Made by a program: the position numbers and the translations under genes
The notes under the pieces: model-generated
Told to the model about the DNA's origin: nothing
Databases searched by the model: none
The model's input: the letters and a program-made list of their open reading frames with translations, nothing else
Source of the DNA: Bdellovibrio bacteriovorus HD100
GTDB lineage: Bacteria > Bdellovibrionota > Bdellovibrionia > Bdellovibrionales > Bdellovibrionaceae
DNA length: 64,000 nucleotides
Assembly (NCBI RefSeq): GCF_000196175.1
Contig: NC_005363.1
Span: 3,038,001 to 3,102,000, forward strand
Direction: 5' to 3'
Part shown: one piece after another, positions 1 through 64,000 of the stretch
Numbering within the stretch: the first letter of the stretch is position 1
Layout of the letters: the number at the start of each line of letters is the position of its first letter

Positions 1-1046
1 TGTGTTCGATTGTTCAGTTCGCGGCAAACAAATATCAGAAACCCGCGACAAATGAGAAGGTGGTCTTCTTCGTGCTGACGGACGAAGACAATTATCAAGG
101 TCGTCATTGTATGAATGATCTGGTTTATAACTATGACCGCACGATGTCTGTCGTTTATAAAAGAGTCAGCATTCCATTTACATTCACTGGGGTGGGCTAT
201 CGTGACGGAGTCAGCACAAACGTCGAAACGCGCACTTTCTATGGTTACAACTATCTGGCAAAAGGACAAAGTGAAGCAGGCTTGGCAGGACAGAACTGTC
301 AAGGCGAGGACTTAAAGCGTGTTCAGGACAGTATGGCTGCGCTGGTTGGCAAGACGGCCTCTTATAACGGGGTGAATTTCCATTTTAACGAGGTTCAGCT
401 GACAGAATGTAAATACACCGAAGTCGTTGCCACATACTATGTAGAGGAAAACGAAGGTTTAACGGATTATTGTTCTCAGGCCTATCGTGGACATGCGAAT
501 ATCATGGCTTATCTTGCTTCCATTTACCCAGGGACTGCTGCGACTCAGGCCTGTAAAATGACGGGCCCAACAGGGGTGCGCCGTGGGATCGTACGCTCGG
601 GGTATTTGCTGGAGGGCGGGACTGATATAGCCCAGAACTTCCTTCGCGATATTTCCAAGACGGCTCTGCAAGGAAACTACTTTATGGCGGTGGTGGGCAA
701 TACCCACGGTCAAAGCTGTGAGCTGAAAACGGGACAGTCTTATGCGGAAACCTTTGAACGCCTGCAAAGCTCCAGTCCTGGCGTTGTGCAGACCTATTCC
801 CTGTGTCAGGACGATGACGGTTATAAAAAAGCCTTTGATAAAATCGCTTCGTCTGTTTCGTATATCAGCCAGGAGTTTCCTTTGGAGATTCCAGAGGGCA
901 TGAAGATCCGCGATGTGCTGTTAAAGAGAAAGAGCGGTGCAGAGCTTGAAAAGGTCAAGGCCGATCAGTACGACGTGGCTGGTGGTAAAATCAAATTCAC
1001 CCTGAAACTTGCCAAGGGAGACAAGCTGACAGTCGTCGTCTTCTAA
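1..1046 (+). CDS. C-terminal part of a secreted Cys-rich, VWA-like protein (5' truncated)
   Basis: The reading frame is open from base 3 of the window, so the true start lies upstream and about 347 residues are visible. Early in the visible part a hydrophobic strand ends in an acidic turn (VVFFVLTDEDN), as in von Willebrand factor A-type folds. At least eight cysteines are spread through the protein, which fits an exported, disulphide-bonded protein. The last 60 residues read like a small beta-sandwich tail (EFPLEIPEGMKIRDVLLK, then GGKIKFTLKLAKGDKLTVVVF in pieces), a layout I associate with VWA-domain lipoproteins. The metal-site motif cannot be seen because the N-terminus is missing. The VWA assignment is an inference; that the frame is coding is certain. 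Confidence 0.6.
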   Translation, partial: CSIVQFAANKYQKPATNEKVVFFVLTDEDNYQGRHCMNDLVYNYDRTMSVVYKRVSIPFTFTGVGYRDGVSTNVETRTFYGYNYLAKGQSEAGLAGQNCQGEDLKRVQDSMAALVGKTASYNGVNFHFNEVQLTECKYTEVVATYYVEENEGLTDYCSQAYRGHANIMAYLASIYPGTAATQACKMTGPTGVRRGIVRSGYLLEGGTDIAQNFLRDISKTALQGNYFMAVVGNTHGQSCELKTGQSYAETFERLQSSSPGVVQTYSLCQDDDGYKKAFDKIASSVSYISQEFPLEIPEGMKIRDVLLKRKSGAELEKVKADQYDVAGGKIKFTLKLAKGDKLTVVVF

Positions 1047-1172
1047 GACGCAGAGAGGTCCCCGGAATTGGCCCGGTGACCAAACCTTGGACAGTGACCT
1101 TGGGTCCTATTGCAGCTCAGGTCTGATTTTAATGGCACCCGATTCGCAGTTGAAATGGTTCTGAGGTGCCCT

Positions 1173-2024
1173 ATGTCTTTTGCTATTCGTCCTATTCTTG
1201 GATTTCTGATCAGTGCTCTGATGGCAGCGCCTGCGTTTGCCAACAATGCTTCTGTGACATCAGCAACATCCGTGATACAAGCCCCGAAAAAGGACGGCCG
1301 CCGCTGGAGTGGCTTTATCAATTCCAGCTATTCCACCAATATGATCGACTATGAAGACGGCACCCGTGGGGAATCCATGGACTATATGGCCCGTTTCAAC
1401 CTTAAGCTGAACAACACTTTCACTGCCCGTGTACAGGGTGGTTATGCGCAAGACTTGAAAGACTCCCAGAACGACTCTTTCAGCAACACCACTTTCAGTG
1501 TGAATCGCACCCCGTTTGCCTTGGGTAAGCGCCTGTCCATGAACTATCGCGCAGGGTTGGTCGCCCCGACTTCCAAAGACGCTCAAAAAAGACAAAACAT
1601 GATCACGGCCCTGACAACGGGAACGACTTTCATTGTCAACCCGGACTATCTCATTTCGGGACTGGATATCACAGCGACTCTGGGTTTCAATCGCAACTTC
1701 CACCAGTATGAAACGGCTCTGGATGGATCTGTGAACACAGAATATTCATCGAACCAGGGTTTGTCCTTTGCTTACTCTTTTGCCAACGGCATTTCACTGT
1801 CTGCGGACTTCGTGCATATGAACACCTGGTCTTACCAGCGTGTGATGCGTGATTCTTTCGATTTCTCTCAGGAAATCGGCTATGAAATCAATCCAACCTT
1901 CTCGGTGGCCATGGGTCACACCAACAGCGGTTCGACGTTGAAACCGAATGGAACTGATTCCAACATCGAGATCCTGGACGAAGATTCTTCCATCGTTTAC
2001 GGATCCGTGACTGTTGTTTTCTAA
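1173..2024 (+). CDS. Outer-membrane beta-barrel protein
   Basis: This 283-residue protein has a clear signal peptide (MSFAIRPILGFLISALMAAP, cleavage near AFA-NN). The mature part is made of alternating aromatic/polar strands (for example FINSSYSTNMIDY, ARFNLKLNNTFTARVQGGY) and ends in VYGSVTVVF, with the terminal Phe that BAM-assembled outer-membrane proteins usually carry. The open frame extends upstream to a TTG at 1110. I chose ATG 1173 because GAGG lies 6 bases upstream and the signal peptide begins exactly there. It sits 8 bases before the secreted HAD protein gene and is probably cotranscribed with it. No specific transport family is recognised. Confidence 0.75.
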   Translation: MSFAIRPILGFLISALMAAPAFANNASVTSATSVIQAPKKDGRRWSGFINSSYSTNMIDYEDGTRGESMDYMARFNLKLNNTFTARVQGGYAQDLKDSQNDSFSNTTFSVNRTPFALGKRLSMNYRAGLVAPTSKDAQKRQNMITALTTGTTFIVNPDYLISGLDITATLGFNRNFHQYETALDGSVNTEYSSNQGLSFAYSFANGISLSADFVHMNTWSYQRVMRDSFDFSQEIGYEINPTFSVAMGHTNSGSTLKPNGTDSNIEILDEDSSIVYGSVTVVF

Positions 2025-2032
2025 GGGTCATC

Positions 2033-2824
2033 ATGAAACTGTGGCTGGTAGTTCTCATTCTGATTTTGAGTTTCCAGCCGCGGGCCCAAGCGCAAAGCCC
2101 GTCCCCCGGATTTGATATTGTTTTTGATATCGACTGGACCACCTTTTACAGCATTAAAAACCCTGACGAGCACAAAGGCGACCCTCAGCTGCGCACGGTT
2201 GAAGGCAACACCTATCGCCAAACTGATTTTTTACCTGAAATAATCGAAGCCCTGATGCATAGACATCCGGATGTGCGGATTTCGTTCTTCAGTGGCGGCA
2301 CCAAATCCCGTAACGAAACCCTTTTGTCCCAGGTGTATTTGTCCGACGGCAGATCCCTTTTGCAGGTCGCCCACCGCGTTTTTTCCAAAGACCACCTGCA
2401 GGTGGTTTCTCAGGATGAGACACTGTCTTTTCCATCCCGCTTTAAAAAGAACCTCAGCCTTGTGATGCCTGAGGCCCTTCCGGCCCGCACCATTCTGATT
2501 GACGATCAAACTGACTTTGCCGTGAAACCCCATAAAGCCGTCAGCTCTTTGGGGCTCTTTGACTATTTCAAAAGCTTCGATCCGTCTCTTGCCGGGAAAC
2601 CCTACGCTCCGGCCTCTTTCGAAGCCTGGAACATGGAAAGAAACAAAGCCTTGCTGTGGCTGGCCATGCTGGATACCGCGCTGGAAAACGCCCGCGTTCA
2701 CGGGGACCTGGCGACGGAGGCACAGATCCAGTGGAATCAGCACCCGCAAAACCGATTCACTCTGGAAAAGGGCCGTACTCTGATCGCCCACCCCAAAGCC
2801 CCTGCCTGCGGGCGCGTGTTCTAG
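2033..2824 (+). CDS. Secreted HAD-superfamily phosphatase-like protein
   Basis: The 263-residue protein starts with a signal peptide (MKLWLVVLILILSFQPRAQA) and then shows HAD-type motifs in order. FDIDWT has the nucleophile/acid pair at D32 and D34, SGGTKSRN is motif II-like, a Lys-bearing stretch (FKKNLS) fits motif III, and ILIDDQTDF is an acidic motif IV. These are the expected catalytic elements of a Mg-dependent HAD phosphohydrolase. An exported location suggests periplasmic or extracellular phosphate release, perhaps from prey-derived nucleotides or sugar phosphates (inference). The start is preceded by AAGGG. The gene follows the barrel gene by 8 bases and converges on the next gene with one base between stops. 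Confidence 0.65.
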   Translation: MKLWLVVLILILSFQPRAQAQSPSPGFDIVFDIDWTTFYSIKNPDEHKGDPQLRTVEGNTYRQTDFLPEIIEALMHRHPDVRISFFSGGTKSRNETLLSQVYLSDGRSLLQVAHRVFSKDHLQVVSQDETLSFPSRFKKNLSLVMPEALPARTILIDDQTDFAVKPHKAVSSLGLFDYFKSFDPSLAGKPYAPASFEAWNMERNKALLWLAMLDTALENARVHGDLATEAQIQWNQHPQNRFTLEKGRTLIAHPKAPACGRVF

Positions 2825-2825
2825 A

Positions 2826-3563
2826 TCACTTTTCTTTTTTCACCAGATTTTTCAGCTTCACATAGTACAGATTCTTGAACGGATCATATCCCAGGGAATA
2901 AGCCGTGGGATAGTGCCCGCTGATCATCACCTTGTCCGGCACCGGAATCAAACTGGCAAACCACGTTGTCGCCTGGATGAACTCTTTGGTCATCATCGGC
3001 TCGATGAAGTTCATTTCTCCGTTGTAAAACCCATAGATCATCGTGCTAGTAAACGGCTGCCCGTTGTATTCAGGCGAACGCGGATCCACCCAGTGCCAGC
3101 CCATCTGCGGAACCCCTGCCGGAGTCGGAGTATAAAATGGCGGAATCAGCTCGGGTGCGGGTTGTTTCAAACACACGGCTTCATCTTCACCCTGACAGGT
3201 GATCTTTTGACGGTCCTCGGAGCTCATCATATAAAAGTGAAAATCAAAGTGCGGACGGCCATAGACTGATTCTGGTTCATGCCCGTGCGGCATCCAGTCG
3301 AGCATCACATGATTGTACGGAGGCAACGCCATCGTCGTCGGCAGAGCCACCACAAAGACCTCAGGGGCATGTTCGGAAAGACCGTCCATAGCCTCCTTCG
3401 GGAAGGCCACCCCAATAGAAAGAGGTTCTCCCAAATCAGTGGTTTCAATGAAGGTTCTCACCTCCCCATTCCCCATCGTCGTTGGAGGTCCCCAGACCAC
3501 CACCACCGCATTCGCGCTGATTCCAAACAAAAAAACTGAAAGCCAAAGAGTGAGCAGCTTCAT
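2826..3563 (-). CDS. Exported TTHB210-like (DUF5602-type) protein
   Basis: This 245-residue protein has a signal peptide (MKLLTLWLSVFLFGISANA). The central part contains MLDWMPHGHEPESVY followed by RPHFDFHFYMMSSEDR, a His-rich block I associate with TTHB210-like/DUF5602 proteins, whose function is unknown. The later WHWVDPRSPEYNGQPF and MISGHYPTAYSLGYDP stretches add aromatic and His residues that could bind metal. The frame extends 11 codons upstream, but ATG 3563 is chosen because AAGGAGG lies just ahead of it and the signal peptide begins there. The gene is convergent with the HAD gene. The family assignment is by motif memory and moderate. Confidence 0.55.
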   Translation of the reverse strand: MKLLTLWLSVFLFGISANAVVVVWGPPTTMGNGEVRTFIETTDLGEPLSIGVAFPKEAMDGLSEHAPEVFVVALPTTMALPPYNHVMLDWMPHGHEPESVYGRPHFDFHFYMMSSEDRQKITCQGEDEAVCLKQPAPELIPPFYTPTPAGVPQMGWHWVDPRSPEYNGQPFTSTMIYGFYNGEMNFIEPMMTKEFIQATTWFASLIPVPDKVMISGHYPTAYSLGYDPFKNLYYVKLKNLVKKEK

Positions 3564-3853
3564 ATTCTTCCTCCTTGAAGATATACCCATAGCCAATCCC
3601 CAGAACCATTCCGAGACAAGATCCTGTGTAGGGAATCAGGTGTTTGCGGCGTCTCAAAATGAGAAACGCCCGAATTGTCCCCTGATCAAACTCTGGACAC
3701 CTTTCGGGGCTGAAATGCAAATAGTTCAAACTGAGGTGGTTTCACCGTGGCACCTTCAATGCATTTATATCCTCTTAGGAGAGAGTCATTTCCCGAAGAC
3801 CCTTATATTCGATATGGGTCCCGAGAGGTGACATTTTAGGAATGGAGAGAGTT
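3564..3853. promoter_or_regulatory. Divergent promoter region with a small hairpin
   Basis: About 290 bases separate the divergent TTHB210-like gene and the giant metalloprotease gene. I see no supported gene here. A short stem (GACCC...ATAT / ATAT...GGGTC with a bulge) lies at 3798-3820, about 30 bases upstream of the protease start, and may sit in its 5' leader. No promoter boxes are convincing enough to place. Confidence 0.3.
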
Positions 3854-6800
3854 ATGTCTAACAAGTCTCAATACGCAAAGGCCTTCACAGCCCTGCTGGC
3901 TCTGGCAATCTTTGCTACTGGTTGTACAAAGAAAAGGGACGCCGCTTTGCCGGAAGAAGCCCAGGAAAACATCTTTGCGATCAGTGACATCCCTGAGCTG
4001 CAAACTGAGAACTCTCAGTATGAAGTTCAGACTGATGACAGTCTCTCCACTCTAAGCCTGGGGGATTCCTCCAAAGCGACGGCGGAAAAAGGTGTGGTTG
4101 CGGTTCGCGACTCCCAGGTTCCAAAACGTCTTAAATATATGTTTAAAGGTCTGGAGATGTCAGGTCAGGCTGGCCAGAAGTACTCCATCACTTTCTCTGT
4201 TGATAAGCAGTTCGTGACAGCTTACAAAATCGTGACTGACACTGCTGAATTGTCCAACCTGGAAAAACACCTGGCTCAGGTGAAAGAGGAAGTTCAGCTT
4301 CAAAAGCAACTTCAGAAATCCAAAGACAACAGCAAAGCGAAGTCCATGGTGGCTTCCTTGAAAAAGATCCGTTCAGAAAAGCAGGCTCTTCTCTCCCAGA
4401 AGTCTGCTACTCTGCTGGTTCCTTTGTTCAAATTCAAAATCAATGGTTACGGTGTTTTGCAAAGAGTTAAAAATCAGTTGAATGAAGAGACCTCCACTCT
4501 TCGCATGAAAACAACTGATTGGGCTGATGCTACTCACATTCAGGTGTCCATCAACCCGGCGGACCGTATGCCAGTGGGTATCGACGCGGCTTCTCGCGGC
4601 GACCTGGACCGCACGTTCGTAATGAACAAAATCAACAACAAGTTGATGACTGCGGGCACATTGAACTCGGACTATCAGATTCCGGTGAACATGGAAAAAG
4701 ACACCCGCATCCTGACTTTGCTGGATGTGGATGCTTTGCATGTGTTCGAAGTGGGTCAGGTTGGCAAAACTGTCCTGACTGATTCCCAGCTGGCTCAGTT
4801 GAAATCCGGCGCTAAGAACTCCAACGTTCGTCAATGTACTGAAGACATCGTCAAAGCTCTTCCTGCGGAAGCCCAACAGAACTGTATCCTGGTTCTGCGT
4901 TACGATGTTCCAGTAACATATGTACGTCCGGAACTGCCAGTTGTTGACTACGAAGGCAACCAGGACGCGACGATCTCTTTCAAAGAGGTTCGTGCTGGTG
5001 ACTCTGTAGGTCTGGTTCAGATCGCACAAAACGTACAAGCTAAAAAAGTAGAGGCGAACACTCAGTTCGACCCGCGCACTACAATCAAAATTGCTGATGT
5101 AAAAGGCAAAGAGTTCTTCTATAAGCGCACGATCGAAGACGTGGCATTCTCTGCTGCTTCCCCAGGTCTGGCGGCTGGTATGGCCGGTTCTTTGACAATC
5201 GTTAAGTTCGACCTTGAAGAATCCCGCGTAGTGGTTCGTAAAGCGGACCTGATCGCTAACTACAAATCCGGCACGAACGCAGTTGATTACGAAGAACTGA
5301 TGTCTTTGCCGGTGAAATACCTGAAACTGGAAGAGAAGGACGCTACCGGCGCGAAATACGCAATGGCCCGCCTGGTTGAAACTTCCCGTAAAGATGCTGA
5401 CTACATGGAATTGGACTGGACGAAGAATTCTCTTCCACAGGACAAATCCCCATATGCTGCTATCTACGAAGGTTGCTTGACTGGCATCGCTGATGCTCAA
5501 GTGATGGACGTGAACATGAAACTGGATCAGGGTGTGTTGAGCTTCACTCAGCAGTACTCCACAGGTCTACGCTGGTCTTGCATCGGCGACTTCATGGCCT
5601 TTGATGATTACAACGGCACACCTGGTTACCAGGCAGCGGTTCGCGTGAAAGAGCGTGTCTCCTTCAAATTGAACGACGGTTCCACAGACAAAGCTTTTGT
5701 TGAATCCATCCCGTTCTCTGCTCAAAATGCAATGGGTTACGGTGTTTGGACTGTCGGTCAGGCGAATCCTGACAAAAACAACCTGCGCGGTCGCGAAGGC
5801 ACTGAAAAATCTTTGCCAATGGTTCACGACTTCAGAAACGGCAAGAAACTGGTTTACACAGTAACGGGTCTTCCGACTGACAACCCGGAAATGCGCAAGC
5901 TTTACATCGAAGCGACTGAAGAGCTGGTGAAGGCATGGAACTTCGCTTACAAACAGGCCTTCAAAGGTTCTGCTTTGCAGCGTGATGGCGACTATATCGA
6001 AATGCAAATCGCTGGTGAAAACGGTGTAGAGGCTCACTTGGGTGACCTTGATAAGAACATCATCCACTTCGAGAACAAACCGGCTGACCACGGTATCCTG
6101 GGTGTATCTCAAGTTGGCTTCAACCCTCGCTCTGCGATCGTGGTTGCGGACTCTTTGATCCTTTATGCTGGTAACATGCTACAAAGCGTGGGTGCGGACT
6201 TCCGCAACATGAAGATCAAGGAAAACTGGGACAAAATGAAAGAAGACTTCCGCGAACAGGCTCGCGCTCAGCTGGCAAAACAGCAGGCTGAAGAAGCGGA
6301 AGCAGCGAAGAAAGCCCAGACTCAGCAAGGCACTGCTCAGGATAAAGCTGTAGCGGCGACTCAGTTCACCCGCAACATGGTGAACATGGTTAAAGGTGCT
6401 CAGACTGATGTTAAATCCAAAATGAAGGCTAAAAACATCGGCGCTTCCATGAACATCCTGAAAGCGGCGGTGGCTGAGCGTAAATCTTTGGGTGGCGACA
6501 GCAACTTCAAGTTCTCTTCTCCACAGACTCAGGACGCCTGGATGAACAAAGTTCACAAGGCGTTGTCTGAGAAACCTGGCATGACTCCTCGTGAAATCGA
6601 GACAGTGATGGCTCGTGAAATGCTGGCGTCGAAAGGTTCCAAGCTGTCTGCTAAAGAAAAAGCGACTTTGGCTAAAACTGTAAAAATGGGTGAAATCCAC
6701 GCCAAAATGATGGCAACGATGCAAGATGCACCAGGTTGTATGAAAACATCCGCTGAACTGGCTGATTCCAGCTTCATCGCGATGCCATTCAACCAGGCGC

Positions 6801-8752
6801 TGAAAATCGAGATCATCAATACCCTGGGTCACGAGATGGGTCACTCCCAGGGCTTGACTCACAACTTCATCGCTTCCTTCGACAAGGCGAACTTCGCCAA
6901 TGAAGACGGCACTGAAAGCAAACGTAACTACTCTTCCATCATGGACTACCTGACTCCAGGCAAGTTCAACTGGGATGGTCTGGGTACTTACGACATCCGC
7001 GCTCTGCGTGCTTCGCACCTGGGCTTGGTTGAAGCGACTCCGGAAATGATCGCGAAACTTGAAGGCAACGCTGCTTCCAAAAAGCTTTTGGTTAACGGCA
7101 AGTACCTTCACGTCAGCACGATCAAAGCCAACTTCGCTAAGAATGGCTGGGCTAACTTCAACAAGTACCAGGTTCAGGGCGTTCTGAAAGAGTACATGTA
7201 CTGCACAGACAAAGACGTTGGTTACGAGCCTACGTGTGAGCGTCACGACTTCGGTACTTCCGCTCAGGAGATCGTTGAATCCAATATCAACGACTGGGAA
7301 AGCATGTACGTGAATTCGTTCCACTCCTGGGACCGTCTAGTGTTTGATGTTGGAACTTCCATCCGCGCAAGCTCCATGTCCTCTTACTACCAGTTCCGTA
7401 TGCGTAAGTTCATGGACGAATTGTTCTACATGCTGGTTGTTGACAACAGAAACCCTGCGATCCAGGACTACGTACAGGCTTCTTTGAAGACGTACCTGTT
7501 CTACACGCAGCTGATCAACACTCCGGATGCGAACTCTTTGTTCCAGAGCGCGGACCGCTTCATCGCGGTTCCTTATGAGAAGAAAGAAGTGAACGAAAAA
7601 GGTGAAGAGACTGGCAAGACTTCCATGGATGTGGCGATCGTTGAAAAACGTGCGATCCAGGATATCTCCACCACGAAAGACCGTCTGGACACTGTGGGCC
7701 TTGAGTACGAAAAAATCACGGCCATGGAAATGCTGACTATGAAGGGCTACCCTTCATACAAGTACTACTACAACAGCATCCAGTTCTCGTTCCTGGATTT
7801 CGAAAAGTACATCCTGGGCATGAGCGCTGAAAACAGCCTGTTCGTGAACACGATCACTGGCATGATGCTGGATCAGTTGCAGCCGACGTTCTCTAACGAA
7901 GACGTGACTTTGCAGCCAATCCAGGGTGAAAAAGCGACGGTGACAGCCTCCATGAGATTCTATGCTGGTATCTACGGCATCCTGAATCTGGAAGCGTCCA
8001 CTTTGCGTGACAAAGACAACTTTGCAACTCTGTTCAAAGTGGGTAGCAGCCTGGGTAAAGCACCTTCTGACAGAACTGCTTTGAGCCAGCTGGGTGTATC
8101 TGAGAAATCCAAAACACGTCTGAGCTTCTGGGCTTTGGACAACGCTTTGGCTTCCCAGACTTTGGTTGACGTGGCAGCTCAGAAAAACTTCTTCATCCAG
8201 AATGCCGAAGTACTGAACCCACTGATGCAGAACATGGCGATCCTTCAGCTTCAAAACCTTCTGTCCCAAGGGCAGATGGAAGCGAAACTGACTGAGGCGA
8301 AGACGGCTCTGACTGCGAAACTGAACGAGCTGAACAAGGATGGCAAAATCGTTTCTGCGGAAATGGTTAAAGCCAACCCGAACCTGAGCATTGAAAAACA
8401 GGTTGAGCTGATGGCTCAACTGAATGAACAGGTGATCTCTATCTCTGTAGCGGTTCTGACCAAACAACAGGGCGCTCAAGAGGCAGCAGGTGAACTGGCG
8501 GCTCAGACAGCTCAATTGGCAGAAGTTCTTCCTTTGCTGGCTCTGGACTTCAACGCTTTGAACGAAGCAATGAAAACTGCGGGCGAAGCTCTGAGCAAGC
8601 AGCAAGGTCTGGAAGTTCTGGCGCAACTGGGTGACATTTCTTCCCAGTTGGTTGATGGCGGCGGTCTGGAAGTTTCCTACGGCATCATCATGAAGAACCT
8701 TGAGTTCTTGAACAAGCTGACTCTGATGACCAACCCAGAGTACAACAGATAA
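3854..8752 (+). CDS. Giant zinc-dependent metalloprotease lipoprotein (metzincin-like)
   Basis: This 1632-residue protein carries a lipoprotein signal (lipobox FATGC, Cys24), so it should be lipid-anchored in the envelope or exposed to the outside. A canonical extended zinc motif, HEMGHSQGLTH (H993, E994, H997, H1003), places the catalytic centre in a metzincin-like domain. A downstream SSIMDYL stretch supplies the Met-turn region typical of this clan. The overall plan resembles large DUF4953/DUF5117-type zinc metalloproteases. Before the catalytic part lies a Gln/Ala/Lys-rich helical segment (about residues 800-870), and the C-terminus is rich in Gln/Ala coiled-coil-like helices (about 1420-1600). 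ATG 3854 is preceded by GGAGAG; an in-frame ATG 12 bases upstream has no ribosome site. It is monocistronic with a strong terminator. Digestion of prey or envelope proteins is an inference. Confidence 0.8.
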   Translation: MSNKSQYAKAFTALLALAIFATGCTKKRDAALPEEAQENIFAISDIPELQTENSQYEVQTDDSLSTLSLGDSSKATAEKGVVAVRDSQVPKRLKYMFKGLEMSGQAGQKYSITFSVDKQFVTAYKIVTDTAELSNLEKHLAQVKEEVQLQKQLQKSKDNSKAKSMVASLKKIRSEKQALLSQKSATLLVPLFKFKINGYGVLQRVKNQLNEETSTLRMKTTDWADATHIQVSINPADRMPVGIDAASRGDLDRTFVMNKINNKLMTAGTLNSDYQIPVNMEKDTRILTLLDVDALHVFEVGQVGKTVLTDSQLAQLKSGAKNSNVRQCTEDIVKALPAEAQQNCILVLRYDVPVTYVRPELPVVDYEGNQDATISFKEVRAGDSVGLVQIAQNVQAKKVEANTQFDPRTTIKIADVKGKEFFYKRTIEDVAFSAASPGLAAGMAGSLTIVKFDLEESRVVVRKADLIANYKSGTNAVDYEELMSLPVKYLKLEEKDATGAKYAMARLVETSRKDADYMELDWTKNSLPQDKSPYAAIYEGCLTGIADAQVMDVNMKLDQGVLSFTQQYSTGLRWSCIGDFMAFDDYNGTPGYQAAVRVKERVSFKLNDGSTDKAFVESIPFSAQNAMGYGVWTVGQANPDKNNLRGREGTEKSLPMVHDFRNGKKLVYTVTGLPTDNPEMRKLYIEATEELVKAWNFAYKQAFKGSALQRDGDYIEMQIAGENGVEAHLGDLDKNIIHFENKPADHGILGVSQVGFNPRSAIVVADSLILYAGNMLQSVGADFRNMKIKENWDKMKEDFREQARAQLAKQQAEEAEAAKKAQTQQGTAQDKAVAATQFTRNMVNMVKGAQTDVKSKMKAKNIGASMNILKAAVAERKSLGGDSNFKFSSPQTQDAWMNKVHKALSEKPGMTPREIETVMAREMLASKGSKLSAKEKATLAKTVKMGEIHAKMMATMQDAPGCMKTSAELADSSFIAMPFNQALKIEIINTLGHEMGHSQGLTHNFIASFDKANFANEDGTESKRNYSSIMDYLTPGKFNWDGLGTYDIRALRASHLGLVEATPEMIAKLEGNAASKKLLVNGKYLHVSTIKANFAKNGWANFNKYQVQGVLKEYMYCTDKDVGYEPTCERHDFGTSAQEIVESNINDWESMYVNSFHSWDRLVFDVGTSIRASSMSSYYQFRMRKFMDELFYMLVVDNRNPAIQDYVQASLKTYLFYTQLINTPDANSLFQSADRFIAVPYEKKEVNEKGEETGKTSMDVAIVEKRAIQDISTTKDRLDTVGLEYEKITAMEMLTMKGYPSYKYYYNSIQFSFLDFEKYILGMSAENSLFVNTITGMMLDQLQPTFSNEDVTLQPIQGEKATVTASMRFYAGIYGILNLEASTLRDKDNFATLFKVGSSLGKAPSDRTALSQLGVSEKSKTRLSFWALDNALASQTLVDVAAQKNFFIQNAEVLNPLMQNMAILQLQNLLSQGQMEAKLTEAKTALTAKLNELNKDGKIVSAEMVKANPNLSIEKQVELMAQLNEQVISISVAVLTKQQGAQEAAGELAAQTAQLAEVLPLLALDFNALNEAMKTAGEALSKQQGLEVLAQLGDISSQLVDGGGLEVSYGIIMKNLEFLNKLTLMTNPEYNR

Positions 8753-8767
8753 TCAAAAGGCTCTCCT

Positions 8768-8808
8768 GGCGCGGATTCCTCTCTCTCCGGAATCCGCGCC
8801 TTTTTTTT
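8768..8808 (+). terminator. Rho-independent terminator of the metalloprotease gene
   Basis: A perfect 12-bp stem (GGCGCGGATTCC / GGAATCCGCGCC, arms 8768-8779 and 8789-8800) is followed by eight T residues. Confidence 0.93.
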
Positions 8809-8823
8809 GCCCAAAATCCCAAT

Positions 8824-8855
8824 AAAAAAGGGAGGCTTCAAGCCTCCCTTTTTCT
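8824..8855. terminator. Bidirectional terminator between convergent genes
   Basis: GGGAGGCT (8830-8837) pairs with AGCCTCCC (8841-8848). It is flanked by an A-run on the left and a T-run on the right, so it can stop transcripts from both sides. It most likely ends the minus-strand PilZ gene. Confidence 0.85.
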
Positions 8856-8859
8856 TTTC

Positions 8860-9654
8860 TTACGTTCTTGCTTTCGGGAACAATCCTTCGCCCTTCGTGA
8901 AGAGCTTTTTCAACCAGACACCGAAGCTGTCTTCCGGACCCGGCAGACGTTCGGCGATGATCAATCCTTCGCCGCGAAGTTTGGCCACCAATGCCTTCAT
9001 CTGCTTTTCAGATTCATCCGTATGAGTGAACTTCACACCATAACCGGGAATATCAGTAAGGGTGTTCTTGTAAACCACCGTCCCGTTCACCTTGATGTGC
9101 TGACTTTGATAGGTCCAGTCCATCTCTACCGTGTCGTTTTCATTCAAAGCTGGAGCGGAGGAAAGAAACAAACCACCCTGGGAAATACTTTTGATAAAGG
9201 CCTTCTGCCCGTTGGCGGATCCCATATGATTAAAGTGGTAACGAGGAGCCGCCTCCCACCAGCGCATGCGCGGATCGAAATACACCTTCTGAACGGAAGG
9301 CACCACGAAGTAAGCCACCACCAGCACATCGATCAAAACCACCACCAGCAGAAGCACCAGAGTGCTCATGTTCATGTTGGTCCAATAGCTATAAATATTT
9401 GAAAGCAGAATCACCAGCAGACATCCCAGATAAGCCCAATAGCTCCAGCGGCGGCAGATGAAAATAAAGATCCCCGCCAGCACCGGCACCAGAACATAAA
9501 GAGCCACCAAAGGCTTTGGCAGAACTTCAAACCAGTAGGTCCACTGCTGAGACAGCGTCCTTCCAGAACGAAGTGCATTCAGCAAAAGGTTGCCCGCCGG
9601 AGCCAGGATGTGAAGCAAAGCAAGGATGATGAGGGACCATGGTTTTGTTTTCAT
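8860..9654 (-). CDS. PilZ-domain membrane protein
   Basis: The 264-residue protein has four or so hydrophobic segments in its first 130 residues (for example WSLIILALLHILAPAG, LVALYVLVPVLAGIFIFI, LLVVVLIDVLVVAYFVV). A soluble C-terminal domain follows, with AFIKSISQGGLFLSS and a later GYGVKFTH, which fit the second motif region and barrel of PilZ domains. The usual RxxxR c-di-GMP motif is reduced to a PRYHF-type segment, so ligand binding is uncertain. Such proteins couple c-di-GMP to motility, secretion or envelope changes. No Shine-Dalgarno is seen, and the start codon lies in a CATATCA/TGATATG hairpin only 28 bases after the addA stop, so translation may depend on addA. Confidence 0.65.
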   Translation of the reverse strand: MKTKPWSLIILALLHILAPAGNLLLNALRSGRTLSQQWTYWFEVLPKPLVALYVLVPVLAGIFIFICRRWSYWAYLGCLLVILLSNIYSYWTNMNMSTLVLLLVVVLIDVLVVAYFVVPSVQKVYFDPRMRWWEAAPRYHFNHMGSANGQKAFIKSISQGGLFLSSAPALNENDTVEMDWTYQSQHIKVNGTVVYKNTLTDIPGYGVKFTHTDESEKQMKALVAKLRGEGLIIAERLPGPEDSFGVWLKKLFTKGEGLFPKART

Positions 9655-9669
9655 ATCAAAAATGATATG
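9652..9669 (-). promoter_or_regulatory. Hairpin covering the start codon of the PilZ gene
   Basis: CATATCA (9652-9658) and TGATATG (9663-9669) form a perfect 7-bp stem with an AAAA loop. The ATG of the PilZ-domain gene is inside one arm, and no ribosome-binding sequence lies at a normal distance. Confidence 0.4.
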
Positions 9670-9682
9670 GAACCCTCAATTC

Positions 9683-12600
9683 CTAGACAAGGAAATAGTT
9701 GTCGATGCTTTTTTCAAGCCGTTCGTTCAACTCTTTCAGGCTGCCCAGCGCTTCGATCTTGACCACTTCGTCCACAGGATAAACAACCGCCAGTTTCACC
9801 TGCTGGACATTGTCCAGATACTTCATGCGATACAAAGCCCAGGTGTAGGCCTCCAGCTGCCTGAAAGCCGTGTCGGAATACCGTTGGGATCCGGTCTTGT
9901 AATCCACCATCCACAACGTACCATCAACAACACCCCAAAGATCGATCTGCCCCTGCATCAGGGCTTCTTTATACTTCAGAGCAAAGCCCCACTCGACGAA
10001 CCCCTCATTGATGATTCGTAAAAGCGGCAATTCCGGGGTCTTCGCCAAAAACTCCAAGGGCTTTTTCAGGTCCTCATCTGAAATCTTCAAAAGCTCATCA
10101 AATGACGTGAACTTCAAGGCCTCAAACAACCGATGCGCATTGGTTCCCTGCTGAGCCCGGGCCAGTCCCGCCCCCAGTTGAGAAGCCTTCGGCGTGTAAC
10201 CTCCACCAGCCTGCACTCCCTCGGGTGTTACCAGTTCAGTGACCGAGATGTATTTTCGTTTTTCAGAAGCTTCGGCCTGCCACTGCGGGCGCAGGTCCTT
10301 TTCCGCGAGGTCTTGTTCAGACATCTTGACGGGTTGAGGATTTTCACTGCGTACAACGTAAGAGAAATCTTTTTCCTCGTGAAGACCTTCTTCCAGATTC
10401 AGCGGGCAATGGGCCGCCCAGGATTTCTTCCCGACTTTTTTATCCCACAACAGTGTCACACCGGATTTTGCCCGGGTCAGAGCCACGTACAAAACACGGT
10501 TGAACTCTTCAGTTTCACGTTTGCGAAGTTCTTCCACAATCTGATCGGCCAGCACACTGCCAGCCATAGCTTGAGTTTCTTCGTTGCGCACTTTCAGGGA
10601 CCATAAGCCGGTTTTTTCATGAATGCTCAGAACCGGCGCATGACTTGCGCGCGGGTCATTGCCCATGCCCGGCAAAATCACCTGATCAAACTGCAAGCCC
10701 TTGGACGCGTGCACGGTCATAAAGTTCACACGTTTGGGCTCAATCACCGGAGTCGCATCCGCGTCCTCGCCCCCTTCATCCGTGGACAGGGTTTCCAGGC
10801 TCGAATCCAGGAAGTCCAGATAGTTAAATCCCGGACGACGCTCTTCCTGCGAAAGCAAGGACACCACCTTCCACAGATTCGCCTCGCGACGGCCCGTGGA
10901 ATCAATGCGGGCGGAATAATCAAACAATCCCAGATCAATCAGCGCCTTTTTCAAGGTCCAGGACAGGCCTTTGACTTCCGCCTGAGCCAGCAGCGCCTTC
11001 ATCACCCGCAACGGATGAATCTCGGGCTTTTGATCCAGGTTTTTTTGCGCCTCTTTCCAGAAAGAATGACGGAAGGAATGGCAGTAAGAAAGAATCTCGC
11101 TGTCCGGCAGCGCCAGCCATGGGGATCTTAAAAGCGCCACGAAATTGGCATTGTCATGAGGATTCACCAAAAACTTCAAAACCGCCAAAGCGTCCAGCAC
11201 CTCACGGCGCTCGTAGAATCCGCTGCCGCTGTGAAGCTGCAAAGGCACGCCGTATTCCTGCGCAACTTTGGCAATGTCTTCCAACGTTCTATGAGTTCGG
11301 CCCAGAACACAGATTTGCTCCGGACTGGTGCCGGCTTGCAATAGTTCCTGAATGCGCGCGACGGTGGCCAGAATTTCGGCCGAGGTCTCGTCCTCGTCAC
11401 CAGTTTCAGACAGCACAACCTGCACGACTGGAACTTCCGGGCCTTTTTTCGGCTTCTTTTCATCCGGGGTCATCGCAGCAAACTGCGAACCCAGACGAGT
11501 GAAATAATGATTGAAGAACTCCAGCACTTCCGGGGAAGACCGGTAGTTCACAAGTTTGACTTGCACGTCGCCCTGCTGGGCTTCGATTTCAGCCACCTTT
11601 TCCCGGAAGACCTCGGAGCGGGCGCCACGGAAAAGATAGATACTTTGTTGTGGATCCCCGACGATGAACACCGGCTTTTCGCCGACAAGATGGCGCAACA
11701 GCTCCACTTGCACGGGGCTGGTGTCCTGATATTCATCGACCATCCAGAAGTCCCATTCTTGCGAGAACTTCACGGCGGCCTCCGGCTGATCCAAAGTGAT
11801 TTTGGAGGCCAGGGTTTCAAGGTCACTCATGGACAGCAGACCGCTTTCCAGTTTCGTCTGCATAAAATCGCGACAGAAATTCTGCGCCAGCTCTTCAAAC
11901 AGGGCGCAATTCTTTTCATGGCGATCCCAGTATTCGGGACGGTAACGAGGCTCGGCCAAAAGACGGTCGACGCGATCACGCAGTTCCTCCAGCTCTTCAT
12001 TCAGACTTAAGCTGAACGGCGGGGTCGCTTTGCGGAAGACAGGCTTGCTGATGTTTTCCCAGAAAGATTCCAGACGGGCAAAGAAGCCCTCCCAATCACC
12101 GTTCGAGGCATTCCAGTCAAAACCGGTCATTGCACCGGCATAATCCACCCACTTGTCATTGCTGGTTTCCTGGGAAATTTCCAGACACACCCGGCGCAAA
12201 GCCCCGCCGATATCAGCCACAAACTTGGCGGTTTCTTTTTCCATCTCACCACGGCGGATGAAGGTCATTCCCGGAAAGATCACCTGTTCGCCGAAATATT
12301 TGAGCAAGGCCCCTTCCAGAGTCTGAAAGTCATATTCTTCCAAAAGTTCCTGCAACTGCGGATTTTCCAGCAGGTACTTGCGCATGATCTTGCGTGCGCC
12401 CTTGCGAATCTCGGATTCGCTCATGATTTTATAGTCCGGAGTCAGTCCGATGGCGGAACCATAGCGGGACAAGAACAGGCTTAGCACCCCGTGAATGGTT
12501 GAAATCTGCACCTGGGACTTGGAGCTGACAAACTGGAACAAACCTTTGTTCTTTTCATCGGTCTCCTCTTCAACCAGCGCTTTTCCAACAAGACGCTCTT

Positions 12601-12778
12601 TCAGTTCCTGGGTGGCTTTGCGGGTGAAGGTCGTCACCACGATCCGTGGGAACTTTTTATGCTTGGCTTTAAAAGCTTTCGCAAAATCCAGGAAGGTCTG
12701 GGTCAATGTCGTTGTTTTCCCCGCGCCGGCACCGGCACGCAGGATGATATTTCTTAATTCAGGTGTGGTGCCCGACAT
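9683..12778 (-). CDS. addA: AddA-type ATP-dependent helicase/nuclease subunit
   Basis: This 1031-residue protein is a UvrD-family helicase joined to a RecB-type nuclease. The Walker A motif AGAGAGKT is at residues 15-22. VDEYQDTSPVQ gives the Walker B/motif II and ADEPT-independent UvrD motifs follow (VGDPQQSIYLFRGA, NYRSSPEV, MTVHASKGLQFDQVI, LYVALTRAK). The C-terminal nuclease core reads DGTLWMVDYKTG followed by QLEAYTWAL. It should pair with the upstream AddB-like protein to process double-strand breaks for RecA. ATG 12778 is preceded by GTGGAGG; an upstream GTG at 12790 lacks a site. The gene overlaps the 3' end of addB by 25 bases, indicating translational coupling. Confidence 0.88.
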   Translation of the reverse strand: MSGTTPELRNIILRAGAGAGKTTTLTQTFLDFAKAFKAKHKKFPRIVVTTFTRKATQELKERLVGKALVEEETDEKNKGLFQFVSSKSQVQISTIHGVLSLFLSRYGSAIGLTPDYKIMSESEIRKGARKIMRKYLLENPQLQELLEEYDFQTLEGALLKYFGEQVIFPGMTFIRRGEMEKETAKFVADIGGALRRVCLEISQETSNDKWVDYAGAMTGFDWNASNGDWEGFFARLESFWENISKPVFRKATPPFSLSLNEELEELRDRVDRLLAEPRYRPEYWDRHEKNCALFEELAQNFCRDFMQTKLESGLLSMSDLETLASKITLDQPEAAVKFSQEWDFWMVDEYQDTSPVQVELLRHLVGEKPVFIVGDPQQSIYLFRGARSEVFREKVAEIEAQQGDVQVKLVNYRSSPEVLEFFNHYFTRLGSQFAAMTPDEKKPKKGPEVPVVQVVLSETGDEDETSAEILATVARIQELLQAGTSPEQICVLGRTHRTLEDIAKVAQEYGVPLQLHSGSGFYERREVLDALAVLKFLVNPHDNANFVALLRSPWLALPDSEILSYCHSFRHSFWKEAQKNLDQKPEIHPLRVMKALLAQAEVKGLSWTLKKALIDLGLFDYSARIDSTGRREANLWKVVSLLSQEERRPGFNYLDFLDSSLETLSTDEGGEDADATPVIEPKRVNFMTVHASKGLQFDQVILPGMGNDPRASHAPVLSIHEKTGLWSLKVRNEETQAMAGSVLADQIVEELRKRETEEFNRVLYVALTRAKSGVTLLWDKKVGKKSWAAHCPLNLEEGLHEEKDFSYVVRSENPQPVKMSEQDLAEKDLRPQWQAEASEKRKYISVTELVTPEGVQAGGGYTPKASQLGAGLARAQQGTNAHRLFEALKFTSFDELLKISDEDLKKPLEFLAKTPELPLLRIINEGFVEWGFALKYKEALMQGQIDLWGVVDGTLWMVDYKTGSQRYSDTAFRQLEAYTWALYRMKYLDNVQQVKLAVVYPVDEVVKIEALGSLKELNERLEKSIDNYFLV

Positions 12779-15477
12779 TGTCGCCTCCACTCACAGCTAG
12801 TACAGGTTTTGAAATCAGCCGGCTTCGCATCACATTCACCATTCTTGATGCGCCCCAAAGTCGTCATCAGAATCTGGCTGAACTCGGTCAGATAGCGTTC
12901 TTTGGCCTCGAAGGTGGCGTTTTTATCCTTGCGCTTATTGGCCGGGTAAAGAACGCCGGCCAGGTCATCGACCTTGAAGCCCTTGCGCTCAAAGTTTCTG
13001 AAAACATAATAGAACAATCCGATGACTTCACCTTGCACGTCCTGCACCAGGCCCTTTTCCAGAACCCACATATAGAACAGAAGCTGCAATTCATGGTTCT
13101 TCAACCATGAACCGTGGGCGGAAATCCCGCCCGAAGAACTTTTATAGTCAACCACCACCAGTTGCTTGCCACCGTCACTGTCAATACGGTCAATCTGACC
13201 GGAAATACGGAAGCAGTTGTCACGAGCCTCGGTGGAAATATCCCCGGACTGCGGATCCAGATAGAACTCAAAACGTTTTTCACGTCCGATGGTGCGGGTC
13301 TTCTTAAACTCTTCACGCCAGCGCTTTTCAAAATCCAGGAAGCGCAGTCCCAGTTGTATGTGTTTCTTTTTCAGCGGCGTCCACAGACGCTCGTCTGCGA
13401 ACACCAGCTTCTTTTCCACCCGCACGGTTTCAAGCAACTGATCCAGCTCTTCAACCTTCCAGTCAAAGCGCATGGGCTCAATCGTCAGCTTTTCAAAGAT
13501 GGCATGGGCTAACTGCCCGCGGGTGCGGTGATCCACGTCCAGATCAATGTCCGGCAGGTCTTTTAATTTGAAATATCTTTGTGCCGCGAAGATAAACGGA
13601 CACTCCAGGAAGCTTTCCACCGCCGACGCCGAAATGCGTGGCAATTCTGGCGATGTAATTGTGGCAAAGGGAACTTTCCCCAGATCCTGAAGGATTCTTT
13701 GTTCCACCAGCTCTTTTCTTCCGGCCAGCAGCGGACGTTCCCCCCGCTGTGTGGAATGTTGCAATTCATCCCAGCGGGTTTCCAGGGGCACCGTCAGCTT
13801 TTCATGCTCGCCTTGCAAACTCATCCAGAAGGTGGCTGGTGAACACAACGAACCACTCAAGTCCGTGGCACCGAAGCAATAAAGGTCTTCATCACTGTCG
13901 GCTTCTGCCAAAAGGCGCAATTCAAACTCCAGATCGCTTTGGTCCGGATTATCCAGATAGAAACCAATGTCTTTGGCTAGTTCAAAATAGTCTTGTCCTG
14001 AAAGCTGGGTCTTGTTGCGCCCCTTCAGAGCTTCATCGGTCAGACCCACGAAGATACGACGACGGGCTTTTTCACTGTGGGCCGACATCAGCTTCGTCAC
14101 CATGATCCCGCGAGGCTCACCTTTTTCCAAAGTGTATTCCTTGGCCGCGACGATGCTTTCAAGATAGCTCAGCCATTCTTTCCAGGTCAGGGATGTGCCG
14201 GCCACAGCGTTTTGCAGAAGTTCACGCAAAACAACCTGCACGATATCGGTTTCATCGGAATTCCAGGACAATAAAGCTTTAGCGACAAATTCATCGCGCT
14301 TTAAGAAACCGCCCAGATCCATCTGTTCGAAAAAGACCTTATGCACGATTTCATTGCGCGCCAGATCCTCATTGACATAGAGGCTCTTAAACAGGGACCG
14401 GAACTCCTCGTAGCGCAGTTGTTGGGCCTCTTCTTTTTCAAAGAATGAAATCTCCAGATCCGAAGTCGACAGTCGGCCGCTTTTGGATCTGAGCAGCGCC
14501 AGCCAGCGGGTCACCGAAGGCAGGCTTTGGGCCTTGTGAGTGATGTCTTTTTGCGCGGGAATCCCCTCTTCAGCCAGATACGCCTGAAGCACGGGCCAAT
14601 AGGTTTCAATGTCCGGGGCAATAACGGCGATATTTTCAGCGACGATGCCCTGATCCAGCCACTGACGGACCTGACCAACACTGTGTTTGATTTCAGCCAG
14701 CATGCCTGAGAAGCGCAGAACTTCGGACTTCTTTTCCCCACGCACCACCGCCGGCAGCTTTTGCACTGCCGTGCTCATCGCACGCAGGTCTTCATAAGGT
14801 TGCAACAGGAAGTGGAAGTCCGACCGCCAGGCAGGGGTTGGTTCTAGCACCACGACATCGACAGCGCGTGAAAGCGCCTGCAGCAGCTCAGCCTCCACCC
14901 GCGTGATCTCTCCGCTGAGATCCACGATCAAGGGCATGCTCCAGACTCTTTCCAGGTCATTGAAGTTTTGCAGGTACGCGGTGATCCAGTCCGCCGTGAT
15001 CACACGGTGTTCCTGAAGCAGCTTTAGCGCGCAGAAACGCGCGCGTAAATACCATTCCTTCCAGCGGTTCATGGCTTCCGGATGACTTTCAAACCATTCC
15101 GTCAGACGAGATGTGCCTTCCGGATGAAAGATGACAGCCGCCATCTGATCGATATAACTAAACACAGTGTCTTCGGCAGAGGAATTCACACCCAGAACAT
15201 CGGCGTGTTCATCCATGATCGTGCGCAGAAGAGATCTGGCAAACGGATCACTGACCAGACGAAGCCCCGGATCCAGACGCTTCAGCAGCATCTTCCACAG
15301 GTCACTGGCACGCAGAACGGATTCATCGATGTACTGGCCATCACGGCCCAGGATTTTCTGCTGAAGTTCAAATTTGGTGCGCAGATCCGACACGAGCCAG
15401 GATTGCTCGCGGGGATTGTAATTGGCGAAGATCTCAGAAATCTGAGATCTGCTTTCAATGGAAATTACTTTCAGCAT
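12754..15477 (-). CDS. addB: AddB-like Fe-S nuclease subunit of the AddAB complex
   Basis: This 907-residue protein is the partner of AddA. The C-terminal third holds a PD-(D/E)XK nuclease (RGQLAHAIFEKL, then VVVDYKSSSGG). Its cysteines match the iron-sulphur staple of AddB/Cas4 proteins: one Cys in VESFLECPFIFAAQRYF, then a terminal CTSCEWRRQC group (CxxCx5C). The N-terminal two thirds resemble a helicase fold but show no Walker A sequence, so this subunit is probably structural there and may scan DNA. The start lies 5 bases after the stop of an outer-membrane protein gene with no good ribosome site, so it may be translated by coupling. AddB-type identity is firm from the Fe-S/nuclease motifs and the neighbour. 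Confidence 0.8.
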   Translation of the reverse strand: MLKVISIESRSQISEIFANYNPREQSWLVSDLRTKFELQQKILGRDGQYIDESVLRASDLWKMLLKRLDPGLRLVSDPFARSLLRTIMDEHADVLGVNSSAEDTVFSYIDQMAAVIFHPEGTSRLTEWFESHPEAMNRWKEWYLRARFCALKLLQEHRVITADWITAYLQNFNDLERVWSMPLIVDLSGEITRVEAELLQALSRAVDVVVLEPTPAWRSDFHFLLQPYEDLRAMSTAVQKLPAVVRGEKKSEVLRFSGMLAEIKHSVGQVRQWLDQGIVAENIAVIAPDIETYWPVLQAYLAEEGIPAQKDITHKAQSLPSVTRWLALLRSKSGRLSTSDLEISFFEKEEAQQLRYEEFRSLFKSLYVNEDLARNEIVHKVFFEQMDLGGFLKRDEFVAKALLSWNSDETDIVQVVLRELLQNAVAGTSLTWKEWLSYLESIVAAKEYTLEKGEPRGIMVTKLMSAHSEKARRRIFVGLTDEALKGRNKTQLSGQDYFELAKDIGFYLDNPDQSDLEFELRLLAEADSDEDLYCFGATDLSGSLCSPATFWMSLQGEHEKLTVPLETRWDELQHSTQRGERPLLAGRKELVEQRILQDLGKVPFATITSPELPRISASAVESFLECPFIFAAQRYFKLKDLPDIDLDVDHRTRGQLAHAIFEKLTIEPMRFDWKVEELDQLLETVRVEKKLVFADERLWTPLKKKHIQLGLRFLDFEKRWREEFKKTRTIGREKRFEFYLDPQSGDISTEARDNCFRISGQIDRIDSDGGKQLVVVDYKSSSGGISAHGSWLKNHELQLLFYMWVLEKGLVQDVQGEVIGLFYYVFRNFERKGFKVDDLAGVLYPANKRKDKNATFEAKERYLTEFSQILMTTLGRIKNGECDAKPADFKTCTSCEWRRQCRAPHLN

Positions 15478-15482
15478 CAGTA

Positions 15483-16601
15483 CTACCGGCGTTGTTTCAG
15501 TTTTCTCTTCTTGCCGCTAGTATCCGTGAATTTGAAGTTAGCATCAAAGCTTAAATCAATGCTGAGGCCCACCATGATGCGATTGTCAGCACTCTGACCC
15601 GGATAGACACCCAGCTCTTCTGTGTAACTTGCAGCATCAAGACGGAAAATAAAGAAATCAAAGCCCGCACCATAAGAGAAATAACCCTGATTGATACCGG
15701 CGCGCAGATCCAGGAACGGAATTGAAATCTCGGTCCCCAAATGCAGCTTTTTACCAATCTGAATTTCCGGATCCAGAAGGTGCTGACCTTCCAGCGCGAC
15801 AATCCAGTCAAGGCCCGGAAGATCAAATCCCAAGGACACCCCGGCCCCCAGATTCTGAGGAATGTGCGATGGAGCATCATTGCCCGATGTCTTTTCGAAA
15901 GCTGTGTTACCCACATCTTTCCAAACCACCGTCAAAGTCGGATTCAGTGGAGTGTCGGCCTGGGTCATCAGTGCGATGTCCACGCCATAGCCAGTCCCTT
16001 TGTTGTTAAACTCATCCATGATGGCACTGAGATCGCCCGCATTCGCCACAGTCGTCAGCCCTAGCTCTTGCACATCCCCGCCCCAGCGGTTCACACGCTT
16101 CATCGCAAGCCCCAGATAAGTTTTCGGTCCCAGCGGATAAGCCCCGCCGATATAGTAGGCCGAGTCATTGCGGAAGTAGGTGGTGAACTCTGGATAACCC
16201 GGATTGTGCAGTTCTAACGAAAGAGTGTAATCCGTATAGTAACCAAAGCCGATGTACGGCAGGGCAATCGCGGCACTGCCTGTCCCCAGGAAATGGAAAC
16301 GTCTGCCGAACAAGCCGTTGTAAGTCGACGGATCATTCGCGTCGATGCCTTCGATGGCATCCAGATCCTCGGTGCTAGGCACCCGACCACCCAAACCAAC
16401 ACTCAAAAGATGAATGTCCAATCCTTCGATTTTACCCATTGCCGCAGGATTCGTGAACAGCGCCTCGGACCCCTGCACTGTGGTCAGTATCGTGCCCCCC
16501 ATCCCCATGGAACGGATAGGCCGGTACATCTGATTGATTTCTTGCGCCTGCAGAGGCAGACCCAGAAGCAAAAGAATGAAAGACGCCAGGAGCTTCATCA
16601 T
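15483..16601 (-). CDS. FadL/PorV-like outer-membrane protein, paralog 1
   Basis: The 372-residue protein has a signal peptide ending LPLQAQ and an N-terminal RSMGMGGT...EALFTNPAAMGK block. This Gly-Met-Gly...Asn-Pro-Ala pattern is typical of FadL/PorV/UPF0164-type barrels, in which the N-terminal segment plugs the pore. Alternating strands continue to a C-terminal Lys/Arg tail (SGKKRKLKQRR), which is unusual because barrels usually end in an aromatic residue. It is one of three paralogs in this island. The start overlaps the upstream lipoprotein stop (TGATG), and addB follows after 5 bases, so lipoprotein, barrel and addB may share a transcript. Hydrophobic-compound uptake is only suggested by the family. 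Confidence 0.7.
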   Translation of the reverse strand: MMKLLASFILLLLGLPLQAQEINQMYRPIRSMGMGGTILTTVQGSEALFTNPAAMGKIEGLDIHLLSVGLGGRVPSTEDLDAIEGIDANDPSTYNGLFGRRFHFLGTGSAAIALPYIGFGYYTDYTLSLELHNPGYPEFTTYFRNDSAYYIGGAYPLGPKTYLGLAMKRVNRWGGDVQELGLTTVANAGDLSAIMDEFNNKGTGYGVDIALMTQADTPLNPTLTVVWKDVGNTAFEKTSGNDAPSHIPQNLGAGVSLGFDLPGLDWIVALEGQHLLDPEIQIGKKLHLGTEISIPFLDLRAGINQGYFSYGAGFDFFIFRLDAASYTEELGVYPGQSADNRIMVGLSIDLSFDANFKFTDTSGKKRKLKQRR

Positions 16602-17572
16602 CAGAACCCCGGAATCTTCAGACGAGGGCAGCAGGCCGCCGCGTCGGGATAAACTTTGGTTGGATCACAAGTGCCGAATCCCATGCCGTTGGCATCCATC
16701 AGCACGCGGATTGTATAAAGTAATTCGGGTGTCACGGCCGCTTCATTGGTGGCCGTGCAGTTCCCCGCCCCGGCTACAGATTCACACTGGGTAAGCGCAT
16801 CCTGCAGGGCTGTTAATGTGGAATTGTCTCCGGAAAGAACCGAAGCCAGCGCCGAGATGTTTTCAAAAATCAGTCCTATTCCTGACGCGACTTTTTTGGC
16901 TTCTGTATCAGTGACTGAACGGGTGGGCGCCACCACCGGAGCCGGAATTGCCAGAGGGTTTTGTGGACTTGGACCTGGTTGATCCCAGCCATCGGTGGCT
17001 GTGGCTGTGCCAGGAGCTCCCGAATAGTTATGGCAAACACTGAAGTCCGTATTATAGACACCGTCAGCGACGCCATCATTGGTCGGATCCAGTTTCGCTC
17101 CCAGAGTTGTCCCGATACGGGCAATTCCCAGTATGGTCATGAAAAGATTCTGATCCTGCGTGCGTTCAAGCACTGTTCCCAGAGACGAGATGATTGTGAT
17201 GGCCTGATCACAGGACGCTGTATCCAGAGTGTTGCCACCAAAAATAGAAACAAAGAACGGGAAAATATTGGCCGATGGACTATTCTGCATCCCGCTGATG
17301 ATATCAACGAAAGTGAATCCACACTTGCCGGCATAGGCCCCTGCCAGAGTTTCTTTCACACTGACTTTGGCAGCATAAGAAGGCGAAATCTGATTTTCGA
17401 TAATATCAATAGCTTCGTCCCACTCCAGGGCATCGAGCTTTTTCTTGGCCTCATAATAAAGTGCATCGTCTGAATCCGTGTCAGAGACATCGGTCAGCAG
17501 ATTGGGCTGCGCACAGGAGGTGGTCAGTACCAGGCTCAGCAGAATTATGAAAGCTTGTTTAACACATTTCAT
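16601..17572 (-). CDS. Lipoprotein of the barrel island
   Basis: The 323-residue protein has a lipobox LTTSC (cleavage before Cys20). The mature part begins with an acidic stretch and a helical segment (YYEAKKKLDALEWDEAIDIIENQISPSYAAK) that reads like a tetratricopeptide helix pair. It contains a Pro/Ala-rich linker (PGPSPQNPLAIPAPVVAP) and many Cys (KCGF, ASCDQ, SVCHN, TQCES, GNCTA, GTCDP, AACC). It lacks a recognised family. It resembles the lipoprotein at 18870 in its Cys pattern and low-complexity Ala/Ser/Gly helices. It lies between two FadL/PorV-like genes with short gaps, so it probably works with these barrels, perhaps as a periplasm-facing partner. Confidence 0.6.
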   Translation of the reverse strand: MKCVKQAFIILLSLVLTTSCAQPNLLTDVSDTDSDDALYYEAKKKLDALEWDEAIDIIENQISPSYAAKVSVKETLAGAYAGKCGFTFVDIISGMQNSPSANIFPFFVSIFGGNTLDTASCDQAITIISSLGTVLERTQDQNLFMTILGIARIGTTLGAKLDPTNDGVADGVYNTDFSVCHNYSGAPGTATATDGWDQPGPSPQNPLAIPAPVVAPTRSVTDTEAKKVASGIGLIFENISALASVLSGDNSTLTALQDALTQCESVAGAGNCTATNEAAVTPELLYTIRVLMDANGMGFGTCDPTKVYPDAAACCPRLKIPGF

Positions 17573-17581
17573 GCTTCATCC

Positions 17582-18667
17582 TTAAAACCGGTATGCGAAC
17601 TTGACGGTGTATCGTCTGTCTTCTTTCGGTGAATCTGAGGTGCCGATCTCTTCGCCGTAGGTGGCAAACTGCCACTGAAAACGTTCGGAGGCGAGCTCCA
17701 TACCAGCGGTCCAATACCTTTGATTATATCCGGCACGGGCAAAAACCACATCCCCGAAGTTCAATTCGAGACCGCCGTGGATCAATTTGGCCTTATCCTC
17801 TTCATCCCCTGATGTTAATAAACCACGGTACTCCACCGTCCATGCCGAGCGAACATAGTTAGAATGAATCGGAAAGATTGCTGCCGCGACATCAATGTCC
17901 TGCTTCACCAAATTGGGACGGTTGGCTGTGTCCAATCGGACACCATGTGCCTGATCGAAACTGGTGCCACCCACATCACGAACCACCGCTGCCAGCGTTG
18001 GAATCATTTTCCAGGGAGCTGCCAAAATCAAACCGACATCTGTTGAAAGCCCCACACCTTCACTGGCGATGGAGTCATAACTCATAGGACCCGTCGCTGA
18101 TAAAACAGGATCATCCACTTCCACGCGGCTGATCAGTTTAGTGTTGAAGCCAAGCTTCACCCGGCCGTCAAAGAAGCGGAAATTGAAACCGAGTACGAAG
18201 GCCAAATCATTGCGATAGTATGCATCCACAGTGCTGCCATCGGCCGACATTGTCGCATCCAAAGTGTAATTGCCATAAATGCCGACACCGAAGTTTCTTC
18301 CCACAAAGGACGGCATAACCTGAAGTTTGGCGTGATAAGGAGTGCCGCGCTTTTTATCCAAAGCACCCAGCACGTCTTCAAGGCTGTAGGGATTTGAAAA
18401 AGACTGGTCCGCATAGAAACCTTGAGTCTCGGAGCCAAATTCAATCTCTGGATCGAAGATCGTCCCATAGAAATCACGCAGTTTACCCAACGCTGCGGGA
18501 TTCACCAGCAAAGCGGTCTCATCATTGGTGACAGCAAGGCAAGCCCCACCCATTCCCAGGCAGCGCACCCCACTGTAAAAACTATGACGCTCACGTGCGT
18601 TCACGTCCGGCGTGAACACCATCAAAAGAAACATTTGAATGAGCGCTATCCACAAAATCCGTTTCAT
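17582..18667 (-). CDS. FadL/PorV-like outer-membrane protein, paralog 2
   Basis: The 361-residue protein has a signal peptide and then CLGMGGACLAVTNDETALLVNPAALGK, in which the GMGG and NPAALGK elements match the other two paralogs. It continues with strands such as NFGVGIYGNYTLDATM and RNDLAFVLGFNFRFFDGRVKLGFN and ends in YTVKFAYRF with a terminal Phe, as expected for BAM substrates. A conserved VVRDVGGTSF element recurs as VVWKDVGNTAF in paralog 1 and VVRNVAETGF in paralog 3. ATG 18667 is used because ACGAGG lies upstream and the signal peptide starts there; the open frame runs 7 codons further. It leads a minus-strand set with the lipoprotein, paralog 1 and addAB. Confidence 0.72.
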   Translation of the reverse strand: MKRILWIALIQMFLLMVFTPDVNARERHSFYSGVRCLGMGGACLAVTNDETALLVNPAALGKLRDFYGTIFDPEIEFGSETQGFYADQSFSNPYSLEDVLGALDKKRGTPYHAKLQVMPSFVGRNFGVGIYGNYTLDATMSADGSTVDAYYRNDLAFVLGFNFRFFDGRVKLGFNTKLISRVEVDDPVLSATGPMSYDSIASEGVGLSTDVGLILAAPWKMIPTLAAVVRDVGGTSFDQAHGVRLDTANRPNLVKQDIDVAAAIFPIHSNYVRSAWTVEYRGLLTSGDEEDKAKLIHGGLELNFGDVVFARAGYNQRYWTAGMELASERFQWQFATYGEEIGTSDSPKEDRRYTVKFAYRF

Positions 18668-18869
18668 AGATACCTCGTTTAAAAACATCGAATCAAGTCA
18701 TCAGACTTATCGGACGTTTTCGGGCTCACATTGAGACGTTTCAGAAAAATACATTCAAACGTCCGGCTTACATAATTGTTACGAATTCAGGACCAATGTC
18801 GATTGTGAGTTAAGGACCCCGGATGAATTCCGATAAGTTCTCTGTACCTAAGACCAAGGAGTATCCAGG

Positions 18870-19592
18870 ATGTTTTCGAAGAAAGTCGCAACAATGATTC
18901 TAGGATTGAGCGCAGCTCTTCTCACGGGATGTGAGGCTGAACAAACTGAAAAAGATATGATTGCCGAAGCCCAGTTCTGTCTGGACGAAGCGCGAGATGC
19001 GGCTTCTGCCAATGCCTGCATGAGCAAAATCAACGGCATCACCTCTCCGAACGCCTATACATTAAGATGTGCTGCCGGGTTTATCTCTTCCGGTATCACT
19101 TCCGCCGCCAATCTTTCCTCGGCCCTGACTGCGATCAGTGACGGTGGTGGCCCAACAGACATGCTGACCGCCCTGAACTTTGGCGACGTCAGCCTGGTGA
19201 ACAACACGGCAGAATACTGCAATCAATCAGGTCAAAAAGGTCTGGCTTTGATCGGCGCGATGGCGAAAAGTGCCACGGCTCTTTCAAATGCAGCGGAACT
19301 TCTGAACCTGGGTTCTTGCGGTGGTGACCTGTCCGGCTGCGACACTGCGGCGATTGAAGGTGCTATCAACGACATTATTGCTGATCCGAACTCCCCGGCT
19401 GCTGTGGAAGCCATCGAAGCTATCGGTTCATCTATTCAGACAGTATATTCCGTAACTTGTGGCGGAACCAATAACGCCAACACAGACATCTGTGGTGATA
19501 TCAACCAAGCGGCCGCCACTGCCGGCATTGACATGTCCACCGCCGACATCAACGCCATCGGCCAAGCCCTGCTCGCCCAATGGCAACCATAA
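18870..19592 (+). CDS. Ala/Ser-rich Cys-containing lipoprotein
   Basis: The 240-residue protein carries a lipobox LLTGC (Cys21). The mature part is helical and rich in Ala, Ser, Gly and Asn (for example FISSGITSAANLSSALTAI), with regularly spaced cysteines (QFCLDE, NACMSK, LRCAAG, EYCNQS, GSCGG, SGCDT, VTCGG, DICGD), suggesting exported disulphides. No family is recognised. The composition resembles the lipoprotein at 16601-17572, so the two may be distant relatives. It is transcribed away from the neighbouring barrel genes and toward paralog 3, with its own terminator. The ribosome site AAGGAG is 9 bases from the ATG. Confidence 0.65.
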   Translation: MFSKKVATMILGLSAALLTGCEAEQTEKDMIAEAQFCLDEARDAASANACMSKINGITSPNAYTLRCAAGFISSGITSAANLSSALTAISDGGGPTDMLTALNFGDVSLVNNTAEYCNQSGQKGLALIGAMAKSATALSNAAELLNLGSCGGDLSGCDTAAIEGAINDIIADPNSPAAVEAIEAIGSSIQTVYSVTCGGTNNANTDICGDINQAAATAGIDMSTADINAIGQALLAQWQP

Positions 19593-19754
19593 AAGGTACC
19601 TGCTTACTTTTGCAGAAGCTCTGCAGCAAAATAGAAAACGGCCCACTTTAGGGCCGTTTTGCTTTTTCTAAATCTGTATTTCGGACAAATAACTCGATGC
19701 TTCTGCAGAACTGCGGTGGGCCCTCCTGTGGAGGGTGCCGCAGAGGTACCTTTT
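19591..19754. repeat. Inverted repeat frame around the 19.6-19.75 kb intergenic region
   Basis: AAAAGGTACC (19591-19600) and GGTACCTTTT (19745-19754) are perfect 10-bp inverted copies. Inside them, GCAGAAGC and GCTTCTGC form a second inverted pair, and CTGCGG...CCCTCC / GGAGGG...CCGCAG a third at about 19709-19741. The arms contain the stop codon region of paralog 3 and the 3' end of the lipoprotein gene. Its role is unknown. Confidence 0.4.
19635..19668 (+). terminator. Terminator of the Ala/Ser-rich lipoprotein gene
   Basis: AAAACGGCCC (19635-19644) pairs with GGGCCGTTTT (19651-19660) around a 6-base loop, followed by GCTTTTTC. Confidence 0.88.
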
Positions 19755-20934
19755 AGAAGTCGAGGTTAAGGCGGGTCATGTAGACGCGGCTTTCTACGGG
19801 GGTGTTGCGGGTGCCGACGTCATCTGCGTAACTTGCGAAGTCCAGGTTGAAGATTCCCAGCTCAGCCGAGATACCTGCTGTCCAGAAAGCCTCTTTCAAG
19901 CCCACACGATAATGACCTTTCCACCAAGTGGATACGGTCCAGTCGAACTCAAAGCCCAAGTGAACACCTTTTCTCCAGTTGAAATCCGGATGACCCAAAT
20001 CACGCACATCCAGCACGCCGCGACCACCAAAGATCCACATGCTTGGATATTCCCAGCGCGTTCCGATGTCCACCACTCGATAAAGCTTCTCAGGAGTACC
20101 ACTTTGCGCTTCTTTGTTCAGAAGCTTCAAAGAAGAACCAAAGCCTGTTTCTGCCACGTTTCGAACCACCAAACCCACTGTCGGGCTGGCCAGACGAAGC
20201 ACTGACCACAAACCTGAATCCGGCAGCTCTGGCGTCCACAAGAAGCCGATGTCGGCATCAATAGTGTAACCTTCCAGCATGTCTTCTTTTCTGATGATCT
20301 CATCGCCACCAGCAAAGTCCGTCGCGCTGATCGGACGGCTGTAGAAGCCACGATTCACAAACTTACCGGTCACACCCCAGGAAAGGCGGCCATGATTCAC
20401 ACCTTTCATGTCATCCGCATAGGACAGAGCCAAAGTGGTGTCGGCATAGACGGTCGTGTTGACTGTCGGCCCCACCTGCTGGTGCATGGCCATTTCCACA
20501 GACAGATCCGCAGGGATCAGGGCGATTCCCCAGTTGGGACGAACCCAGAAGCCTTCCATCGGCGCGATACGCATGGAATAGACCTCGCCATAGTTCTTTT
20601 CGATCAGCTCCAGATAAGCCTGCTGCTTTTGCTGCTCGGTCTGATTGCTGCTTTCGATATCCTGGAACTCGTTATAGAAGTCCATCGCCCCCGGCGTTCC
20701 ACCGGCCGTCAAAGACAGATTGATCTGCCCGTCCTCACGACGAGCCAGACCTGCGGGATTATAAAAGATGGCGGAGTAATCATTGGCGACCGCGACAAAA
20801 GCATCACCCATCCCAAGGGCGCGAGGAGCCTGATAGTGGTGGTGAATGGTGGTGCTGATGCTTTCAGCCTGCGCAGATACAGTGGTGATCATCGCAGACA
20901 GACCCGCGAGGAACAGGAATCCTCTATTGAACAT
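19753..20934 (-). CDS. FadL/PorV-like outer-membrane protein, paralog 3
   Basis: The 393-residue protein has a signal peptide (MFNRGFLFLAGLSAMITTVSA) followed by PRALGMGDAFVAVANDYSAIFYNPAGLARR, the classic N-terminal block of this barrel family. Strands such as RLSWGVTGKFVNRGFYSR and VHLGFEFDWTVSTWWKGHYRVGL follow. The C-terminus is VYMTRLNLDF, with a terminal Phe. A Gln-rich insertion (SSNQTEQQKQQAYLELIEK) near residue 110 would form a periplasmic or surface loop. ATG 20934 has GGAGG at a normal distance; an upstream in-frame start is discarded. It is the largest of the three paralogs and is divergent from the barrel gene at 20992. Confidence 0.72.
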   Translation of the reverse strand: MFNRGFLFLAGLSAMITTVSAQAESISTTIHHHYQAPRALGMGDAFVAVANDYSAIFYNPAGLARREDGQINLSLTAGGTPGAMDFYNEFQDIESSNQTEQQKQQAYLELIEKNYGEVYSMRIAPMEGFWVRPNWGIALIPADLSVEMAMHQQVGPTVNTTVYADTTLALSYADDMKGVNHGRLSWGVTGKFVNRGFYSRPISATDFAGGDEIIRKEDMLEGYTIDADIGFLWTPELPDSGLWSVLRLASPTVGLVVRNVAETGFGSSLKLLNKEAQSGTPEKLYRVVDIGTRWEYPSMWIFGGRGVLDVRDLGHPDFNWRKGVHLGFEFDWTVSTWWKGHYRVGLKEAFWTAGISAELGIFNLDFASYADDVGTRNTPVESRVYMTRLNLDF

Positions 20935-20954
20935 AAATTTTGCCTCCAAAATTC

Positions 20955-20984
20955 TTACCATTGATTGTAGACATAATTTATACT
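20955..20984 (+). promoter_or_regulatory. Candidate sigma70 promoter giving a leaderless transcript
   Basis: TTACCA (20955-20960) and TATACT (20979-20984) are separated by 18 bases. The predicted start of transcription falls within a base or two of the ATG at 20992, and no ribosome-binding sequence is present. This is an eye-read match, not an experiment. Confidence 0.35.
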
Positions 20985-20991
20985 TTGTCTT

Positions 20992-21558
20992 ATGCGAGTT
21001 TTTCTAAGCCTCCTTTTTTTGACCTTGGTCGTGAGTTCAATTCAGAGCCTTGCGGCGCCTGCAACGACGACCACTATAGAAACATCTCCTCTCTCTGCTG
21101 AGGATGATCCCGATCTGGCAACTGTAAAAGTCTCAGATTTCGCCGAACGCAAAGAATTTCTGATTCAGACGGCGGTGGGATATCAGAGTGGAAACTATCT
21201 GGAACGCGACGAATGGTCCCAAGGCCCTTACCTGGCACTGCGCTTTGCTTTGATTAAACAATCGCCGCTACCGGCCTGGGACTATGAAATTTCCTATAAC
21301 ACTGAGGAATTCCTCGGCATTGGAGTGGGTCATCGCTGGTACTTCGCAGAAGAAGACCGTTACCTGCCTTACGCCCGTCTGGGTGGCAACGCCTATCTGG
21401 AGTCCTCGGATGGTGTGACGGGTTTGATTGAAATTCGCCGCTGGCGGGTGCATGCCGGGATCGGCGCTGGTGAAACGTTCACCGGCGAAATCGGCACCGG
21501 GTTTTCAGTGACCGGACCGGATATCTATGCCCAGTTCGGATACAACTTTCAATTCTGA
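20992..21558 (+). CDS. Small outer-membrane beta-barrel protein
   Basis: The 188-residue protein has a signal peptide (MRVFLSLLFLTLVVSSIQSLA) and a Thr/Ser/acidic linker, then about 8 amphipathic strands (FLIQTAVGYQSGNYLERD, YLALRFALI, YLPYARLGGNAYLE). It ends YAQFGYNFQF with a terminal Phe. The size matches OmpX/OmpW-like eight-stranded barrels, though no family signature is clear. The ATG has no Shine-Dalgarno and may be leaderless. Its 3' end overlaps that of coaE by 10 bases in convergent orientation, so no intergenic terminator separates them. Confidence 0.65.
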   Translation: MRVFLSLLFLTLVVSSIQSLAAPATTTTIETSPLSAEDDPDLATVKVSDFAERKEFLIQTAVGYQSGNYLERDEWSQGPYLALRFALIKQSPLPAWDYEISYNTEEFLGIGVGHRWYFAEEDRYLPYARLGGNAYLESSDGVTGLIEIRRWRVHAGIGAGETFTGEIGTGFSVTGPDIYAQFGYNFQF

Positions 21559-22154
21559 TTTTTTAGTTCTTCCAGCCACTTCAGCACCCGGTCCACTTCG
21601 CGCAACAAATGCTGCTCGTCGCGGTTGTTGTGCAGAACAAAGTCCGCCTGCTGCTCTTTGAACTGAATGGGAATCTGGGACGCGATCCGCATCTCGATTT
21701 CATCCTCGCTCCAGTTCTGGCGGCGCAGACGCTCTTTTTGTTGCTCCTTCGTGCAGGCCACCACAATCACACCATCAAACTGATCCTTCGCGCGAGTCTC
21801 AAACAACAAGGGGATATCATAGATGGCGAGCTTGTGCCCCATGTCCTCGTACAGACGACGACGACGGCGGGTCTCTTCGCGGATCAACGGATGAGTGATC
21901 GCTTCCAGCTTGTGCAAAAGCTCGGGGTGACCGAAGACCTTCTGCCCAAGCTTGCGTCGGTCCAGGGCTCCGTCGGCAGTCAAAAACTCTGGACCGAACT
22001 CTTGTATGACGGACTTAAGTCCAGCAGAGCCCGGCTTCACGACTTCCTTGGCAATTTCATCAGCATCCACCACCGGAATGTCGTGAGTTCGGAGCATTCT
22101 GCTGACCGTGCTCTTGCCACAGGCTATACCTCCGGTCAGTCCAATCCATTTCAT
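21549..22154 (-). CDS. coaE: Dephospho-CoA kinase
   Basis: CoaE phosphorylates dephospho-CoA on the ribose 3' hydroxyl, the last step of coenzyme A synthesis. The 201-residue length is normal for the family. The P-loop GGIACGKST is at residues 8-16 and is followed by VVDADEIAKEVV, the conserved substrate Asp region. HPLIREETRRRRR and the nucleotide-binding VVACTKEQQKERLRRQNWSE are also typical. AAGGAG lies 8 bases before the ATG. It is divergent from the Ser/Thr kinase by 65 bases. The nearby run of acyl-CoA- and AMP-dependent enzymes may use CoA, though this gene is on the other strand. Confidence 0.93.
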   Translation of the reverse strand: MKWIGLTGGIACGKSTVSRMLRTHDIPVVDADEIAKEVVKPGSAGLKSVIQEFGPEFLTADGALDRRKLGQKVFGHPELLHKLEAITHPLIREETRRRRRLYEDMGHKLAIYDIPLLFETRAKDQFDGVIVVACTKEQQKERLRRQNWSEDEIEMRIASQIPIQFKEQQADFVLHNNRDEQHLLREVDRVLKWLEELKNQN

Positions 22155-22219
22155 ATTTGAAACTCCTTAAGGATTATTTTTATTTTACCGATAGTCTTCT
22201 CAAAGGGGAACATGATTTC

Positions 22220-24181
22220 ATGTCTCAAGCTGTGGAACAGTTCGGAAAATACATTCTTCTAGAGAGACTCGCCGCCGGCGGAATGGCGGAAGTGTATCTT
22301 TCTAAATCCACAGGTGCCGTGGGCGTCAATAAGTTCGTCGCTATCAAGCGCATTCTTCCCCAATATTCCGATCATCAGGACTTTATTGAGATGTTCAAGG
22401 AAGAGGCAAAGATCGCCGTGAATCTGAATCACGGGAACGTTGTCTCAATTTACGATTTCGGGGTCGAAAGAGCCCAGTTCTTCCTTGTCATGGAATACGT
22501 CGAGGGCCGCAACCTTCGCCAGATCCTGAATGAACTTAAGAAAACCAACACTCAATTCACCATCGAGCAGATCGTATACATGATCAAAGAGGTGGCAGCT
22601 GGTCTTGACCACGCTCACCGTTGCATCGATGGCACCACCGGCAAACCACTGAACATCGTTCACCGCGACATGAGTCCGCAGAACATCATGGTCAGCTTTG
22701 AAGGTGAAGTGAAGATCATCGACTTCGGTATCGCCAAAGCGGAAACGCAGATGGAAGCCACCAAAGCCGGTACTCTTAAAGGTAAATACGGTTACATGAG
22801 CCCTGAGCAGGCCGATGGTCAGTCCATCGACCCGCGCACGGATATTTTCTCCATGGGTATCGTCCTGTGGGAGCTTCTGGCCAACGACCGCCTGTTCACT
22901 TCCAACAGTGAAGCGGCGATCCTGCGCAAGATCCGTGAATGTCAGGTGCCTTCCATCAGAAAGATCAATCCTTCCGTTCCACCGGAGCTGGAAAGAATTG
23001 TGAACAAGGCGCTGGCCAAAGACAAAAGCCTGCGCTATCAGACTGCGGCGGCCTTCCACCGTGACCTGAACCGTTTCCTGAATACTCAGTATCCAGAGTT
23101 CTCCCCGCACGACTTCAGCGTGTTCATGAAGAATGCCTTCTCGGCCGCCTTCCTTGAGCAGCGTCGCAAGCTGGTTGAGTTCGCCAAGATTCAGTCGCAG
23201 CCTTCTTCTGAAGACAAAACCATTGTCACTCAGACAGACATGCGCACGCCACAACGTCCTCCGGCTTATGCCCCTCCCGCGGAAGCAGCCGAAGGCGAAG
23301 AGCGTCTGGATCTGGACACGTCCACTGATATTCGTGTGAATCTGGACAATCTGAAAACGCCACCAAAACCTTCCATGCCGAAGGTTCCAGGCGCAACAGA
23401 CACCAACATCACACAAACCCGCACGTCGGCAACAGGCACTTTTGCCTCAGGCCCGGGCACCATGACTCGCACACCTTCCAGCGTCTCCCCGATGGGAACA
23501 CGCACGTCCATTGGCAGACCGGCGCCAAGTTCTTCCATGGAAGACATCACCGGTATCGCGATGAAAGCGGTGGGTGCATTGCTGGTTGTCGTGGGCTTGT
23601 GGTGGGGTTACACCAATTTCGTAGCAAAAAAATCTCCGGGTAAATCCGGTGCGACAGCAGGTCTGACACCGAAACCGGCCACCGCGGGCAACGCCCAGGC
23701 TGCCGGCACCCTGCAACAGACTGAACTGGCTGCCACCTCTCCGGAATACACTGTCACCATCTATTCCAATCCGGGCGGCGCCCGCGTGGTGATTGATGGC
23801 AATGACACGGGTGAATTCACACCGGTGCGCAAGACCGTGAAAGCCAACACTCCTTACAGTCTGCGACTGGTGAAGGAAGGTTACACGGATCTGGTGACAA
23901 CCATCACTCCCACTTATGAGGCGTACTCTTTCACTGGAACTCTTCAACGACTTCCACGAGTGGCTTCCCTGATTATCAACATCGTCAACGGCGGTGCTAA
24001 TCCGGAACTTCGTATTGCCGGCGTTCCAGTCAGCATCAAACCGAGCGGCGACGCTTATCTGATTCAGGCTGAAGTTGGTGTCAAAATACAGGCTAGAAAC
24101 AAGACGACAGGACTCTCTGCAGAAACCACAATTACGGTTCCAGCAGACCAGAGAAAAATTGTAGATTTATATCTGAAATAA
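22220..24181 (+). CDS. Membrane Ser/Thr protein kinase with PEGA domain
   Basis: The 653-residue protein begins with a complete Hanks-type kinase: glycine loop LLERLAAGGMAEVYL, Lys in FVAIKRIL, HRDMSPQN (H148, D150) and DFG (D168), APE-like SPEQADG. A Pro/Thr/Ser-rich linker (about 335-445) with many TxTRT elements follows, then one transmembrane helix (VGALLVVVGLWWGY, about 448-465). The outer part contains a PEGA domain (YSNPGGARVVIDGNDTGEFTPV, about 515-580). HRDMSPQN rather than HRDLKPxN is common in myxobacterial and Bdellovibrio kinases. ATG 22220 has AAGGGG upstream; a further 21 upstream codons are open but unsupported. The acyl-CoA ligase follows after 39 bases, so cotranscription is possible. 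Confidence 0.88.
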   Translation: MSQAVEQFGKYILLERLAAGGMAEVYLSKSTGAVGVNKFVAIKRILPQYSDHQDFIEMFKEEAKIAVNLNHGNVVSIYDFGVERAQFFLVMEYVEGRNLRQILNELKKTNTQFTIEQIVYMIKEVAAGLDHAHRCIDGTTGKPLNIVHRDMSPQNIMVSFEGEVKIIDFGIAKAETQMEATKAGTLKGKYGYMSPEQADGQSIDPRTDIFSMGIVLWELLANDRLFTSNSEAAILRKIRECQVPSIRKINPSVPPELERIVNKALAKDKSLRYQTAAAFHRDLNRFLNTQYPEFSPHDFSVFMKNAFSAAFLEQRRKLVEFAKIQSQPSSEDKTIVTQTDMRTPQRPPAYAPPAEAAEGEERLDLDTSTDIRVNLDNLKTPPKPSMPKVPGATDTNITQTRTSATGTFASGPGTMTRTPSSVSPMGTRTSIGRPAPSSSMEDITGIAMKAVGALLVVVGLWWGYTNFVAKKSPGKSGATAGLTPKPATAGNAQAAGTLQQTELAATSPEYTVTIYSNPGGARVVIDGNDTGEFTPVRKTVKANTPYSLRLVKEGYTDLVTTITPTYEAYSFTGTLQRLPRVASLIINIVNGGANPELRIAGVPVSIKPSGDAYLIQAEVGVKIQARNKTTGLSAETTITVPADQRKIVDLYLK

Positions 24182-24220
24182 TCACTTCGTCGCAAGTCAC
24201 GGCAACCAGGAGTTTTCATC

Positions 24221-26002
24221 ATGACGAAGCCCACCACTTTGGGTCATTCCATTCTAAGCATGCGCAGCCGCAACCCTCACCACGTGGCTGTCAAATACAA
24301 GGTCAACGATTCCTGGAAAGAAAAAAGCTGGAATGAATACTACTCCGACATCGAAGCCGTCGGCTGTGCCCTGCTGTCTTTGGGAATCAAACCCGGTGAC
24401 CGAGTTGCCATCATGGCCAACACCCGTGTTGAATGGTCCACAACGGATCTGGGCATCTTTGGTATCAAGGCCATCACCGTTCCGATCTATCAGAACAACA
24501 CCGCCGACGATGTGGAATACATTCTGAACAACTCCGAATCCCGTATCCTGATTTGCGAAAGCCGCGGCCCTTTGAAAACCTTTGAATCCGTCCGATCCAA
24601 ATGCCCGAAAGTGGAAAAGGTCATCGTCTTTGACGAGACCTGCCCGAACCCGGATGTGGTCACGTGGCCGAAGCTTTTGCAGATGGGAAAAGACTATCTG
24701 GCAAAACACCCCAGCCAGTTCCAGGAGCTGTGTGCATCCCTGACTCAGGAAGATATCGCCACGATTTTGTACACTTCCGGAACCACCGGCCGCCCGAAAG
24801 GGGTGGTCATGACACACCTTCAGGCCATCAGCGAAGTCAGTGAAGCATTCCCTCTTTGTGGCGCCACCGAAGCTGACACCTCCTTGTCTTTCCTGCCCTA
24901 TGCCCACATTTTGGGTCGTATTGAGCACTGGGGTCACGCTTACATCGGATTCACCCTGGCCTTCGCAGAAAGCTTGGAGAAGATCCGCGGCAATTTGACC
25001 GAAGTGCGCCCGACATTCATGATTTCTGTTCCGCGCATCTTTGAAAAAATCTATGCGGCAGTCATAGCCCAGATCCAAACCCAGCCTTTGAAAATGAAAG
25101 TCTTCAACTGGGCCCTGGAAATTGGCACCAAAGTCGGCGAATACAAAATGAGCGGCCAAGTTCTGCCGCTGGATCTGCTGGTTAAGTACGAACTTGCAAA
25201 AAAACTTGTCCTGGACAAAATTCCGACGGCATTCGGTGGTCGCCTGCGCTTCGCCATCAGTGGTGGTGCGCCGATCCCGCGTGAAATTGCCCTGTTCTTC
25301 CACGCCGCGGGCATTCTGATTCTGGAAGGCTATGGTCTGACTGAAACCACAGCCGCCGTTACGGTCAATACACCTTTCAACTATAAATTCGGCAGCGTCG
25401 GCCGTCCCATTGGCGAAGTGAAGCTGAAGATTGCGGAAGATGGCGAGATTCTGGTAAAGAGCGACAAGGTGATGAAGGAATACTATAAAAATCCTGAAGC
25501 CACCAAGGAAGCCTTCACCGATGGCTGGTTCCACACCGGCGACATTGGAGAAATCCTGCCTGGTGGTGACCTAAAAATCACTGATCGCAAAAAAGATCTG
25601 ATTAAAACCGCAGGTGGCAAGTACGTGGCACCGCAGCGCCTGGAAGGACTGCTCAGTCTGTCCCCATACATTGCCAACGTTTTGGTCCACGGTGACCAAA
25701 GAAAGTACATCGTGGCTTTGGTCACACTGGACCGCCCGACTGTGGAAAATCTGGCCAAGGAAAAACAGGTCAGCTATTCCGACTGGAATTCCTTGGTACA
25801 GTCCCCGTTTGTGCAGGATCTGATCAGGAAAGCTGTGGCCGAAACCAACTCGCAGCTGGCGAGCTTTGAAAGCATCAAAAAATACGTCATTCTTCCCAAT
25901 GAATTTACAGTGGAAGGCGGCGAACTGACACCGTCCCTGAAAGTGAAAAGAAAAGTGCTGGATCAACGCTTCAAGGACAAAATCGAAGAGCTCTATCTAT
26001 GA
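24221..26002 (+). CDS. Long-chain acyl-CoA synthetase (AMP-forming)
   Basis: The 593-residue enzyme is an ANL-superfamily ligase that activates fatty acids with ATP and CoA. The phosphate-binding motif ILYTSGTTGRPKGVVMTH is at about residues 180-197. GYGLTETTAAVT is the A5 motif, WFHTGDIGEI and ITDRKKDLIKTAGGKYVAPQ are A7/A8, and LTPSLKVKRKVL carries the catalytic Lys region. FLPYAHILGRIEH and the length fit the long-chain (FadD15/Faa-like) subgroup. AGGAG precedes the ATG. The stop overlaps the next start (ATGA), so this is the first gene of the tight five-gene run and most likely supplies acyl-CoA to it. Confidence 0.88.
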   Translation: MTKPTTLGHSILSMRSRNPHHVAVKYKVNDSWKEKSWNEYYSDIEAVGCALLSLGIKPGDRVAIMANTRVEWSTTDLGIFGIKAITVPIYQNNTADDVEYILNNSESRILICESRGPLKTFESVRSKCPKVEKVIVFDETCPNPDVVTWPKLLQMGKDYLAKHPSQFQELCASLTQEDIATILYTSGTTGRPKGVVMTHLQAISEVSEAFPLCGATEADTSLSFLPYAHILGRIEHWGHAYIGFTLAFAESLEKIRGNLTEVRPTFMISVPRIFEKIYAAVIAQIQTQPLKMKVFNWALEIGTKVGEYKMSGQVLPLDLLVKYELAKKLVLDKIPTAFGGRLRFAISGGAPIPREIALFFHAAGILILEGYGLTETTAAVTVNTPFNYKFGSVGRPIGEVKLKIAEDGEILVKSDKVMKEYYKNPEATKEAFTDGWFHTGDIGEILPGGDLKITDRKKDLIKTAGGKYVAPQRLEGLLSLSPYIANVLVHGDQRKYIVALVTLDRPTVENLAKEKQVSYSDWNSLVQSPFVQDLIRKAVAETNSQLASFESIKKYVILPNEFTVEGGELTPSLKVKRKVLDQRFKDKIEELYL

Positions 26003-26739
26003 GGACCCTGCTGGTCACCTCGGCGGTGACGTTTGTTCCGCACAACTACGACAAGCTGACGTTGCCGTTGGCACAAGAGCCTCATATTGAGGCTCTTGTC
26101 GTTATAGACAACCGAAGCTGGGACATTCTGCTTAAAGCGTTCCTGTTGATGCTGACTCTGGCCGCCCCGCGCATGGGCTGGCAACTGCTGATAAACTTCT
26201 TCGACAACTCTCTGAAACGAAAACAGCAGGCCTATGAGGCCGCTGGAAAAAAGGTGTACGTCGTCAAGGACATCAATTCAGAAGAATCCCTGGCTCTGCT
26301 GATCCGCCTGCAGCCAGATCTGATTCTGAATGCGCGCACGCGTTCATTTTTCAAAAAGAAACTGCTGGCCATTCCCAAAATGGGATGCCTGAACATCCAC
26401 CATGGACTGCTTCCGGATCAGCGTGGGCTGATGTGTGATTTTTGGGCCCATCTTTTAGACACCCCGGCAGGATTTTCCATTCATGAAATGACCTCGAAAC
26501 TGGATGACGGCGCCTTGCTAAAGGTCGTGGAAGTTCCCTCCGATAAAAAGGATTATCTAAAGTCCCTGGATCTTGGAGCGTCATTCGAAGCAAAAGCAGC
26601 CTCGCAGATCCTTCAGGAGTTCGCCTCCCAAGGTAAGATTCAGGGTCTTGAGAACCAGAAAACTGAAAGAACTGTTTACAGAAGCAATCCACGCTTGCGT
26701 GATTTTTACCGGCTTCGTTCAAAAGGAGTCAGAATATGA
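25999..26739 (+). CDS. Formyltransferase-like protein
   Basis: The 246-residue protein resembles the N-terminal catalytic domain of 10-formyl-THF-dependent formyltransferases. The catalytic triad appears intact: N132 and H134 in NIHHGLLPDQRG and an Asp in the LDDG element at 168-171, matching N-x-H and LDTG of Met-tRNA formyltransferase. The N-terminal TLLVTSAVTF..LVVIDNRS reads as a Rossmann strand-loop but with a hydrophobic insertion (LLKAFLLMLTLAAPRMGWQLLINFF, in two pieces) that may associate with membrane. No C-terminal OB domain is present, so this is not the housekeeping enzyme. It overlaps both neighbours by 4 bases, implying a role in the same pathway, perhaps N-formylation of an acylated amino sugar or amine (inference). 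Confidence 0.68.
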   Translation: MRTLLVTSAVTFVPHNYDKLTLPLAQEPHIEALVVIDNRSWDILLKAFLLMLTLAAPRMGWQLLINFFDNSLKRKQQAYEAAGKKVYVVKDINSEESLALLIRLQPDLILNARTRSFFKKKLLAIPKMGCLNIHHGLLPDQRGLMCDFWAHLLDTPAGFSIHEMTSKLDDGALLKVVEVPSDKKDYLKSLDLGASFEAKAASQILQEFASQGKIQGLENQKTERTVYRSNPRLRDFYRLRSKGVRI

Positions 26740-29153
26740 AAACCATCATTGCTCTGCACGGAAACCCCGGCCATCCCGAGGACTGGAGCCTTTTGCAAAA
26801 GAGTCTGGATCCCAACGCCTACAGACTGCTGGCGGTTGAAGCTGACAGCGAGGAATGGATCCGCCTGCTGACTCAGGACAAATCCAAAAAAATTCTGCTG
26901 GGTCATTCCTGGGGCGGCTATCGTATTCTGAAATCCCTGCCAAAGTATCAGGACTATGTTGAACAGGTGGTGCTGGTCACTCCTTATATCAAACCGGAGC
27001 GTCCCCTTTCGGCCGTGGCCAAGGGACTCTTACAGTTGCCGATTCTGGGCGACAAGCTGATTCAATCGAGCCATACAAAATCCAAAGACGGTTTCTTTGC
27101 TGATCTGATTCATCCCCTGAAAGCCGATGCTCTTCCGTATCTGGCCAAGGTTCAAGAACGCCTGCAGGACTGGAAGCTGTGGCAAAAAACTGTCGCCAAC
27201 AAAATGAAAATGGAAGCTCAGCCGTGGTCCTCGGGTGATGTCTGCAAAGTTCCGGTGACGGTGATCTATGGCCGCCAGGACAAGATCAGTCAGGATTACG
27301 CACAGAATGAAATCGTCTCTAAATACCCGTCCCACAAAATTGTCCATGTCGACAATGCCGGACATGGACTGCTGTGGTCTCACGTTCAGGACATTCTGAA
27401 AGTACTGACGACAGAAGCCAGCAGCAATGCTTCAGACTCTGACAGCAAGATCGGCTACTATCCAGGTGAAGACGGACGAAACAACGTCATCACCTACATG
27501 GAAAAACACCTGAGCGAATTCCCAGAACGCGTGGCTTTGCGCTGGGCCAACCCGCAAGCTTTAGCGCAGTGGAACGGGGATCCGAAAACCCCGATCAAAC
27601 ACGATGAAATCACCTATCGCCATTTCGCCGCCCGCATCAACTCGTTTGCACGGGGCCTGATGGATATCGGCATCAAAAAAGGCGACCGGGTTATCATCTT
27701 CCTGCCGATGAGTCTGGACATGTACACCGCCATGTTTGCGGTTCAGCGTATTGGCGCCATTGCCGTGTTCCTGGATTCCTGGGCACGCAGTCACCATCTG
27801 GGTGCTTCCGCAGAATGCGTGGGCCCGAAAGCCATGATCAGCTTTAAAATGGCGTTTGATCTGGTGGAACAGGTGCCGGAATTCAAGTCCATGCCGATCC
27901 GTGTTCTGTACGGCCCTGGCGACAAGTTCACGCACAAGTTTGAAGAGCTGCTGAAAGCAGATCCTTCACCCATTGAACCGGTGGAAAGCGAATTCACCGC
28001 TTTGATCACTTTCACCACAGGATCCACAGGAAAGCCCAAGGGTGCCAACCGCACTCACCGTTTCCTTTCGGCCCAGCACCATGCGCTTTCTCACGTGATT
28101 CCGTACACCGAGAAAGACAAGGACATGCCGGCCTTCCCGATTTTCAGTCTGAACAATCTGGCTTCAGGTGTAACCACCATTTTGCCAGCGTTGAATCTGG
28201 CGGCTCCGGCGGCCCACGACTCGGCATTGCTGGCGTGTCAGATTCTGCATGAAAATATCAACTGCACGACCCTGTCACCGAGTATGCTGGTGGGGGTCGC
28301 CAAGTTCTGTAAAGAAAACAACATCCAGCTGACCGGACTGCGCCGGGTGGTGACTGGTGGAGCGCCGATTTCCAAGGATGACGTCAAAGCATTCTATGAA
28401 ATCGCTCCGCAAACCGATCTGTGGATTTTGTATGGTTCGACAGAAGCAGAACCGATGGCCCACATTGAAGGCCGCGACATGCTGAAAGAAAGCAATATCA
28501 CCGACCCTGAAATCATCGAGGAAGGTGTGAACGTCGGTCATATCAGTGAAGACATCGACTATCGTTTCATCCGTATCAAAGATGGTCCCATCGAACTGAA
28601 GGACTCCCCATGGTCCCAGATCGAGGTTGCCAACGGTGAAGTGGGTGAATTCATCTGCACGGGGGACCACGTCTGCCGCGACTATTACAACAATCCAGAG
28701 GCCTTCAAGACCACAAAAATTATGGATGAAAAGAACCGCGTATGGCATCGCACAGGCGACTTGGCTTACATTGATCCCGACAAGAACCTGTGGATCGTGG
28801 GCCGGGTGAACAACGCCATCGAACGCGCCGGCAAGTACTACTTCCCGGTTCGTGCCGAAGTTCTGTTAAAGCGTATGGACTTCACCTATCGCTGTGCTTT
28901 CCTGGGTATGGATGATGCGAAGCTCGGCCAGGCCACTTATGCGGTCGTCGAACTGAAAGAAGGCATCGACGCGGCAACTTTTGATTTTGCCACTGCGAAA
29001 AAAGAAATCCAGCGTGTCTTTGAAAAGAACAAAATCCCGGTGGATGAGATCAAATTCGTCAACAAGGTTCCGATGGATCCGCGCCACCATTCCAAAGTTG
29101 AATACAAAGTGCTGCGTGACCAACTGAAGGAACCAGGAGTTGTCATTGGCTAA
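26736..29153 (+). CDS. Alpha/beta hydrolase fused to OleC-like adenylating enzyme
   Basis: This 805-residue protein has two parts. Residues 1-230 form an alpha/beta hydrolase: LHGNPGHPEDW oxyanion region, GHSWGG nucleophile elbow (S58), GRQDKIS acid (D182) and NAGHGLL (H210). Residues 240-805 are an ANL enzyme (FTTGSTGKPKGANRTH near 426-441). They match the OleC beta-lactone synthetase layout: FPIFSLNNLASGVTTILP, YGSTEAEPMAHIEG, a long RIKDGPI insertion, and RVWHRTGDLAYIDPDKNLWIVGR in pieces. Olefin-pathway OleBC fusions exist, but OleB uses Asp as nucleophile whereas this has Ser, so it is not a standard OleB. The product is unknown; a beta-lactone or acyl-adenylate released by the hydrolase is an inference. 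It overlaps the upstream gene by 4 bases. Confidence 0.78.
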   Translation: MKTIIALHGNPGHPEDWSLLQKSLDPNAYRLLAVEADSEEWIRLLTQDKSKKILLGHSWGGYRILKSLPKYQDYVEQVVLVTPYIKPERPLSAVAKGLLQLPILGDKLIQSSHTKSKDGFFADLIHPLKADALPYLAKVQERLQDWKLWQKTVANKMKMEAQPWSSGDVCKVPVTVIYGRQDKISQDYAQNEIVSKYPSHKIVHVDNAGHGLLWSHVQDILKVLTTEASSNASDSDSKIGYYPGEDGRNNVITYMEKHLSEFPERVALRWANPQALAQWNGDPKTPIKHDEITYRHFAARINSFARGLMDIGIKKGDRVIIFLPMSLDMYTAMFAVQRIGAIAVFLDSWARSHHLGASAECVGPKAMISFKMAFDLVEQVPEFKSMPIRVLYGPGDKFTHKFEELLKADPSPIEPVESEFTALITFTTGSTGKPKGANRTHRFLSAQHHALSHVIPYTEKDKDMPAFPIFSLNNLASGVTTILPALNLAAPAAHDSALLACQILHENINCTTLSPSMLVGVAKFCKENNIQLTGLRRVVTGGAPISKDDVKAFYEIAPQTDLWILYGSTEAEPMAHIEGRDMLKESNITDPEIIEEGVNVGHISEDIDYRFIRIKDGPIELKDSPWSQIEVANGEVGEFICTGDHVCRDYYNNPEAFKTTKIMDEKNRVWHRTGDLAYIDPDKNLWIVGRVNNAIERAGKYYFPVRAEVLLKRMDFTYRCAFLGMDDAKLGQATYAVVELKEGIDAATFDFATAKKEIQRVFEKNKIPVDEIKFVNKVPMDPRHHSKVEYKVLRDQLKEPGVVIG

Positions 29154-30009
29154 GTGGTGGATCCTGGTCAAAGAAAGATTCAGTCCGGCCTCTTATGTGC
29201 CCATGATATTGCTGTTCACGTGGGCCAACGGGTTGTATCTGACCAACTCGCTAGAGCAGGACTGGAACTGGTCCCGCTTCGCCGTGGTTTTTGTGCTGCT
29301 GCTGTCGTTCTTTTTCCGCATGCGCCTGTTTGATGAAATCAAGGACTATGAAGTCGACCTGAAGATCAACCCCACCCGCCCTCTGGCGCGCGGGGTTTTG
29401 TCCGTAGCGCAGGTCAAAAAAGCCCTGTTGGTTCTGATCGTGCTGGAACTGGTGATCGCTGGTTCTTTGGGGCTTTCACCTTTCCTGGTGCACGCCATTG
29501 CCATTGGCTACAGCCTGATGATGTACGAAGAGTTCTTCATCGGGGATCTGCTGCGCCCGCATCTGACGACATATGCGGTGTCTCACACCTTCGTAAGTGC
29601 CTTGTTGGGATTGTCCGCGGGCGTTGCCATGACCGGCATGGATCTGACCCAGCTAAAGACCGAACACGGTCTGTTCTTTTTGATGAACTGGTTCTTTTTC
29701 AACTTGTTTGAATTTGCCCGAAAGACCTTCGCCCCTGAAGAAGAGCGCGACCATGTTCCCAGCTATTCCAATATTTTTGGGTGCACCGGAGCCTGGGCCC
29801 TATCAATAAGTCAGGCGGTTTTGGGTGTGGCTTTGATCTATTTCCTGCATCCCAGCCTGTGGCCACCGATAGCCTTGACCCTGTATGTGGCTGTGAGCCT
29901 TGCCTATCTTTTGCGTAAATCACGCAAGACAGCGGCCTTCTTTAGAAATATCAGCGGCGTTTATCTGCTTGTTCACTACATCATCCTTATTTGTATCTTG
30001 GGAGTTTAA
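29146..30009 (+). CDS. UbiA-family prenyltransferase (integral membrane)
   Basis: The 287-residue protein has about eight to nine hydrophobic helices and the first UbiA Asp motif, DEIKDYEVD (D63, D67, D71), followed by NPTRPLARG, both hallmark features for Mg-dependent prenyl-diphosphate binding. The second motif region reads FARKTFAPEEERD. UbiA enzymes transfer a prenyl or polyprenyl group to an aromatic or other acceptor in the membrane. The frame also permits TTG 29140, but TTG 29146 is chosen because AGGAG (29135-29139) lies six bases ahead, overlapping the end of the preceding gene. The dikinase gene starts 3 bases after its stop. Confidence 0.82.
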   Translation: MAKWWILVKERFSPASYVPMILLFTWANGLYLTNSLEQDWNWSRFAVVFVLLLSFFFRMRLFDEIKDYEVDLKINPTRPLARGVLSVAQVKKALLVLIVLELVIAGSLGLSPFLVHAIAIGYSLMMYEEFFIGDLLRPHLTTYAVSHTFVSALLGLSAGVAMTGMDLTQLKTEHGLFFLMNWFFFNLFEFARKTFAPEEERDHVPSYSNIFGCTGAWALSISQAVLGVALIYFLHPSLWPPIALTLYVAVSLAYLLRKSRKTAAFFRNISGVYLLVHYIILICILGV

Positions 30010-30011
30010 CC

Positions 30012-32696
30012 ATGCTTGTCACCCCCAAATCGACCCTGTTTTTTGCAAAGAACGAAGCCGGTGGTAAAGGCTTCAATCTTTATCTGATGTCCCAGGCCGG
30101 CTTGCCGGTTCCTGAATGGGTGGTTTTTGGCAAGCGCTACTTCCATGAATTCCTGCAGTCCGCGGACGTGAAAGTCCGTCTGGAAGGAATTTTAGACCGC
30201 CTGCTTCGTCAGGAGCTGACACCCGCTTTGGCGGAAAAAGAAGTTCTAAGTTTGTTTGAATCAACTCCCCTGCCGGCAACGGTTGAATCTTCTTTGGAAG
30301 AAGCCTTGCATTCCCTGGGGTCTGACAAGGTCTTTTCCGTGCGTTCTTCCGCCGCGGACGAAGACAGTCTGTCGCATTCTTTTGCCGGACAGCTTTCAAG
30401 CTATCTGTATGTCTCTGGCAAAGCCGACATTCTGAAATACATTCGTCAGTGTTGGGCTTCGGCGTTTTCTGAACGCGGTCTGGTGTACCGCCTGGAAAAC
30501 AAAATTGATCTTAAGAAAATCTCGGTGTCTGTGGTTCTTCAGCGCATGATTGATCCGGATAAATCCGGTGTTTTGTTCACCTGTGACCCCGTGGCGAAAA
30601 AAACCGACACCTTCGTCGTTTCCTCGGTGTATGGCGTGGGCGAGGGCCTTGTTTCCGGAGCTTTGGATGCGGATTCGTTCTGGCTTGATGCCAAAAGCGG
30701 AAAGATGCTGCGTGAAGAACTGGTCGAGAAAAAAGAGATGATGAAAAAGTCCGCCTCCGGTCATTGCGAAATGAAGCCGGTCAGCGCGGATAAAGTGAAC
30801 ACCGCCTCTTTAAATTCTGAAGAAATGAATGGCCTGTACCGCTTGGGACAAAAAATCCAGGAACAATACCACCGGCCTCAAGATATCGAGTGGGCCGTGG
30901 AAAGTGGCAAGATCTATATTCTGCAGACCCGTCCGGTCACAAGCCTTGATCAGGATCTGATTGGTTATCCGAACCTTTGGGATAACTCGAACATCATCGA
31001 ATCCTATGGGGGATTGACGTCGCCATTGAGTTTCAGCTTCGCACTGAGAAACTACAAAGCCGTCTATGTGCAGTTCTGTGAGGTTCTGGGGGTTCCCAAT
31101 GACATCATCAAGGACATGGACTCGTACCTAAGCTATATGCTGGGGTCTTTGAACGGACGCGTTTACTATAATCTGTTTAACTGGTACAAGCTGGTCGGTG
31201 TCTTGCCGGGCTTTAAACAAAACCGCGAGTTCATGGAAACCATGATGGGTGTTTCTGAAGCACTCAGCGATGAAATCGCCAATCGTATCAAGCCCCATCC
31301 TTCCTGGGACACTCCGGTGGGCCGCCTGCGCAAGGCGATCACGGGCTTTAACTTTATCAAATACCACTTCACTATTCAGACAGTCGTTGACGACTTCCTG
31401 ACCACCTTCCACAAGGACTATGACCGTTTCCGCGCCATGCCGCTAAAACGCATGCGCGGAGATCAGTTGATACGCGTGTACATGGATGTGGAAAGAAACA
31501 TGCTGGGCCGCTGGAAGGCGCCGATCATCAATGACTTCCTGTGCATGGTGCACTTTGGTCTTTTGCGCAAACTGACGACCACCTGGCTGAAGGAACTTGA
31601 TTCCACCATTCAGAATGATCTTCTGGCTGGCGAAGGCGGACTGGAAAGTGCCGAACCCACCAAGGCGTTGTTGCGACTGGCAGCAAAAGCCAACCAGAAT
31701 GAAGGCCTGCGCAAACTGATTGAAGAAACCGATCCGAAAGAAGGCCTTGAAGCCCTGAATCAGTCTCAATACACCGAGTTCTATAAGCTGGTGCTGGACT
31801 ATCTGGATCGCTTCGGCTTCCGCTGCATGAGCGAAATGAAACTGGAAGAGATCGATCTTCTGACCGACCCAAGTTATCTGTTTGTGTGTCTGAAGAACTA
31901 TCTGAAATCCGGTCAGGTGGAAGCCCATGACGACACTCACGAAAAGAATCTGCGTCAGCAGGCCGAAGCCAAAGTGGCCGGGCATCTGACGGGCATAAAA
32001 CAGAAAATCTATTTCTGGGTTCTGAAACACGCCCGCAAAGCGGTGAAAAACCGCGAAAACACCCGCTTTGCCCGCACCCGTATCTACGGGATTGCGCGCA
32101 CGATCTTCCAGACTATCGGTGAAGACCTGGCTTCCTTGGGCGCTCTGGAGAATTCCCGTGATATCTTCTGGCTGACCATCGAAGAGGTCTTTGGGATTTA
32201 CAACGGCACCCTGCCGTCATTCGATCTGAAAGCCTTCGTAGAACTTCGCAAGAAGGACTATGCCCGCTTCACTGAAGAAACCGACCCGCGTGTTATGACC
32301 CGTGGAGCGGTTTATTGGAACAACACATTCATCAAAGAAGAAGACCTGTCACAGGTCAGCAGTGAAACTGGCGACTGGGATCTGAAAGGTCTGCCGTGCT
32401 GTCCGGGGGTGCTTGAAGGTGTGGTGAAAGTCATCATCAATCCAAGCGACAACCTGGATCTGAATGGCGAGATTCTGGTCACTGCCCGAACCGATCCAGG
32501 ATGGGTGCCACTGTATCCGTCGATTTCAGGTCTGCTGGTGGAACGAGGAAGTCTGCTTTCGCATTCCGCCATCGTGGCCCGAGAAATGGGAATCCCGGCG
32601 ATCGTCAGCATCCCAGGGCTGACCAAGAAACTGAAAACCGGAATGCGCGTGCGGATTGACGCCAAAGCCGGAACCATCAAAATCCTGTCAGAATAG
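30012..32696 (+). CDS. PEP-synthase/rifampin-phosphotransferase-like ATP-dependent dikinase
   Basis: The 894-residue protein has an N-terminal ATP-grasp (PPDK_N) domain with VFSVRSSAADEDS, SHSFAGQLSSYL and VVLQRMIDPDKSGVLF, and a C-terminal swivelling phosphohistidine domain with LLSHSAIVAREMGIPAIVS (H851). The 400 residues between them are neither of these domains, and no C-terminal PEP/pyruvate TIM-barrel exists. That order (ATP-binding, substrate domain, His domain) and length match rifampin phosphotransferase (about 870 residues) rather than PEP synthase (which continues into a barrel). The expected reaction is ATP + substrate-OH to AMP + Pi + phosphosubstrate. The substrate is unknown; the context suggests a lipid or prenylated intermediate made by the preceding genes. 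ATG 30012 follows GGGAG. Confidence 0.75.
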   Translation: MLVTPKSTLFFAKNEAGGKGFNLYLMSQAGLPVPEWVVFGKRYFHEFLQSADVKVRLEGILDRLLRQELTPALAEKEVLSLFESTPLPATVESSLEEALHSLGSDKVFSVRSSAADEDSLSHSFAGQLSSYLYVSGKADILKYIRQCWASAFSERGLVYRLENKIDLKKISVSVVLQRMIDPDKSGVLFTCDPVAKKTDTFVVSSVYGVGEGLVSGALDADSFWLDAKSGKMLREELVEKKEMMKKSASGHCEMKPVSADKVNTASLNSEEMNGLYRLGQKIQEQYHRPQDIEWAVESGKIYILQTRPVTSLDQDLIGYPNLWDNSNIIESYGGLTSPLSFSFALRNYKAVYVQFCEVLGVPNDIIKDMDSYLSYMLGSLNGRVYYNLFNWYKLVGVLPGFKQNREFMETMMGVSEALSDEIANRIKPHPSWDTPVGRLRKAITGFNFIKYHFTIQTVVDDFLTTFHKDYDRFRAMPLKRMRGDQLIRVYMDVERNMLGRWKAPIINDFLCMVHFGLLRKLTTTWLKELDSTIQNDLLAGEGGLESAEPTKALLRLAAKANQNEGLRKLIEETDPKEGLEALNQSQYTEFYKLVLDYLDRFGFRCMSEMKLEEIDLLTDPSYLFVCLKNYLKSGQVEAHDDTHEKNLRQQAEAKVAGHLTGIKQKIYFWVLKHARKAVKNRENTRFARTRIYGIARTIFQTIGEDLASLGALENSRDIFWLTIEEVFGIYNGTLPSFDLKAFVELRKKDYARFTEETDPRVMTRGAVYWNNTFIKEEDLSQVSSETGDWDLKGLPCCPGVLEGVVKVIINPSDNLDLNGEILVTARTDPGWVPLYPSISGLLVERGSLLSHSAIVAREMGIPAIVSIPGLTKKLKTGMRVRIDAKAGTIKILSE

Positions 32697-32751
32697 CGGC
32701 GCTGCTTCAGCTTGCGCACCTGCCGGTGCTCCAGCACTGCCGGCGAGTCCG

Positions 32752-32796
32752 AAAAAAAAAAGGGCTGCGAAATTTATCGCAGCCCTTTTGCTTTTT
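32752..32796. terminator. Bidirectional terminator after the biosynthetic run
   Basis: AGGGCTGCGA (32761-32770) pairs with TCGCAGCCCT (32777-32786), with nine A residues before and TTTTGCTTTTT after. It can end both the plus-strand dikinase and the minus-strand protease-like gene. Confidence 0.88.
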
Positions 32797-32816
32797 GGGG
32801 AAAGCATTTTTAGGGA

Positions 32817-34028
32817 CTAAAGTTTCAAAGTTCCCAATTCAAACTGTTCAAGACCTTTGAAGATCATCTTCAGCTGATCAGAGAACACTGTGGACTTGCG
32901 GGAATCCAGATCCACCGTCGTGCAGGGAACTGCGCCAACAAGTTTCTTCAGAACTTTACATTTCACTGTCGTGGAGCAACTGGTGTTGTTGCAGGCCACA
33001 GGTGTGCCGTTGAAGAAGCTCAATGTCGGGTTGGTCATGAAAGCTTGAGTGTCAATAGCCTCAGAACAAGCTCTGCGGCGAACGCCGGACTTGTCAGAAG
33101 GACACATCCAGTCCTTCACCGCTTCAAGAAGATCAGCACGGGAAGACTGCAAAGTCAGTGGCTTCACAGTTGGAGTTAACAATGTGAAGTGAATCATCGC
33201 TTGAGGAATCAAAGCATCCACCGGAGAGAACACTTTATAGAAGCCCAAACCACGGCTGAATGTACCGAAAGAATCCACATAAGGAGAGTTCACGGGCTTC
33301 AAACGCAGACATTTTTTTGTCGTGCATTCCAGGGTCTGCTGAGTGATACGGGACGTGGTTCCGATACGAGTCAGGTTATCTGGATAATAGCCAACATCGT
33401 GATAGTACCAGTTGCCGTCAGTCATCATCTCTTGGAAGTCAGAGGATGCGAAAGAACCAAACACCGGGCGACGCCACATTTTTGCAGCCGCCGGGGCCAA
33501 CAGCCAACCCGAGTTGCAGGAATGGAACACCACAAAGGCATTCGGCGCCAAAACGCTGCCCAGTTGTGCGAACTCTTCGTCTTCATGATCCAAACGGTCC
33601 CGTTTGTCCTGAAGGCGGAAACCATTATAGGTATTGGCATGTCCATAGAACTGTAAAGAAGAAATCGGCGCATTCAAATACTGCAGAGCCAATACCAGGC
33701 GTTCTTTACCCAGATCGTCGTTGTCAGCCTTACGGAAGCCAAAGCCTGCATTAGCCAGCATCGCGCTTTCCGCGGACAGGGATTCATTCACCGCGCTGAT
33801 AATCACGCGCTGTCTTTGTGGAAAACGGTCACGGGAGACTTTAGCGCCAATGATCGCAGACTGAAGGAACTGTGTCCCCTGGTCATTACCAAAACCCGCT
33901 ACAAATACGTCAGTAGGAACGCCTGCACGAAGCTTTGCCGGTTCAGAAGCAATCAGATAGGCCGCACTTTTTTGCGCCCAGGAACCCGCCACAAAAGCCA
34001 GAGCTCCCACGAGAAGCTTGAATTTCAT
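32817..34028 (-). CDS. Secreted clan-CD (caspase-like) cysteine peptidase candidate
   Basis: The 403-residue protein has a signal peptide (MKFKLLVGALAFVAGSWAQKSAA). A catalytic-dyad pattern for clan CD (caspase, gingipain, legumain) is visible: hydrophobic strand then His in LQFYGHANTYNGF (H130), and a second hydrophobic strand then Cys in AFVVFHSCNSGWL (C171), 41 residues apart. The segment VIISAVNESLSAESAMLANAGFGFRKADNDD upstream (in parts) fits the first strand and helix of the fold. The C-terminal half is Cys-rich with CNNTSCSTTVKC. No exact family is recognised, so a non-peptidase role is possible. ATG 34028 follows GAGG. It is monocistronic. Confidence 0.55.
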   Translation of the reverse strand: MKFKLLVGALAFVAGSWAQKSAAYLIASEPAKLRAGVPTDVFVAGFGNDQGTQFLQSAIIGAKVSRDRFPQRQRVIISAVNESLSAESAMLANAGFGFRKADNDDLGKERLVLALQYLNAPISSLQFYGHANTYNGFRLQDKRDRLDHEDEEFAQLGSVLAPNAFVVFHSCNSGWLLAPAAAKMWRRPVFGSFASSDFQEMMTDGNWYYHDVGYYPDNLTRIGTTSRITQQTLECTTKKCLRLKPVNSPYVDSFGTFSRGLGFYKVFSPVDALIPQAMIHFTLLTPTVKPLTLQSSRADLLEAVKDWMCPSDKSGVRRRACSEAIDTQAFMTNPTLSFFNGTPVACNNTSCSTTVKCKVLKKLVGAVPCTTVDLDSRKSTVFSDQLKMIFKGLEQFELGTLKL

Positions 34029-34247
34029 TTTGACCTCACAAGTTAAAAACAGAGGCCACGTTCTACCACAAACACGAGGCGATCTAAACATTCTGTGATA
34101 ATTCACAAAGCCGCCTGAAAAGAGTTCAGTAAAACGTCACATTGTCAAAAACTTAGACAGCAAAGCCCGTCGTAAAGCCTGCGTTTTCCCTCTGAAATGG
34201 GCATAACTCTCGCACCTGTCCCCGTGTGACTTAAAAATGGAGATTAT

Positions 34248-34580
34248 ATGAAAATTCTGAAATCGTTCGTCCTTGTAGCTTTGAGTCTTTCCGCCGTGAA
34301 CGCTTCCGCTTATGGCCTGGAGTGCACGACTCAATCCCATATCATGGATTATTTGACTTTAGACCGCGATGGCGGTGAAGAAACCATCACCGTGAACTAT
34401 CTGAGCGAACAAAAAGAACGCTTCCTGGTGATCAAGCACACGAAAGAACACATTGTCGCCGTCAAAGGCCAAGTCAGCGAGTCGAACCCAAGAAAAGTCG
34501 AACTGATGTTGGATGAATCCGGCAACGGCCAGATGGCCCTTTACGGACAAACAGCCGACGTCAGCTGCACCGAAAAGTAA
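34248..34580 (+). CDS. Small secreted protein of unknown function
   Basis: The 110-residue protein has a clean signal peptide (MKILKSFVLVALSLSAVNASA) and a compact mature part of about 89 residues with two cysteines (GLECTTQ and DVSCTEK) that could form one disulphide. Strands such as EETITVNYLSEQKERFLVIKH and KVELMLDESGNGQMALYG suggest a small all-beta fold. No family is recognised. GGAG precedes the ATG by 5 bases. It is divergent from the caspase-like gene and is followed by a long palindrome instead of a simple terminator. Confidence 0.6.
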   Translation: MKILKSFVLVALSLSAVNASAYGLECTTQSHIMDYLTLDRDGGEETITVNYLSEQKERFLVIKHTKEHIVAVKGQVSESNPRKVELMLDESGNGQMALYGQTADVSCTEK

Positions 34581-34605
34581 ATAAGACAAGCAACCGGGAA
34601 CCAAA

Positions 34606-34727
34606 GGCGATTCAAAACGGTTGCTATGCAAGGCGGAGGTAAGCCCTCGCAGCGCAGGCGTGCTCTAAGCACGTCGGAGCGAGAAGGCTTGCCGACAACG
34701 CAGTCAGAGCGGCCGTTTTCAACCGCC
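34606..34727. repeat. 122-base imperfect palindrome between convergent genes
   Basis: The outer arms GGCGATTCAAAACGG (34606-34620) and CCGTTTTCAACCGCC (34713-34727) match in inverted orientation at 12 of 15 positions. The centre is CGTGCTCTAAGCACG. Between them, AAGCC...CTCGC on the left corresponds to GCGAG...GGCTT on the right. It overlaps the 3' end of the BtaA-like gene. It could be a terminator, a mobile palindromic repeat or a structured RNA element. Confidence 0.5.
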
Positions 34728-35822
34728 GACTTTTCTAAATATATGGAACTGGTAAACGCCAGTTCCATCTTTGTTTTGGGCCCAGACATTCTTGTCGCCG
34801 AGCTCTTCCCACCCCTTCAGATCAATTGCCGTTGGCGCACGCATAAAGGATCGGATCACCATCTGGGTGCCGGCTTTGCTATCTGTGTTCAGTCTTTGCA
34901 AAATCTGATTGGCATCGCGCTGTTCAAGATAAGAAATCGTGTCGGACAAAGAGATAAAGTCATAGGCATGCTTTGGCAGCTCTTCCAGAAGATTGCCGTG
35001 TAAATAGCGCACTTCGGTTTTCGACTTTTTCACCGCCGCAACAATGTGTTCGTGCGCTTCCAAGGGAAGGCCTTCTTCATAGGCAATACGCCCCAGGAAA
35101 AGGATCTGCATGAAATAGTTTTTGCGAACCAACTGCGTGCGGAAGATACGGTCAAACTCTTCCATGATAAACTGCCATGGAGCGCGCTGTTCGGTCTTGT
35201 GGTCGGCGCGACCACTGAAATGGCCTTTGTACAGGTATTTATTAAAGACAAATTCACTTGCCGCCACACGTATAAAGCTGTTCCAGCGGATTTTCGGCCA
35301 GTGCTTTTCATAAAGCTCGATCTGTTCAGAGAGAGTCTGTGCGGCAAACACCTTACTGAAATCACACTGCAAGACATCACGGAACAAATAACCCAGCTTC
35401 TGGAAGTGGGATTCCCAGCGGCCCAACAGAATGAAACCACGCGGTTTCCAACCTTCCATGCGCTCTTGCCAGTAACTGGTGGCTGCGGCAGATAAGGTCA
35501 GACGCTTGAACAGCTCTTCACGACTGTCGCCTTCGTCATGCCCCCCTTGCAAAGCCCCGCGATAGCCCATCAGGAACAGGTATTCCTCATAGCTCAATGT
35601 CTTCATCGCCTGCAGGCGCAGCTCGCACAAATACAACTGACTGACCGACATGTCGATCACATCCAGATTCTTCGGGTTCTTCGCAATCAGCGGCAGACAG
35701 CGAGCCCCGGATCCAGCGATGCTGAATACGCGGTTGGCGCCTTCGGGCAACAGTTCAAATTCAATGCGCGTATCTTCGTTGGACAGGGTGTAGTTCAAAT
35801 CAGAGAAGTATTCTTTTGCCAT
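34719..35822 (-). CDS. DUF3419/BtaA-like S-adenosylmethionine aminocarboxypropyl transferase
   Basis: The 367-residue protein resembles BtaA/DUF3419 proteins, which move the 3-amino-3-carboxypropyl group of SAM onto diacylglycerol in betaine-lipid synthesis. The SAM pocket reads FSIAGSGARCLPLIAKNPKNLDVIDMS (in pieces: AGSGARCLPLI, LDVIDMSVSQLYLCELR). The later EELPKHAYDFISLSDTISYL and motif RNLL-like HGNLLEELP are typical of the C-terminal methyltransferase-like part. GGGAG precedes the ATG. No BtaB methyltransferase follows, so the head group may not be trimethylated. It is the last gene of the minus-strand lipid cluster; its stop is inside the long palindrome. Confidence 0.72.
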   Translation of the reverse strand: MAKEYFSDLNYTLSNEDTRIEFELLPEGANRVFSIAGSGARCLPLIAKNPKNLDVIDMSVSQLYLCELRLQAMKTLSYEEYLFLMGYRGALQGGHDEGDSREELFKRLTLSAAATSYWQERMEGWKPRGFILLGRWESHFQKLGYLFRDVLQCDFSKVFAAQTLSEQIELYEKHWPKIRWNSFIRVAASEFVFNKYLYKGHFSGRADHKTEQRAPWQFIMEEFDRIFRTQLVRKNYFMQILFLGRIAYEEGLPLEAHEHIVAAVKKSKTEVRYLHGNLLEELPKHAYDFISLSDTISYLEQRDANQILQRLNTDSKAGTQMVIRSFMRAPTAIDLKGWEELGDKNVWAQNKDGTGVYQFHIFRKVGG

Positions 35823-35834
35823 TGCTGACTCCCT

Positions 35835-36902
35835 TTAAAAAGGCAAACTGCCGGTAAATTCCAAACGCAAACCGACAACATAACCGCCGGTGATTTCTTC
35901 ATACATATCGTAAAGCCCGCCGTCTTTCCCCTGATAACTCTGGGCAAAGATGGTGGAGGTAAAATAGTCCGTCCAGTTATAACCATAACTGCCATTCACA
36001 AAAAGATCCTTGGTGGTATCGTTCTGATAAAGCTGGAAGAACACGTCATGACGGTTCGGATTCCACTGCGCACTGACGTAATAAGACACCTGAGTCTGCG
36101 TCCCCGTCAGTGTGTTGACCTCATAAGCCGTCACCTGTGGCAGCACCACCCAGTTCCCCAGGAACAGATCCATCCCCACCGTACCAAAGCTGCGATCACT
36201 TTTGATCGTGTCCGGCAAAGTGGTGTCGTCCACATAGCCGTACTCAAATTTGGGAACTGCGGTTTCAAAGGCATAGTTGGCGGTGAAACCATAGTGATTG
36301 CGATTCAGAATCTGTGCAGACACCAACGACAGACCAAAACCTTTGACGTCCATCTTCAAACGGCCACCAAAACTGGTGTTTTTTTCTTCCACAGGCTCTG
36401 GTGCCGGGATGGGATAGGTGGACTCTGCCACATCCCCGATTCCGACCAGATCCAAAGACCACGTTTCACGGGCATAAGAAAAAGACGCCCCGGTCGGATG
36501 AGTCAGCTGATCCTGGAAAGGATCAAAGAAAAGCCTTGCCCAGCGACGGCCCGACCATACATCGAGAGAAGGCAGGGACCACATTTCACTCCAGCGGATG
36601 GCCTGACGGCCCACACGCACATAGAAAGAATCCAGCTTGAATTCCAGATAGGCTTCCTGCAAGTATCCTTTGGACGGAGACCGGCGAATATAGGCCTGAT
36701 CTTCGTTGCCTTCAAAGTCGCCGAAACCTTCAATGAAGATTCCGAAGGGCCCCAGGTTGCTGTTGAGTTTGCCTTTCAGAATCAAACGATTGGCAAGTTC
36801 GTCCTCTTGACCACGGATATACTCGTAACGAGGCGCAAACACCAGGTCTGCCCTCGCCCACGGAGTCATCATCAGAAGTGCAAGAAGAACCAGAAATCTC
36901 AC
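35835..36902 (-). CDS. Outer-membrane beta-barrel of the lipid cluster
   Basis: The 355-residue protein starts with GTG (signal peptide MRFLVLLALLMMTPWARA) directly after the upstream TAA. Strands such as FAPRYEYIRGQEDELANRL, AYLEFKLDSFYVRVGRQAIRW and SWSLDLVGIGDVAES-like repeats lead to a terminal LRLEFTGSLPF ending in Phe. The VRVGRQ...W element and overall plan resemble DUF1302/alginate-export type porins. It directly follows a LolA-like gene, an arrangement seen where a periplasmic carrier and barrel place or sense lipids in the outer membrane. Role by context only. Confidence 0.65.
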   Translation of the reverse strand: MRFLVLLALLMMTPWARADLVFAPRYEYIRGQEDELANRLILKGKLNSNLGPFGIFIEGFGDFEGNEDQAYIRRSPSKGYLQEAYLEFKLDSFYVRVGRQAIRWSEMWSLPSLDVWSGRRWARLFFDPFQDQLTHPTGASFSYARETWSLDLVGIGDVAESTYPIPAPEPVEEKNTSFGGRLKMDVKGFGLSLVSAQILNRNHYGFTANYAFETAVPKFEYGYVDDTTLPDTIKSDRSFGTVGMDLFLGNWVVLPQVTAYEVNTLTGTQTQVSYYVSAQWNPNRHDVFFQLYQNDTTKDLFVNGSYGYNWTDYFTSTIFAQSYQGKDGGLYDMYEEITGGYVVGLRLEFTGSLPF

Positions 36903-37598
36903 TTACTTCATGCTCTCCATATTGCGGACCGTGAAGAAGGAATCACTGAAGTCCCTCTTGTCCATGGAAAGAATGCGGATGTAGCTGATTTGTTTGTTGG
37001 TGTCTTCGATTTTCAAAGTCGTCGGACGGAAGGCGCCCGAGATGTTTTTGTAATCTTCAAAAGCCGCGCGCTTCAAAACGGTCTTTCCATTCAGACCCAG
37101 GTATTCCGCACGCAAGGGAGCAAAGGAGCCTTTCTTAAGCCACAGGCGAACCCATGCATAAGTCAGATTGTCTTTGTTCCCCTTTAAAAGAAGTTGAACT
37201 TCGTTGGTATTTTCACTTTCTTTGGTCACATCATAGTCCCCATACCAGCGGGTGCGGGAGATGTCCCCGTTTGCGACTTGGCCGGACAGCTTTTGCGCCA
37301 AAGACAATCGCATGGAACGCTTCAGATTCGGAACATACGCGTTGAAATCACGGTCCAGCATCAGCATATTGCGGCCCTTGTCGCGGGCCGGTTCTTTGGT
37401 GACGATCAGGGTTTTGTCCTGACCTTTCAAATAAACCTGGAACACCGAGGTGTTTTCAGAGGTTTCAACCTTGATTTTCATTTCATAGGATTCAGCAGGG
37501 TTGCGGATATTGTCCGCTTTTTTTACCCATTCTGCAGGATTTTCCGCCAGGGCATGCAAAGAGAATAACAAGCTGCTGATCGCCAAAAGTGTCTTCAT
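36903..37598 (-). CDS. LolA-like outer-membrane lipoprotein-sorting/lipid-carrier protein
   Basis: The 231-residue exported protein (signal MKTLLAISSLLFSLHALA) fits the LolA_like family (half-open beta-barrel lipid carrier): an amphipathic N-terminal helix region (ADNIRNPAESYEMKIKVE), repeated strands such as FQVYLKGQDKTLIVTKEP and RNMLMLDRDFNAYVPNLKRSMRL, then VQLLLKGNKDNLTYAWVRLWLKKGSFAPLRAEYLG, in parts. These proteins usually neighbour MMPL-type transporters or DUF1302-like barrels. Here it is flanked by an acyl-reductase-like enzyme and a barrel, suggesting transfer of a modified lipid. AAGGAG is well placed. Confidence 0.68.
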   Translation of the reverse strand: MKTLLAISSLLFSLHALAENPAEWVKKADNIRNPAESYEMKIKVETSENTSVFQVYLKGQDKTLIVTKEPARDKGRNMLMLDRDFNAYVPNLKRSMRLSLAQKLSGQVANGDISRTRWYGDYDVTKESENTNEVQLLLKGNKDNLTYAWVRLWLKKGSFAPLRAEYLGLNGKTVLKRAAFEDYKNISGAFRPTTLKIEDTNKQISYIRILSMDKRDFSDSFFTVRNMESMK

Positions 37599-37607
37599 GA
37601 CATCTCC

Positions 37608-39737
37608 TTATTTTTTTCTTTTAGACAACGCCAGTTCGCGGGTCAGTTCGATTTCCTTGTCGGTGATGATTCCGGTATGCCCCTGAATCGCCGCAAGTTT
37701 AACCCCGTGGCGTTTCGCCATCTGATATATCTGTTTTACTTTGTGCCACTCGATATCGCGGCCCATAGTGAAAGGCTCGTACTGACCTTCCAAAGTCAGC
37801 AGCGCTGTTTCCGCCAGACACGCATACACCGTGTTCCCCGGAAGACCCATATCAAAATTCATTTCCACTGGTCCCGGCAACACCACTTCACCTGATTCAA
37901 TAATCAGTACATCGGGACGCTGTTTGGCATCTTCAATGTCGAAATCCAATGGACGAGAACAGTCACACACCACCGCTCCTGGCTTCAAGCGCATGACATC
38001 GACGATTTTGTGATCAAATGCTGACGTTGCCGTCACCAGGACATCGGCATCCGCCGCCAGCTCATTGGCATCGGTGGTGATAGTCACCTCGCAGTTTGGC
38101 GACATCTGCTGGATTTCCTGGCGCAGCTCTTCCAGACGGTTGAGTCGTGGAGCCACCAGACACAGGCGCTTAAAGATCATCGACAGCAACTTCGCCGAAA
38201 CTTTACCGATGGAGCCGGTCGCCCCGATCACCATCGCCATGCCATCGACATAGCCCGTGTTCGGATCCTGCTTCAACAGACGCATCTTCTGCACCACATC
38301 CGCCAGTGCCCATAACGTGGCCGAGGCACTGAGGCTGTTCCCGGTGGTGACCGGAATCGGGCTGTTTTGATTGATGGTGATTCCCTGATCGCCCACAATT
38401 TTGGTGTAAGCGCCAAGGCCGATCATTTTCGCGCCTCGATTGGCGGCATCGTAACAGATGCTTTCAATCTTGCGATAGATCACTTCCGGGTCCGAATTCT
38501 TCAGCACCTTCGGGGTCGCTGGCAAGGCATAGATAATCCCGTTGATTTCCTTGCCGTTGCTTTCACTGATGATGTGTTTGATATGACCATAGACGAACGG
38601 CGGCGCTTTCGCAGCCATACGGTCAAACGGATCATTCCAGGTTTTTGGCATGTGCTTCAGCACGCCCAGTCCCGGCACATGCATAAAGTCATTATGAGAA
38701 AGCGCATGAATCACGAAGGCAAAATCCGGCTCCGGCTGGCTGAAGACCTTATTTCGAACCGCATTGAAGCCTTGAGAGATCTTTGTCTGCGTCGATGAGT
38801 TTCTGGTCATCACGTACTTGCGCGCCACCTGACGGATCTCGACGTCCTCGGTGATGAGCTGTTCCCATTCTTCGATGGACAAAGCCGCCGTGCGTTTGTG
38901 CGACAAGCGCAGCATGGCATCCAGAACAGAATAGTTCATGTACGGATGCACCCGGTAGTTTTCAGGGAACAGATTGATGATACTGCGTGGGGAATACTTT
39001 TTGGCTTCTTCCTCCATCGCCGGGTGCGCTGACCAGATCACCAGATCCTTGCCGCGCACAAAGTCCGTCGCCTGATCGAACAAAAGCAACATCGGCAGAT
39101 CACAGAACACGTACTGCACATTTTCAACCTGCGCGGCCAAAGAAGACCGGCTGATCTTTTGCATCTTGGTTTGCGCCAGCGGCGTGTTTCGCTTCATGTC
39201 TTTGATGTTCGCCACATTCAAAGCCAGCTTTGAAAGAGTCATCAAACCCGGGAAGGGCTGAATCATCCATGGCAGACCCAATAGCGAGTACGCATCGCCG
39301 ATATAGACTGATTTGCGGTAACGGTGACGGATGTATTCTTCAAGCTCCGTGCAAAGCACTGCTGTGGGGAAGAACGTCCCGCGTTCCGGCTGAATGACTC
39401 CGGATTCGATATGTTTCACCAAAGAATTGATATTGGCGATTTCACGCAAACCCGTCCCGTCACACAGAGGTACCGGGGACGGCGTTGCCATGATTTCCAG
39501 GTATTGACGGTGAACATAGCTTTTCTGATCCAGCTTGATCACTGGTGGCAAGCTGGTCAAGGCAAAGGCATCCACCTGATTGCGCAGGGTTTCGATCAGT
39601 CTGACAACCGCATCAACCGAGAAGTTGGCACTGAAGCGCTGAACTTCATAGTGATCCCCGGCAAAGTCAAATTCATAAGCGGCATCCCAGTGCGGGCGTC
39701 CGAAACTGATCTCAGCGATTCGATACGTACGCTTCAT
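37608..39737 (-). CDS. Two-part protein with C-terminal long-chain acyl-ACP reductase-like domain
   Basis: The 709-residue protein has an N-terminal part of about 370 residues with no recognised family, and a C-terminal half resembling cyanobacterial long-chain acyl-ACP reductase (AAR). Matching elements in order: IGLGAYTKIVGDQGI, PVTTGNSLSA, NAD(P)-binding VIGATGSIGK (G505-G508), and VYACLAETALLTLEGQYE, whose Cys640 aligns with the AAR catalytic cysteine, then FTMGR and MAKRHGVKL. AAR reduces acyl-ACP to a fatty aldehyde through an acyl-thioester. The N-terminal part may act as a second domain or partner. ATG 39737 with GGAG is chosen; it overlaps the SDR gene by 26 bases. A fatty-aldehyde-based pathway is an inference. 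Confidence 0.72.
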   Translation of the reverse strand: MKRTYRIAEISFGRPHWDAAYEFDFAGDHYEVQRFSANFSVDAVVRLIETLRNQVDAFALTSLPPVIKLDQKSYVHRQYLEIMATPSPVPLCDGTGLREIANINSLVKHIESGVIQPERGTFFPTAVLCTELEEYIRHRYRKSVYIGDAYSLLGLPWMIQPFPGLMTLSKLALNVANIKDMKRNTPLAQTKMQKISRSSLAAQVENVQYVFCDLPMLLLFDQATDFVRGKDLVIWSAHPAMEEEAKKYSPRSIINLFPENYRVHPYMNYSVLDAMLRLSHKRTAALSIEEWEQLITEDVEIRQVARKYVMTRNSSTQTKISQGFNAVRNKVFSQPEPDFAFVIHALSHNDFMHVPGLGVLKHMPKTWNDPFDRMAAKAPPFVYGHIKHIISESNGKEINGIIYALPATPKVLKNSDPEVIYRKIESICYDAANRGAKMIGLGAYTKIVGDQGITINQNSPIPVTTGNSLSASATLWALADVVQKMRLLKQDPNTGYVDGMAMVIGATGSIGKVSAKLLSMIFKRLCLVAPRLNRLEELRQEIQQMSPNCEVTITTDANELAADADVLVTATSAFDHKIVDVMRLKPGAVVCDCSRPLDFDIEDAKQRPDVLIIESGEVVLPGPVEMNFDMGLPGNTVYACLAETALLTLEGQYEPFTMGRDIEWHKVKQIYQMAKRHGVKLAAIQGHTGIITDKEIELTRELALSKRKK

Positions 39738-40731
39738 ATCCGCTCCAGAATTTTTGTTCGTATTGGAAGAATTCAGGACACCATGTTTCACCCAGGATTT
39801 CCCGGGTGCTGGTGGTGTCATATATCGGGAAGTTCATCAGGTAATGCAGCTCTTCTTCCGGAAAGCGTGCGATGAAACTGGAAAGCTTCAGCACCAGGGC
39901 TTCGGAAATCTTATCGACCAGGATCACTCCTTTGTGAGGAATTGCCTGGGACTTCAAGGCCGAAAGATAAAGATCACGAACCGCCAACCCCTGATTCGGG
40001 GTCACGTGGAAACTGTGATACCCCTGAGGTTTGGTCTGCACCGCCCACTCACAGAATTTCACAATGGCTTCAGCACACTTGTCGACCGGAACCAGCGGCA
40101 AACGGGTTTTGTCATTCCCCGGAAGAGGCAATGACGTCGGAATGGATTCAACCACCGAGCGGATTTTATTGAAGGCCTCCGCCGAATGATAAGGACCATC
40201 GATGCGCTCGATACGGCCCGTTTTGGTGTCCCCGACCAAGACGCCCAAGCGCAGGTTGATACGACCGGTGGTGTGAACCATCGGCCAGTTTTGCAGAACC
40301 TGTTCTCCATGGGCTTTGGATTCCGAATAAGCATCCGGAAAAGTCTTTTGGAAGTTCAAATCGTTGGGTTTCACCACCGTCAACGGGGAATTGATCCCGG
40401 CCGCCACGGTGCTGGTGTTCACGAAGAAGGGAATTTCAAGAGATTCGGCCACCTTCAAAGCCGTGCCCATGGCCGAGATATTGTGCTGATAGCAATCCAC
40501 TTTGGATGCGGTCAGCTCATACAGTCCAGCCATGTGCAGGAACAGCGCGTATTTCTTTTTGCGAAGAGCGTCCAGATCCAGGCCCGCATTCCACTGACAA
40601 AGGTCTCCCTGGACTTCAGTCTTGCCTGAACGGGACAACACGTCCACTTCGAATTTTTCGCGAAGCAAAGGAATGACCTGTTTACCCAGGAAGCCAGTGC
40701 CTCCGGTAACAAGAATGCGTGGTTTGGTCAC
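39712..40731 (-). CDS. NAD(P)-dependent extended SDR (fatty-acyl or keto-lipid reductase-like)
   Basis: The 339-residue protein has an N-terminal Rossmann motif TGGTGFLG (residues 9-16), a Tyr-x-x-x-Lys pair (Y135, K139 in AYSESKAHGE) and a preceding Ser/Thr-rich strand (VNTSTVAAG), so the extended SDR active site looks complete. The last 80 residues are an added helical region that may recognise a lipid. It starts with GTG 40731; GGAGG is 5 bases ahead. The 3' end overlaps the AAR-like start. OleD-like or acyl-reductase activity on a lipid chain is an inference from neighbours. Confidence 0.75.
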   Translation of the reverse strand: MTKPRILVTGGTGFLGKQVIPLLREKFEVDVLSRSGKTEVQGDLCQWNAGLDLDALRKKKYALFLHMAGLYELTASKVDCYQHNISAMGTALKVAESLEIPFFVNTSTVAAGINSPLTVVKPNDLNFQKTFPDAYSESKAHGEQVLQNWPMVHTTGRINLRLGVLVGDTKTGRIERIDGPYHSAEAFNKIRSVVESIPTSLPLPGNDKTRLPLVPVDKCAEAIVKFCEWAVQTKPQGYHSFHVTPNQGLAVRDLYLSALKSQAIPHKGVILVDKISEALVLKLSSFIARFPEEELHYLMNFPIYDTTSTREILGETWCPEFFQYEQKFWSGYEAYVSNR

Positions 40732-40749
40732 GATGACCTCCGAATAGAA

Positions 40750-41748
40750 CTATTGTCGGACCATGACTGGCAGTCCGTGATGCAGGCAACGAACTGTGAT
40801 TTCCTGAACATCTCTGAGAAGGATCTCGCCATCCCCAAAGAAAGTCAAAGCGCGCTGGGGATTCTGGCTCTTTAGTCTGAACTCTTTCAGCTCGAAAGAC
40901 TTAAAGACCGGAGATTTCTCGACGGAACCGCGACGAAGATGGTAAGCCGCCAAAGTGTGCCCAGGAATACTGTTGGTTTCAGAAAGAAGCAGGTTCACCG
41001 TACCGTCTGTATTGGAGGTAAACGGCGCCGGAACAAAACTGGAGCCGATCTTTTGCTGATTATTGATCAGAACGATCGGCGAAGACGTTTCGACATTCAC
41101 TTTGCCAGGAATTTCAATTTCCAGACCCCAGCCTTCCGGATTCCAGGTGCGAATCGCTTCGGCGGTCATCATGGAATAAACACTCGGCCCCATTTTTTTG
41201 ACCGCGTGATAACTTTTCTGTGCAAGGAAACGATAAGCCTTTGCTGACTTCGGACAATTCGCCAAGGTCTGCAAGTGAGAACGGAATTTATTAGCCAGTT
41301 CGGCCGCTTTGGCCGGAAGTCCCAGACCTCCGTTGGTCAGCATGTAAGCGACTTGTTCACCCGAGCTGACTTCAATCACGTCGATGTTTTTCACAACACC
41401 TTCAAAGATATTGCGAACAGCGGTATCAATTCTGGTGGATACACCAATTTCATGAGCCAAATCGTTGGCGGTGCCGGAACGAACAATGGCAATCGGAGGA
41501 ATCTGCGCGCCGTTTTGATATTTCATGATGGCCTGAATCGCCACGTTGATAGTGCCGTCACCACCGCAAATGATAAAGTAATCCGTTTTCTTCGCTTGCT
41601 CTTCCTGAACAAAGTCAAACATCTCTGTCATCGTCGAAGGACGACAGAAACGCAGATCGCAGCGGAAAAGCGCTTCACGCACTTTCGCCTCGATCAACTC
41701 TGCATTCACAGAGCCTGCTTTGGAATTAACAAGGACGGACACTCTCAT
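40750..41748 (-). CDS. Diacylglycerol kinase-family lipid kinase (YegS/DgkB-like)
   Basis: The 332-residue protein has the DAGK catalytic signature: CGGDGT (residues 61-66) and SGTANDLA (91-98), with ISEF-like later strands (GEILLRDVQEITVRCL). Such enzymes phosphorylate diacylglycerol or related lipids with ATP. ATG 41748 follows GGAGAACC. It is the first gene of the minus-strand lipid cluster, with 18 bases to the next one. Substrate unknown; a role in making or recycling the lipid handled by the downstream enzymes is likely. Confidence 0.83.
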   Translation of the reverse strand: MRVSVLVNSKAGSVNAELIEAKVREALFRCDLRFCRPSTMTEMFDFVQEEQAKKTDYFIICGGDGTINVAIQAIMKYQNGAQIPPIAIVRSGTANDLAHEIGVSTRIDTAVRNIFEGVVKNIDVIEVSSGEQVAYMLTNGGLGLPAKAAELANKFRSHLQTLANCPKSAKAYRFLAQKSYHAVKKMGPSVYSMMTAEAIRTWNPEGWGLEIEIPGKVNVETSSPIVLINNQQKIGSSFVPAPFTSNTDGTVNLLLSETNSIPGHTLAAYHLRRGSVEKSPVFKSFELKEFRLKSQNPQRALTFFGDGEILLRDVQEITVRCLHHGLPVMVRQ

Positions 41749-42102
41749 ATTATTGGTTCTCCGAGAGGACTATATAGCAAACCTCATACCCAACTTGTAT
41801 CAACCTGAGAAGCATTCAATTGGATCTCACCGTATTTATTCAGCTCCAAAACGTCATTTTGGCACCGCTGACCAAAAAGTGATCACTTTGAGACAACATT
41901 CCCTCAGATCTGTCTGCTCTCCCTCATATCTTCCATTACCGGAACGTCATCTTATGAGGACTCCTTGTATCTCGTGGAGCACTAAAAGCACCAGGTGCTC
42001 CAAAAGTACTCTGATTATCTTGAGCGCTCTTTAACAAATCCCGAAAAGTATTATGAAACACGACGTGAAAACCTCGTAAACGGCACGTAGAAGGTACGCA
42101 CT
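41749..42102. other. Divergent intergenic region without a gene; one perfect hairpin
   Basis: This 354-base stretch separates the lipid kinase and the NHL lipoprotein gene. I see no coding frame with a start site. TGGAGCAC (41975-41982) and GTGCTCCA (41995-42002) form a perfect 8-bp stem with a 12-base loop, in the probable leader of the NHL gene. Promoters for both operons must lie here, but no pair of boxes is convincing. Confidence 0.4.
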
Positions 42103-43941
42103 ATGTTCAAGAAAATCTCAACTTCGCTCGCACTTCTCATTCTGGCCTTAACCACGTCGGCATGCACGATGAGTCTGGATCGCTTCGGCCAGCTCATTTC
42201 CCCATCCATCGGAGACGATGATCCATCGCCTGCGGTCTCGGTTATTAAAGGAACCTTTCCGCTGGGACAACCGGCCTTCAACCTTCAGGACAAATCATTT
42301 TTGAGTGCCGCACCCGGAAACAAGTTTGTTGGTGCCTCTCTGTTTGACCACAAAATTTATGTTTTCACTGCAGAGGGAAAAACACTGAAAAGCATTTCTC
42401 TTCCTGCCGCCTCGAAGTGGCCGGATGGTGAAATAACCTCTTTGGGAGTGGACTCTACAGGCTTGATCTATGTTGGTCTTGTCGAAAGAAGCGGGGGCAC
42501 CGCAATTCGCGAATACATTCAAAAATACAATCTTGATGGAGTTTCTCAGGGTGTCTTTAAAGACTTTGTTCAAGAAGGCGGCATCTTCCCTTCTGCCCAA
42601 GACATTGCATTTGATTCTTCTGACAATGTTTATCTGGCTTTGAACTATTTCTACCAGATTCGCAAATACAACAAAAACACCGGTGCCCAAATGGCGGCTT
42701 ACGGAGCCGGCACATCCGGCAGCGCTGATGGCGAATTTTGGGGTAACACCAAATTCACTCTTGATTCCTCTGGGAACGTTTATGTCGTGGATACCTGGTC
42801 AGATCGACTGCAAAAATTTCTGCCCAACGGAAGCTTCGACAGCAAGGTCACCTGGCCGACACAAATCCTGCCGGTCGCACCAGCAACGGTTGCATCCAGC
42901 AACGTCGCTGACCTGACACTTTTATCCAATGGCAACTTCCTGATCAGTCAAAGCGACAGCAACGGCTATCTTATTTCATTTGATCCGACCGGAGCCTTGC
43001 TCTTTATCACTGATGGAAGCGCCGGAGCCACACAGTTCACGAGCAGCCCCGTTGTCTTTGCCGAAGCTGGAAATGAAGTCTATGTCATGAACAGTTCTAC
43101 AACCCGAGTTTACAACAAAATCACGGGAGCTTTGGCCCGTAAATATGATCCCACCTTATCGAATGCACTTGGACTGGCCCGAGACACCCTGGGTAACACT
43201 TATGTCAGCGATATGGGTGGCATCAAGCGCTTTGACACTACTGGGTTCAGTGACCTGTCCTTTGCGGCAGGCACTATGATGTACGATATCGACATCGACA
43301 GTCAGGGTATCATTTACGGCTCTAACCTGCTTACTGGAAAAATCATGAAGTACAATCCGGACGGAACATCGGCTGGCGAGATCACTCCAACAGGCACAAC
43401 GTACTTCCTGGATATCGTTTACGACAAAACGCTGGAAGCCGATGTTATCTATCAGACAGATGCCACCAATGGTGTAATTCGAAAGCTCACCACAGCGGGA
43501 GTGGAAATTGGAACCATTGGAGCAGGACAGATCATTTCACCCATCAGTGTTGCGGCAACCAGTGATGGTGGTGTGATTGTTTCAGATGCACAAAATACGG
43601 GTCCAGGCGCCCCATTCCGCGCATTGGTGAAAATCAACCCGGATAACAGCGTAGCTTGGACAATTTTGCCGGGTGCCGCAGGTAATATCACCACTATCCT
43701 CGGCATTGCCGTAGACAAAGACGGCAGTATTTTAGCAGCGGATGCCGCTGGAAATAAAATCGTTCGCTTCTCTGCTGACGGCGCGCACATGACCACCTAT
43801 GGTCAAGCAGGTGCTGCCGCCGGAGAGTTTACAATGCCAATCGACATCATGGTCGACGCTGGCAGCAACTTCTATGTTTCAGAGGCCGGCAACAGCCGGG
43901 TGCAGAAATTCAACTCATCAGGAGTGGTGCAAGCAGAATAA
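42103..43941 (+). CDS. NHL-repeat beta-propeller lipoprotein
   Basis: The 612-residue protein has a lipobox TTSAC (Cys21) and then repeated propeller-blade segments of about 45 residues. Each has a GxxVDSxGxxYVxD-type core (for example SLGVDSTGLIYVG, DIAFDSSDNVYLA, FTLDSSGNVYVVD, GIAVDKDGSILAA, DIMVDAGSNFYVS). The last blade ends NSRVQKFNSSG, the classic NHL closing phrase. Such propellers bind proteins or sugars on the cell surface. AAGG lies ahead of the ATG. It is monocistronic with a long leader and a strong terminator. Confidence 0.8.
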   Translation: MFKKISTSLALLILALTTSACTMSLDRFGQLISPSIGDDDPSPAVSVIKGTFPLGQPAFNLQDKSFLSAAPGNKFVGASLFDHKIYVFTAEGKTLKSISLPAASKWPDGEITSLGVDSTGLIYVGLVERSGGTAIREYIQKYNLDGVSQGVFKDFVQEGGIFPSAQDIAFDSSDNVYLALNYFYQIRKYNKNTGAQMAAYGAGTSGSADGEFWGNTKFTLDSSGNVYVVDTWSDRLQKFLPNGSFDSKVTWPTQILPVAPATVASSNVADLTLLSNGNFLISQSDSNGYLISFDPTGALLFITDGSAGATQFTSSPVVFAEAGNEVYVMNSSTTRVYNKITGALARKYDPTLSNALGLARDTLGNTYVSDMGGIKRFDTTGFSDLSFAAGTMMYDIDIDSQGIIYGSNLLTGKIMKYNPDGTSAGEITPTGTTYFLDIVYDKTLEADVIYQTDATNGVIRKLTTAGVEIGTIGAGQIISPISVAATSDGGVIVSDAQNTGPGAPFRALVKINPDNSVAWTILPGAAGNITTILGIAVDKDGSILAADAAGNKIVRFSADGAHMTTYGQAGAAAGEFTMPIDIMVDAGSNFYVSEAGNSRVQKFNSSGVVQAE

Positions 43942-43974
43942 AAAAAAGCGGCTTAAAAAGCCGCTTTTTCGTTT
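43941..43974. terminator. Bidirectional terminator between NHL lipoprotein and ABC permease
   Basis: AAAAAGCGGCTT (43943-43954) pairs with AAGCCGCTTTTT (43958-43969) around an AAA loop, with A- and T-runs on both sides. Confidence 0.92.
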
Positions 43975-45182
43975 TATGTGGAACGCAGAAGTTCCGGAAT
44001 TGATTTCTTCAGAAGCTTTCTTACCGGCCACAAACTTGCCACGACGGTGGCGATCATCGGCAAGAGCAACGCCTGCAGATAGTGGCTGGGCTGAATATCC
44101 AGGAACACAAAGAACTGACGAGTGATCCCCGGGGCCGGTGGCATCGGAATACCCTGACGAAGCAAGGTCGCATCCACCAAAATTGCAATACAAATTCCCA
44201 GGAAGCCGCCCAAGATCCCCAACAAACTGTTTTCGATCATCAGGATCTTGAACAAGCGACTGCGTTTTTCTCCGTTCGCACGCAACGCTCCCATCTCGCC
44301 CGCTCTTTCCAGTAAGCCTGTGGAAATCACATTGAAAATCCCCATGGCCACAATCACCAGAATGATCGAACGGATGAACGAGAACTGAGCATTCAGGAAG
44401 TCCACCGAGTTCTGATAGTAGTTTTTGTCCAGAATCTCAAAGGGCACGGCTTCCAACGACGGATTGGCTTTGCGCAAATCCGCATCCACCGCCGGCCACG
44501 CCTCAACCCCTTTTGTCGCCAGCGAGAACATCTCGACACGAGTGGTATCAAGCAGTGCCTGCGCCTGCTTCAAATCCACACGATAGAAGGAATCATCGAT
44601 GACTTTTTTACCCGTGAAGAAGATCCCCGCCACCGTCAGGTCCGCCCCGTTCAGCTGACCATTCACCGTCTGGGTCAGCAAAGTCACCACATCACCCGTT
44701 TTTGCGTCGATGCTTTCTGCCAGACCTTTTCCAAGGATGATCTGATCCTGACCTTGCAGATCATGGCCTTCGATAAAGTTCATTTCAGTGAAGAACTTGT
44801 TTTCACGCTCTGGAATCACGCCCTCACCTTTACCGCCCAGGGTGATGCCACCTTTGACGATGAAAGAATAGAAGGACACACGCGGGAAAACTTCGGTGAC
44901 AGAAGCAGAACTGCGAATCTGCTTTTCGATTTCATCGGCGTTTTCAAACCACAATTTCCACGGGGTTTCGTGAACTTTACCGAAATAATTCTGCGGGAAC
45001 ACCTGACCGTAACCATAGTATCCATGAATCACGTTTTCACGGTACTGGTTCATCACGCCGGTGTTAAAACCCTGATAGATCAACAAACCTGCAGCGCCCA
45101 AAGCCACCGTACAAAGACTGGCCCACGTGCGGCGAGGATTTCTGAACAGATTGCGCCAGGAGATTTTCAACAGTTCCAACAT
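43974..45182 (-). CDS. ABC transporter permease of the LolC/MacB (FtsX) type
   Basis: The 402-residue membrane protein has a first transmembrane helix (TWASLCTVALGAAGLLIYQGF), a large periplasmic domain of about 220 residues, then three C-terminal helices (IILVIVAMGIFNVISTG, LLGILGGFLGICIAILV, LLLPMIATVVASLWP), the FtsX layout. GEMGALRANGEKRSRLFKIL is the coupling segment. It overlaps the ATPase stop by one base (TAATG). Such transporters drive lipoprotein release or envelope export rather than import. Confidence 0.85.
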   Translation of the reverse strand: MLELLKISWRNLFRNPRRTWASLCTVALGAAGLLIYQGFNTGVMNQYRENVIHGYYGYGQVFPQNYFGKVHETPWKLWFENADEIEKQIRSSASVTEVFPRVSFYSFIVKGGITLGGKGEGVIPERENKFFTEMNFIEGHDLQGQDQIILGKGLAESIDAKTGDVVTLLTQTVNGQLNGADLTVAGIFFTGKKVIDDSFYRVDLKQAQALLDTTRVEMFSLATKGVEAWPAVDADLRKANPSLEAVPFEILDKNYYQNSVDFLNAQFSFIRSIILVIVAMGIFNVISTGLLERAGEMGALRANGEKRSRLFKILMIENSLLGILGGFLGICIAILVDATLLRQGIPMPPAPGITRQFFVFLDIQPSHYLQALLLPMIATVVASLWPVRKLLKKSIPELLRST

Positions 45183-45877
45183 TATTTAGCCTCCTGGTTT
45201 TTCGTGTTGTCGATCATGCCGTCTTTCATGCGATACACGGATTTGGCAAAACTGACCAGATGCGAATCGTGAGTCGAGAAAATGAAGCTGGTGTTTTCAG
45301 ACTTCTGCAGTTCTTTGAAGGCGTTGATGGTTTTTTCTGCAGTCACCGAATCCAGATTGGCCGTCGGTTCATCAGCCAGTACCACCGCAGGCTTTTTGGC
45401 AATCGCTCGCGCAATAGCCACACGCTGACGTTGACCACCGGAAAGTTCCAGCGGTTTTTTCTTGGCGTGGTCGGCAAGTCCCAACAGATCCAAAGTTTCC
45501 ATCGCCACCTTCTGGGCATTGGCGTGGTTGTAACCCAAAGAAGGCAGGAAATAAGACGTATTTTCAAGCACCGTCAAAGTGGGTATCAGATAGAAAGACT
45601 GAAAGATGAATCCAACCTTGTGCAGGCGCACGTTTTCTTTTTCAGATTCAGGAAGATGAGTGACGTCTTCGCCCGCGAACTCAAGGTGTCCATTGCTGGG
45701 GGTATCAATCAGACCCAAAAGATTCAGCAAAGTGGTTTTACCCGTTCCGCTCGGGCCCACGATGCAGGTGAAACAGCCTTTTTCCAGTTCCAGGTCAATG
45801 CCTTTCAAAACCGGCACTTGCTTGCCGTTCCAAAGGTATGAATATTCCAGGCCCTTAAGACGATACAGAGCACTCAT
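45182..45877 (-). CDS. ABC transporter ATPase (LolD/MacB-like)
   Basis: The 231-residue ATPase has Walker A GPSGTGKTT, Q-loop FIFQSF, signature LSGGQRQRVAIARA, Walker B VVLADEPTANLD and H-loop STHD. The size and TYPE (DEPTANLD, PSNG) fit the LolD/FtsE/MacB group. AAGGAG lies 8 bases before the ATG. It sits between a beta-barrel gene and the permease, so it should power the export or maturation of that envelope assembly. Confidence 0.92.
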   Translation of the reverse strand: MSALYRLKGLEYSYLWNGKQVPVLKGIDLELEKGCFTCIVGPSGTGKTTLLNLLGLIDTPSNGHLEFAGEDVTHLPESEKENVRLHKVGFIFQSFYLIPTLTVLENTSYFLPSLGYNHANAQKVAMETLDLLGLADHAKKKPLELSGGQRQRVAIARAIAKKPAVVLADEPTANLDSVTAEKTINAFKELQKSENTSFIFSTHDSHLVSFAKSVYRMKDGMIDNTKNQEAK

Positions 45878-45895
45878 GTTGCTGACTCCTTGAAG

Positions 45896-46651
45896 TTAAA
45901 GATAGAAGCGGAAGCCGATGGCGATAAAGGCGCCGGACAGATTCAAGTCACGCTGCTCGCCTGCGGCCGTGGTGACTTTGTCACCGCTGTTCACCGGACC
46001 TTTGAAAGTGGTGACAGATTTGGTGTATTCCAGATTTTCGATATTCAGCTGACGATAACCCATTTCAACAACAATGGTGGTGGTGTCGGTCAAAAGACCT
46101 TCATAACCCAAAGAGGCATTCAACAAAGTGGCTGAGCCTTTGGCTTCAACATCATGGTTGGAGACACCCGGGAAAGCTGTCTGACCGTCGGTCGTCAGGG
46201 TGTAGCTGTTCTTCATGGTCACACTGGCTGCCCCCACACCCAACGCCACAAAGGAGCGGGATCGGGCATTGCTTTGCAGGTTGAATTCAACGCCGATCTT
46301 CGGGGCATAGCCCAGAACCTGGCTGTCAGCCGTGTAGAGTTCTGTTTCAGATGCGTTGGTCGCAGAGGATCCTTCAATTGCACTGGGTTTTAGTATTTCA
46401 AGACCGAAGCGCAAACTGATGTACTGACGTGTGTACAGGAAGCCGAACTCACCGCCATAGTTGTAGCTGGAGCCGCCACTGTAGCTGACTCCGGTCGCTT
46501 CACCGTCGAAGGCCCCGGTGCCAATCGCTGACGGCCCCGCCGACACATCAAAGTAGGCGGCGAAAGTTTCGTTGTTGATATTGAAAACACGGGCCTGCGC
46601 CGAAGTTGCAGAAATCAGCAGTGCCGCGAAAAGAAGTCCCCGCACGATCAC
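45896..46651 (-). CDS. Outer-membrane beta-barrel of the ABC operon
   Basis: The 251-residue protein has a signal peptide (VRGLLFAALLISATSAQA) and strands such as YNYGGEFGFLYTRQYISLRFGLEIL and YAPKIGVEFNLQS, ending GAFIAIGFRFYL. GTG 46651 is preceded by GGAG; a second GTG two codons later is possible. It lies between an AMIN-domain protein and the ABC ATPase. It is likely the outer-membrane component of that assembly. No family is recognised. Confidence 0.6.
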   Translation of the reverse strand: MIVRGLLFAALLISATSAQARVFNINNETFAAYFDVSAGPSAIGTGAFDGEATGVSYSGGSSYNYGGEFGFLYTRQYISLRFGLEILKPSAIEGSSATNASETELYTADSQVLGYAPKIGVEFNLQSNARSRSFVALGVGAASVTMKNSYTLTTDGQTAFPGVSNHDVEAKGSATLLNASLGYEGLLTDTTTIVVEMGYRQLNIENLEYTKSVTTFKGPVNSGDKVTTAAGEQRDLNLSGAFIAIGFRFYL

Positions 46652-46653
46652 GA

Positions 46654-47169
46654 CTACTCCGTGATCAGGTCAATGACGACCTTGCTGGTGCTTTTTTTAC
46701 CCGCGACCTGATAGACGCGAACTTTGGTGTTCTTTTTCAGATCCAGAGTCAGATTCAAAGAACTGTCGACCGGATCCAGGCTCATGTTGGTTTTCACCAC
46801 CGCCAAAGAGCCTTTCAGTCTTTCAGCCAGACGTTTTTGATCGATATTGGCATTCGGCATCTGAGCAAAGTCCACCACCAGACGCTGAGGATTTTTCTTC
46901 AGCTCTGCATAGTAATAACCCGGCCAGCCGCGCAGCATGCCGCCGTTGATATCACCGACATCAATCACGATGCGCTCGACTTTTTTGCCCGCATCCGCCG
47001 TACGGCGAACATCCATCAAGGTGAAACCGGTACCGGCAAGACCACCGAAACTGACACCTTCACCAGAAAGAATTTTGGAAGCCGCAGGTTTACTTTGTTG
47101 TTTGGAGATGGCTGCTTGAGCAGGCAAAGCCAATAGAGCGGCCAATACACATCCAATGTACTTCATCAT
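46654..47169 (-). CDS. Exported AMIN-domain-like protein
   Basis: The 171-residue exported protein (signal MMKYIGCVLAALLALPAQA) has an all-beta mature part with VERIVIDVGDINGG, RLVVDFAQMPNAN, VVKTNMSLDPVDSSLNLTLDLKK and KVVIDL, the strand pattern of AMIN domains that bind peptidoglycan or sort envelope proteins (AmiC, PilQ). ATG 47169 follows AAGGAG and is favoured over the long upstream open frame. It is the first gene of the AMIN-barrel-ABC operon, which ends at 43974. Confidence 0.62.
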   Translation of the reverse strand: MMKYIGCVLAALLALPAQAAISKQQSKPAASKILSGEGVSFGGLAGTGFTLMDVRRTADAGKKVERIVIDVGDINGGMLRGWPGYYYAELKKNPQRLVVDFAQMPNANIDQKRLAERLKGSLAVVKTNMSLDPVDSSLNLTLDLKKNTKVRVYQVAGKKSTSKVVIDLITE

Positions 47170-47424
47170 GATCGACTCCTTTCGAACACATCCCTTAAGC
47201 CTAAAGGGGAACGCCCCTTCTGCCAACCCCAAATCCCCATTTTTACCCACCCTCGCCCCGTCTCAAACCAGGAACCTTTCGCGGCGCAGGGTGACGCTTT
47301 TGGGCCCCGTTTTTGTAAAAAGGGGGGCTGAGGTCGAATATATGGAGGCTGGATAGATTCTCACAAGGCACAGAACTTGGATCCCTAGGCATTGTTGAAA
47401 GATTTTTTAACCTTGGAGTGCTTT
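47170..47424. other. Divergent intergenic region with a GC-T/A hairpin
   Basis: This 255-base stretch holds no supported gene. A strong hairpin-like run (GCCCCGTTTTT near 47304 and AAAAAGGGGGGC near 47319) lies upstream of the Tyr/Asn-rich lipoprotein gene and may be a leader structure. Promoters are not clear by eye. Confidence 0.25.
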
Positions 47425-48009
47425 ATGAAAAAGCTCATAACTTTGGTTCTGACGGTATTTGCGTTGGCAGCCTGCCAACCGGATAACAATGGTGGAAACA
47501 ACACCGTGACCAACCCCGGTCAGATTGCGACCACACCACTGCAGTTGAACTGTATCAACGGAACGACTTACTGTAATAACAACGCCTATTACAACTATTC
47601 CGGCTTCATCCCTTATCCGGGCCTGTACAACTATGCTTACAACTATTCGACCATCTTTGCTCAGCAGGGATTCTGTGGTTGTCCGAATGGATATCTGCCA
47701 ACTTACAACGGCACATTTGGTTTGGGCTGCGTTCAGCAACAGCTGATCACTCCTTACTGGAATGACTATTTCTTCTGGTCTTACGGATACGGCTGGGGCT
47801 TCGGCTACATGTCCATTCCGTCAGCTCCGCAGATGACGATCAATCATCCGCAGTATTCCAATATTCCAACGAATTCTAACAGCTTCTCCAGCTGCTCTCA
47901 GACCCTCACTCAGAGCTGCGTTTTGAGCCAAGGGAACACTTGCGGTGTCGGGGCGACATGCCGTCAAGTTCTGTCCGGTTCGAATCTTGGAGTTTGTGTT
48001 AAAAACTAG
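47425..48009 (+). CDS. Tyr/Asn-rich, Cys-tailed lipoprotein
   Basis: The 194-residue lipoprotein has a lipobox ALAAC (Cys17). The mature part is low complexity in Asn, Tyr, Phe, Pro and Gly (for example CNNNAYYNYSGFIPYPGLYN, NYAYNYSTIF) and ends in a Cys-rich domain (FSSCSQTLTQSCVLSQGN then CGVGATCRQVL). The Tyr/Asn-rich middle looks like an adhesive or surface-exposed filament segment. No family is recognised. GGAG precedes the ATG. It is monocistronic and followed by a strong hairpin terminator. Confidence 0.6.
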   Translation: MKKLITLVLTVFALAACQPDNNGGNNTVTNPGQIATTPLQLNCINGTTYCNNNAYYNYSGFIPYPGLYNYAYNYSTIFAQQGFCGCPNGYLPTYNGTFGLGCVQQQLITPYWNDYFFWSYGYGWGFGYMSIPSAPQMTINHPQYSNIPTNSNSFSSCSQTLTQSCVLSQGNTCGVGATCRQVLSGSNLGVCVKN

Positions 48010-48061
48010 AGAGGCGCGGCACTTCTCGACCGTTTTAACGGACTAATATGCCGCATCATAC

Positions 48062-48105
48062 GCCCCCTTTGGAATAACCACCAAAGGGGGCTTTCCATTT
48101 TTACC
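48062..48105 (+). terminator. Terminator of the Tyr/Asn-rich lipoprotein gene
   Basis: GCCCCCTTTGG (48062-48072) pairs perfectly with CCAAAGGGGGC (48081-48091), followed by TTTCCATTTTT. Confidence 0.88.
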
Positions 48106-48273
48106 CGAAGAGAATTTTAGACGGCGGCCTTAGGGAGAGGGGGAAGGCTTTCTTGGGGCACGGGCTCCTGCCCTCTGCCGGCGCTCGCTTCGCGACCATC
48201 CCTGGGCCGGAGGCCCCAATAAAGCCTTCCCCCTCTCCCCAATGCCTCTTTCCCGGCTTGTTCGGGTAAAAAA
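48098..48273. repeat. 176-base nested inverted repeat
   Basis: Terminal arms TTTTTACCCGAA (48098-48109) and TTCGGGTAAAAA (48261-48272) are perfect 12-bp inverted copies. An inner 19-bp pair is also perfect: GGGAGAGGGGGAAGGCTTT at 48133-48151 and its reverse complement at 48221-48239. A third pair, TTGGGGC (48153-48159) with GCCCCAA (48213-48219), is inside that. The short minus-strand open frame across this element is not treated as a gene. Confidence 0.7.
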
Positions 48274-48496
48274 CTTGAAATCCCCCTTTGCTGGTCACTC
48301 CTGCATTATTCACGGTCCTCACAGTTTGGGCTCTGGGTGGTCTTTTCGTCGGGGTTTGGGAGTTAAAAAGTACTGTCGTTTGACCCGTCTGGTGGCGTCG
48401 GGTTGAGTCATTTTTTTATCCGGGTTTTTAGCTTTATTTCGGGTCTGTTTCATGGAAGAAAAGAAGGGTGTTTTTACTCTATCCATGGAGGTTCCT
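48274..48496 (+). promoter_or_regulatory. Promoter/leader region of the M3 peptidase gene
   Basis: About 220 bases between the nested inverted repeat and the peptidase start hold no gene. T-rich stretches near 48409-48440 (TTGAGTCATTTTTTTATCC and following) may include a promoter, but I cannot place boxes with confidence. Confidence 0.25.
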
Positions 48497-50536
48497 ATGA
48501 ATACGACTAATCCTCTTTTGCAACCCTTCAAGAACAAAGATCAGGCTGTGCCTTTTGATTTGATCAAAGTTGAGCACTATGTGCCGGCGGTTGAAGAAGC
48601 CATCAAGATGGCTAAAGAAAATGTGGCTAAGATCAAAGCCAATCCGGAGGCTCCGGATTTTGAAAATACGATTGTGGCTTTGGAAGCGGCCAGCGTTCAT
48701 GCTGATCAGATTTCCACGATCTACTCCAACCTGGAAGTGGCTCATGCGGATGAAGCGCTTCAGGCTTTGGCTAAAGATATTTATCCGATGCTGACGGCTT
48801 TAAGCTCTGACATCTCTTTGGATTCTGAGATCTTTGCGCGCGTGAAAGCTGTTTATGACAAGCGCGAATCCTTGAACCTGAATCTGGAACAGACTCGCCT
48901 GCTGGAAAAGACTTACCTGTCTTTCACTCGCAACGGGGCTTTGCTGAATGCGGCTGACAAAGAGACTCTTCGTCAGATCGATCAGGAGCTTTCTGTTCTT
49001 GGTCCGAAATTCTCTGAGAACGTTTTGAAAGCGACCAATTCTTTCGAAATGCTTTTGGATAAAAAAGAAGATGTTGATGGTTTGCCTGAAGGCACACTTG
49101 AAGGTGCGGCGGCTTTGGCGAAAGCCAAAGGTCACGACGGCAAGTGGATATTCAATTTGCAGATCCCTTCTTACCTTCCGTTCATGACTTATGCAAAAAA
49201 CCGCGCGCTTCGCGAGAAAATGTGGAGAGCGTTTTCTTCCAAAGCCTTCAAAGGTGAATTCGACAATCAGGCCAACGTTCTGAAAATTGTTGAGCTTCGT
49301 GACAAGCGCGCGAAAGTTTTGAAATTCACCACGCATGCTGATTTCGTGTTGGCAGAGCGTATGGCGAAAAATCCAAAAACTGTTATGGACTTCCTGAACA
49401 AACTTCTGGCGGCTTCCAAGAACGCGGGCCTGAAAGACGTTCAAGAACTGACAGAGTTCGCGAACAAGCTGGATGGTCTGACAGAGATCAAACCTTGGGA
49501 CGTGGCTTATTATTCTGAAAAGCTGAAAGAAGAGCGTTATGCTTTCAACGAAGAGGACCTGCGCCCTTACTTCAAACTTGAAAACGTGGTTGAAGGTGTG
49601 TTTGCTCACGCGAAGAAACTTTACGGCCTGACGTTCAAAGAAAACAAAGAAATCCCGGTCTATCACCCGGAAGTGAAAGCTTACGAGATCTATGAAGATG
49701 CTTCTGGCAAATACATGGGTCTGTTCTATACGGATTACTTCCCGCGCGAGACCAAAAAAGGCGGCGCTTGGATGACTCAGTTCCGTTCACAGGGTCTGAT
49801 CGACGGCGAAATGAAACGCCCGCACGTCAGCATCGTGTGCAACTTCACGCAGCCGACTCCGACCAAGCCGTCACTTTTGACTTATGACGAAGTTCGCACG
49901 CTCTTCCACGAATTCGGTCACGCTTTGCACGGCATGCTGTCTGAGTGTACTTATCCTTCCCTGAGCGGTACCAATGTCTATTGGGACTTCGTGGAACTTC
50001 CTTCCCAGATCATGGAAAACTGGGTGGGCGAAAAAGAGGGCCTGGACATCTTTGCCCGTCACTACGAAACCAACGAACCAATGCCGGCGGAGCTGATCGA
50101 GAAATTGAAACGCTCCCAGAAATTCCAGGCGGGTTACATGTCCTGCCGTCAGCTGCAATTCGGCCTGATGGACATGGCATGGCACTCGACGGACCCGGGC
50201 ACTATCAAGGACGTGGATGCGTTTGAAGAGCTGGCAACGGCCGAAACCCGTCTGTTCCCGAAAGTGGATGGCGCGAATTCCTCTTGCAGCTTCGGCCACA
50301 TCTTTGCTGGCGGTTATTCTGCGGGTTATTACTCTTACAAATGGGCAGAGGTTCTGGATGCGGATGCCTTTGAGTACTTCAAGGAAAAAGGCCTGTTCAA
50401 TCAGGAAGTGGCCAAGAAGTTCAAAGACAACGTTCTAAGCCGTGGTGGCACCGAGCACCCGATGGATTTGTACAAAAAATTCCGCGGTCGTGAGCCGGAT
50501 CCAAACGCTCTTTTGCGTCGTGATGGACTGATTTAA
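48497..50536 (+). CDS. M3-family oligopeptidase (Dcp-like peptidyl-dipeptidase)
   Basis: The 679-residue cytoplasmic protein is an M3A metallopeptidase. The zinc motif HEFGH begins at H471, with LFHEFGHALHGMLSEC context and a third ligand in FVELPSQIMENW. The C-terminus (GGTEHPMDLYKKFRGREPDPN then LLRRDGLI) matches Dcp/oligopeptidase A proteins. Such enzymes clip short peptides from protein turnover. In a predator it would finish digestion of prey-derived peptides (inference). ATG 48497 has GGAGG five bases ahead and is preferred to an upstream in-frame ATG. The stop overlaps the nadK start by one base. Confidence 0.9.
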   Translation: MNTTNPLLQPFKNKDQAVPFDLIKVEHYVPAVEEAIKMAKENVAKIKANPEAPDFENTIVALEAASVHADQISTIYSNLEVAHADEALQALAKDIYPMLTALSSDISLDSEIFARVKAVYDKRESLNLNLEQTRLLEKTYLSFTRNGALLNAADKETLRQIDQELSVLGPKFSENVLKATNSFEMLLDKKEDVDGLPEGTLEGAAALAKAKGHDGKWIFNLQIPSYLPFMTYAKNRALREKMWRAFSSKAFKGEFDNQANVLKIVELRDKRAKVLKFTTHADFVLAERMAKNPKTVMDFLNKLLAASKNAGLKDVQELTEFANKLDGLTEIKPWDVAYYSEKLKEERYAFNEEDLRPYFKLENVVEGVFAHAKKLYGLTFKENKEIPVYHPEVKAYEIYEDASGKYMGLFYTDYFPRETKKGGAWMTQFRSQGLIDGEMKRPHVSIVCNFTQPTPTKPSLLTYDEVRTLFHEFGHALHGMLSECTYPSLSGTNVYWDFVELPSQIMENWVGEKEGLDIFARHYETNEPMPAELIEKLKRSQKFQAGYMSCRQLQFGLMDMAWHSTDPGTIKDVDAFEELATAETRLFPKVDGANSSCSFGHIFAGGYSAGYYSYKWAEVLDADAFEYFKEKGLFNQEVAKKFKDNVLSRGGTEHPMDLYKKFRGREPDPNALLRRDGLI

Positions 50537-51447
50537 TGAAGAAGAGTTCGATGGACAAAGAACACAAACAGAGCAAGCTGGTTTTGAAAGAAAACGGCAG
50601 CATTGGTTTGGTCTATCGCCTGGAGACTGCGCAAGCGGTCTCTTTGGCTAAAAAGGTCGCGGAGTTTTTGAAAGAACGCGGCTTTGAAGTCTTCACCTGC
50701 CCCGACCAAAAAGTGGTTGCAGGCACGAAGGCGGCTAAAACCAAAAAGCACATGGACGATCTGAAACTGGTGATCGTACTGGGCGGTGACGGGACTTACC
50801 TGCGCGCCGTTCGTTTGCTGGAAGGTCGCAGTGTTCCTATTCTGGGCTTTAACATGGGCTCTTTGGGGTTCCTGACGGCTCACAGTGCGGATTCCTGCTT
50901 TGATATCATCGAAAAAACTCTGGAAGGGAAAATGGTTCAGCGTCCGCGCTCCATGATCTATTCCAAAATTCTGCGCAAAGGAAAGGTTCGTGCCGAGTAC
51001 CATGCGCTGAACGACATGGTGATTGAAAGGGGCTCGATGTCCCAATTGATCAACACGGCGATTTATTCTGAAAAGTTCCTGGTAAGTCAGGTGAAGGCCG
51101 ATGGTTTCATCGTGGCCAGCCCTTCGGGCTCCACGGCGTACAATCTGGCTGCGGGTGGCCCGATCTGCCATCCGGAATCCCCGGTGTTTGTGGTGACTCC
51201 GGTGGCGCCGCACAGCCTGACTTCCCGTCCGTTGTTGTTCCCGGATGACCGGGAGCTTTCTTTCCGTCTGGAGGGTAAAACCCAAAAGGCCCACTTCATC
51301 GTGGACGGACAGAAGATGACGGAGCTGACGGCCGATGACGAAGTCATCGTCAGCCGTTCCTGTTATGACCACTGGATGGTTCGTGAAGCCAATCACAACT
51401 ATTTCCATTTGCTGCGCGAGAAACTGAAATTCGGCGATCGAAACTGA
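50536..51447 (+). CDS. nadK: NAD kinase
   Basis: The 303-residue enzyme phosphorylates NAD to NADP. The GGDGT motif is in VIVLGGDGTYLRAVRL; then NMGSLGFLT, ALNDMVIERG and the Gly-rich SPSGSTAYNLAAGGPI loop, all NadK hallmarks. The N-terminus has a charged extension (KKSSMDKEHKQSK). ATG 50536 overlaps the peptidase stop by one base; ATG 50551 is a possible alternative with GAAGAAGAG upstream. It is followed by recN after 15 bases, a nadK-recN order found in many bacteria. Confidence 0.93.
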   Translation: MKKSSMDKEHKQSKLVLKENGSIGLVYRLETAQAVSLAKKVAEFLKERGFEVFTCPDQKVVAGTKAAKTKKHMDDLKLVIVLGGDGTYLRAVRLLEGRSVPILGFNMGSLGFLTAHSADSCFDIIEKTLEGKMVQRPRSMIYSKILRKGKVRAEYHALNDMVIERGSMSQLINTAIYSEKFLVSQVKADGFIVASPSGSTAYNLAAGGPICHPESPVFVVTPVAPHSLTSRPLLFPDDRELSFRLEGKTQKAHFIVDGQKMTELTADDEVIVSRSCYDHWMVREANHNYFHLLREKLKFGDRN

Positions 51448-51462
51448 GCTTGAGGAAAGATT

Positions 51463-53163
51463 ATGTTACTTGAGTTGAAAGTGTCCAATTTTGCGATTAT
51501 CGAAAACCTTCATGTCTCTTTCAAAGAGGGACTGAACATCATGAGCGGTGAAACCGGCGCCGGTAAATCCGTTCTGCTGAAAAGTCTGTCCTTGTTGATG
51601 GGTGGCAAAGGTTCCAGCGACACCATTCGCACAGGCGCCACCCAGGCGACCATCGAGGGTTCGTTTGATATTTCCGCCCGCCCCGACATTCAGAAGATGT
51701 TGCATGATATGGGAATTGAAGCGGATGAACACACCCTGATCGTTCGCCGCGTGCTAAGCTCTGGCGACAAATCCAAAGTGTACCTGAATGGCAGCCTGAG
51801 CACCCTGAACAGCCTGCGCGATATCGTGGCGCCGATGGTGGAACTGGCGGGTCATTCAGCGCCGCTGATTGAAATGACCGGTCAGCATGAAAACCGCAAT
51901 CTGATGTCCAAACACTATCATCTGGATCTTTTGGATCAGTACGCGGGCACCTGGGACAAACGTTTGTTGTTCACGGAAAAATTCAACCGCTATCACGCGA
52001 TCTTTGCTGAAATCAAAAAACTTGAAAGCGATGCCAAACAAAAGGCCCAGCGCCTGGATTTTTTGACTTATCAGCGTGATGAAATCGCCAATCTGGATCT
52101 GTCCCCGGGCGAGGACCACGAACTGGAAGTCGAAGTCAAAAAACTGAAGAACTCAAACCGCATAGGTGCGTTCGTGGATCAGGCGGAATCGGCTCTGTAC
52201 ACAGACGATGATTCCGCGATCAGCCGCCTGAATGCGATCCTGAAAAAAGGCCTAGAGATTTCCAACGTCGACCCGCAAATCGCGGCGAAGCTGGAAAACC
52301 TGGAACAGGCCAAGACTTTGATTGATGAAAGCATCTATGATCTGCGCCAGTACGCAAACAAGATCGATGCCGACCCCCAACGTCTGGAAGAAGCCGAAAG
52401 CCGCCTGAGCGATCTGCGCAAGCTGCAGAAAAAATACGGCGCGACCGTCGATGACATCCTGAAAGCTTTGATGGAGATGGAAATTGAAATCTCCAACCTG
52501 CAAAACTCTGAAAGCCGCGTCGAATCTTTGAAAAAAGAAGCTGCTGTTATTTTGAAAGAGCTTGAAACCCTGGGTGCGGATCTGCACAAACGCCGTCAAA
52601 AAGGAGCCGAGCTTCTGGCCGACAGCGTGAACGCAGAACTGCTGGATCTGAACATGAAAGGTGTGACCTTCCACGTGATGACCGAAAAGCTGCAGGAACT
52701 GGCGTCCACGGGCTTGAGTGATGTCGAGTTCCTGAGCCAAACCTCCAGCAAAGACGCCAAACGCCCATTGGCGAAGTTTGCTTCAGGTGGTGAGTTGAGC
52801 CGTATTCTTCTGTCTTTAAAGCGTGTGGTGGGTTCCAGCAATCAGCCGCGCACTTATCTGTTTGATGAAGTGGATACCGGCGTGTCTGGCGAAACGGCAG
52901 AAAAAGTCGGTCGCAAGCTGCGCACGATTGCCAAAGGACAACAGGTTGTCTGCGTGACTCACCTTCCTCAGGTGGCGGCCTTCGGGGATATTCACTTCTT
53001 TATCCAGAAGTCCCCGCAAAAGGATTCTGTTTCTATGGTTGTGTCAGAACTCAAACAAAAAGACCGAGTTCAGGAAATCGCCCGCCTTATCAGCGGTGAA
53101 AAGATCTCCAAAACATCCCTGGCCCACGCCGAGCAACTCTTGGCAGAAGCCAAACAAAACTAA
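51463..53163 (+). CDS. recN: DNA repair protein RecN
   Basis: The 566-residue SMC-like protein has an N-terminal Walker A (MSGETGAGKS), a central coiled coil of about residues 170-370 with a hinge, and a C-terminal ABC-type head (FASGGELSRILLSLKRV, YLFDEVDTGVSGETAE, VVCVTHLPQVAA). It holds broken DNA ends for RecA-dependent repair. GAGGAAAG precedes the ATG. With addAB in the same window, the recombinational repair set is well represented. Confidence 0.95.
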   Translation: MLLELKVSNFAIIENLHVSFKEGLNIMSGETGAGKSVLLKSLSLLMGGKGSSDTIRTGATQATIEGSFDISARPDIQKMLHDMGIEADEHTLIVRRVLSSGDKSKVYLNGSLSTLNSLRDIVAPMVELAGHSAPLIEMTGQHENRNLMSKHYHLDLLDQYAGTWDKRLLFTEKFNRYHAIFAEIKKLESDAKQKAQRLDFLTYQRDEIANLDLSPGEDHELEVEVKKLKNSNRIGAFVDQAESALYTDDDSAISRLNAILKKGLEISNVDPQIAAKLENLEQAKTLIDESIYDLRQYANKIDADPQRLEEAESRLSDLRKLQKKYGATVDDILKALMEMEIEISNLQNSESRVESLKKEAAVILKELETLGADLHKRRQKGAELLADSVNAELLDLNMKGVTFHVMTEKLQELASTGLSDVEFLSQTSSKDAKRPLAKFASGGELSRILLSLKRVVGSSNQPRTYLFDEVDTGVSGETAEKVGRKLRTIAKGQQVVCVTHLPQVAAFGDIHFFIQKSPQKDSVSMVVSELKQKDRVQEIARLISGEKISKTSLAHAEQLLAEAKQN

Positions 53164-53170
53164 GTCCAAA

Positions 53171-53202
53171 GAAAGGCTGCCTCCGGGCAGCCTTTCTTAT
53201 TT
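53171..53202 (+). terminator. Terminator of the peptidase-nadK-recN unit
   Basis: GAAAGGCTGCC (53171-53181) pairs with GGCAGCCTTTC (53186-53196) around TCCG, followed by TTATTTG. Confidence 0.88.
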
Positions 53203-53272
53203 GTAAGTTCCCCCCTCCTAAGCCGATCCCCTACCATTGAAGCCTACACTCATATTTTAAGGAGCACGGACT

Positions 53273-54214
53273 ATGATTCTTGTTATGGGAGCTACAGGTC
53301 ACATCGGTTCAAAAATCACCACTCACCTTCTTGCCAACAGCCAACAAGTGCGCTGCGTGGCCCGCAAGTTCCCGAACAAAGACGCCTACCGTGGCGCAGA
53401 ACTGGCACAAGGGGACGCCAATGACGTCAGCTTTCTGATGGACTGTATGCGCGGCTGTTCTGCCGTGTTTACGATGATTCCACCGGACATGAGCGCCAAG
53501 GAAGTGCGCTTTTACCAGAACAAATTCGGTGAGGTGATCGCCGAAGCCATCGAAGAAGCCGGAGTTAAAAAAGTCGTGAATCTTTCCAGCGTCGGTGCAG
53601 ACCTGGAAAGCGGCACCGGCCCGATCCTGGGACTGCACGACCAGGAAGAAAGACTGAACTCCATCACCCGAGCCGACATCATGCACTTGCGCCCGACTTA
53701 CTTTATGGAAAATCTGCTCAGCGGAATTCCCAGCATCATTTCCATGAACCGCTTTTTTGGAACCATTTCCAGCGAAGTCCCGGTGCCGATGATTGCCACC
53801 CGTGACATTGCCGCACGGGCCGCCTTCCTACTGATGCATCCGGAATTCAAATCCCACAATGTCGAATATCTTCTGGGTGAACGGGATGTCACCTTCGACG
53901 AGGCCCTGCGTATTCTTGGCCAGGCCATCAAAAAACCTGAAATCGAATACGTCGAGGTTCCTGAACAGGAAATGAGAAACTACCTGATTGGCGCCGGACT
54001 GACCGAGGACTGGTCAGATGCCATGCTGGAAATGAACCGCTCCTTTAACAATGGATCGATCGCCGGCACTGTCAACCGGGACAAAAAGAACACCACCGCA
54101 ACATCTTTGGAGGAGTTCGCCCGGACAACATTCCTGGATGCCTACACACGCGCCCAGCGCACTGACGCTGACAGAAAATCCCGACCATCCTCGGAGCGTG
54201 AGGCCAGACCGTAA
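53273..54214 (+). CDS. NmrA-like NAD(P)-binding protein
   Basis: The 313-residue protein has an N-terminal Rossmann motif GATGHIGS and lacks the SDR Tyr-x-x-x-Lys pair, as in NmrA/TrxR-like regulators and NAD(P)-dependent atypical SDRs. GVKKVVNLSSVGADLESGTG (in parts) and LRPTYFMENLL are typical of that group. The last 30 residues are charged and probably flexible. AAGGAG precedes the ATG. It is followed by oligopeptidase B after 46 bases. Ligand and role unknown. Confidence 0.75.
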   Translation: MILVMGATGHIGSKITTHLLANSQQVRCVARKFPNKDAYRGAELAQGDANDVSFLMDCMRGCSAVFTMIPPDMSAKEVRFYQNKFGEVIAEAIEEAGVKKVVNLSSVGADLESGTGPILGLHDQEERLNSITRADIMHLRPTYFMENLLSGIPSIISMNRFFGTISSEVPVPMIATRDIAARAAFLLMHPEFKSHNVEYLLGERDVTFDEALRILGQAIKKPEIEYVEVPEQEMRNYLIGAGLTEDWSDAMLEMNRSFNNGSIAGTVNRDKKNTTATSLEEFARTTFLDAYTRAQRTDADRKSRPSSEREARP

Positions 54215-54260
54215 GGTCTTGTGCTTCCCAACTCCCGGAAGATGGTGATAGCCTTTTCGA

Positions 54261-56354
54261 ATGAAAATAAGTGTCTTGGCTATCGCACTTCTGGGAGTAT
54301 CCTGCATGCACAAAAATTATCTTGATTATCCGAAACCTGAAAAGATCACAACTCAGCTGTCCAAACACGGCGACATCCGTATGGACGACTATTTCTGGCT
54401 GCGCGAGCGTGAAAATCCCAAAGTCGTCGACTATCTGAAGAAAGAAAACGCCTACACTGCAGAAATGATGAAACCGGCACTGGAGCTAGAGGAAAAAATA
54501 TTTCAGGAGCTGAAGTCCCGCGTGAAAGAAGACGAATCTTTCGTGCCTGCTAAAGACGGTGACTATTGGTATTCAGCAAGATTTGAGAAGGCCCAGCAGT
54601 ATCCGCTGCACACCCGCCACAAAGGCAGCCCGACAGGGCCTGAAGAAATTCTGATCAACGTTCCGGAACTGGCAAAAGGTCACACCTATTTCAGCTCGAC
54701 CGGCCCGCGTATGAGTCCGAACCATAAGATGATGGCCTATGCGGTGGATACCGTCGGTCGTCGTTTCTATACAATCCATTTCAAGGATCTGACCACCGGG
54801 AAAGTTCTGGCGGAAAAAATTGAAAATGTCACTGGCAACCTGAGCTGGGCCAATGACAACGAAACCATCTTCTATTCTGAACAGCACCCGGAAACCCTGC
54901 GTTCCGAGAAGGTCTATCGCTACAACATCAAAACGCACAAGAAGGATCTTGTTTACCACGAAAAAGACGACACCTTCAGCGTTTACGTTTACAAATCCCT
55001 GTCTGAAAAATTTATCTTCATCGCGTCTTACAGCACTCTGACGACCGAGACACGTTTCATGTCGGCGGACCACCCGCTAGGAACTTTCAAGGTGTTCAAC
55101 CCGCGCGAACGCGCGCACGAATACTCAGTGACGGATGGTGGCGACAAGTTCTATATCGTTTCTAACAAGAACGCGCGCAATTACAAATTGATGGTGGCAG
55201 ACCTGGAGCACACCGAGGAGAAACACTGGAAGGAACTGATCCCCCACCGGGATGACACCTATCTGGAAAGCGTCACCGTGTTTAAAAGCTTCATCGCTTT
55301 GGATGAACGCCATAACGGGCTTACCCAGGTGCGTATTGCCGACCGCAATGCCCAAAACCCTTACGAACTAAAATTTGCGGATCCAAGTTACCTGGCGTCT
55401 GTGGGAGACAACCGCGAATACGACACCGAATGGCTGCGCTATAACTATGAATCCATGCGCCTGCCGGATTCTGTTTATGACCTGAACGTTAAAACCAAAG
55501 AACAGGTGCTGAGAAAGGTGAAGGAGATCCCGAACTACAACGCCGACTTGTATAAAACCGAGCGTGTCTTCCTGACGGTTCGTGACGGCACCAAAGTTCC
55601 AGTGTCCCTGATCATGAAAAAGGATTTTAAGAAGGACGGCAAGTCCTCGATGCTGGTCTACGGCTATGGCTCTTACGGTGCGAACATGGACCCTTGGTTC
55701 AGCAGCAATCTGTTCAGTCTGGTGGATCGTGGTTTTGTCTATGCCAAAGCCCACATCCGTGGGGGTTCCGAGATGGGCCGTCACTGGTATGACCAGGGCC
55801 GCACACATTCAAAGATGAACACCTTCAATGACTTTATTGATGTGACCGAAGCCTTGATCAAAGAGGGCTATTCCTCGGCCGAACACACTTTCGCCATGGG
55901 CGGAAGTGCCGGCGGCCTATTGATGGGAGCGGTGATGAATCTGCGCCCGGATCTTTACAAGGGCATCGTGGCGCAAGTGCCGTTCGTGGATGTGATCTCT
56001 ACGATGCTGGATGATAGCATTCCCCTGACCACCAGTGAATACGACCAGTGGGGCAATCCGAACGTGAAAGAGGATTACGAATACATCCGCAAGTATTCCC
56101 CTTATGACAACGTCAAGAGCCAGGCTTATCCGAATGTTTTGGTGACCACTGGCTTCCACGATTCTCAGGTGCAGTACTGGGAGCCGGCGAAGTGGGTGCC
56201 GAAGCTTCGTGAACACAATAAAGGGACTTCGATGATTCTTTTGAAGACCGACATGGAGTCAGGTCATGGAGGGGCTTCCGGCCGCTTCGATCAATTGAAA
56301 GAAACGGCCACGGAATATGCGTTTATTCTGATGGTTAACGGAAATAAGAATTAG
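54261..56354 (+). CDS. ptrB: Oligopeptidase B-type serine peptidase, predicted lipoprotein
   Basis: The 697-residue S9A peptidase closely follows oligopeptidase B: an N-terminal seven-bladed propeller domain, then YGYGSYGANMDPWFSS, HIRGGSEMGRHWY, GGSAGGLLMG with the nucleophile S549, and the Asp/His-bearing VTTGFHDSQVQYWEPAKW and SGHGGASGRF segments. OpB cleaves peptides after basic residues. Unusually, it begins with a short signal and lipobox (LGVSC), predicting attachment to the envelope rather than the cytoplasm. No Shine-Dalgarno is obvious at the ATG. It converges with the L,D-transpeptidase gene, overlapping by 4 bases. Confidence 0.9.
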   Translation: MKISVLAIALLGVSCMHKNYLDYPKPEKITTQLSKHGDIRMDDYFWLRERENPKVVDYLKKENAYTAEMMKPALELEEKIFQELKSRVKEDESFVPAKDGDYWYSARFEKAQQYPLHTRHKGSPTGPEEILINVPELAKGHTYFSSTGPRMSPNHKMMAYAVDTVGRRFYTIHFKDLTTGKVLAEKIENVTGNLSWANDNETIFYSEQHPETLRSEKVYRYNIKTHKKDLVYHEKDDTFSVYVYKSLSEKFIFIASYSTLTTETRFMSADHPLGTFKVFNPRERAHEYSVTDGGDKFYIVSNKNARNYKLMVADLEHTEEKHWKELIPHRDDTYLESVTVFKSFIALDERHNGLTQVRIADRNAQNPYELKFADPSYLASVGDNREYDTEWLRYNYESMRLPDSVYDLNVKTKEQVLRKVKEIPNYNADLYKTERVFLTVRDGTKVPVSLIMKKDFKKDGKSSMLVYGYGSYGANMDPWFSSNLFSLVDRGFVYAKAHIRGGSEMGRHWYDQGRTHSKMNTFNDFIDVTEALIKEGYSSAEHTFAMGGSAGGLLMGAVMNLRPDLYKGIVAQVPFVDVISTMLDDSIPLTTSEYDQWGNPNVKEDYEYIRKYSPYDNVKSQAYPNVLVTTGFHDSQVQYWEPAKWVPKLREHNKGTSMILLKTDMESGHGGASGRFDQLKETATEYAFILMVNGNKN

Positions 56355-57160
56355 TCTCTTACATCCTGCACGATGATCAGCGCACTGAAAGTGTTGAACT
56401 TCACAGTTTCGCCGGTCTTCTGGCTTGTCCAGTACTGAGAATTGATGTACTTCACGCTGCCATCCTCATTCAACACCGGAGTTCCGTCCGGATTGATTTC
56501 AGGGATGGTGGCGCGCTCAGTTTCCTTCACACGGTTGAACAGCTCTTCAGCGGTTTTAGCATCCTGACGGGTGCAACCCCCAGAAGCGCGGCCTCCAAGA
56601 TAGTCCGTGTATTTCTTGTAAACTTCATGCAAAGCCAAACCGTTGTCCACGTCATAGAAGATCGCAAACGGCATGGATGAATCCCAGGAACTGGAATGGT
56701 GATCTTTGGACAGGAATTTCGGTGTGTAATAGCCTGTCGGCGTCTGAGACCAGTAAGATTTCGCCGGAGCGCCCGTGCACTCTTTGTTTTTACGTTTCAG
56801 CTCCAGACCTTCACGGCCTGTGGAAACTTTGGAATTGATCACAACACGGCCATACTCATACACGCGCATTGTCTGGGCGGTGCGACCATGTTCAGCCTTA
56901 TTGATCACGATCACATAGCGGAAATCGCGCAGCCAGGGCTTGGAATAGAAATCCTGCTCGCTGAAGGCCTGCTGCTGACGCAGGTATTCCGGCAGACGCG
57001 GCGTAATAGCTTTTTCATATGAATATACCTGGCTGTATTCCTGGTCTTCATACTTACAGTCATTAAACGCGTTTTTCACCTTACCCCAGAAAGAGGCCGA
57101 GGCGGATTGACTGACAACCAGAGCCGCGGCTACGACTCCGTACTTCATAACGTTCTTCAT
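56351..57160 (-). CDS. L,D-transpeptidase (YkuD-type) with variant active-site motif
   Basis: The 269-residue exported protein has a YkuD-type core: GLALHEVYKKYTDYLGGRAS and catalytic C196 in SGGCTR, with H178 18 residues earlier. The family consensus is S/T-H-G-C-x-R; here the His before Gly-Cys is replaced by Gly. ATG 57160 follows GGAG at five bases. L,D-transpeptidases form 3-3 peptidoglycan cross-links or attach other molecules to peptidoglycan; in Bdellovibrio such enzymes can modify the prey wall. The gene is monocistronic. Confidence 0.82.
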   Translation of the reverse strand: MKNVMKYGVVAAALVVSQSASASFWGKVKNAFNDCKYEDQEYSQVYSYEKAITPRLPEYLRQQQAFSEQDFYSKPWLRDFRYVIVINKAEHGRTAQTMRVYEYGRVVINSKVSTGREGLELKRKNKECTGAPAKSYWSQTPTGYYTPKFLSKDHHSSSWDSSMPFAIFYDVDNGLALHEVYKKYTDYLGGRASGGCTRQDAKTAEELFNRVKETERATIPEINPDGTPVLNEDGSVKYINSQYWTSQKTGETVKFNTFSALIIVQDVRD

Positions 57161-57254
57161 AATCACTCCGTTCTTTCTTTAAAAGACGAAGTTCATACAG
57201 CAAAGACTCTGCCACATTTTGAGACACTGATCTGAAAGCTGGAAGCTTTGAATG

Positions 57255-57277
57255 GAAAAGCCCCCGGAAAGGGGCCC
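57255..57277 (-). terminator. Terminator of the chemoreceptor gene
   Basis: On the minus strand, GCCCC (57275-57271) pairs with GGGGC (57264-57260) around a 6-base loop and is followed by TTTT. Confidence 0.6.
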
Positions 57278-57324
57278 TTAAAAGTCACGTCGTAAAGAAG
57301 TTCAACAGCGGGTGCTTGGGAGTC

Positions 57325-58953
57325 CTAAAAACCCTCAATGGTGCCCACCTGGCGATCGTCATCAAAGGGGATCACCTCGCTGGCGGCAGATTGCTTCGCT
57401 GCCTTCTTTGGCAAGGGCTTTGAGGATTGAGAGGTTTTCACAACAGCAGCTCCATTCACCGGAGCCGAAGCTGCCGCAGGGGCCACGGCAGTCAGGCTTC
57501 CTTTGCCATGAATCACTTCGTTCAATTGTGAAGTCAGCTTCTGCGATGTCGCCGCCATCGTGTCGATCTCGGCGCTGGAAGCAGCGATCTCTTCAGCGGA
57601 AGCGGCATTGCCTTGTGCCGCCTGATCCAGCTGGTTCATGGCTTTGCTGATCTGCTGAATACCGGCCGTCTGCTCGGTGCTGGCTGTGGCGATTTCAGTG
57701 TTCAGGTCAGATACTTTTTTAACGGAGGTCACAATATTATCCAGAACCAGGCCGCTGGAACTGGCAATCTGACTGCCCTCTTCCACCTGCTGCACGGACT
57801 GTTTGATCAGCTGGGTGATGTCTTTGGCGGCAGAGGCACTTCTTTGTGCCAGCGCCCGCACGGCTTCGGCCACGACGGCAAAACCTTTCCCCTGCTCTCC
57901 GGCACGAGCCGCTTCCACTGCCGCATTCAGGGCCAGCAAGTTGGTCTGGAAAGCGATATCATCAATCACATGAATGATCTCTTCAATCTTGCGAGAGGAA
58001 GCGGAAATCTGCTCCATGGAAGAAATCAGTTTTGAAATCTCACCCTGGCCTTTTTCCGCCACTTCACGGGAGGAGGCCGACAGACTGGCCGCCTGCTTGG
58101 CATTGTCAGAGTTCATCTGCACCATCGAGGAAAGTTCTTCCAAAGACGCCACAGTTTCCTCCAACGAAGCGGCCGCCTCGGTCGAAGACTGGGACAGACT
58201 CGAGCCCGCACTGGTCATCTGAGTCACCGCACCCGCCACATGATTACTGGCTTCGGTCAGCTGCTCAGAAATGGCAGAGATCTGTTTGGACATGCGCGCC
58301 GCGATCCACAGCAACGTGCCCGAAATCAGAATGTTTCCGACGATTGTCGTCAGAATATTCCACATCTTCACAGATTCCTCGGCCGCATGCGCCAGCTGTC
58401 CTTCGGTGGCAGCTTTGCCTTCATAGATTTTTAAAGCCGCCTCAGTAAATTCGCTGACCGGCACCCCAGCGACTGTATAGTCGCCTCGCAAAAGCTCTTC
58501 AGCCCTTTCCAGGCCCGCGGCGTCTTTGCTTTTGAGGTTCTTCAGGATGTCCTCCATGATGGCAAGAATCGCCGGGAACTTGTCCTGAGCTTTGTCGAAG
58601 AGGACTTTTTCTTCGGCAGTGAAAGAAGTCTTCATGTATTTTTCATAATCTTTGCGATAGGAATCCAAAGCCTTAGCAGCCAACTCCAGTTCGCCGTCGA
58701 TCTCTTTGCCTGTCTTGAAAAGACTTAAAGCCGAGTACGCACGGAACCCAAAGGCGTTTCGGGAAATGCGCATGTCCGTCAGAATCAGAATATTGGGAAT
58801 GATCTCGTTGTGCGAACTTTTCAGAAGCTCGTTCACCCGGCCCACACCGTTGACGGAAATGACCCCCACCATACAGAAGGCCACAATGGGAAGGGCCGCT
58901 GCAAATAAAAGCTTTCCTTTGATGCCACGAAACCAGGATGTGATGTTGCCCAT
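57325..58953 (-). CDS. Methyl-accepting chemotaxis protein
   Basis: The 542-residue receptor has an N-terminal transmembrane helix ([20 protein letters not shown]), a helical periplasmic sensor of about 150 residues (four-helix bundle type), a second membrane helix ([19 protein letters not shown]) and a long cytoplasmic coiled coil. The signalling tip contains [20 protein letters not shown] and [19 protein letters not shown]. No clear HAMP is seen after the second helix. The last 60 residues are Ala/Pro/Lys-rich and end ROTEIN-like VGTIEGF without the usual CheR-binding pentapeptide. ATG 58953 is favoured, though a GTG at 58971 is possible. It is an orphan, not beside che genes. Confidence 0.88.
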
Positions 58954-59071
58954 AGATGTATGATCCTCCACTACGTTCTGATCTACTCTTCGTTTTGATC
59001 GGAGCTTTACTGAAGGGCTCGGGCCTGTTTGTTAACGGAAGGTAATTTTTTAGACCTGGTCGGTGGACACT

Positions 59072-59095
59072 GCTCTCGCCTGTTCAGGCGAGAGC
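59072..59095. other. Perfect hairpin near the chemoreceptor promoter
   Basis: GCTCTCGCCT (59072-59081) and AGGCGAGAGC (59086-59095) form a perfect 10-bp stem with a GTTC loop. A T-run follows only on the plus strand, which is the wrong side for an acnA terminator, so it may end a plus-strand transcript or act as an operator for the chemoreceptor gene. Confidence 0.4.
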
Positions 59096-59114
59096 TTTTG
59101 ACCTATGCAAGGAA

Positions 59115-61799
59115 CTAGACCAGTTTGCGAAGCACGTAATGGAGGATGCCCCCATTTTTGTAGTACTCAAGTTCAACTGCGGTGTCGATACGAGAGCGCA
59201 CTTTCACGTCCTCTTTCTGACCGTTGGCGCGATGAATGGTCAACATCAAATCCTGCTGTGGCTTCATGCCGGATTCAATGCCGGAAATATCGAACGTCTC
59301 TGAGCCATCCAGATGCAAAGTCTTGCGATCCGTGCCCGGATGGAACTGCAGAGGCAACACCCCCATACCAATCAGGTTGGAACGGTGAATACGCTCGAAA
59401 CTTTCCGCGATCACGGCTTTCACACCCAGAAGACGAGTGCCCTTGGCAGCCCAGTCCCGGGAAGAACCCGTGCCGTACTCTTTACCGGCGATCACCACCA
59501 AAGGCGTCATCGTGGACTGATACTTTACCGAAGCATCGTATATGGCCAGCGTTTCACCGCTTGGCACGTACTTGGTCATGCCGCCTTCCACCCCCTGAAG
59601 CATTTCGTTTTTAATGCGGATGTTGGCGAAAGTCCCGCGCACCATCACCTCGTCATTACCACGACGGGATCCGTAAGAGTTGAAGTCTTTGGCATCCACC
59701 CCATGGGACATCAGATAGCGTCCTGCCGGAGAATCCTTTTTGATACTTCCCGCCGGAGAAATATGGTCCGTCGTGATTGAATCACCCAGGATTGCCAAAG
59801 GACGAGCGCCCTTCACGTCATGAACCGCTTCCGGCTTCAGGGCCATGCCCTCAAAGTACGGGGGGTTCTTGATGTAAGTGCTCTTTTCCCAGTTGTAGAC
59901 CTGGGAAGACGTGGTGTTGATTTTTTGCCAGTCTTCGGTGCCAGCAAAAACATTTCCGTAACGCGTGTCGAACATTTTAGTTTCAACGGTTTTGTTGATG
60001 GTGTCCTGAATCTCCTGACTGCTTGGCCAGATGTCCTTCAGATAAACAGGCTTTCCAGATGAATCATTGCCCAAAGAATCGCGGGTGATATCAATCATCA
60101 TGTTGCCCGCCAATGCGTGCGCCACCACCAGCATCGGAGACGCCAGATAGTTGGCTTTCACATGCGGATTGATGCGGCCTTCAAAGTTGCGGTTTCCGGA
60201 AAGAACCGACGCCACAACCAGATTTCCTTTTTCAACCGCCCCCGCCACCGGAGGATCCAGCGGTCCGGAGTTCCCGATACAGGTCGTGCAACCGTAACCC
60301 ACAAGATTGAAACCCAGCTTATCCAGATAAGTTTGCAAACCGGCGCGCTCCAGATAGTCCGTCACCACCTGAGACCCGGGAGCCAGGGATGTCTTCACCC
60401 ACGGCTTCACGGTCAGGCCCTTTTCCACGGCTTTCTTCGCCACCAGACCGGCGCCGATCATCACCGATGGATTGGAGGTGTTCGTGCAGCTGGTGATCGC
60501 GGCAATCACCACGTCCCCGTGACCCAAAGAGTAGTTTTGAGTGTCGACGGTCACCGCCGAAGCGGATTTGGTCGCTTTGTCGGCCTCCACCTGGAAACCC
60601 GCCACCAGTTGTTTTTTGAAATCTTCAGCAGCGCCAGCCAGAACCACACGGTCTTGCGGGCGCTTAGGGCCGGCCAAAGAAGGCTCGACAGTGGACATGT
60701 CCAAGTGAAGAGTGTCGTTGAAGTGATAGTGCTTCTCCGCTTCTTCCGAACGCCACAACCCGGTTTCTTTCGCATAGGCTTCAACCAAAGCAATGGTCGC
60801 GGCATCCCGACCGGACAGACGCAGATACTTCATAGTTTGCTCATCCACCGGGAAGAATCCGCAGGTTGCGCCGTATTCAGGTGCCATGTTGGCAATCGTC
60901 GCCCGATCCGCCAAAGACATGGTTGCCAGACCCGGGCCATAGAATTCAACAAACTTTCCAACCACACCTTTTTTACGCAGCATTTGCGTGATGGTCAGGA
61001 CAAGATCCGTCGCCGTCGTGCCTTCCTGCATTTTTCCATCAAGCTTAAAGCCGACCACTTCCGGAATCAGCATGCTTAGAGGCTGTCCCAGCATCACCGC
61101 TTCCGCCTCGATGCCACCCACACCCCAGCCCAACACAGCCAGACCGTTGATCATGGTGGTGTGACTGTCTGTGCCCACCAAGGTGTCAGGGAAGGCATTA
61201 GCCCCCTCAGGCCCTTGATTGGACCACACGGTTTTACCCAGATATTCCAGATTCACCTGGTGACAAATACCTGTGCCCGGCGGAACCACTTTGAAATTCT
61301 GGAACGCGTTCTGCCCCCACTTCAGGAAGACATAACGTTCGTGATTGCGCTCAAACTCCATTTTCACGTTTTCATCAAAGGACTTCGGCGTACCGAAGGC
61401 ATCGACCATCACCGAGTGGTCAATCACCAGATCGACCGGCACCAGCGGGTTGATTTTTTTCGGATCACCGCCCAGAGACTTCATCGCATCCCGCATCGCC
61501 GCCAGATCCACGACCGCCGGCACCCCGGTAAAGTCCTGCATCAGCACTCGCGCCGGGAAGAATGAAATTTCGCGGGTCAGGGATTCGTTGCTCAGGCTCA
61601 GCAGGGAATCAATGTCCTCTTTGCTGACATGCAGCCCATCTTCGTGGCGCAGAAGGTTTTCCAAAAGGACCTTCAGCGACACCGGAAGTTTTTTAATGTT
61701 GGGATGCTGGATTTTGTGAGCGTTGAAAATGGTGTAGCTCTGTGAGCCCACCTGAAGTTTCGATTTCGTCTTAAAACTGTCTTTGGATTGAATGAACAT
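59115..61799 (-). CDS. acnA: Aconitate hydratase A
   Basis: The 894-residue enzyme interconverts citrate and isocitrate in the TCA cycle. The iron-sulphur cysteines are visible: Cys in [18 protein letters not shown] and the pair in [40 protein letters not shown], and [15 protein letters not shown] near the C-terminal swivel domain are also typical. The length matches AcnA (about 890). AAGGAG lies ahead of the ATG. It is separated from the NUDIX gene by only 16 bases and may be cotranscribed with it. Confidence 0.96.
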
Positions 61800-61815
61800 G
61801 AGAGGCTCCTTCCTC

Positions 61816-62364
61816 TCAATTCCACTCCCCTCTTAGAAATTTATCAAGCCAAAAAGCCCCGATCTGGGTTTTCACATCGCTCACTTTTCCCTCGAGAACA
61901 AGCTGCATAAGGTCTGCGGGTTTTACTTCGACAACCTCAATAAACTCACCCTGATCCAGACGCTGCTCCAGATGAGTCAGGTCCCTGGCCAGATACAAAT
62001 CAATGTGCTCGTTGGAATAACCAATGACAGGATGGATTGTGGTCAGGAACTTCCAGTCTTTGGCTTCATAGCCGGTCTCTTCGAGCAGTTCTCTTTTTGC
62101 CGTCAGAAGGGTTTCTTCGTTGTGGTCTCGTTTTCCGGCAGGAAACTCGAGAAAAACTTTTTTAACCGCGTGACGGTACTGATGAATCATCACCACATTC
62201 CCATTTGGCAAAAGCGGAATCATCATCGCGGCGCCGGGATGCAGAATGTACTCACGGGTGTAGGTGCGCCCGTCGGGAGCCTGCACCTGATCCTGTTCAA
62301 TTTTGAGGTATCGTCCTTTAAAAATCTGACGCGTGGACAGCGTCTTTTCTTCCAAATGCTTCAT
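61816..62364 (-). CDS. NUDIX hydrolase (ADP-ribose pyrophosphatase-like)
   Basis: The 182-residue protein has a complete NUDIX box, [24 protein letters not shown] (in the order G-x5-E-x7-RELLEETG), inside a FPAGKRD context typical of ADP-ribose/ADP-sugar pyrophosphatases (NudF-like). It would hydrolyse ADP-ribose or similar nucleotide sugars with Mg. ATG 62364 is chosen because the family N-terminus ([19 protein letters not shown]) begins nearby; the ribosome site is weak. It precedes acnA. Confidence 0.85.
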
Positions 62365-62533
62365 GGTATTCAGAGTCTCATACCGACACGCTGAAGTCGC
62401 TCCATTTCGTCTGGACCAAAGATGGTCCCGCCTTTTGTCCAAAAGGTGTAGAATGGGTGTGGCTCATAGGTGTTGAAATAGTGAGTGTTGTATAGAATGT
62501 GTTAAATCAAATTGAAAGATCAGGAGGATCACT

Positions 62534-63292
62534 ATGAGAGCTTTGAATAAGGTGGGACTGTTCATGTCCACCGCTCTTCTTGTTTCAGTTATGTTTGCCC
62601 AGGACGCAAATGCACAACGCCGCCTCAGCCGTGGCCCCAGCCTTTCAGGCGACATGGCTTTGGGTATTGGTATTTCCACAGTCTCTGCCGGACAAAATGA
62701 CATGGACTCCCTGATTGATGCGGCTCGCGCCAGCGCGGCCAACGCCGACACCAAAGCCATGGGCAGCGCCTGGGAATTTTATGCCAACTGGTCTTATCGT
62801 TTCAGCGGCACCTCTTACGCTTTTGTATTCCGTCCGTCTTACTTCATGCAGGGCACAGAAGGTTCAGGCACTGACGGAAGCTACGACTACAAGTTGACGG
62901 GCTACACAGTGTTCCCGATCTTCCGTATCTATCCGCTGGAAAACTCCTTCATCAAGTTCTACATGCAGACAGGCCTGGGTTACGGCAGCCTCAGTGGTGA
63001 AATCACCGCCGGCACCAAGAATCTGGATTTCAAAGGCAGTGCCTTTGGTGCGATGGGTGGTATCGGTGTCGACTTCTGCTTCACCGAAGCCCACTGCCTG
63101 ACAGTGGAAGGGAATCTGCGCTATATGCCGATTGAAAGAAATCTGACGACGGGTGGTAATTGTACCGGGGCCAGCGATATTCCTGGGGTAAGTCAGTGCG
63201 GCGGGGACTCGGAAGTGGAGCGCAATGGAAAAGACCTTGCGACCACTATGTCAGGTATTCAGGGCCTGATTGGCTACACCATGAACTTCTAG
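62534..63292 (+). CDS. Outer-membrane beta-barrel protein
   Basis: The 252-residue protein has a signal peptide (MRALNKVGLFMSTALLVSVM then FAQDANAQ) and about eight to ten strands (WEFYANWSYRFSGTSYAFVF, YKLTGYTVFPIFRIYPL, IKFYMQTGLGYGSLSGEI). It ends in GLIGYTMNF with a terminal Phe. Three cysteines (DFCFTEAHC, NCTG, QCGG) may form loop disulphides. AGGAGG lies six bases before the ATG. A terminator follows. No family is recognised. Confidence 0.72.
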   Translation: MRALNKVGLFMSTALLVSVMFAQDANAQRRLSRGPSLSGDMALGIGISTVSAGQNDMDSLIDAARASAANADTKAMGSAWEFYANWSYRFSGTSYAFVFRPSYFMQGTEGSGTDGSYDYKLTGYTVFPIFRIYPLENSFIKFYMQTGLGYGSLSGEITAGTKNLDFKGSAFGAMGGIGVDFCFTEAHCLTVEGNLRYMPIERNLTTGGNCTGASDIPGVSQCGGDSEVERNGKDLATTMSGIQGLIGYTMNF

Positions 63293-63327
63293 TAAAGATC
63301 CTGTCTTATTTCCGGACTCGTTCCGTC

Positions 63328-63357
63328 AAAAGCCGCCTCATCGAGGTGGCTTTTTTT
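63328..63357 (+). terminator. Terminator of the 62.5-kb barrel gene
   Basis: AAAGCCGCCTC (63328 onward) pairs with GAGGTGGCTTT (63343-63353) with one G:U pair, followed by seven T residues in total. Confidence 0.85.
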
Positions 63358-63410
63358 ATTCCCACTATGAGACTTAAGAAGTGCCCGTTTATTGCCGATA
63401 TTCTAACAGC

Positions 63411-63977
63411 ATGAACACACGGGACGTGAGTAAAATCGCCATATTAGGGATGATCGTGATGATCCTCTCCGCCTGCTCGGACGCCAGTCCCGAGGTCTCT
63501 GTTTTGCGTTCTATGGAAAGCCTGGAATTCAATCCCAACCACGTGGTCACCTCCAGTCTGACCAGCGTGCCCCTGCAGGCCACTTGCGCCAACTTCATCG
63601 GAAAAATTGAAATGAGTCTGGACGGCGGCGCCACCTGGATCACTCCGACCAGCTATGACGGTACGGCTGCCTCAGCTTGTGTCAACGGCAAGTTCAATGT
63701 CAGTCTTTCAAACTTAAAGGCCCCATGGAGTTCTTTGGCCATTGCCGCCGGCCAAACCTTGAAAGTGAAATTCCGCGCGCAACCGCGTCCCAATAATTTT
63801 TTCTATAAAGAAGTGACCGTGCTTTATTCACCTTCTTCCACCCGCAGTCAGGAAGTCCTGATTGGCAGCGCCGAACAGGCCGGCGGTGGATACCGAGTGA
63901 AAAGCCGTCTCCGTCATCAGCAGCAACACGTCGCTGCCGGTGGCAACTTCAAAATCAAAGGGAGAATCACTGAATGA
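63411..63977 (+). CDS. Lipoprotein, first gene of a cut-off operon
   Basis: The 188-residue lipoprotein has a lipobox ILSAC (Cys23) and a mature part rich in Ser/Thr with beta strands (IEMSLDGGATWITPTSYDG, LKVKFRAQPRPNNFFYKEV), suggesting an immunoglobulin-like or fibronectin-like fold. No family is recognised. ATG 63411 is used because the signal peptide starts there; 10 upstream codons are open. It overlaps the next start by 4 bases (ATGA). Confidence 0.62.
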   Translation: MNTRDVSKIAILGMIVMILSACSDASPEVSVLRSMESLEFNPNHVVTSSLTSVPLQATCANFIGKIEMSLDGGATWITPTSYDGTAASACVNGKFNVSLSNLKAPWSSLAIAAGQTLKVKFRAQPRPNNFFYKEVTVLYSPSSTRSQEVLIGSAEQAGGGYRVKSRLRHQQQHVAAGGNFKIKGRITE

Positions 63978-64000
63978 AAAATCTGATTCCCTCCCTCTTT
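63974..64000 (+). CDS. Start of an exported protein (3' truncated by window end)
   Basis: ATG 63974 overlaps the preceding stop, with GGGAG upstream. Only nine residues (MKNLIPSLF) are visible, but they look like the start of a signal peptide. Confidence 0.5.

Follow-up and report, generated by a model that had tools for sequence, protein, structure and literature searches.

A predicted exported clan-CD cysteine peptidase of Bdellovibrio bacteriovorus HD100 and its unnamed family at the edge of DUF4347

Described systems and the gene

In the peptidases of clan CD, the catalytic His and Cys are each described as sitting at the C-terminal end of a core strand, and a loop that follows the core as contributing a conserved aromatic residue to the S1 pocket (PMC4357240). 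A described bacterial protein of this kind is Tce1 (PA0256), which carries DUF4347 (PMC8262886) and is presented as a putative cysteine protease, with predicted His186 and Cys240 aligned to a known dyad (PMC13323088). Escherichia coli expressing PA0256 is reported to show a 2-log drop in survival (PMC8262886), and Tce1 is reported to have seemingly no effect on E. coli growth (PMC13323088). The Bdellovibrio proteases named in the relevant passages of two papers (PMC12546842, PMC11003981) are mostly serine enzymes, and the three cysteine enzymes given there (Bd0084, Bd1380 and Bd3070) do not include any at the locus studied here. Among the papers listed in a literature search that combined Bdellovibrio with caspases, metacaspases, orthocaspases, clostripain or C11, none dealt with the family described below; DUF4347 is mentioned in 4 papers.

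The gene concerned lies in the window, namely the whole stretch of 64,000 nucleotides of the HD100 genome that was analysed, and its features are collected in Table 1. The ORF finder extends the same frame to an alternative GTG start at 34106, giving 429 aa; the ATG was taken as the start because the protein then begins with MKFKLLVGALAFVAGSWAQKSAA-Y, which resembles a signal peptide, and because the near relatives L002 and L003 have no other start. Inspected by eye, the signal peptide of the 403-aa protein lacks a lipobox cysteine, and A23 is nearly invariant in one of the alignments (A1). The original prediction had called the protein secreted. A signal-peptide-like N-terminus is indeed present by eye, and from it we infer the export itself and an action outside the cytoplasm.

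Table 1. Features of the caspase-fold gene and its surroundings (positions in the window)
Feature	Position	Strand	Basis or remark
Coding sequence, exported clan-CD-fold protein (predicted)	32817..34028	-	ATG at 34028, stop codon 32817-32819, 403 aa
Putative signal peptide, residues 1-23, Sec-type, MKFKLLVGALAFVAGSWAQKSAA-Y	33960..34028	-	By eye; cleavage ...KSAA/Y24
Predicted clan-CD (caspase-haemoglobinase) core, about residues 36-205	33414..33923	-	DSSP strand/helix order, fold matches; residues 110-175 match a DUF4347-like profile
Codon of H130, predicted catalytic His	33639..33641	-	Directly after strand 122-129; conservation
Codon of C171, predicted catalytic Cys	33516..33518	-	Directly after strand 160-170; conservation
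C-terminal region, four co-varying cysteine pairs and invariant Y250	32922..33326	-	93-row alignment
Terminator-like hairpin, bidirectional, between the 403-aa gene and the convergent PEP-synthase-like gene	32758..32789	.	

The locus tag was estimated by counting. In the HD100 genome, FtsZ is found at contig position 3110232 and a YkuD protein at 3094486, for which the published tags are Bd3189 and Bd3176, respectively (PMC12546842). Counting ORFs of at least 100 aa from a Met-zincin taken as Bd3137 leads to Bd3154, and counting back from YkuD (Bd3176) leads to Bd3157; the tag of the gene is about Bd3154 (range Bd3154-Bd3157). The Met-zincin, probably Bd3137, is a 1636-aa lipoprotein-like protein at 3842-8752 (+) of the window with the motif HEMGHSQGLTH (DUF4953). 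Among the tags Bd3152-Bd3157, a mention in the literature was found for Bd3155 only, in one paper, as a predicted C-type lysozyme inhibitor that is 6.2-fold up on prey attachment. Bd3155 could be the neighbouring ORF at 34248-34580 (+), which is divergent from the caspase-fold gene and encodes a small exported protein of 110 aa; the lack of any MliC match in the whole HD100 genome counts against this assignment.

On the upstream side, the gene has this small exported protein and a DUF3419 protein as neighbours; downstream, beyond the hairpin, lies a convergent gene whose product has PPDK_N and PEP-utiliser domains. The latter neighbour (at least 87% identity) adjoins the gene in six of the ten nearest orthologs (L001-L004, L009 and L010), a 46% homolog occupies that place in L005, and no PPDK/PEP homolog was recognized in L006-L008 within the 1.5 kb examined. 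No functional partner pointing to a substrate was found among the genomic neighbours. Elsewhere in the window, at 15483-20961 (-), three exported proteins (15483, 17582 and 19753) have in common a motif of the LGMG type shortly behind their signal peptides and are possibly paralogous.

Predicted fold and sequence affinity

The clan-CD reading began with a His/Cys pair, and the pair was recovered exactly as first described: H130 lies in YGHA (within LQFYGHANTYNG) and C171 in FHSCNSG (within VVFHSCNSGW), with a spacing of 41 residues. An AlphaFold2 model (m98f74337e229), computed from the window protein aligned with eight relatives, has a mean pLDDT of 82.5 and a pTM of 0.85. Its elements follow in the order strand 39-44, helix 53-68, strand 73-79, helix 84-93, strand 98-102, helix 108-117, strand 122-129 and then H130, strand 136-138, helix 151-159, strand 160-170 and then C171, helix 174-185 and strand 189-192. 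The predicted fold has a core in which alpha and beta elements alternate around a central sheet, the caspase-haemoglobinase sheet, and both H130 and C171 stand directly after a strand, which is the position of the dyad in clan CD.

In a Foldseek search of the PDB, the only two matches with E <= 0.001 were to iotapain chains, iotapain being a secreted C11 peptidase, and were obtained at modest scores (E 5.5e-4 at best, TM about 0.26-0.28); further down came CHAT and legumain, with Rossmann-type enzymes lower still. With VIA-align 2, the top 46 rows were all clan-CD chains, from legumain (Z 11.1) down to MALT1 (Z 7.8), and the first unrelated fold was prephenate dehydrogenase (Z 7.7). The legumains aligned over 242 residues at 5.4 A, iotapain (Z 9.5) over 201 residues at 4.1 A, SAVED-CHAT (Z 9.4) over 155 residues at 3.3 A, and Tce1 (Z 9.4) over 154 of 178 residues at 3.1 A; metacaspase 4 (Z 9.3), clostripain (Z 8.0) and a GPI-transamidase chain were also among the matches. 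A library of viral structures gave no match with E <= 0.001, and its better rows were a C11-like protease, clostripain and a caspase, in agreement with clan CD, but also VWA and hydrolase folds. We regard the clan-CD fold of the model as well supported rather than proven.

At the level of sequence, the HD100 protein had no Pfam match up to E 10 (PF14252, C25, C50 and C80 included) and no match among PDB sequences, and neither of two family profiles (A1 and A5) matched the PDB. Two matches were discarded as noise, namely NCBIfam blaPAD (11.2 bits, with the cut-off at 575) and a Gal/GalNAc lectin (E 0.054). PF14252 (DUF4347) weakly matched 15 of 57 diverse members hand-picked from the 93 of the alignment described below (best E 4.6e-4); other families matched at most two of the 57. 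A DUF4347 search of the phylum gave matches in 16 of 240 genomes, and two of these 16 matches proved to be members of the present family; the two, G065:C14 and G088:C8, score 22.8 and 22.5 bits, below the PF14252 gathering cut-off of 24.6.

A DUF4347-like profile was built from 11 of the 16 loci, two having been dropped as belonging to the family itself and three, near contig ends, left out. In a local hhalign comparison, the 93 family rows matched this profile with Prob 93.5 and E 2.2e-7, against E 0.34 for the reversed control, and the 57-row alignment matched it with Prob 95.4 and E 2e-8 over residues 110-175. H130 was aligned on the histidine of the HG motif and C171 on the cysteine, both of which are invariant in the DUF4347-like alignment, and at E 0.0073 the DUF4347-like profile itself reaches Tce1 (PDB 9qpe_G), which was deposited under the name 'DUF4347 domain-containing protein'. 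The comparisons with C11-like and C13-like sequences of the phylum were not significant (hhalign E 0.45 and 0.22, respectively), though in the latter H was paired with H and C with C. By sequence, then, the proteins are an unnamed family at the edge of DUF4347, below the Pfam cut-off. The HD100 genome contains no match to Pfam C11 (PF03415), C13 (PF01650), C14 (PF00656), CHAT (PF12770) or DUF4347, and CHAT has no match in any of the 191 genomes searched, HD100 included; as far as these five groups are concerned, the present protein may be the sole recognizable clan-CD protein of HD100.

The assumption in the original prediction that exported clan-CD peptidases are few did not hold, for the phylum contains other clan-CD or DUF4347-like proteins, several of them with signal-peptide-like starts. 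The other DUF4347-like proteins of Bdellovibrionota (L143-L147, L149, L150 and L153-L156) have an invariant HG and C, and many start in this way. Two distant relatives, L070:1403-2794 (-) and L073:1066-2406 (-), are fusions in which the same H...CxSG core is followed by a SAM methyltransferase domain at the C-terminus.

Conservation and paired cysteines

When 59 related genomes were searched with the single sequence, 24 of them yielded relatives, and a search with a 21-row profile found the family in 73 of 368 Bdellovibrionota genomes, with up to five copies per genome in one taxonomic family. A pattern scan of 84,980 species genomes yielded eight loci, all in Bdellovibrio, Bdellovibrionaceae or Bdellovibrionales, a lower bound since the pattern was strict. 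The family is probably specific to Bdellovibrionota, and it has no name. Within the genus, the gene is present in 21 of 24 genomes, and its absence from the remaining three shows that the genus can do without it. Neither the single-sequence nor the profile search found a member in G025, which we take to be B. exovorus JSS, an epibiotic predator.

With 60 further loci hand-chosen from the 73-genome search, the family set came to 99 unique ORFs. Wherever a row has a letter, His stands at H130 (96 of 96 rows, three gaps) and Cys at C171 (98 of 98, one gap). In the 93 rows that span most of the length, six having been dropped, H130, C171 and Y250 are each present in 93 of 93; R242, N172 and K265 are nearly invariant, and C309 and C321 are found in all of the 92 rows that are not gapped there. 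H130 is the sole conserved His, the next His column reaching 54%. Profile-based selection of members favours conserved columns, but the columns adjoining H130 and C171 vary freely. Because both residues are invariant at a median pairwise identity of about 28% (a sample of 800 pairs), the H/C pair exceeds what chance would give. Together with the predicted fold, the placing of both residues after strands and the DUF4347 profile alignment, this invariance supports the dyad as originally read.

The HD100 protein has nine cysteines: C171 and eight in the C-terminal half. In the 93 rows, the pair 235/240 is complete in 90 and wholly absent from three, 309/321 complete in 92 and absent from one, 346/351 complete in 91 and absent from two, and 357/369 complete in 73 and absent from 19, with a single Cys in one row. 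Since the eight are kept or lost as pairs in a protein with an export signal, the pattern suggests four disulfides, with C171 left free; a cysteine peptidase that is exported would require C171 to be unpaired. In many relatives the cysteines number 11 or 12, and the count of one left over holds for HD100-type proteins rather than for every member. Predicted alone, the C-terminal half has a pLDDT of 70.5, compared with 82.5 for the whole protein, and gives no fold match in the PDB; based on this drop in confidence, the half is read as packing on the core and not as a separate domain. From their conservation, Y250, R242, N172 and K265 are candidate substrate-binding residues, and Y250 might stand at the place of the aromatic S1 residue of the clan.

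Proposed role and comparison with known systems

Taking these results together, we consider that the gene probably encodes an exported clan-CD cysteine peptidase of an unnamed Bdellovibrionota family at the DUF4347 edge, which may be used in predation. The protein would be exported by Sec and its signal peptide removed; the C-terminal half, packed on the core, would be held by up to four disulfides, with C171 unpaired; and H130 would activate C171 for attack on a peptide bond via a thiol acyl-enzyme. Among the possible substrates, we favour envelope or periplasmic proteins of the prey, which would be cut during predation. The copy number of up to five per genome and the absence from the presumed B. 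exovorus lean towards an action on prey, though this absence is at most a hint, and the presence in 73 of 368 genomes fits a role in a predatory lineage without proving it. More tentatively, the phylum may possess a set of exported, disulfide-braced caspase-fold proteases that are released into the prey periplasm and cut prey envelope proteins; with their own signal peptide, they would be a secreted counterpart of the DUF4347 effectors that are loaded into T6SS tubes in other bacteria.

Many clan-CD enzymes, including legumain, GPI-transamidase and self-cleaving toxins, process proteins of their own or the host cell. An active peptidase or transpeptidase that serves in the maturation, anchoring or turnover of the bacterium's own envelope or secreted proteins, with no direct prey role, is accordingly a possible alternative, and a less probable one. 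A GPI-transamidase chain does occur among the fold matches, the gene has a terminator, stands by itself and lacks an effector-type partner, and three of the 24 genomes of the genus do without it; however, as many as five copies in some genomes of one family resemble a battery of secreted enzymes more than one housekeeping protease.

Divergent clan-CD-like folds without known peptidase activity also occur, as in the N-terminal domain of Raptor. It seems unlikely that the HD100 protein is of that kind, that is, a binding protein or pseudo-peptidase in which the fold has persisted and His and Cys are retained for other chemistry or for structure: the invariant Y250 and the nearly invariant R242 and N172 could mark a binding site, but nothing in the core is more conserved than the dyad, C171 stands outside the cysteine pairs and no other His is conserved. 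That the H/C pair is a chance resemblance in a protein of another fold is very improbable, for although the HD100 protein matches no named family by sequence, the fold searches, the profile comparison with its reversed control and the invariance of H130 and C171 all agree.

With an exported peptidase as the preferred reading, a hypothetical protein of the model predatory bacterium becomes a testable predicted cysteine peptidase with two named residues. A secreted caspase-fold enzyme would add another active-site class to the predator's kit. A phylum-wide unnamed family is also linked to DUF4347, of which the solved member, Tce1, is carried by a T6SS.

Compared with known systems, the family is an unnamed one with its own architecture inside a known clan. 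It shares with DUF4347/Tce1 of the P. aeruginosa H3-T6SS (PDB 9qpe) the H...C dyad core, a profile match and a fold match at Z 9.4; however, PF14252 does not match the HD100 protein, and the two members found with that model lie below its cut-off. Tce1 is loaded by the T6SS, whereas the HD100 protein has its own predicted signal peptide, and its C-terminal half carries four cysteine pairs. Legumain/asparaginyl endopeptidase (C13) is the best structural match, at Z 11.1, but with only about 10% identity and a C13-like profile E of 0.22. The secreted C11 enzymes (iotapain and clostripain) are likewise exported bacterial clan-CD enzymes and provide the sole Foldseek matches with E <= 0.001, although Pfam C11 has no match in the HD100 genome and the C11 profile comparison is not significant. 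The caspase-like-methyltransferase fusions L070 and L073 match in the core profile (Prob 96.9, E 1.5e-10), where H and CxSG line up; unlike the HD100 protein, they show no signal peptide by eye, and a methyltransferase domain takes the place of the cysteine-paired C-terminal half.
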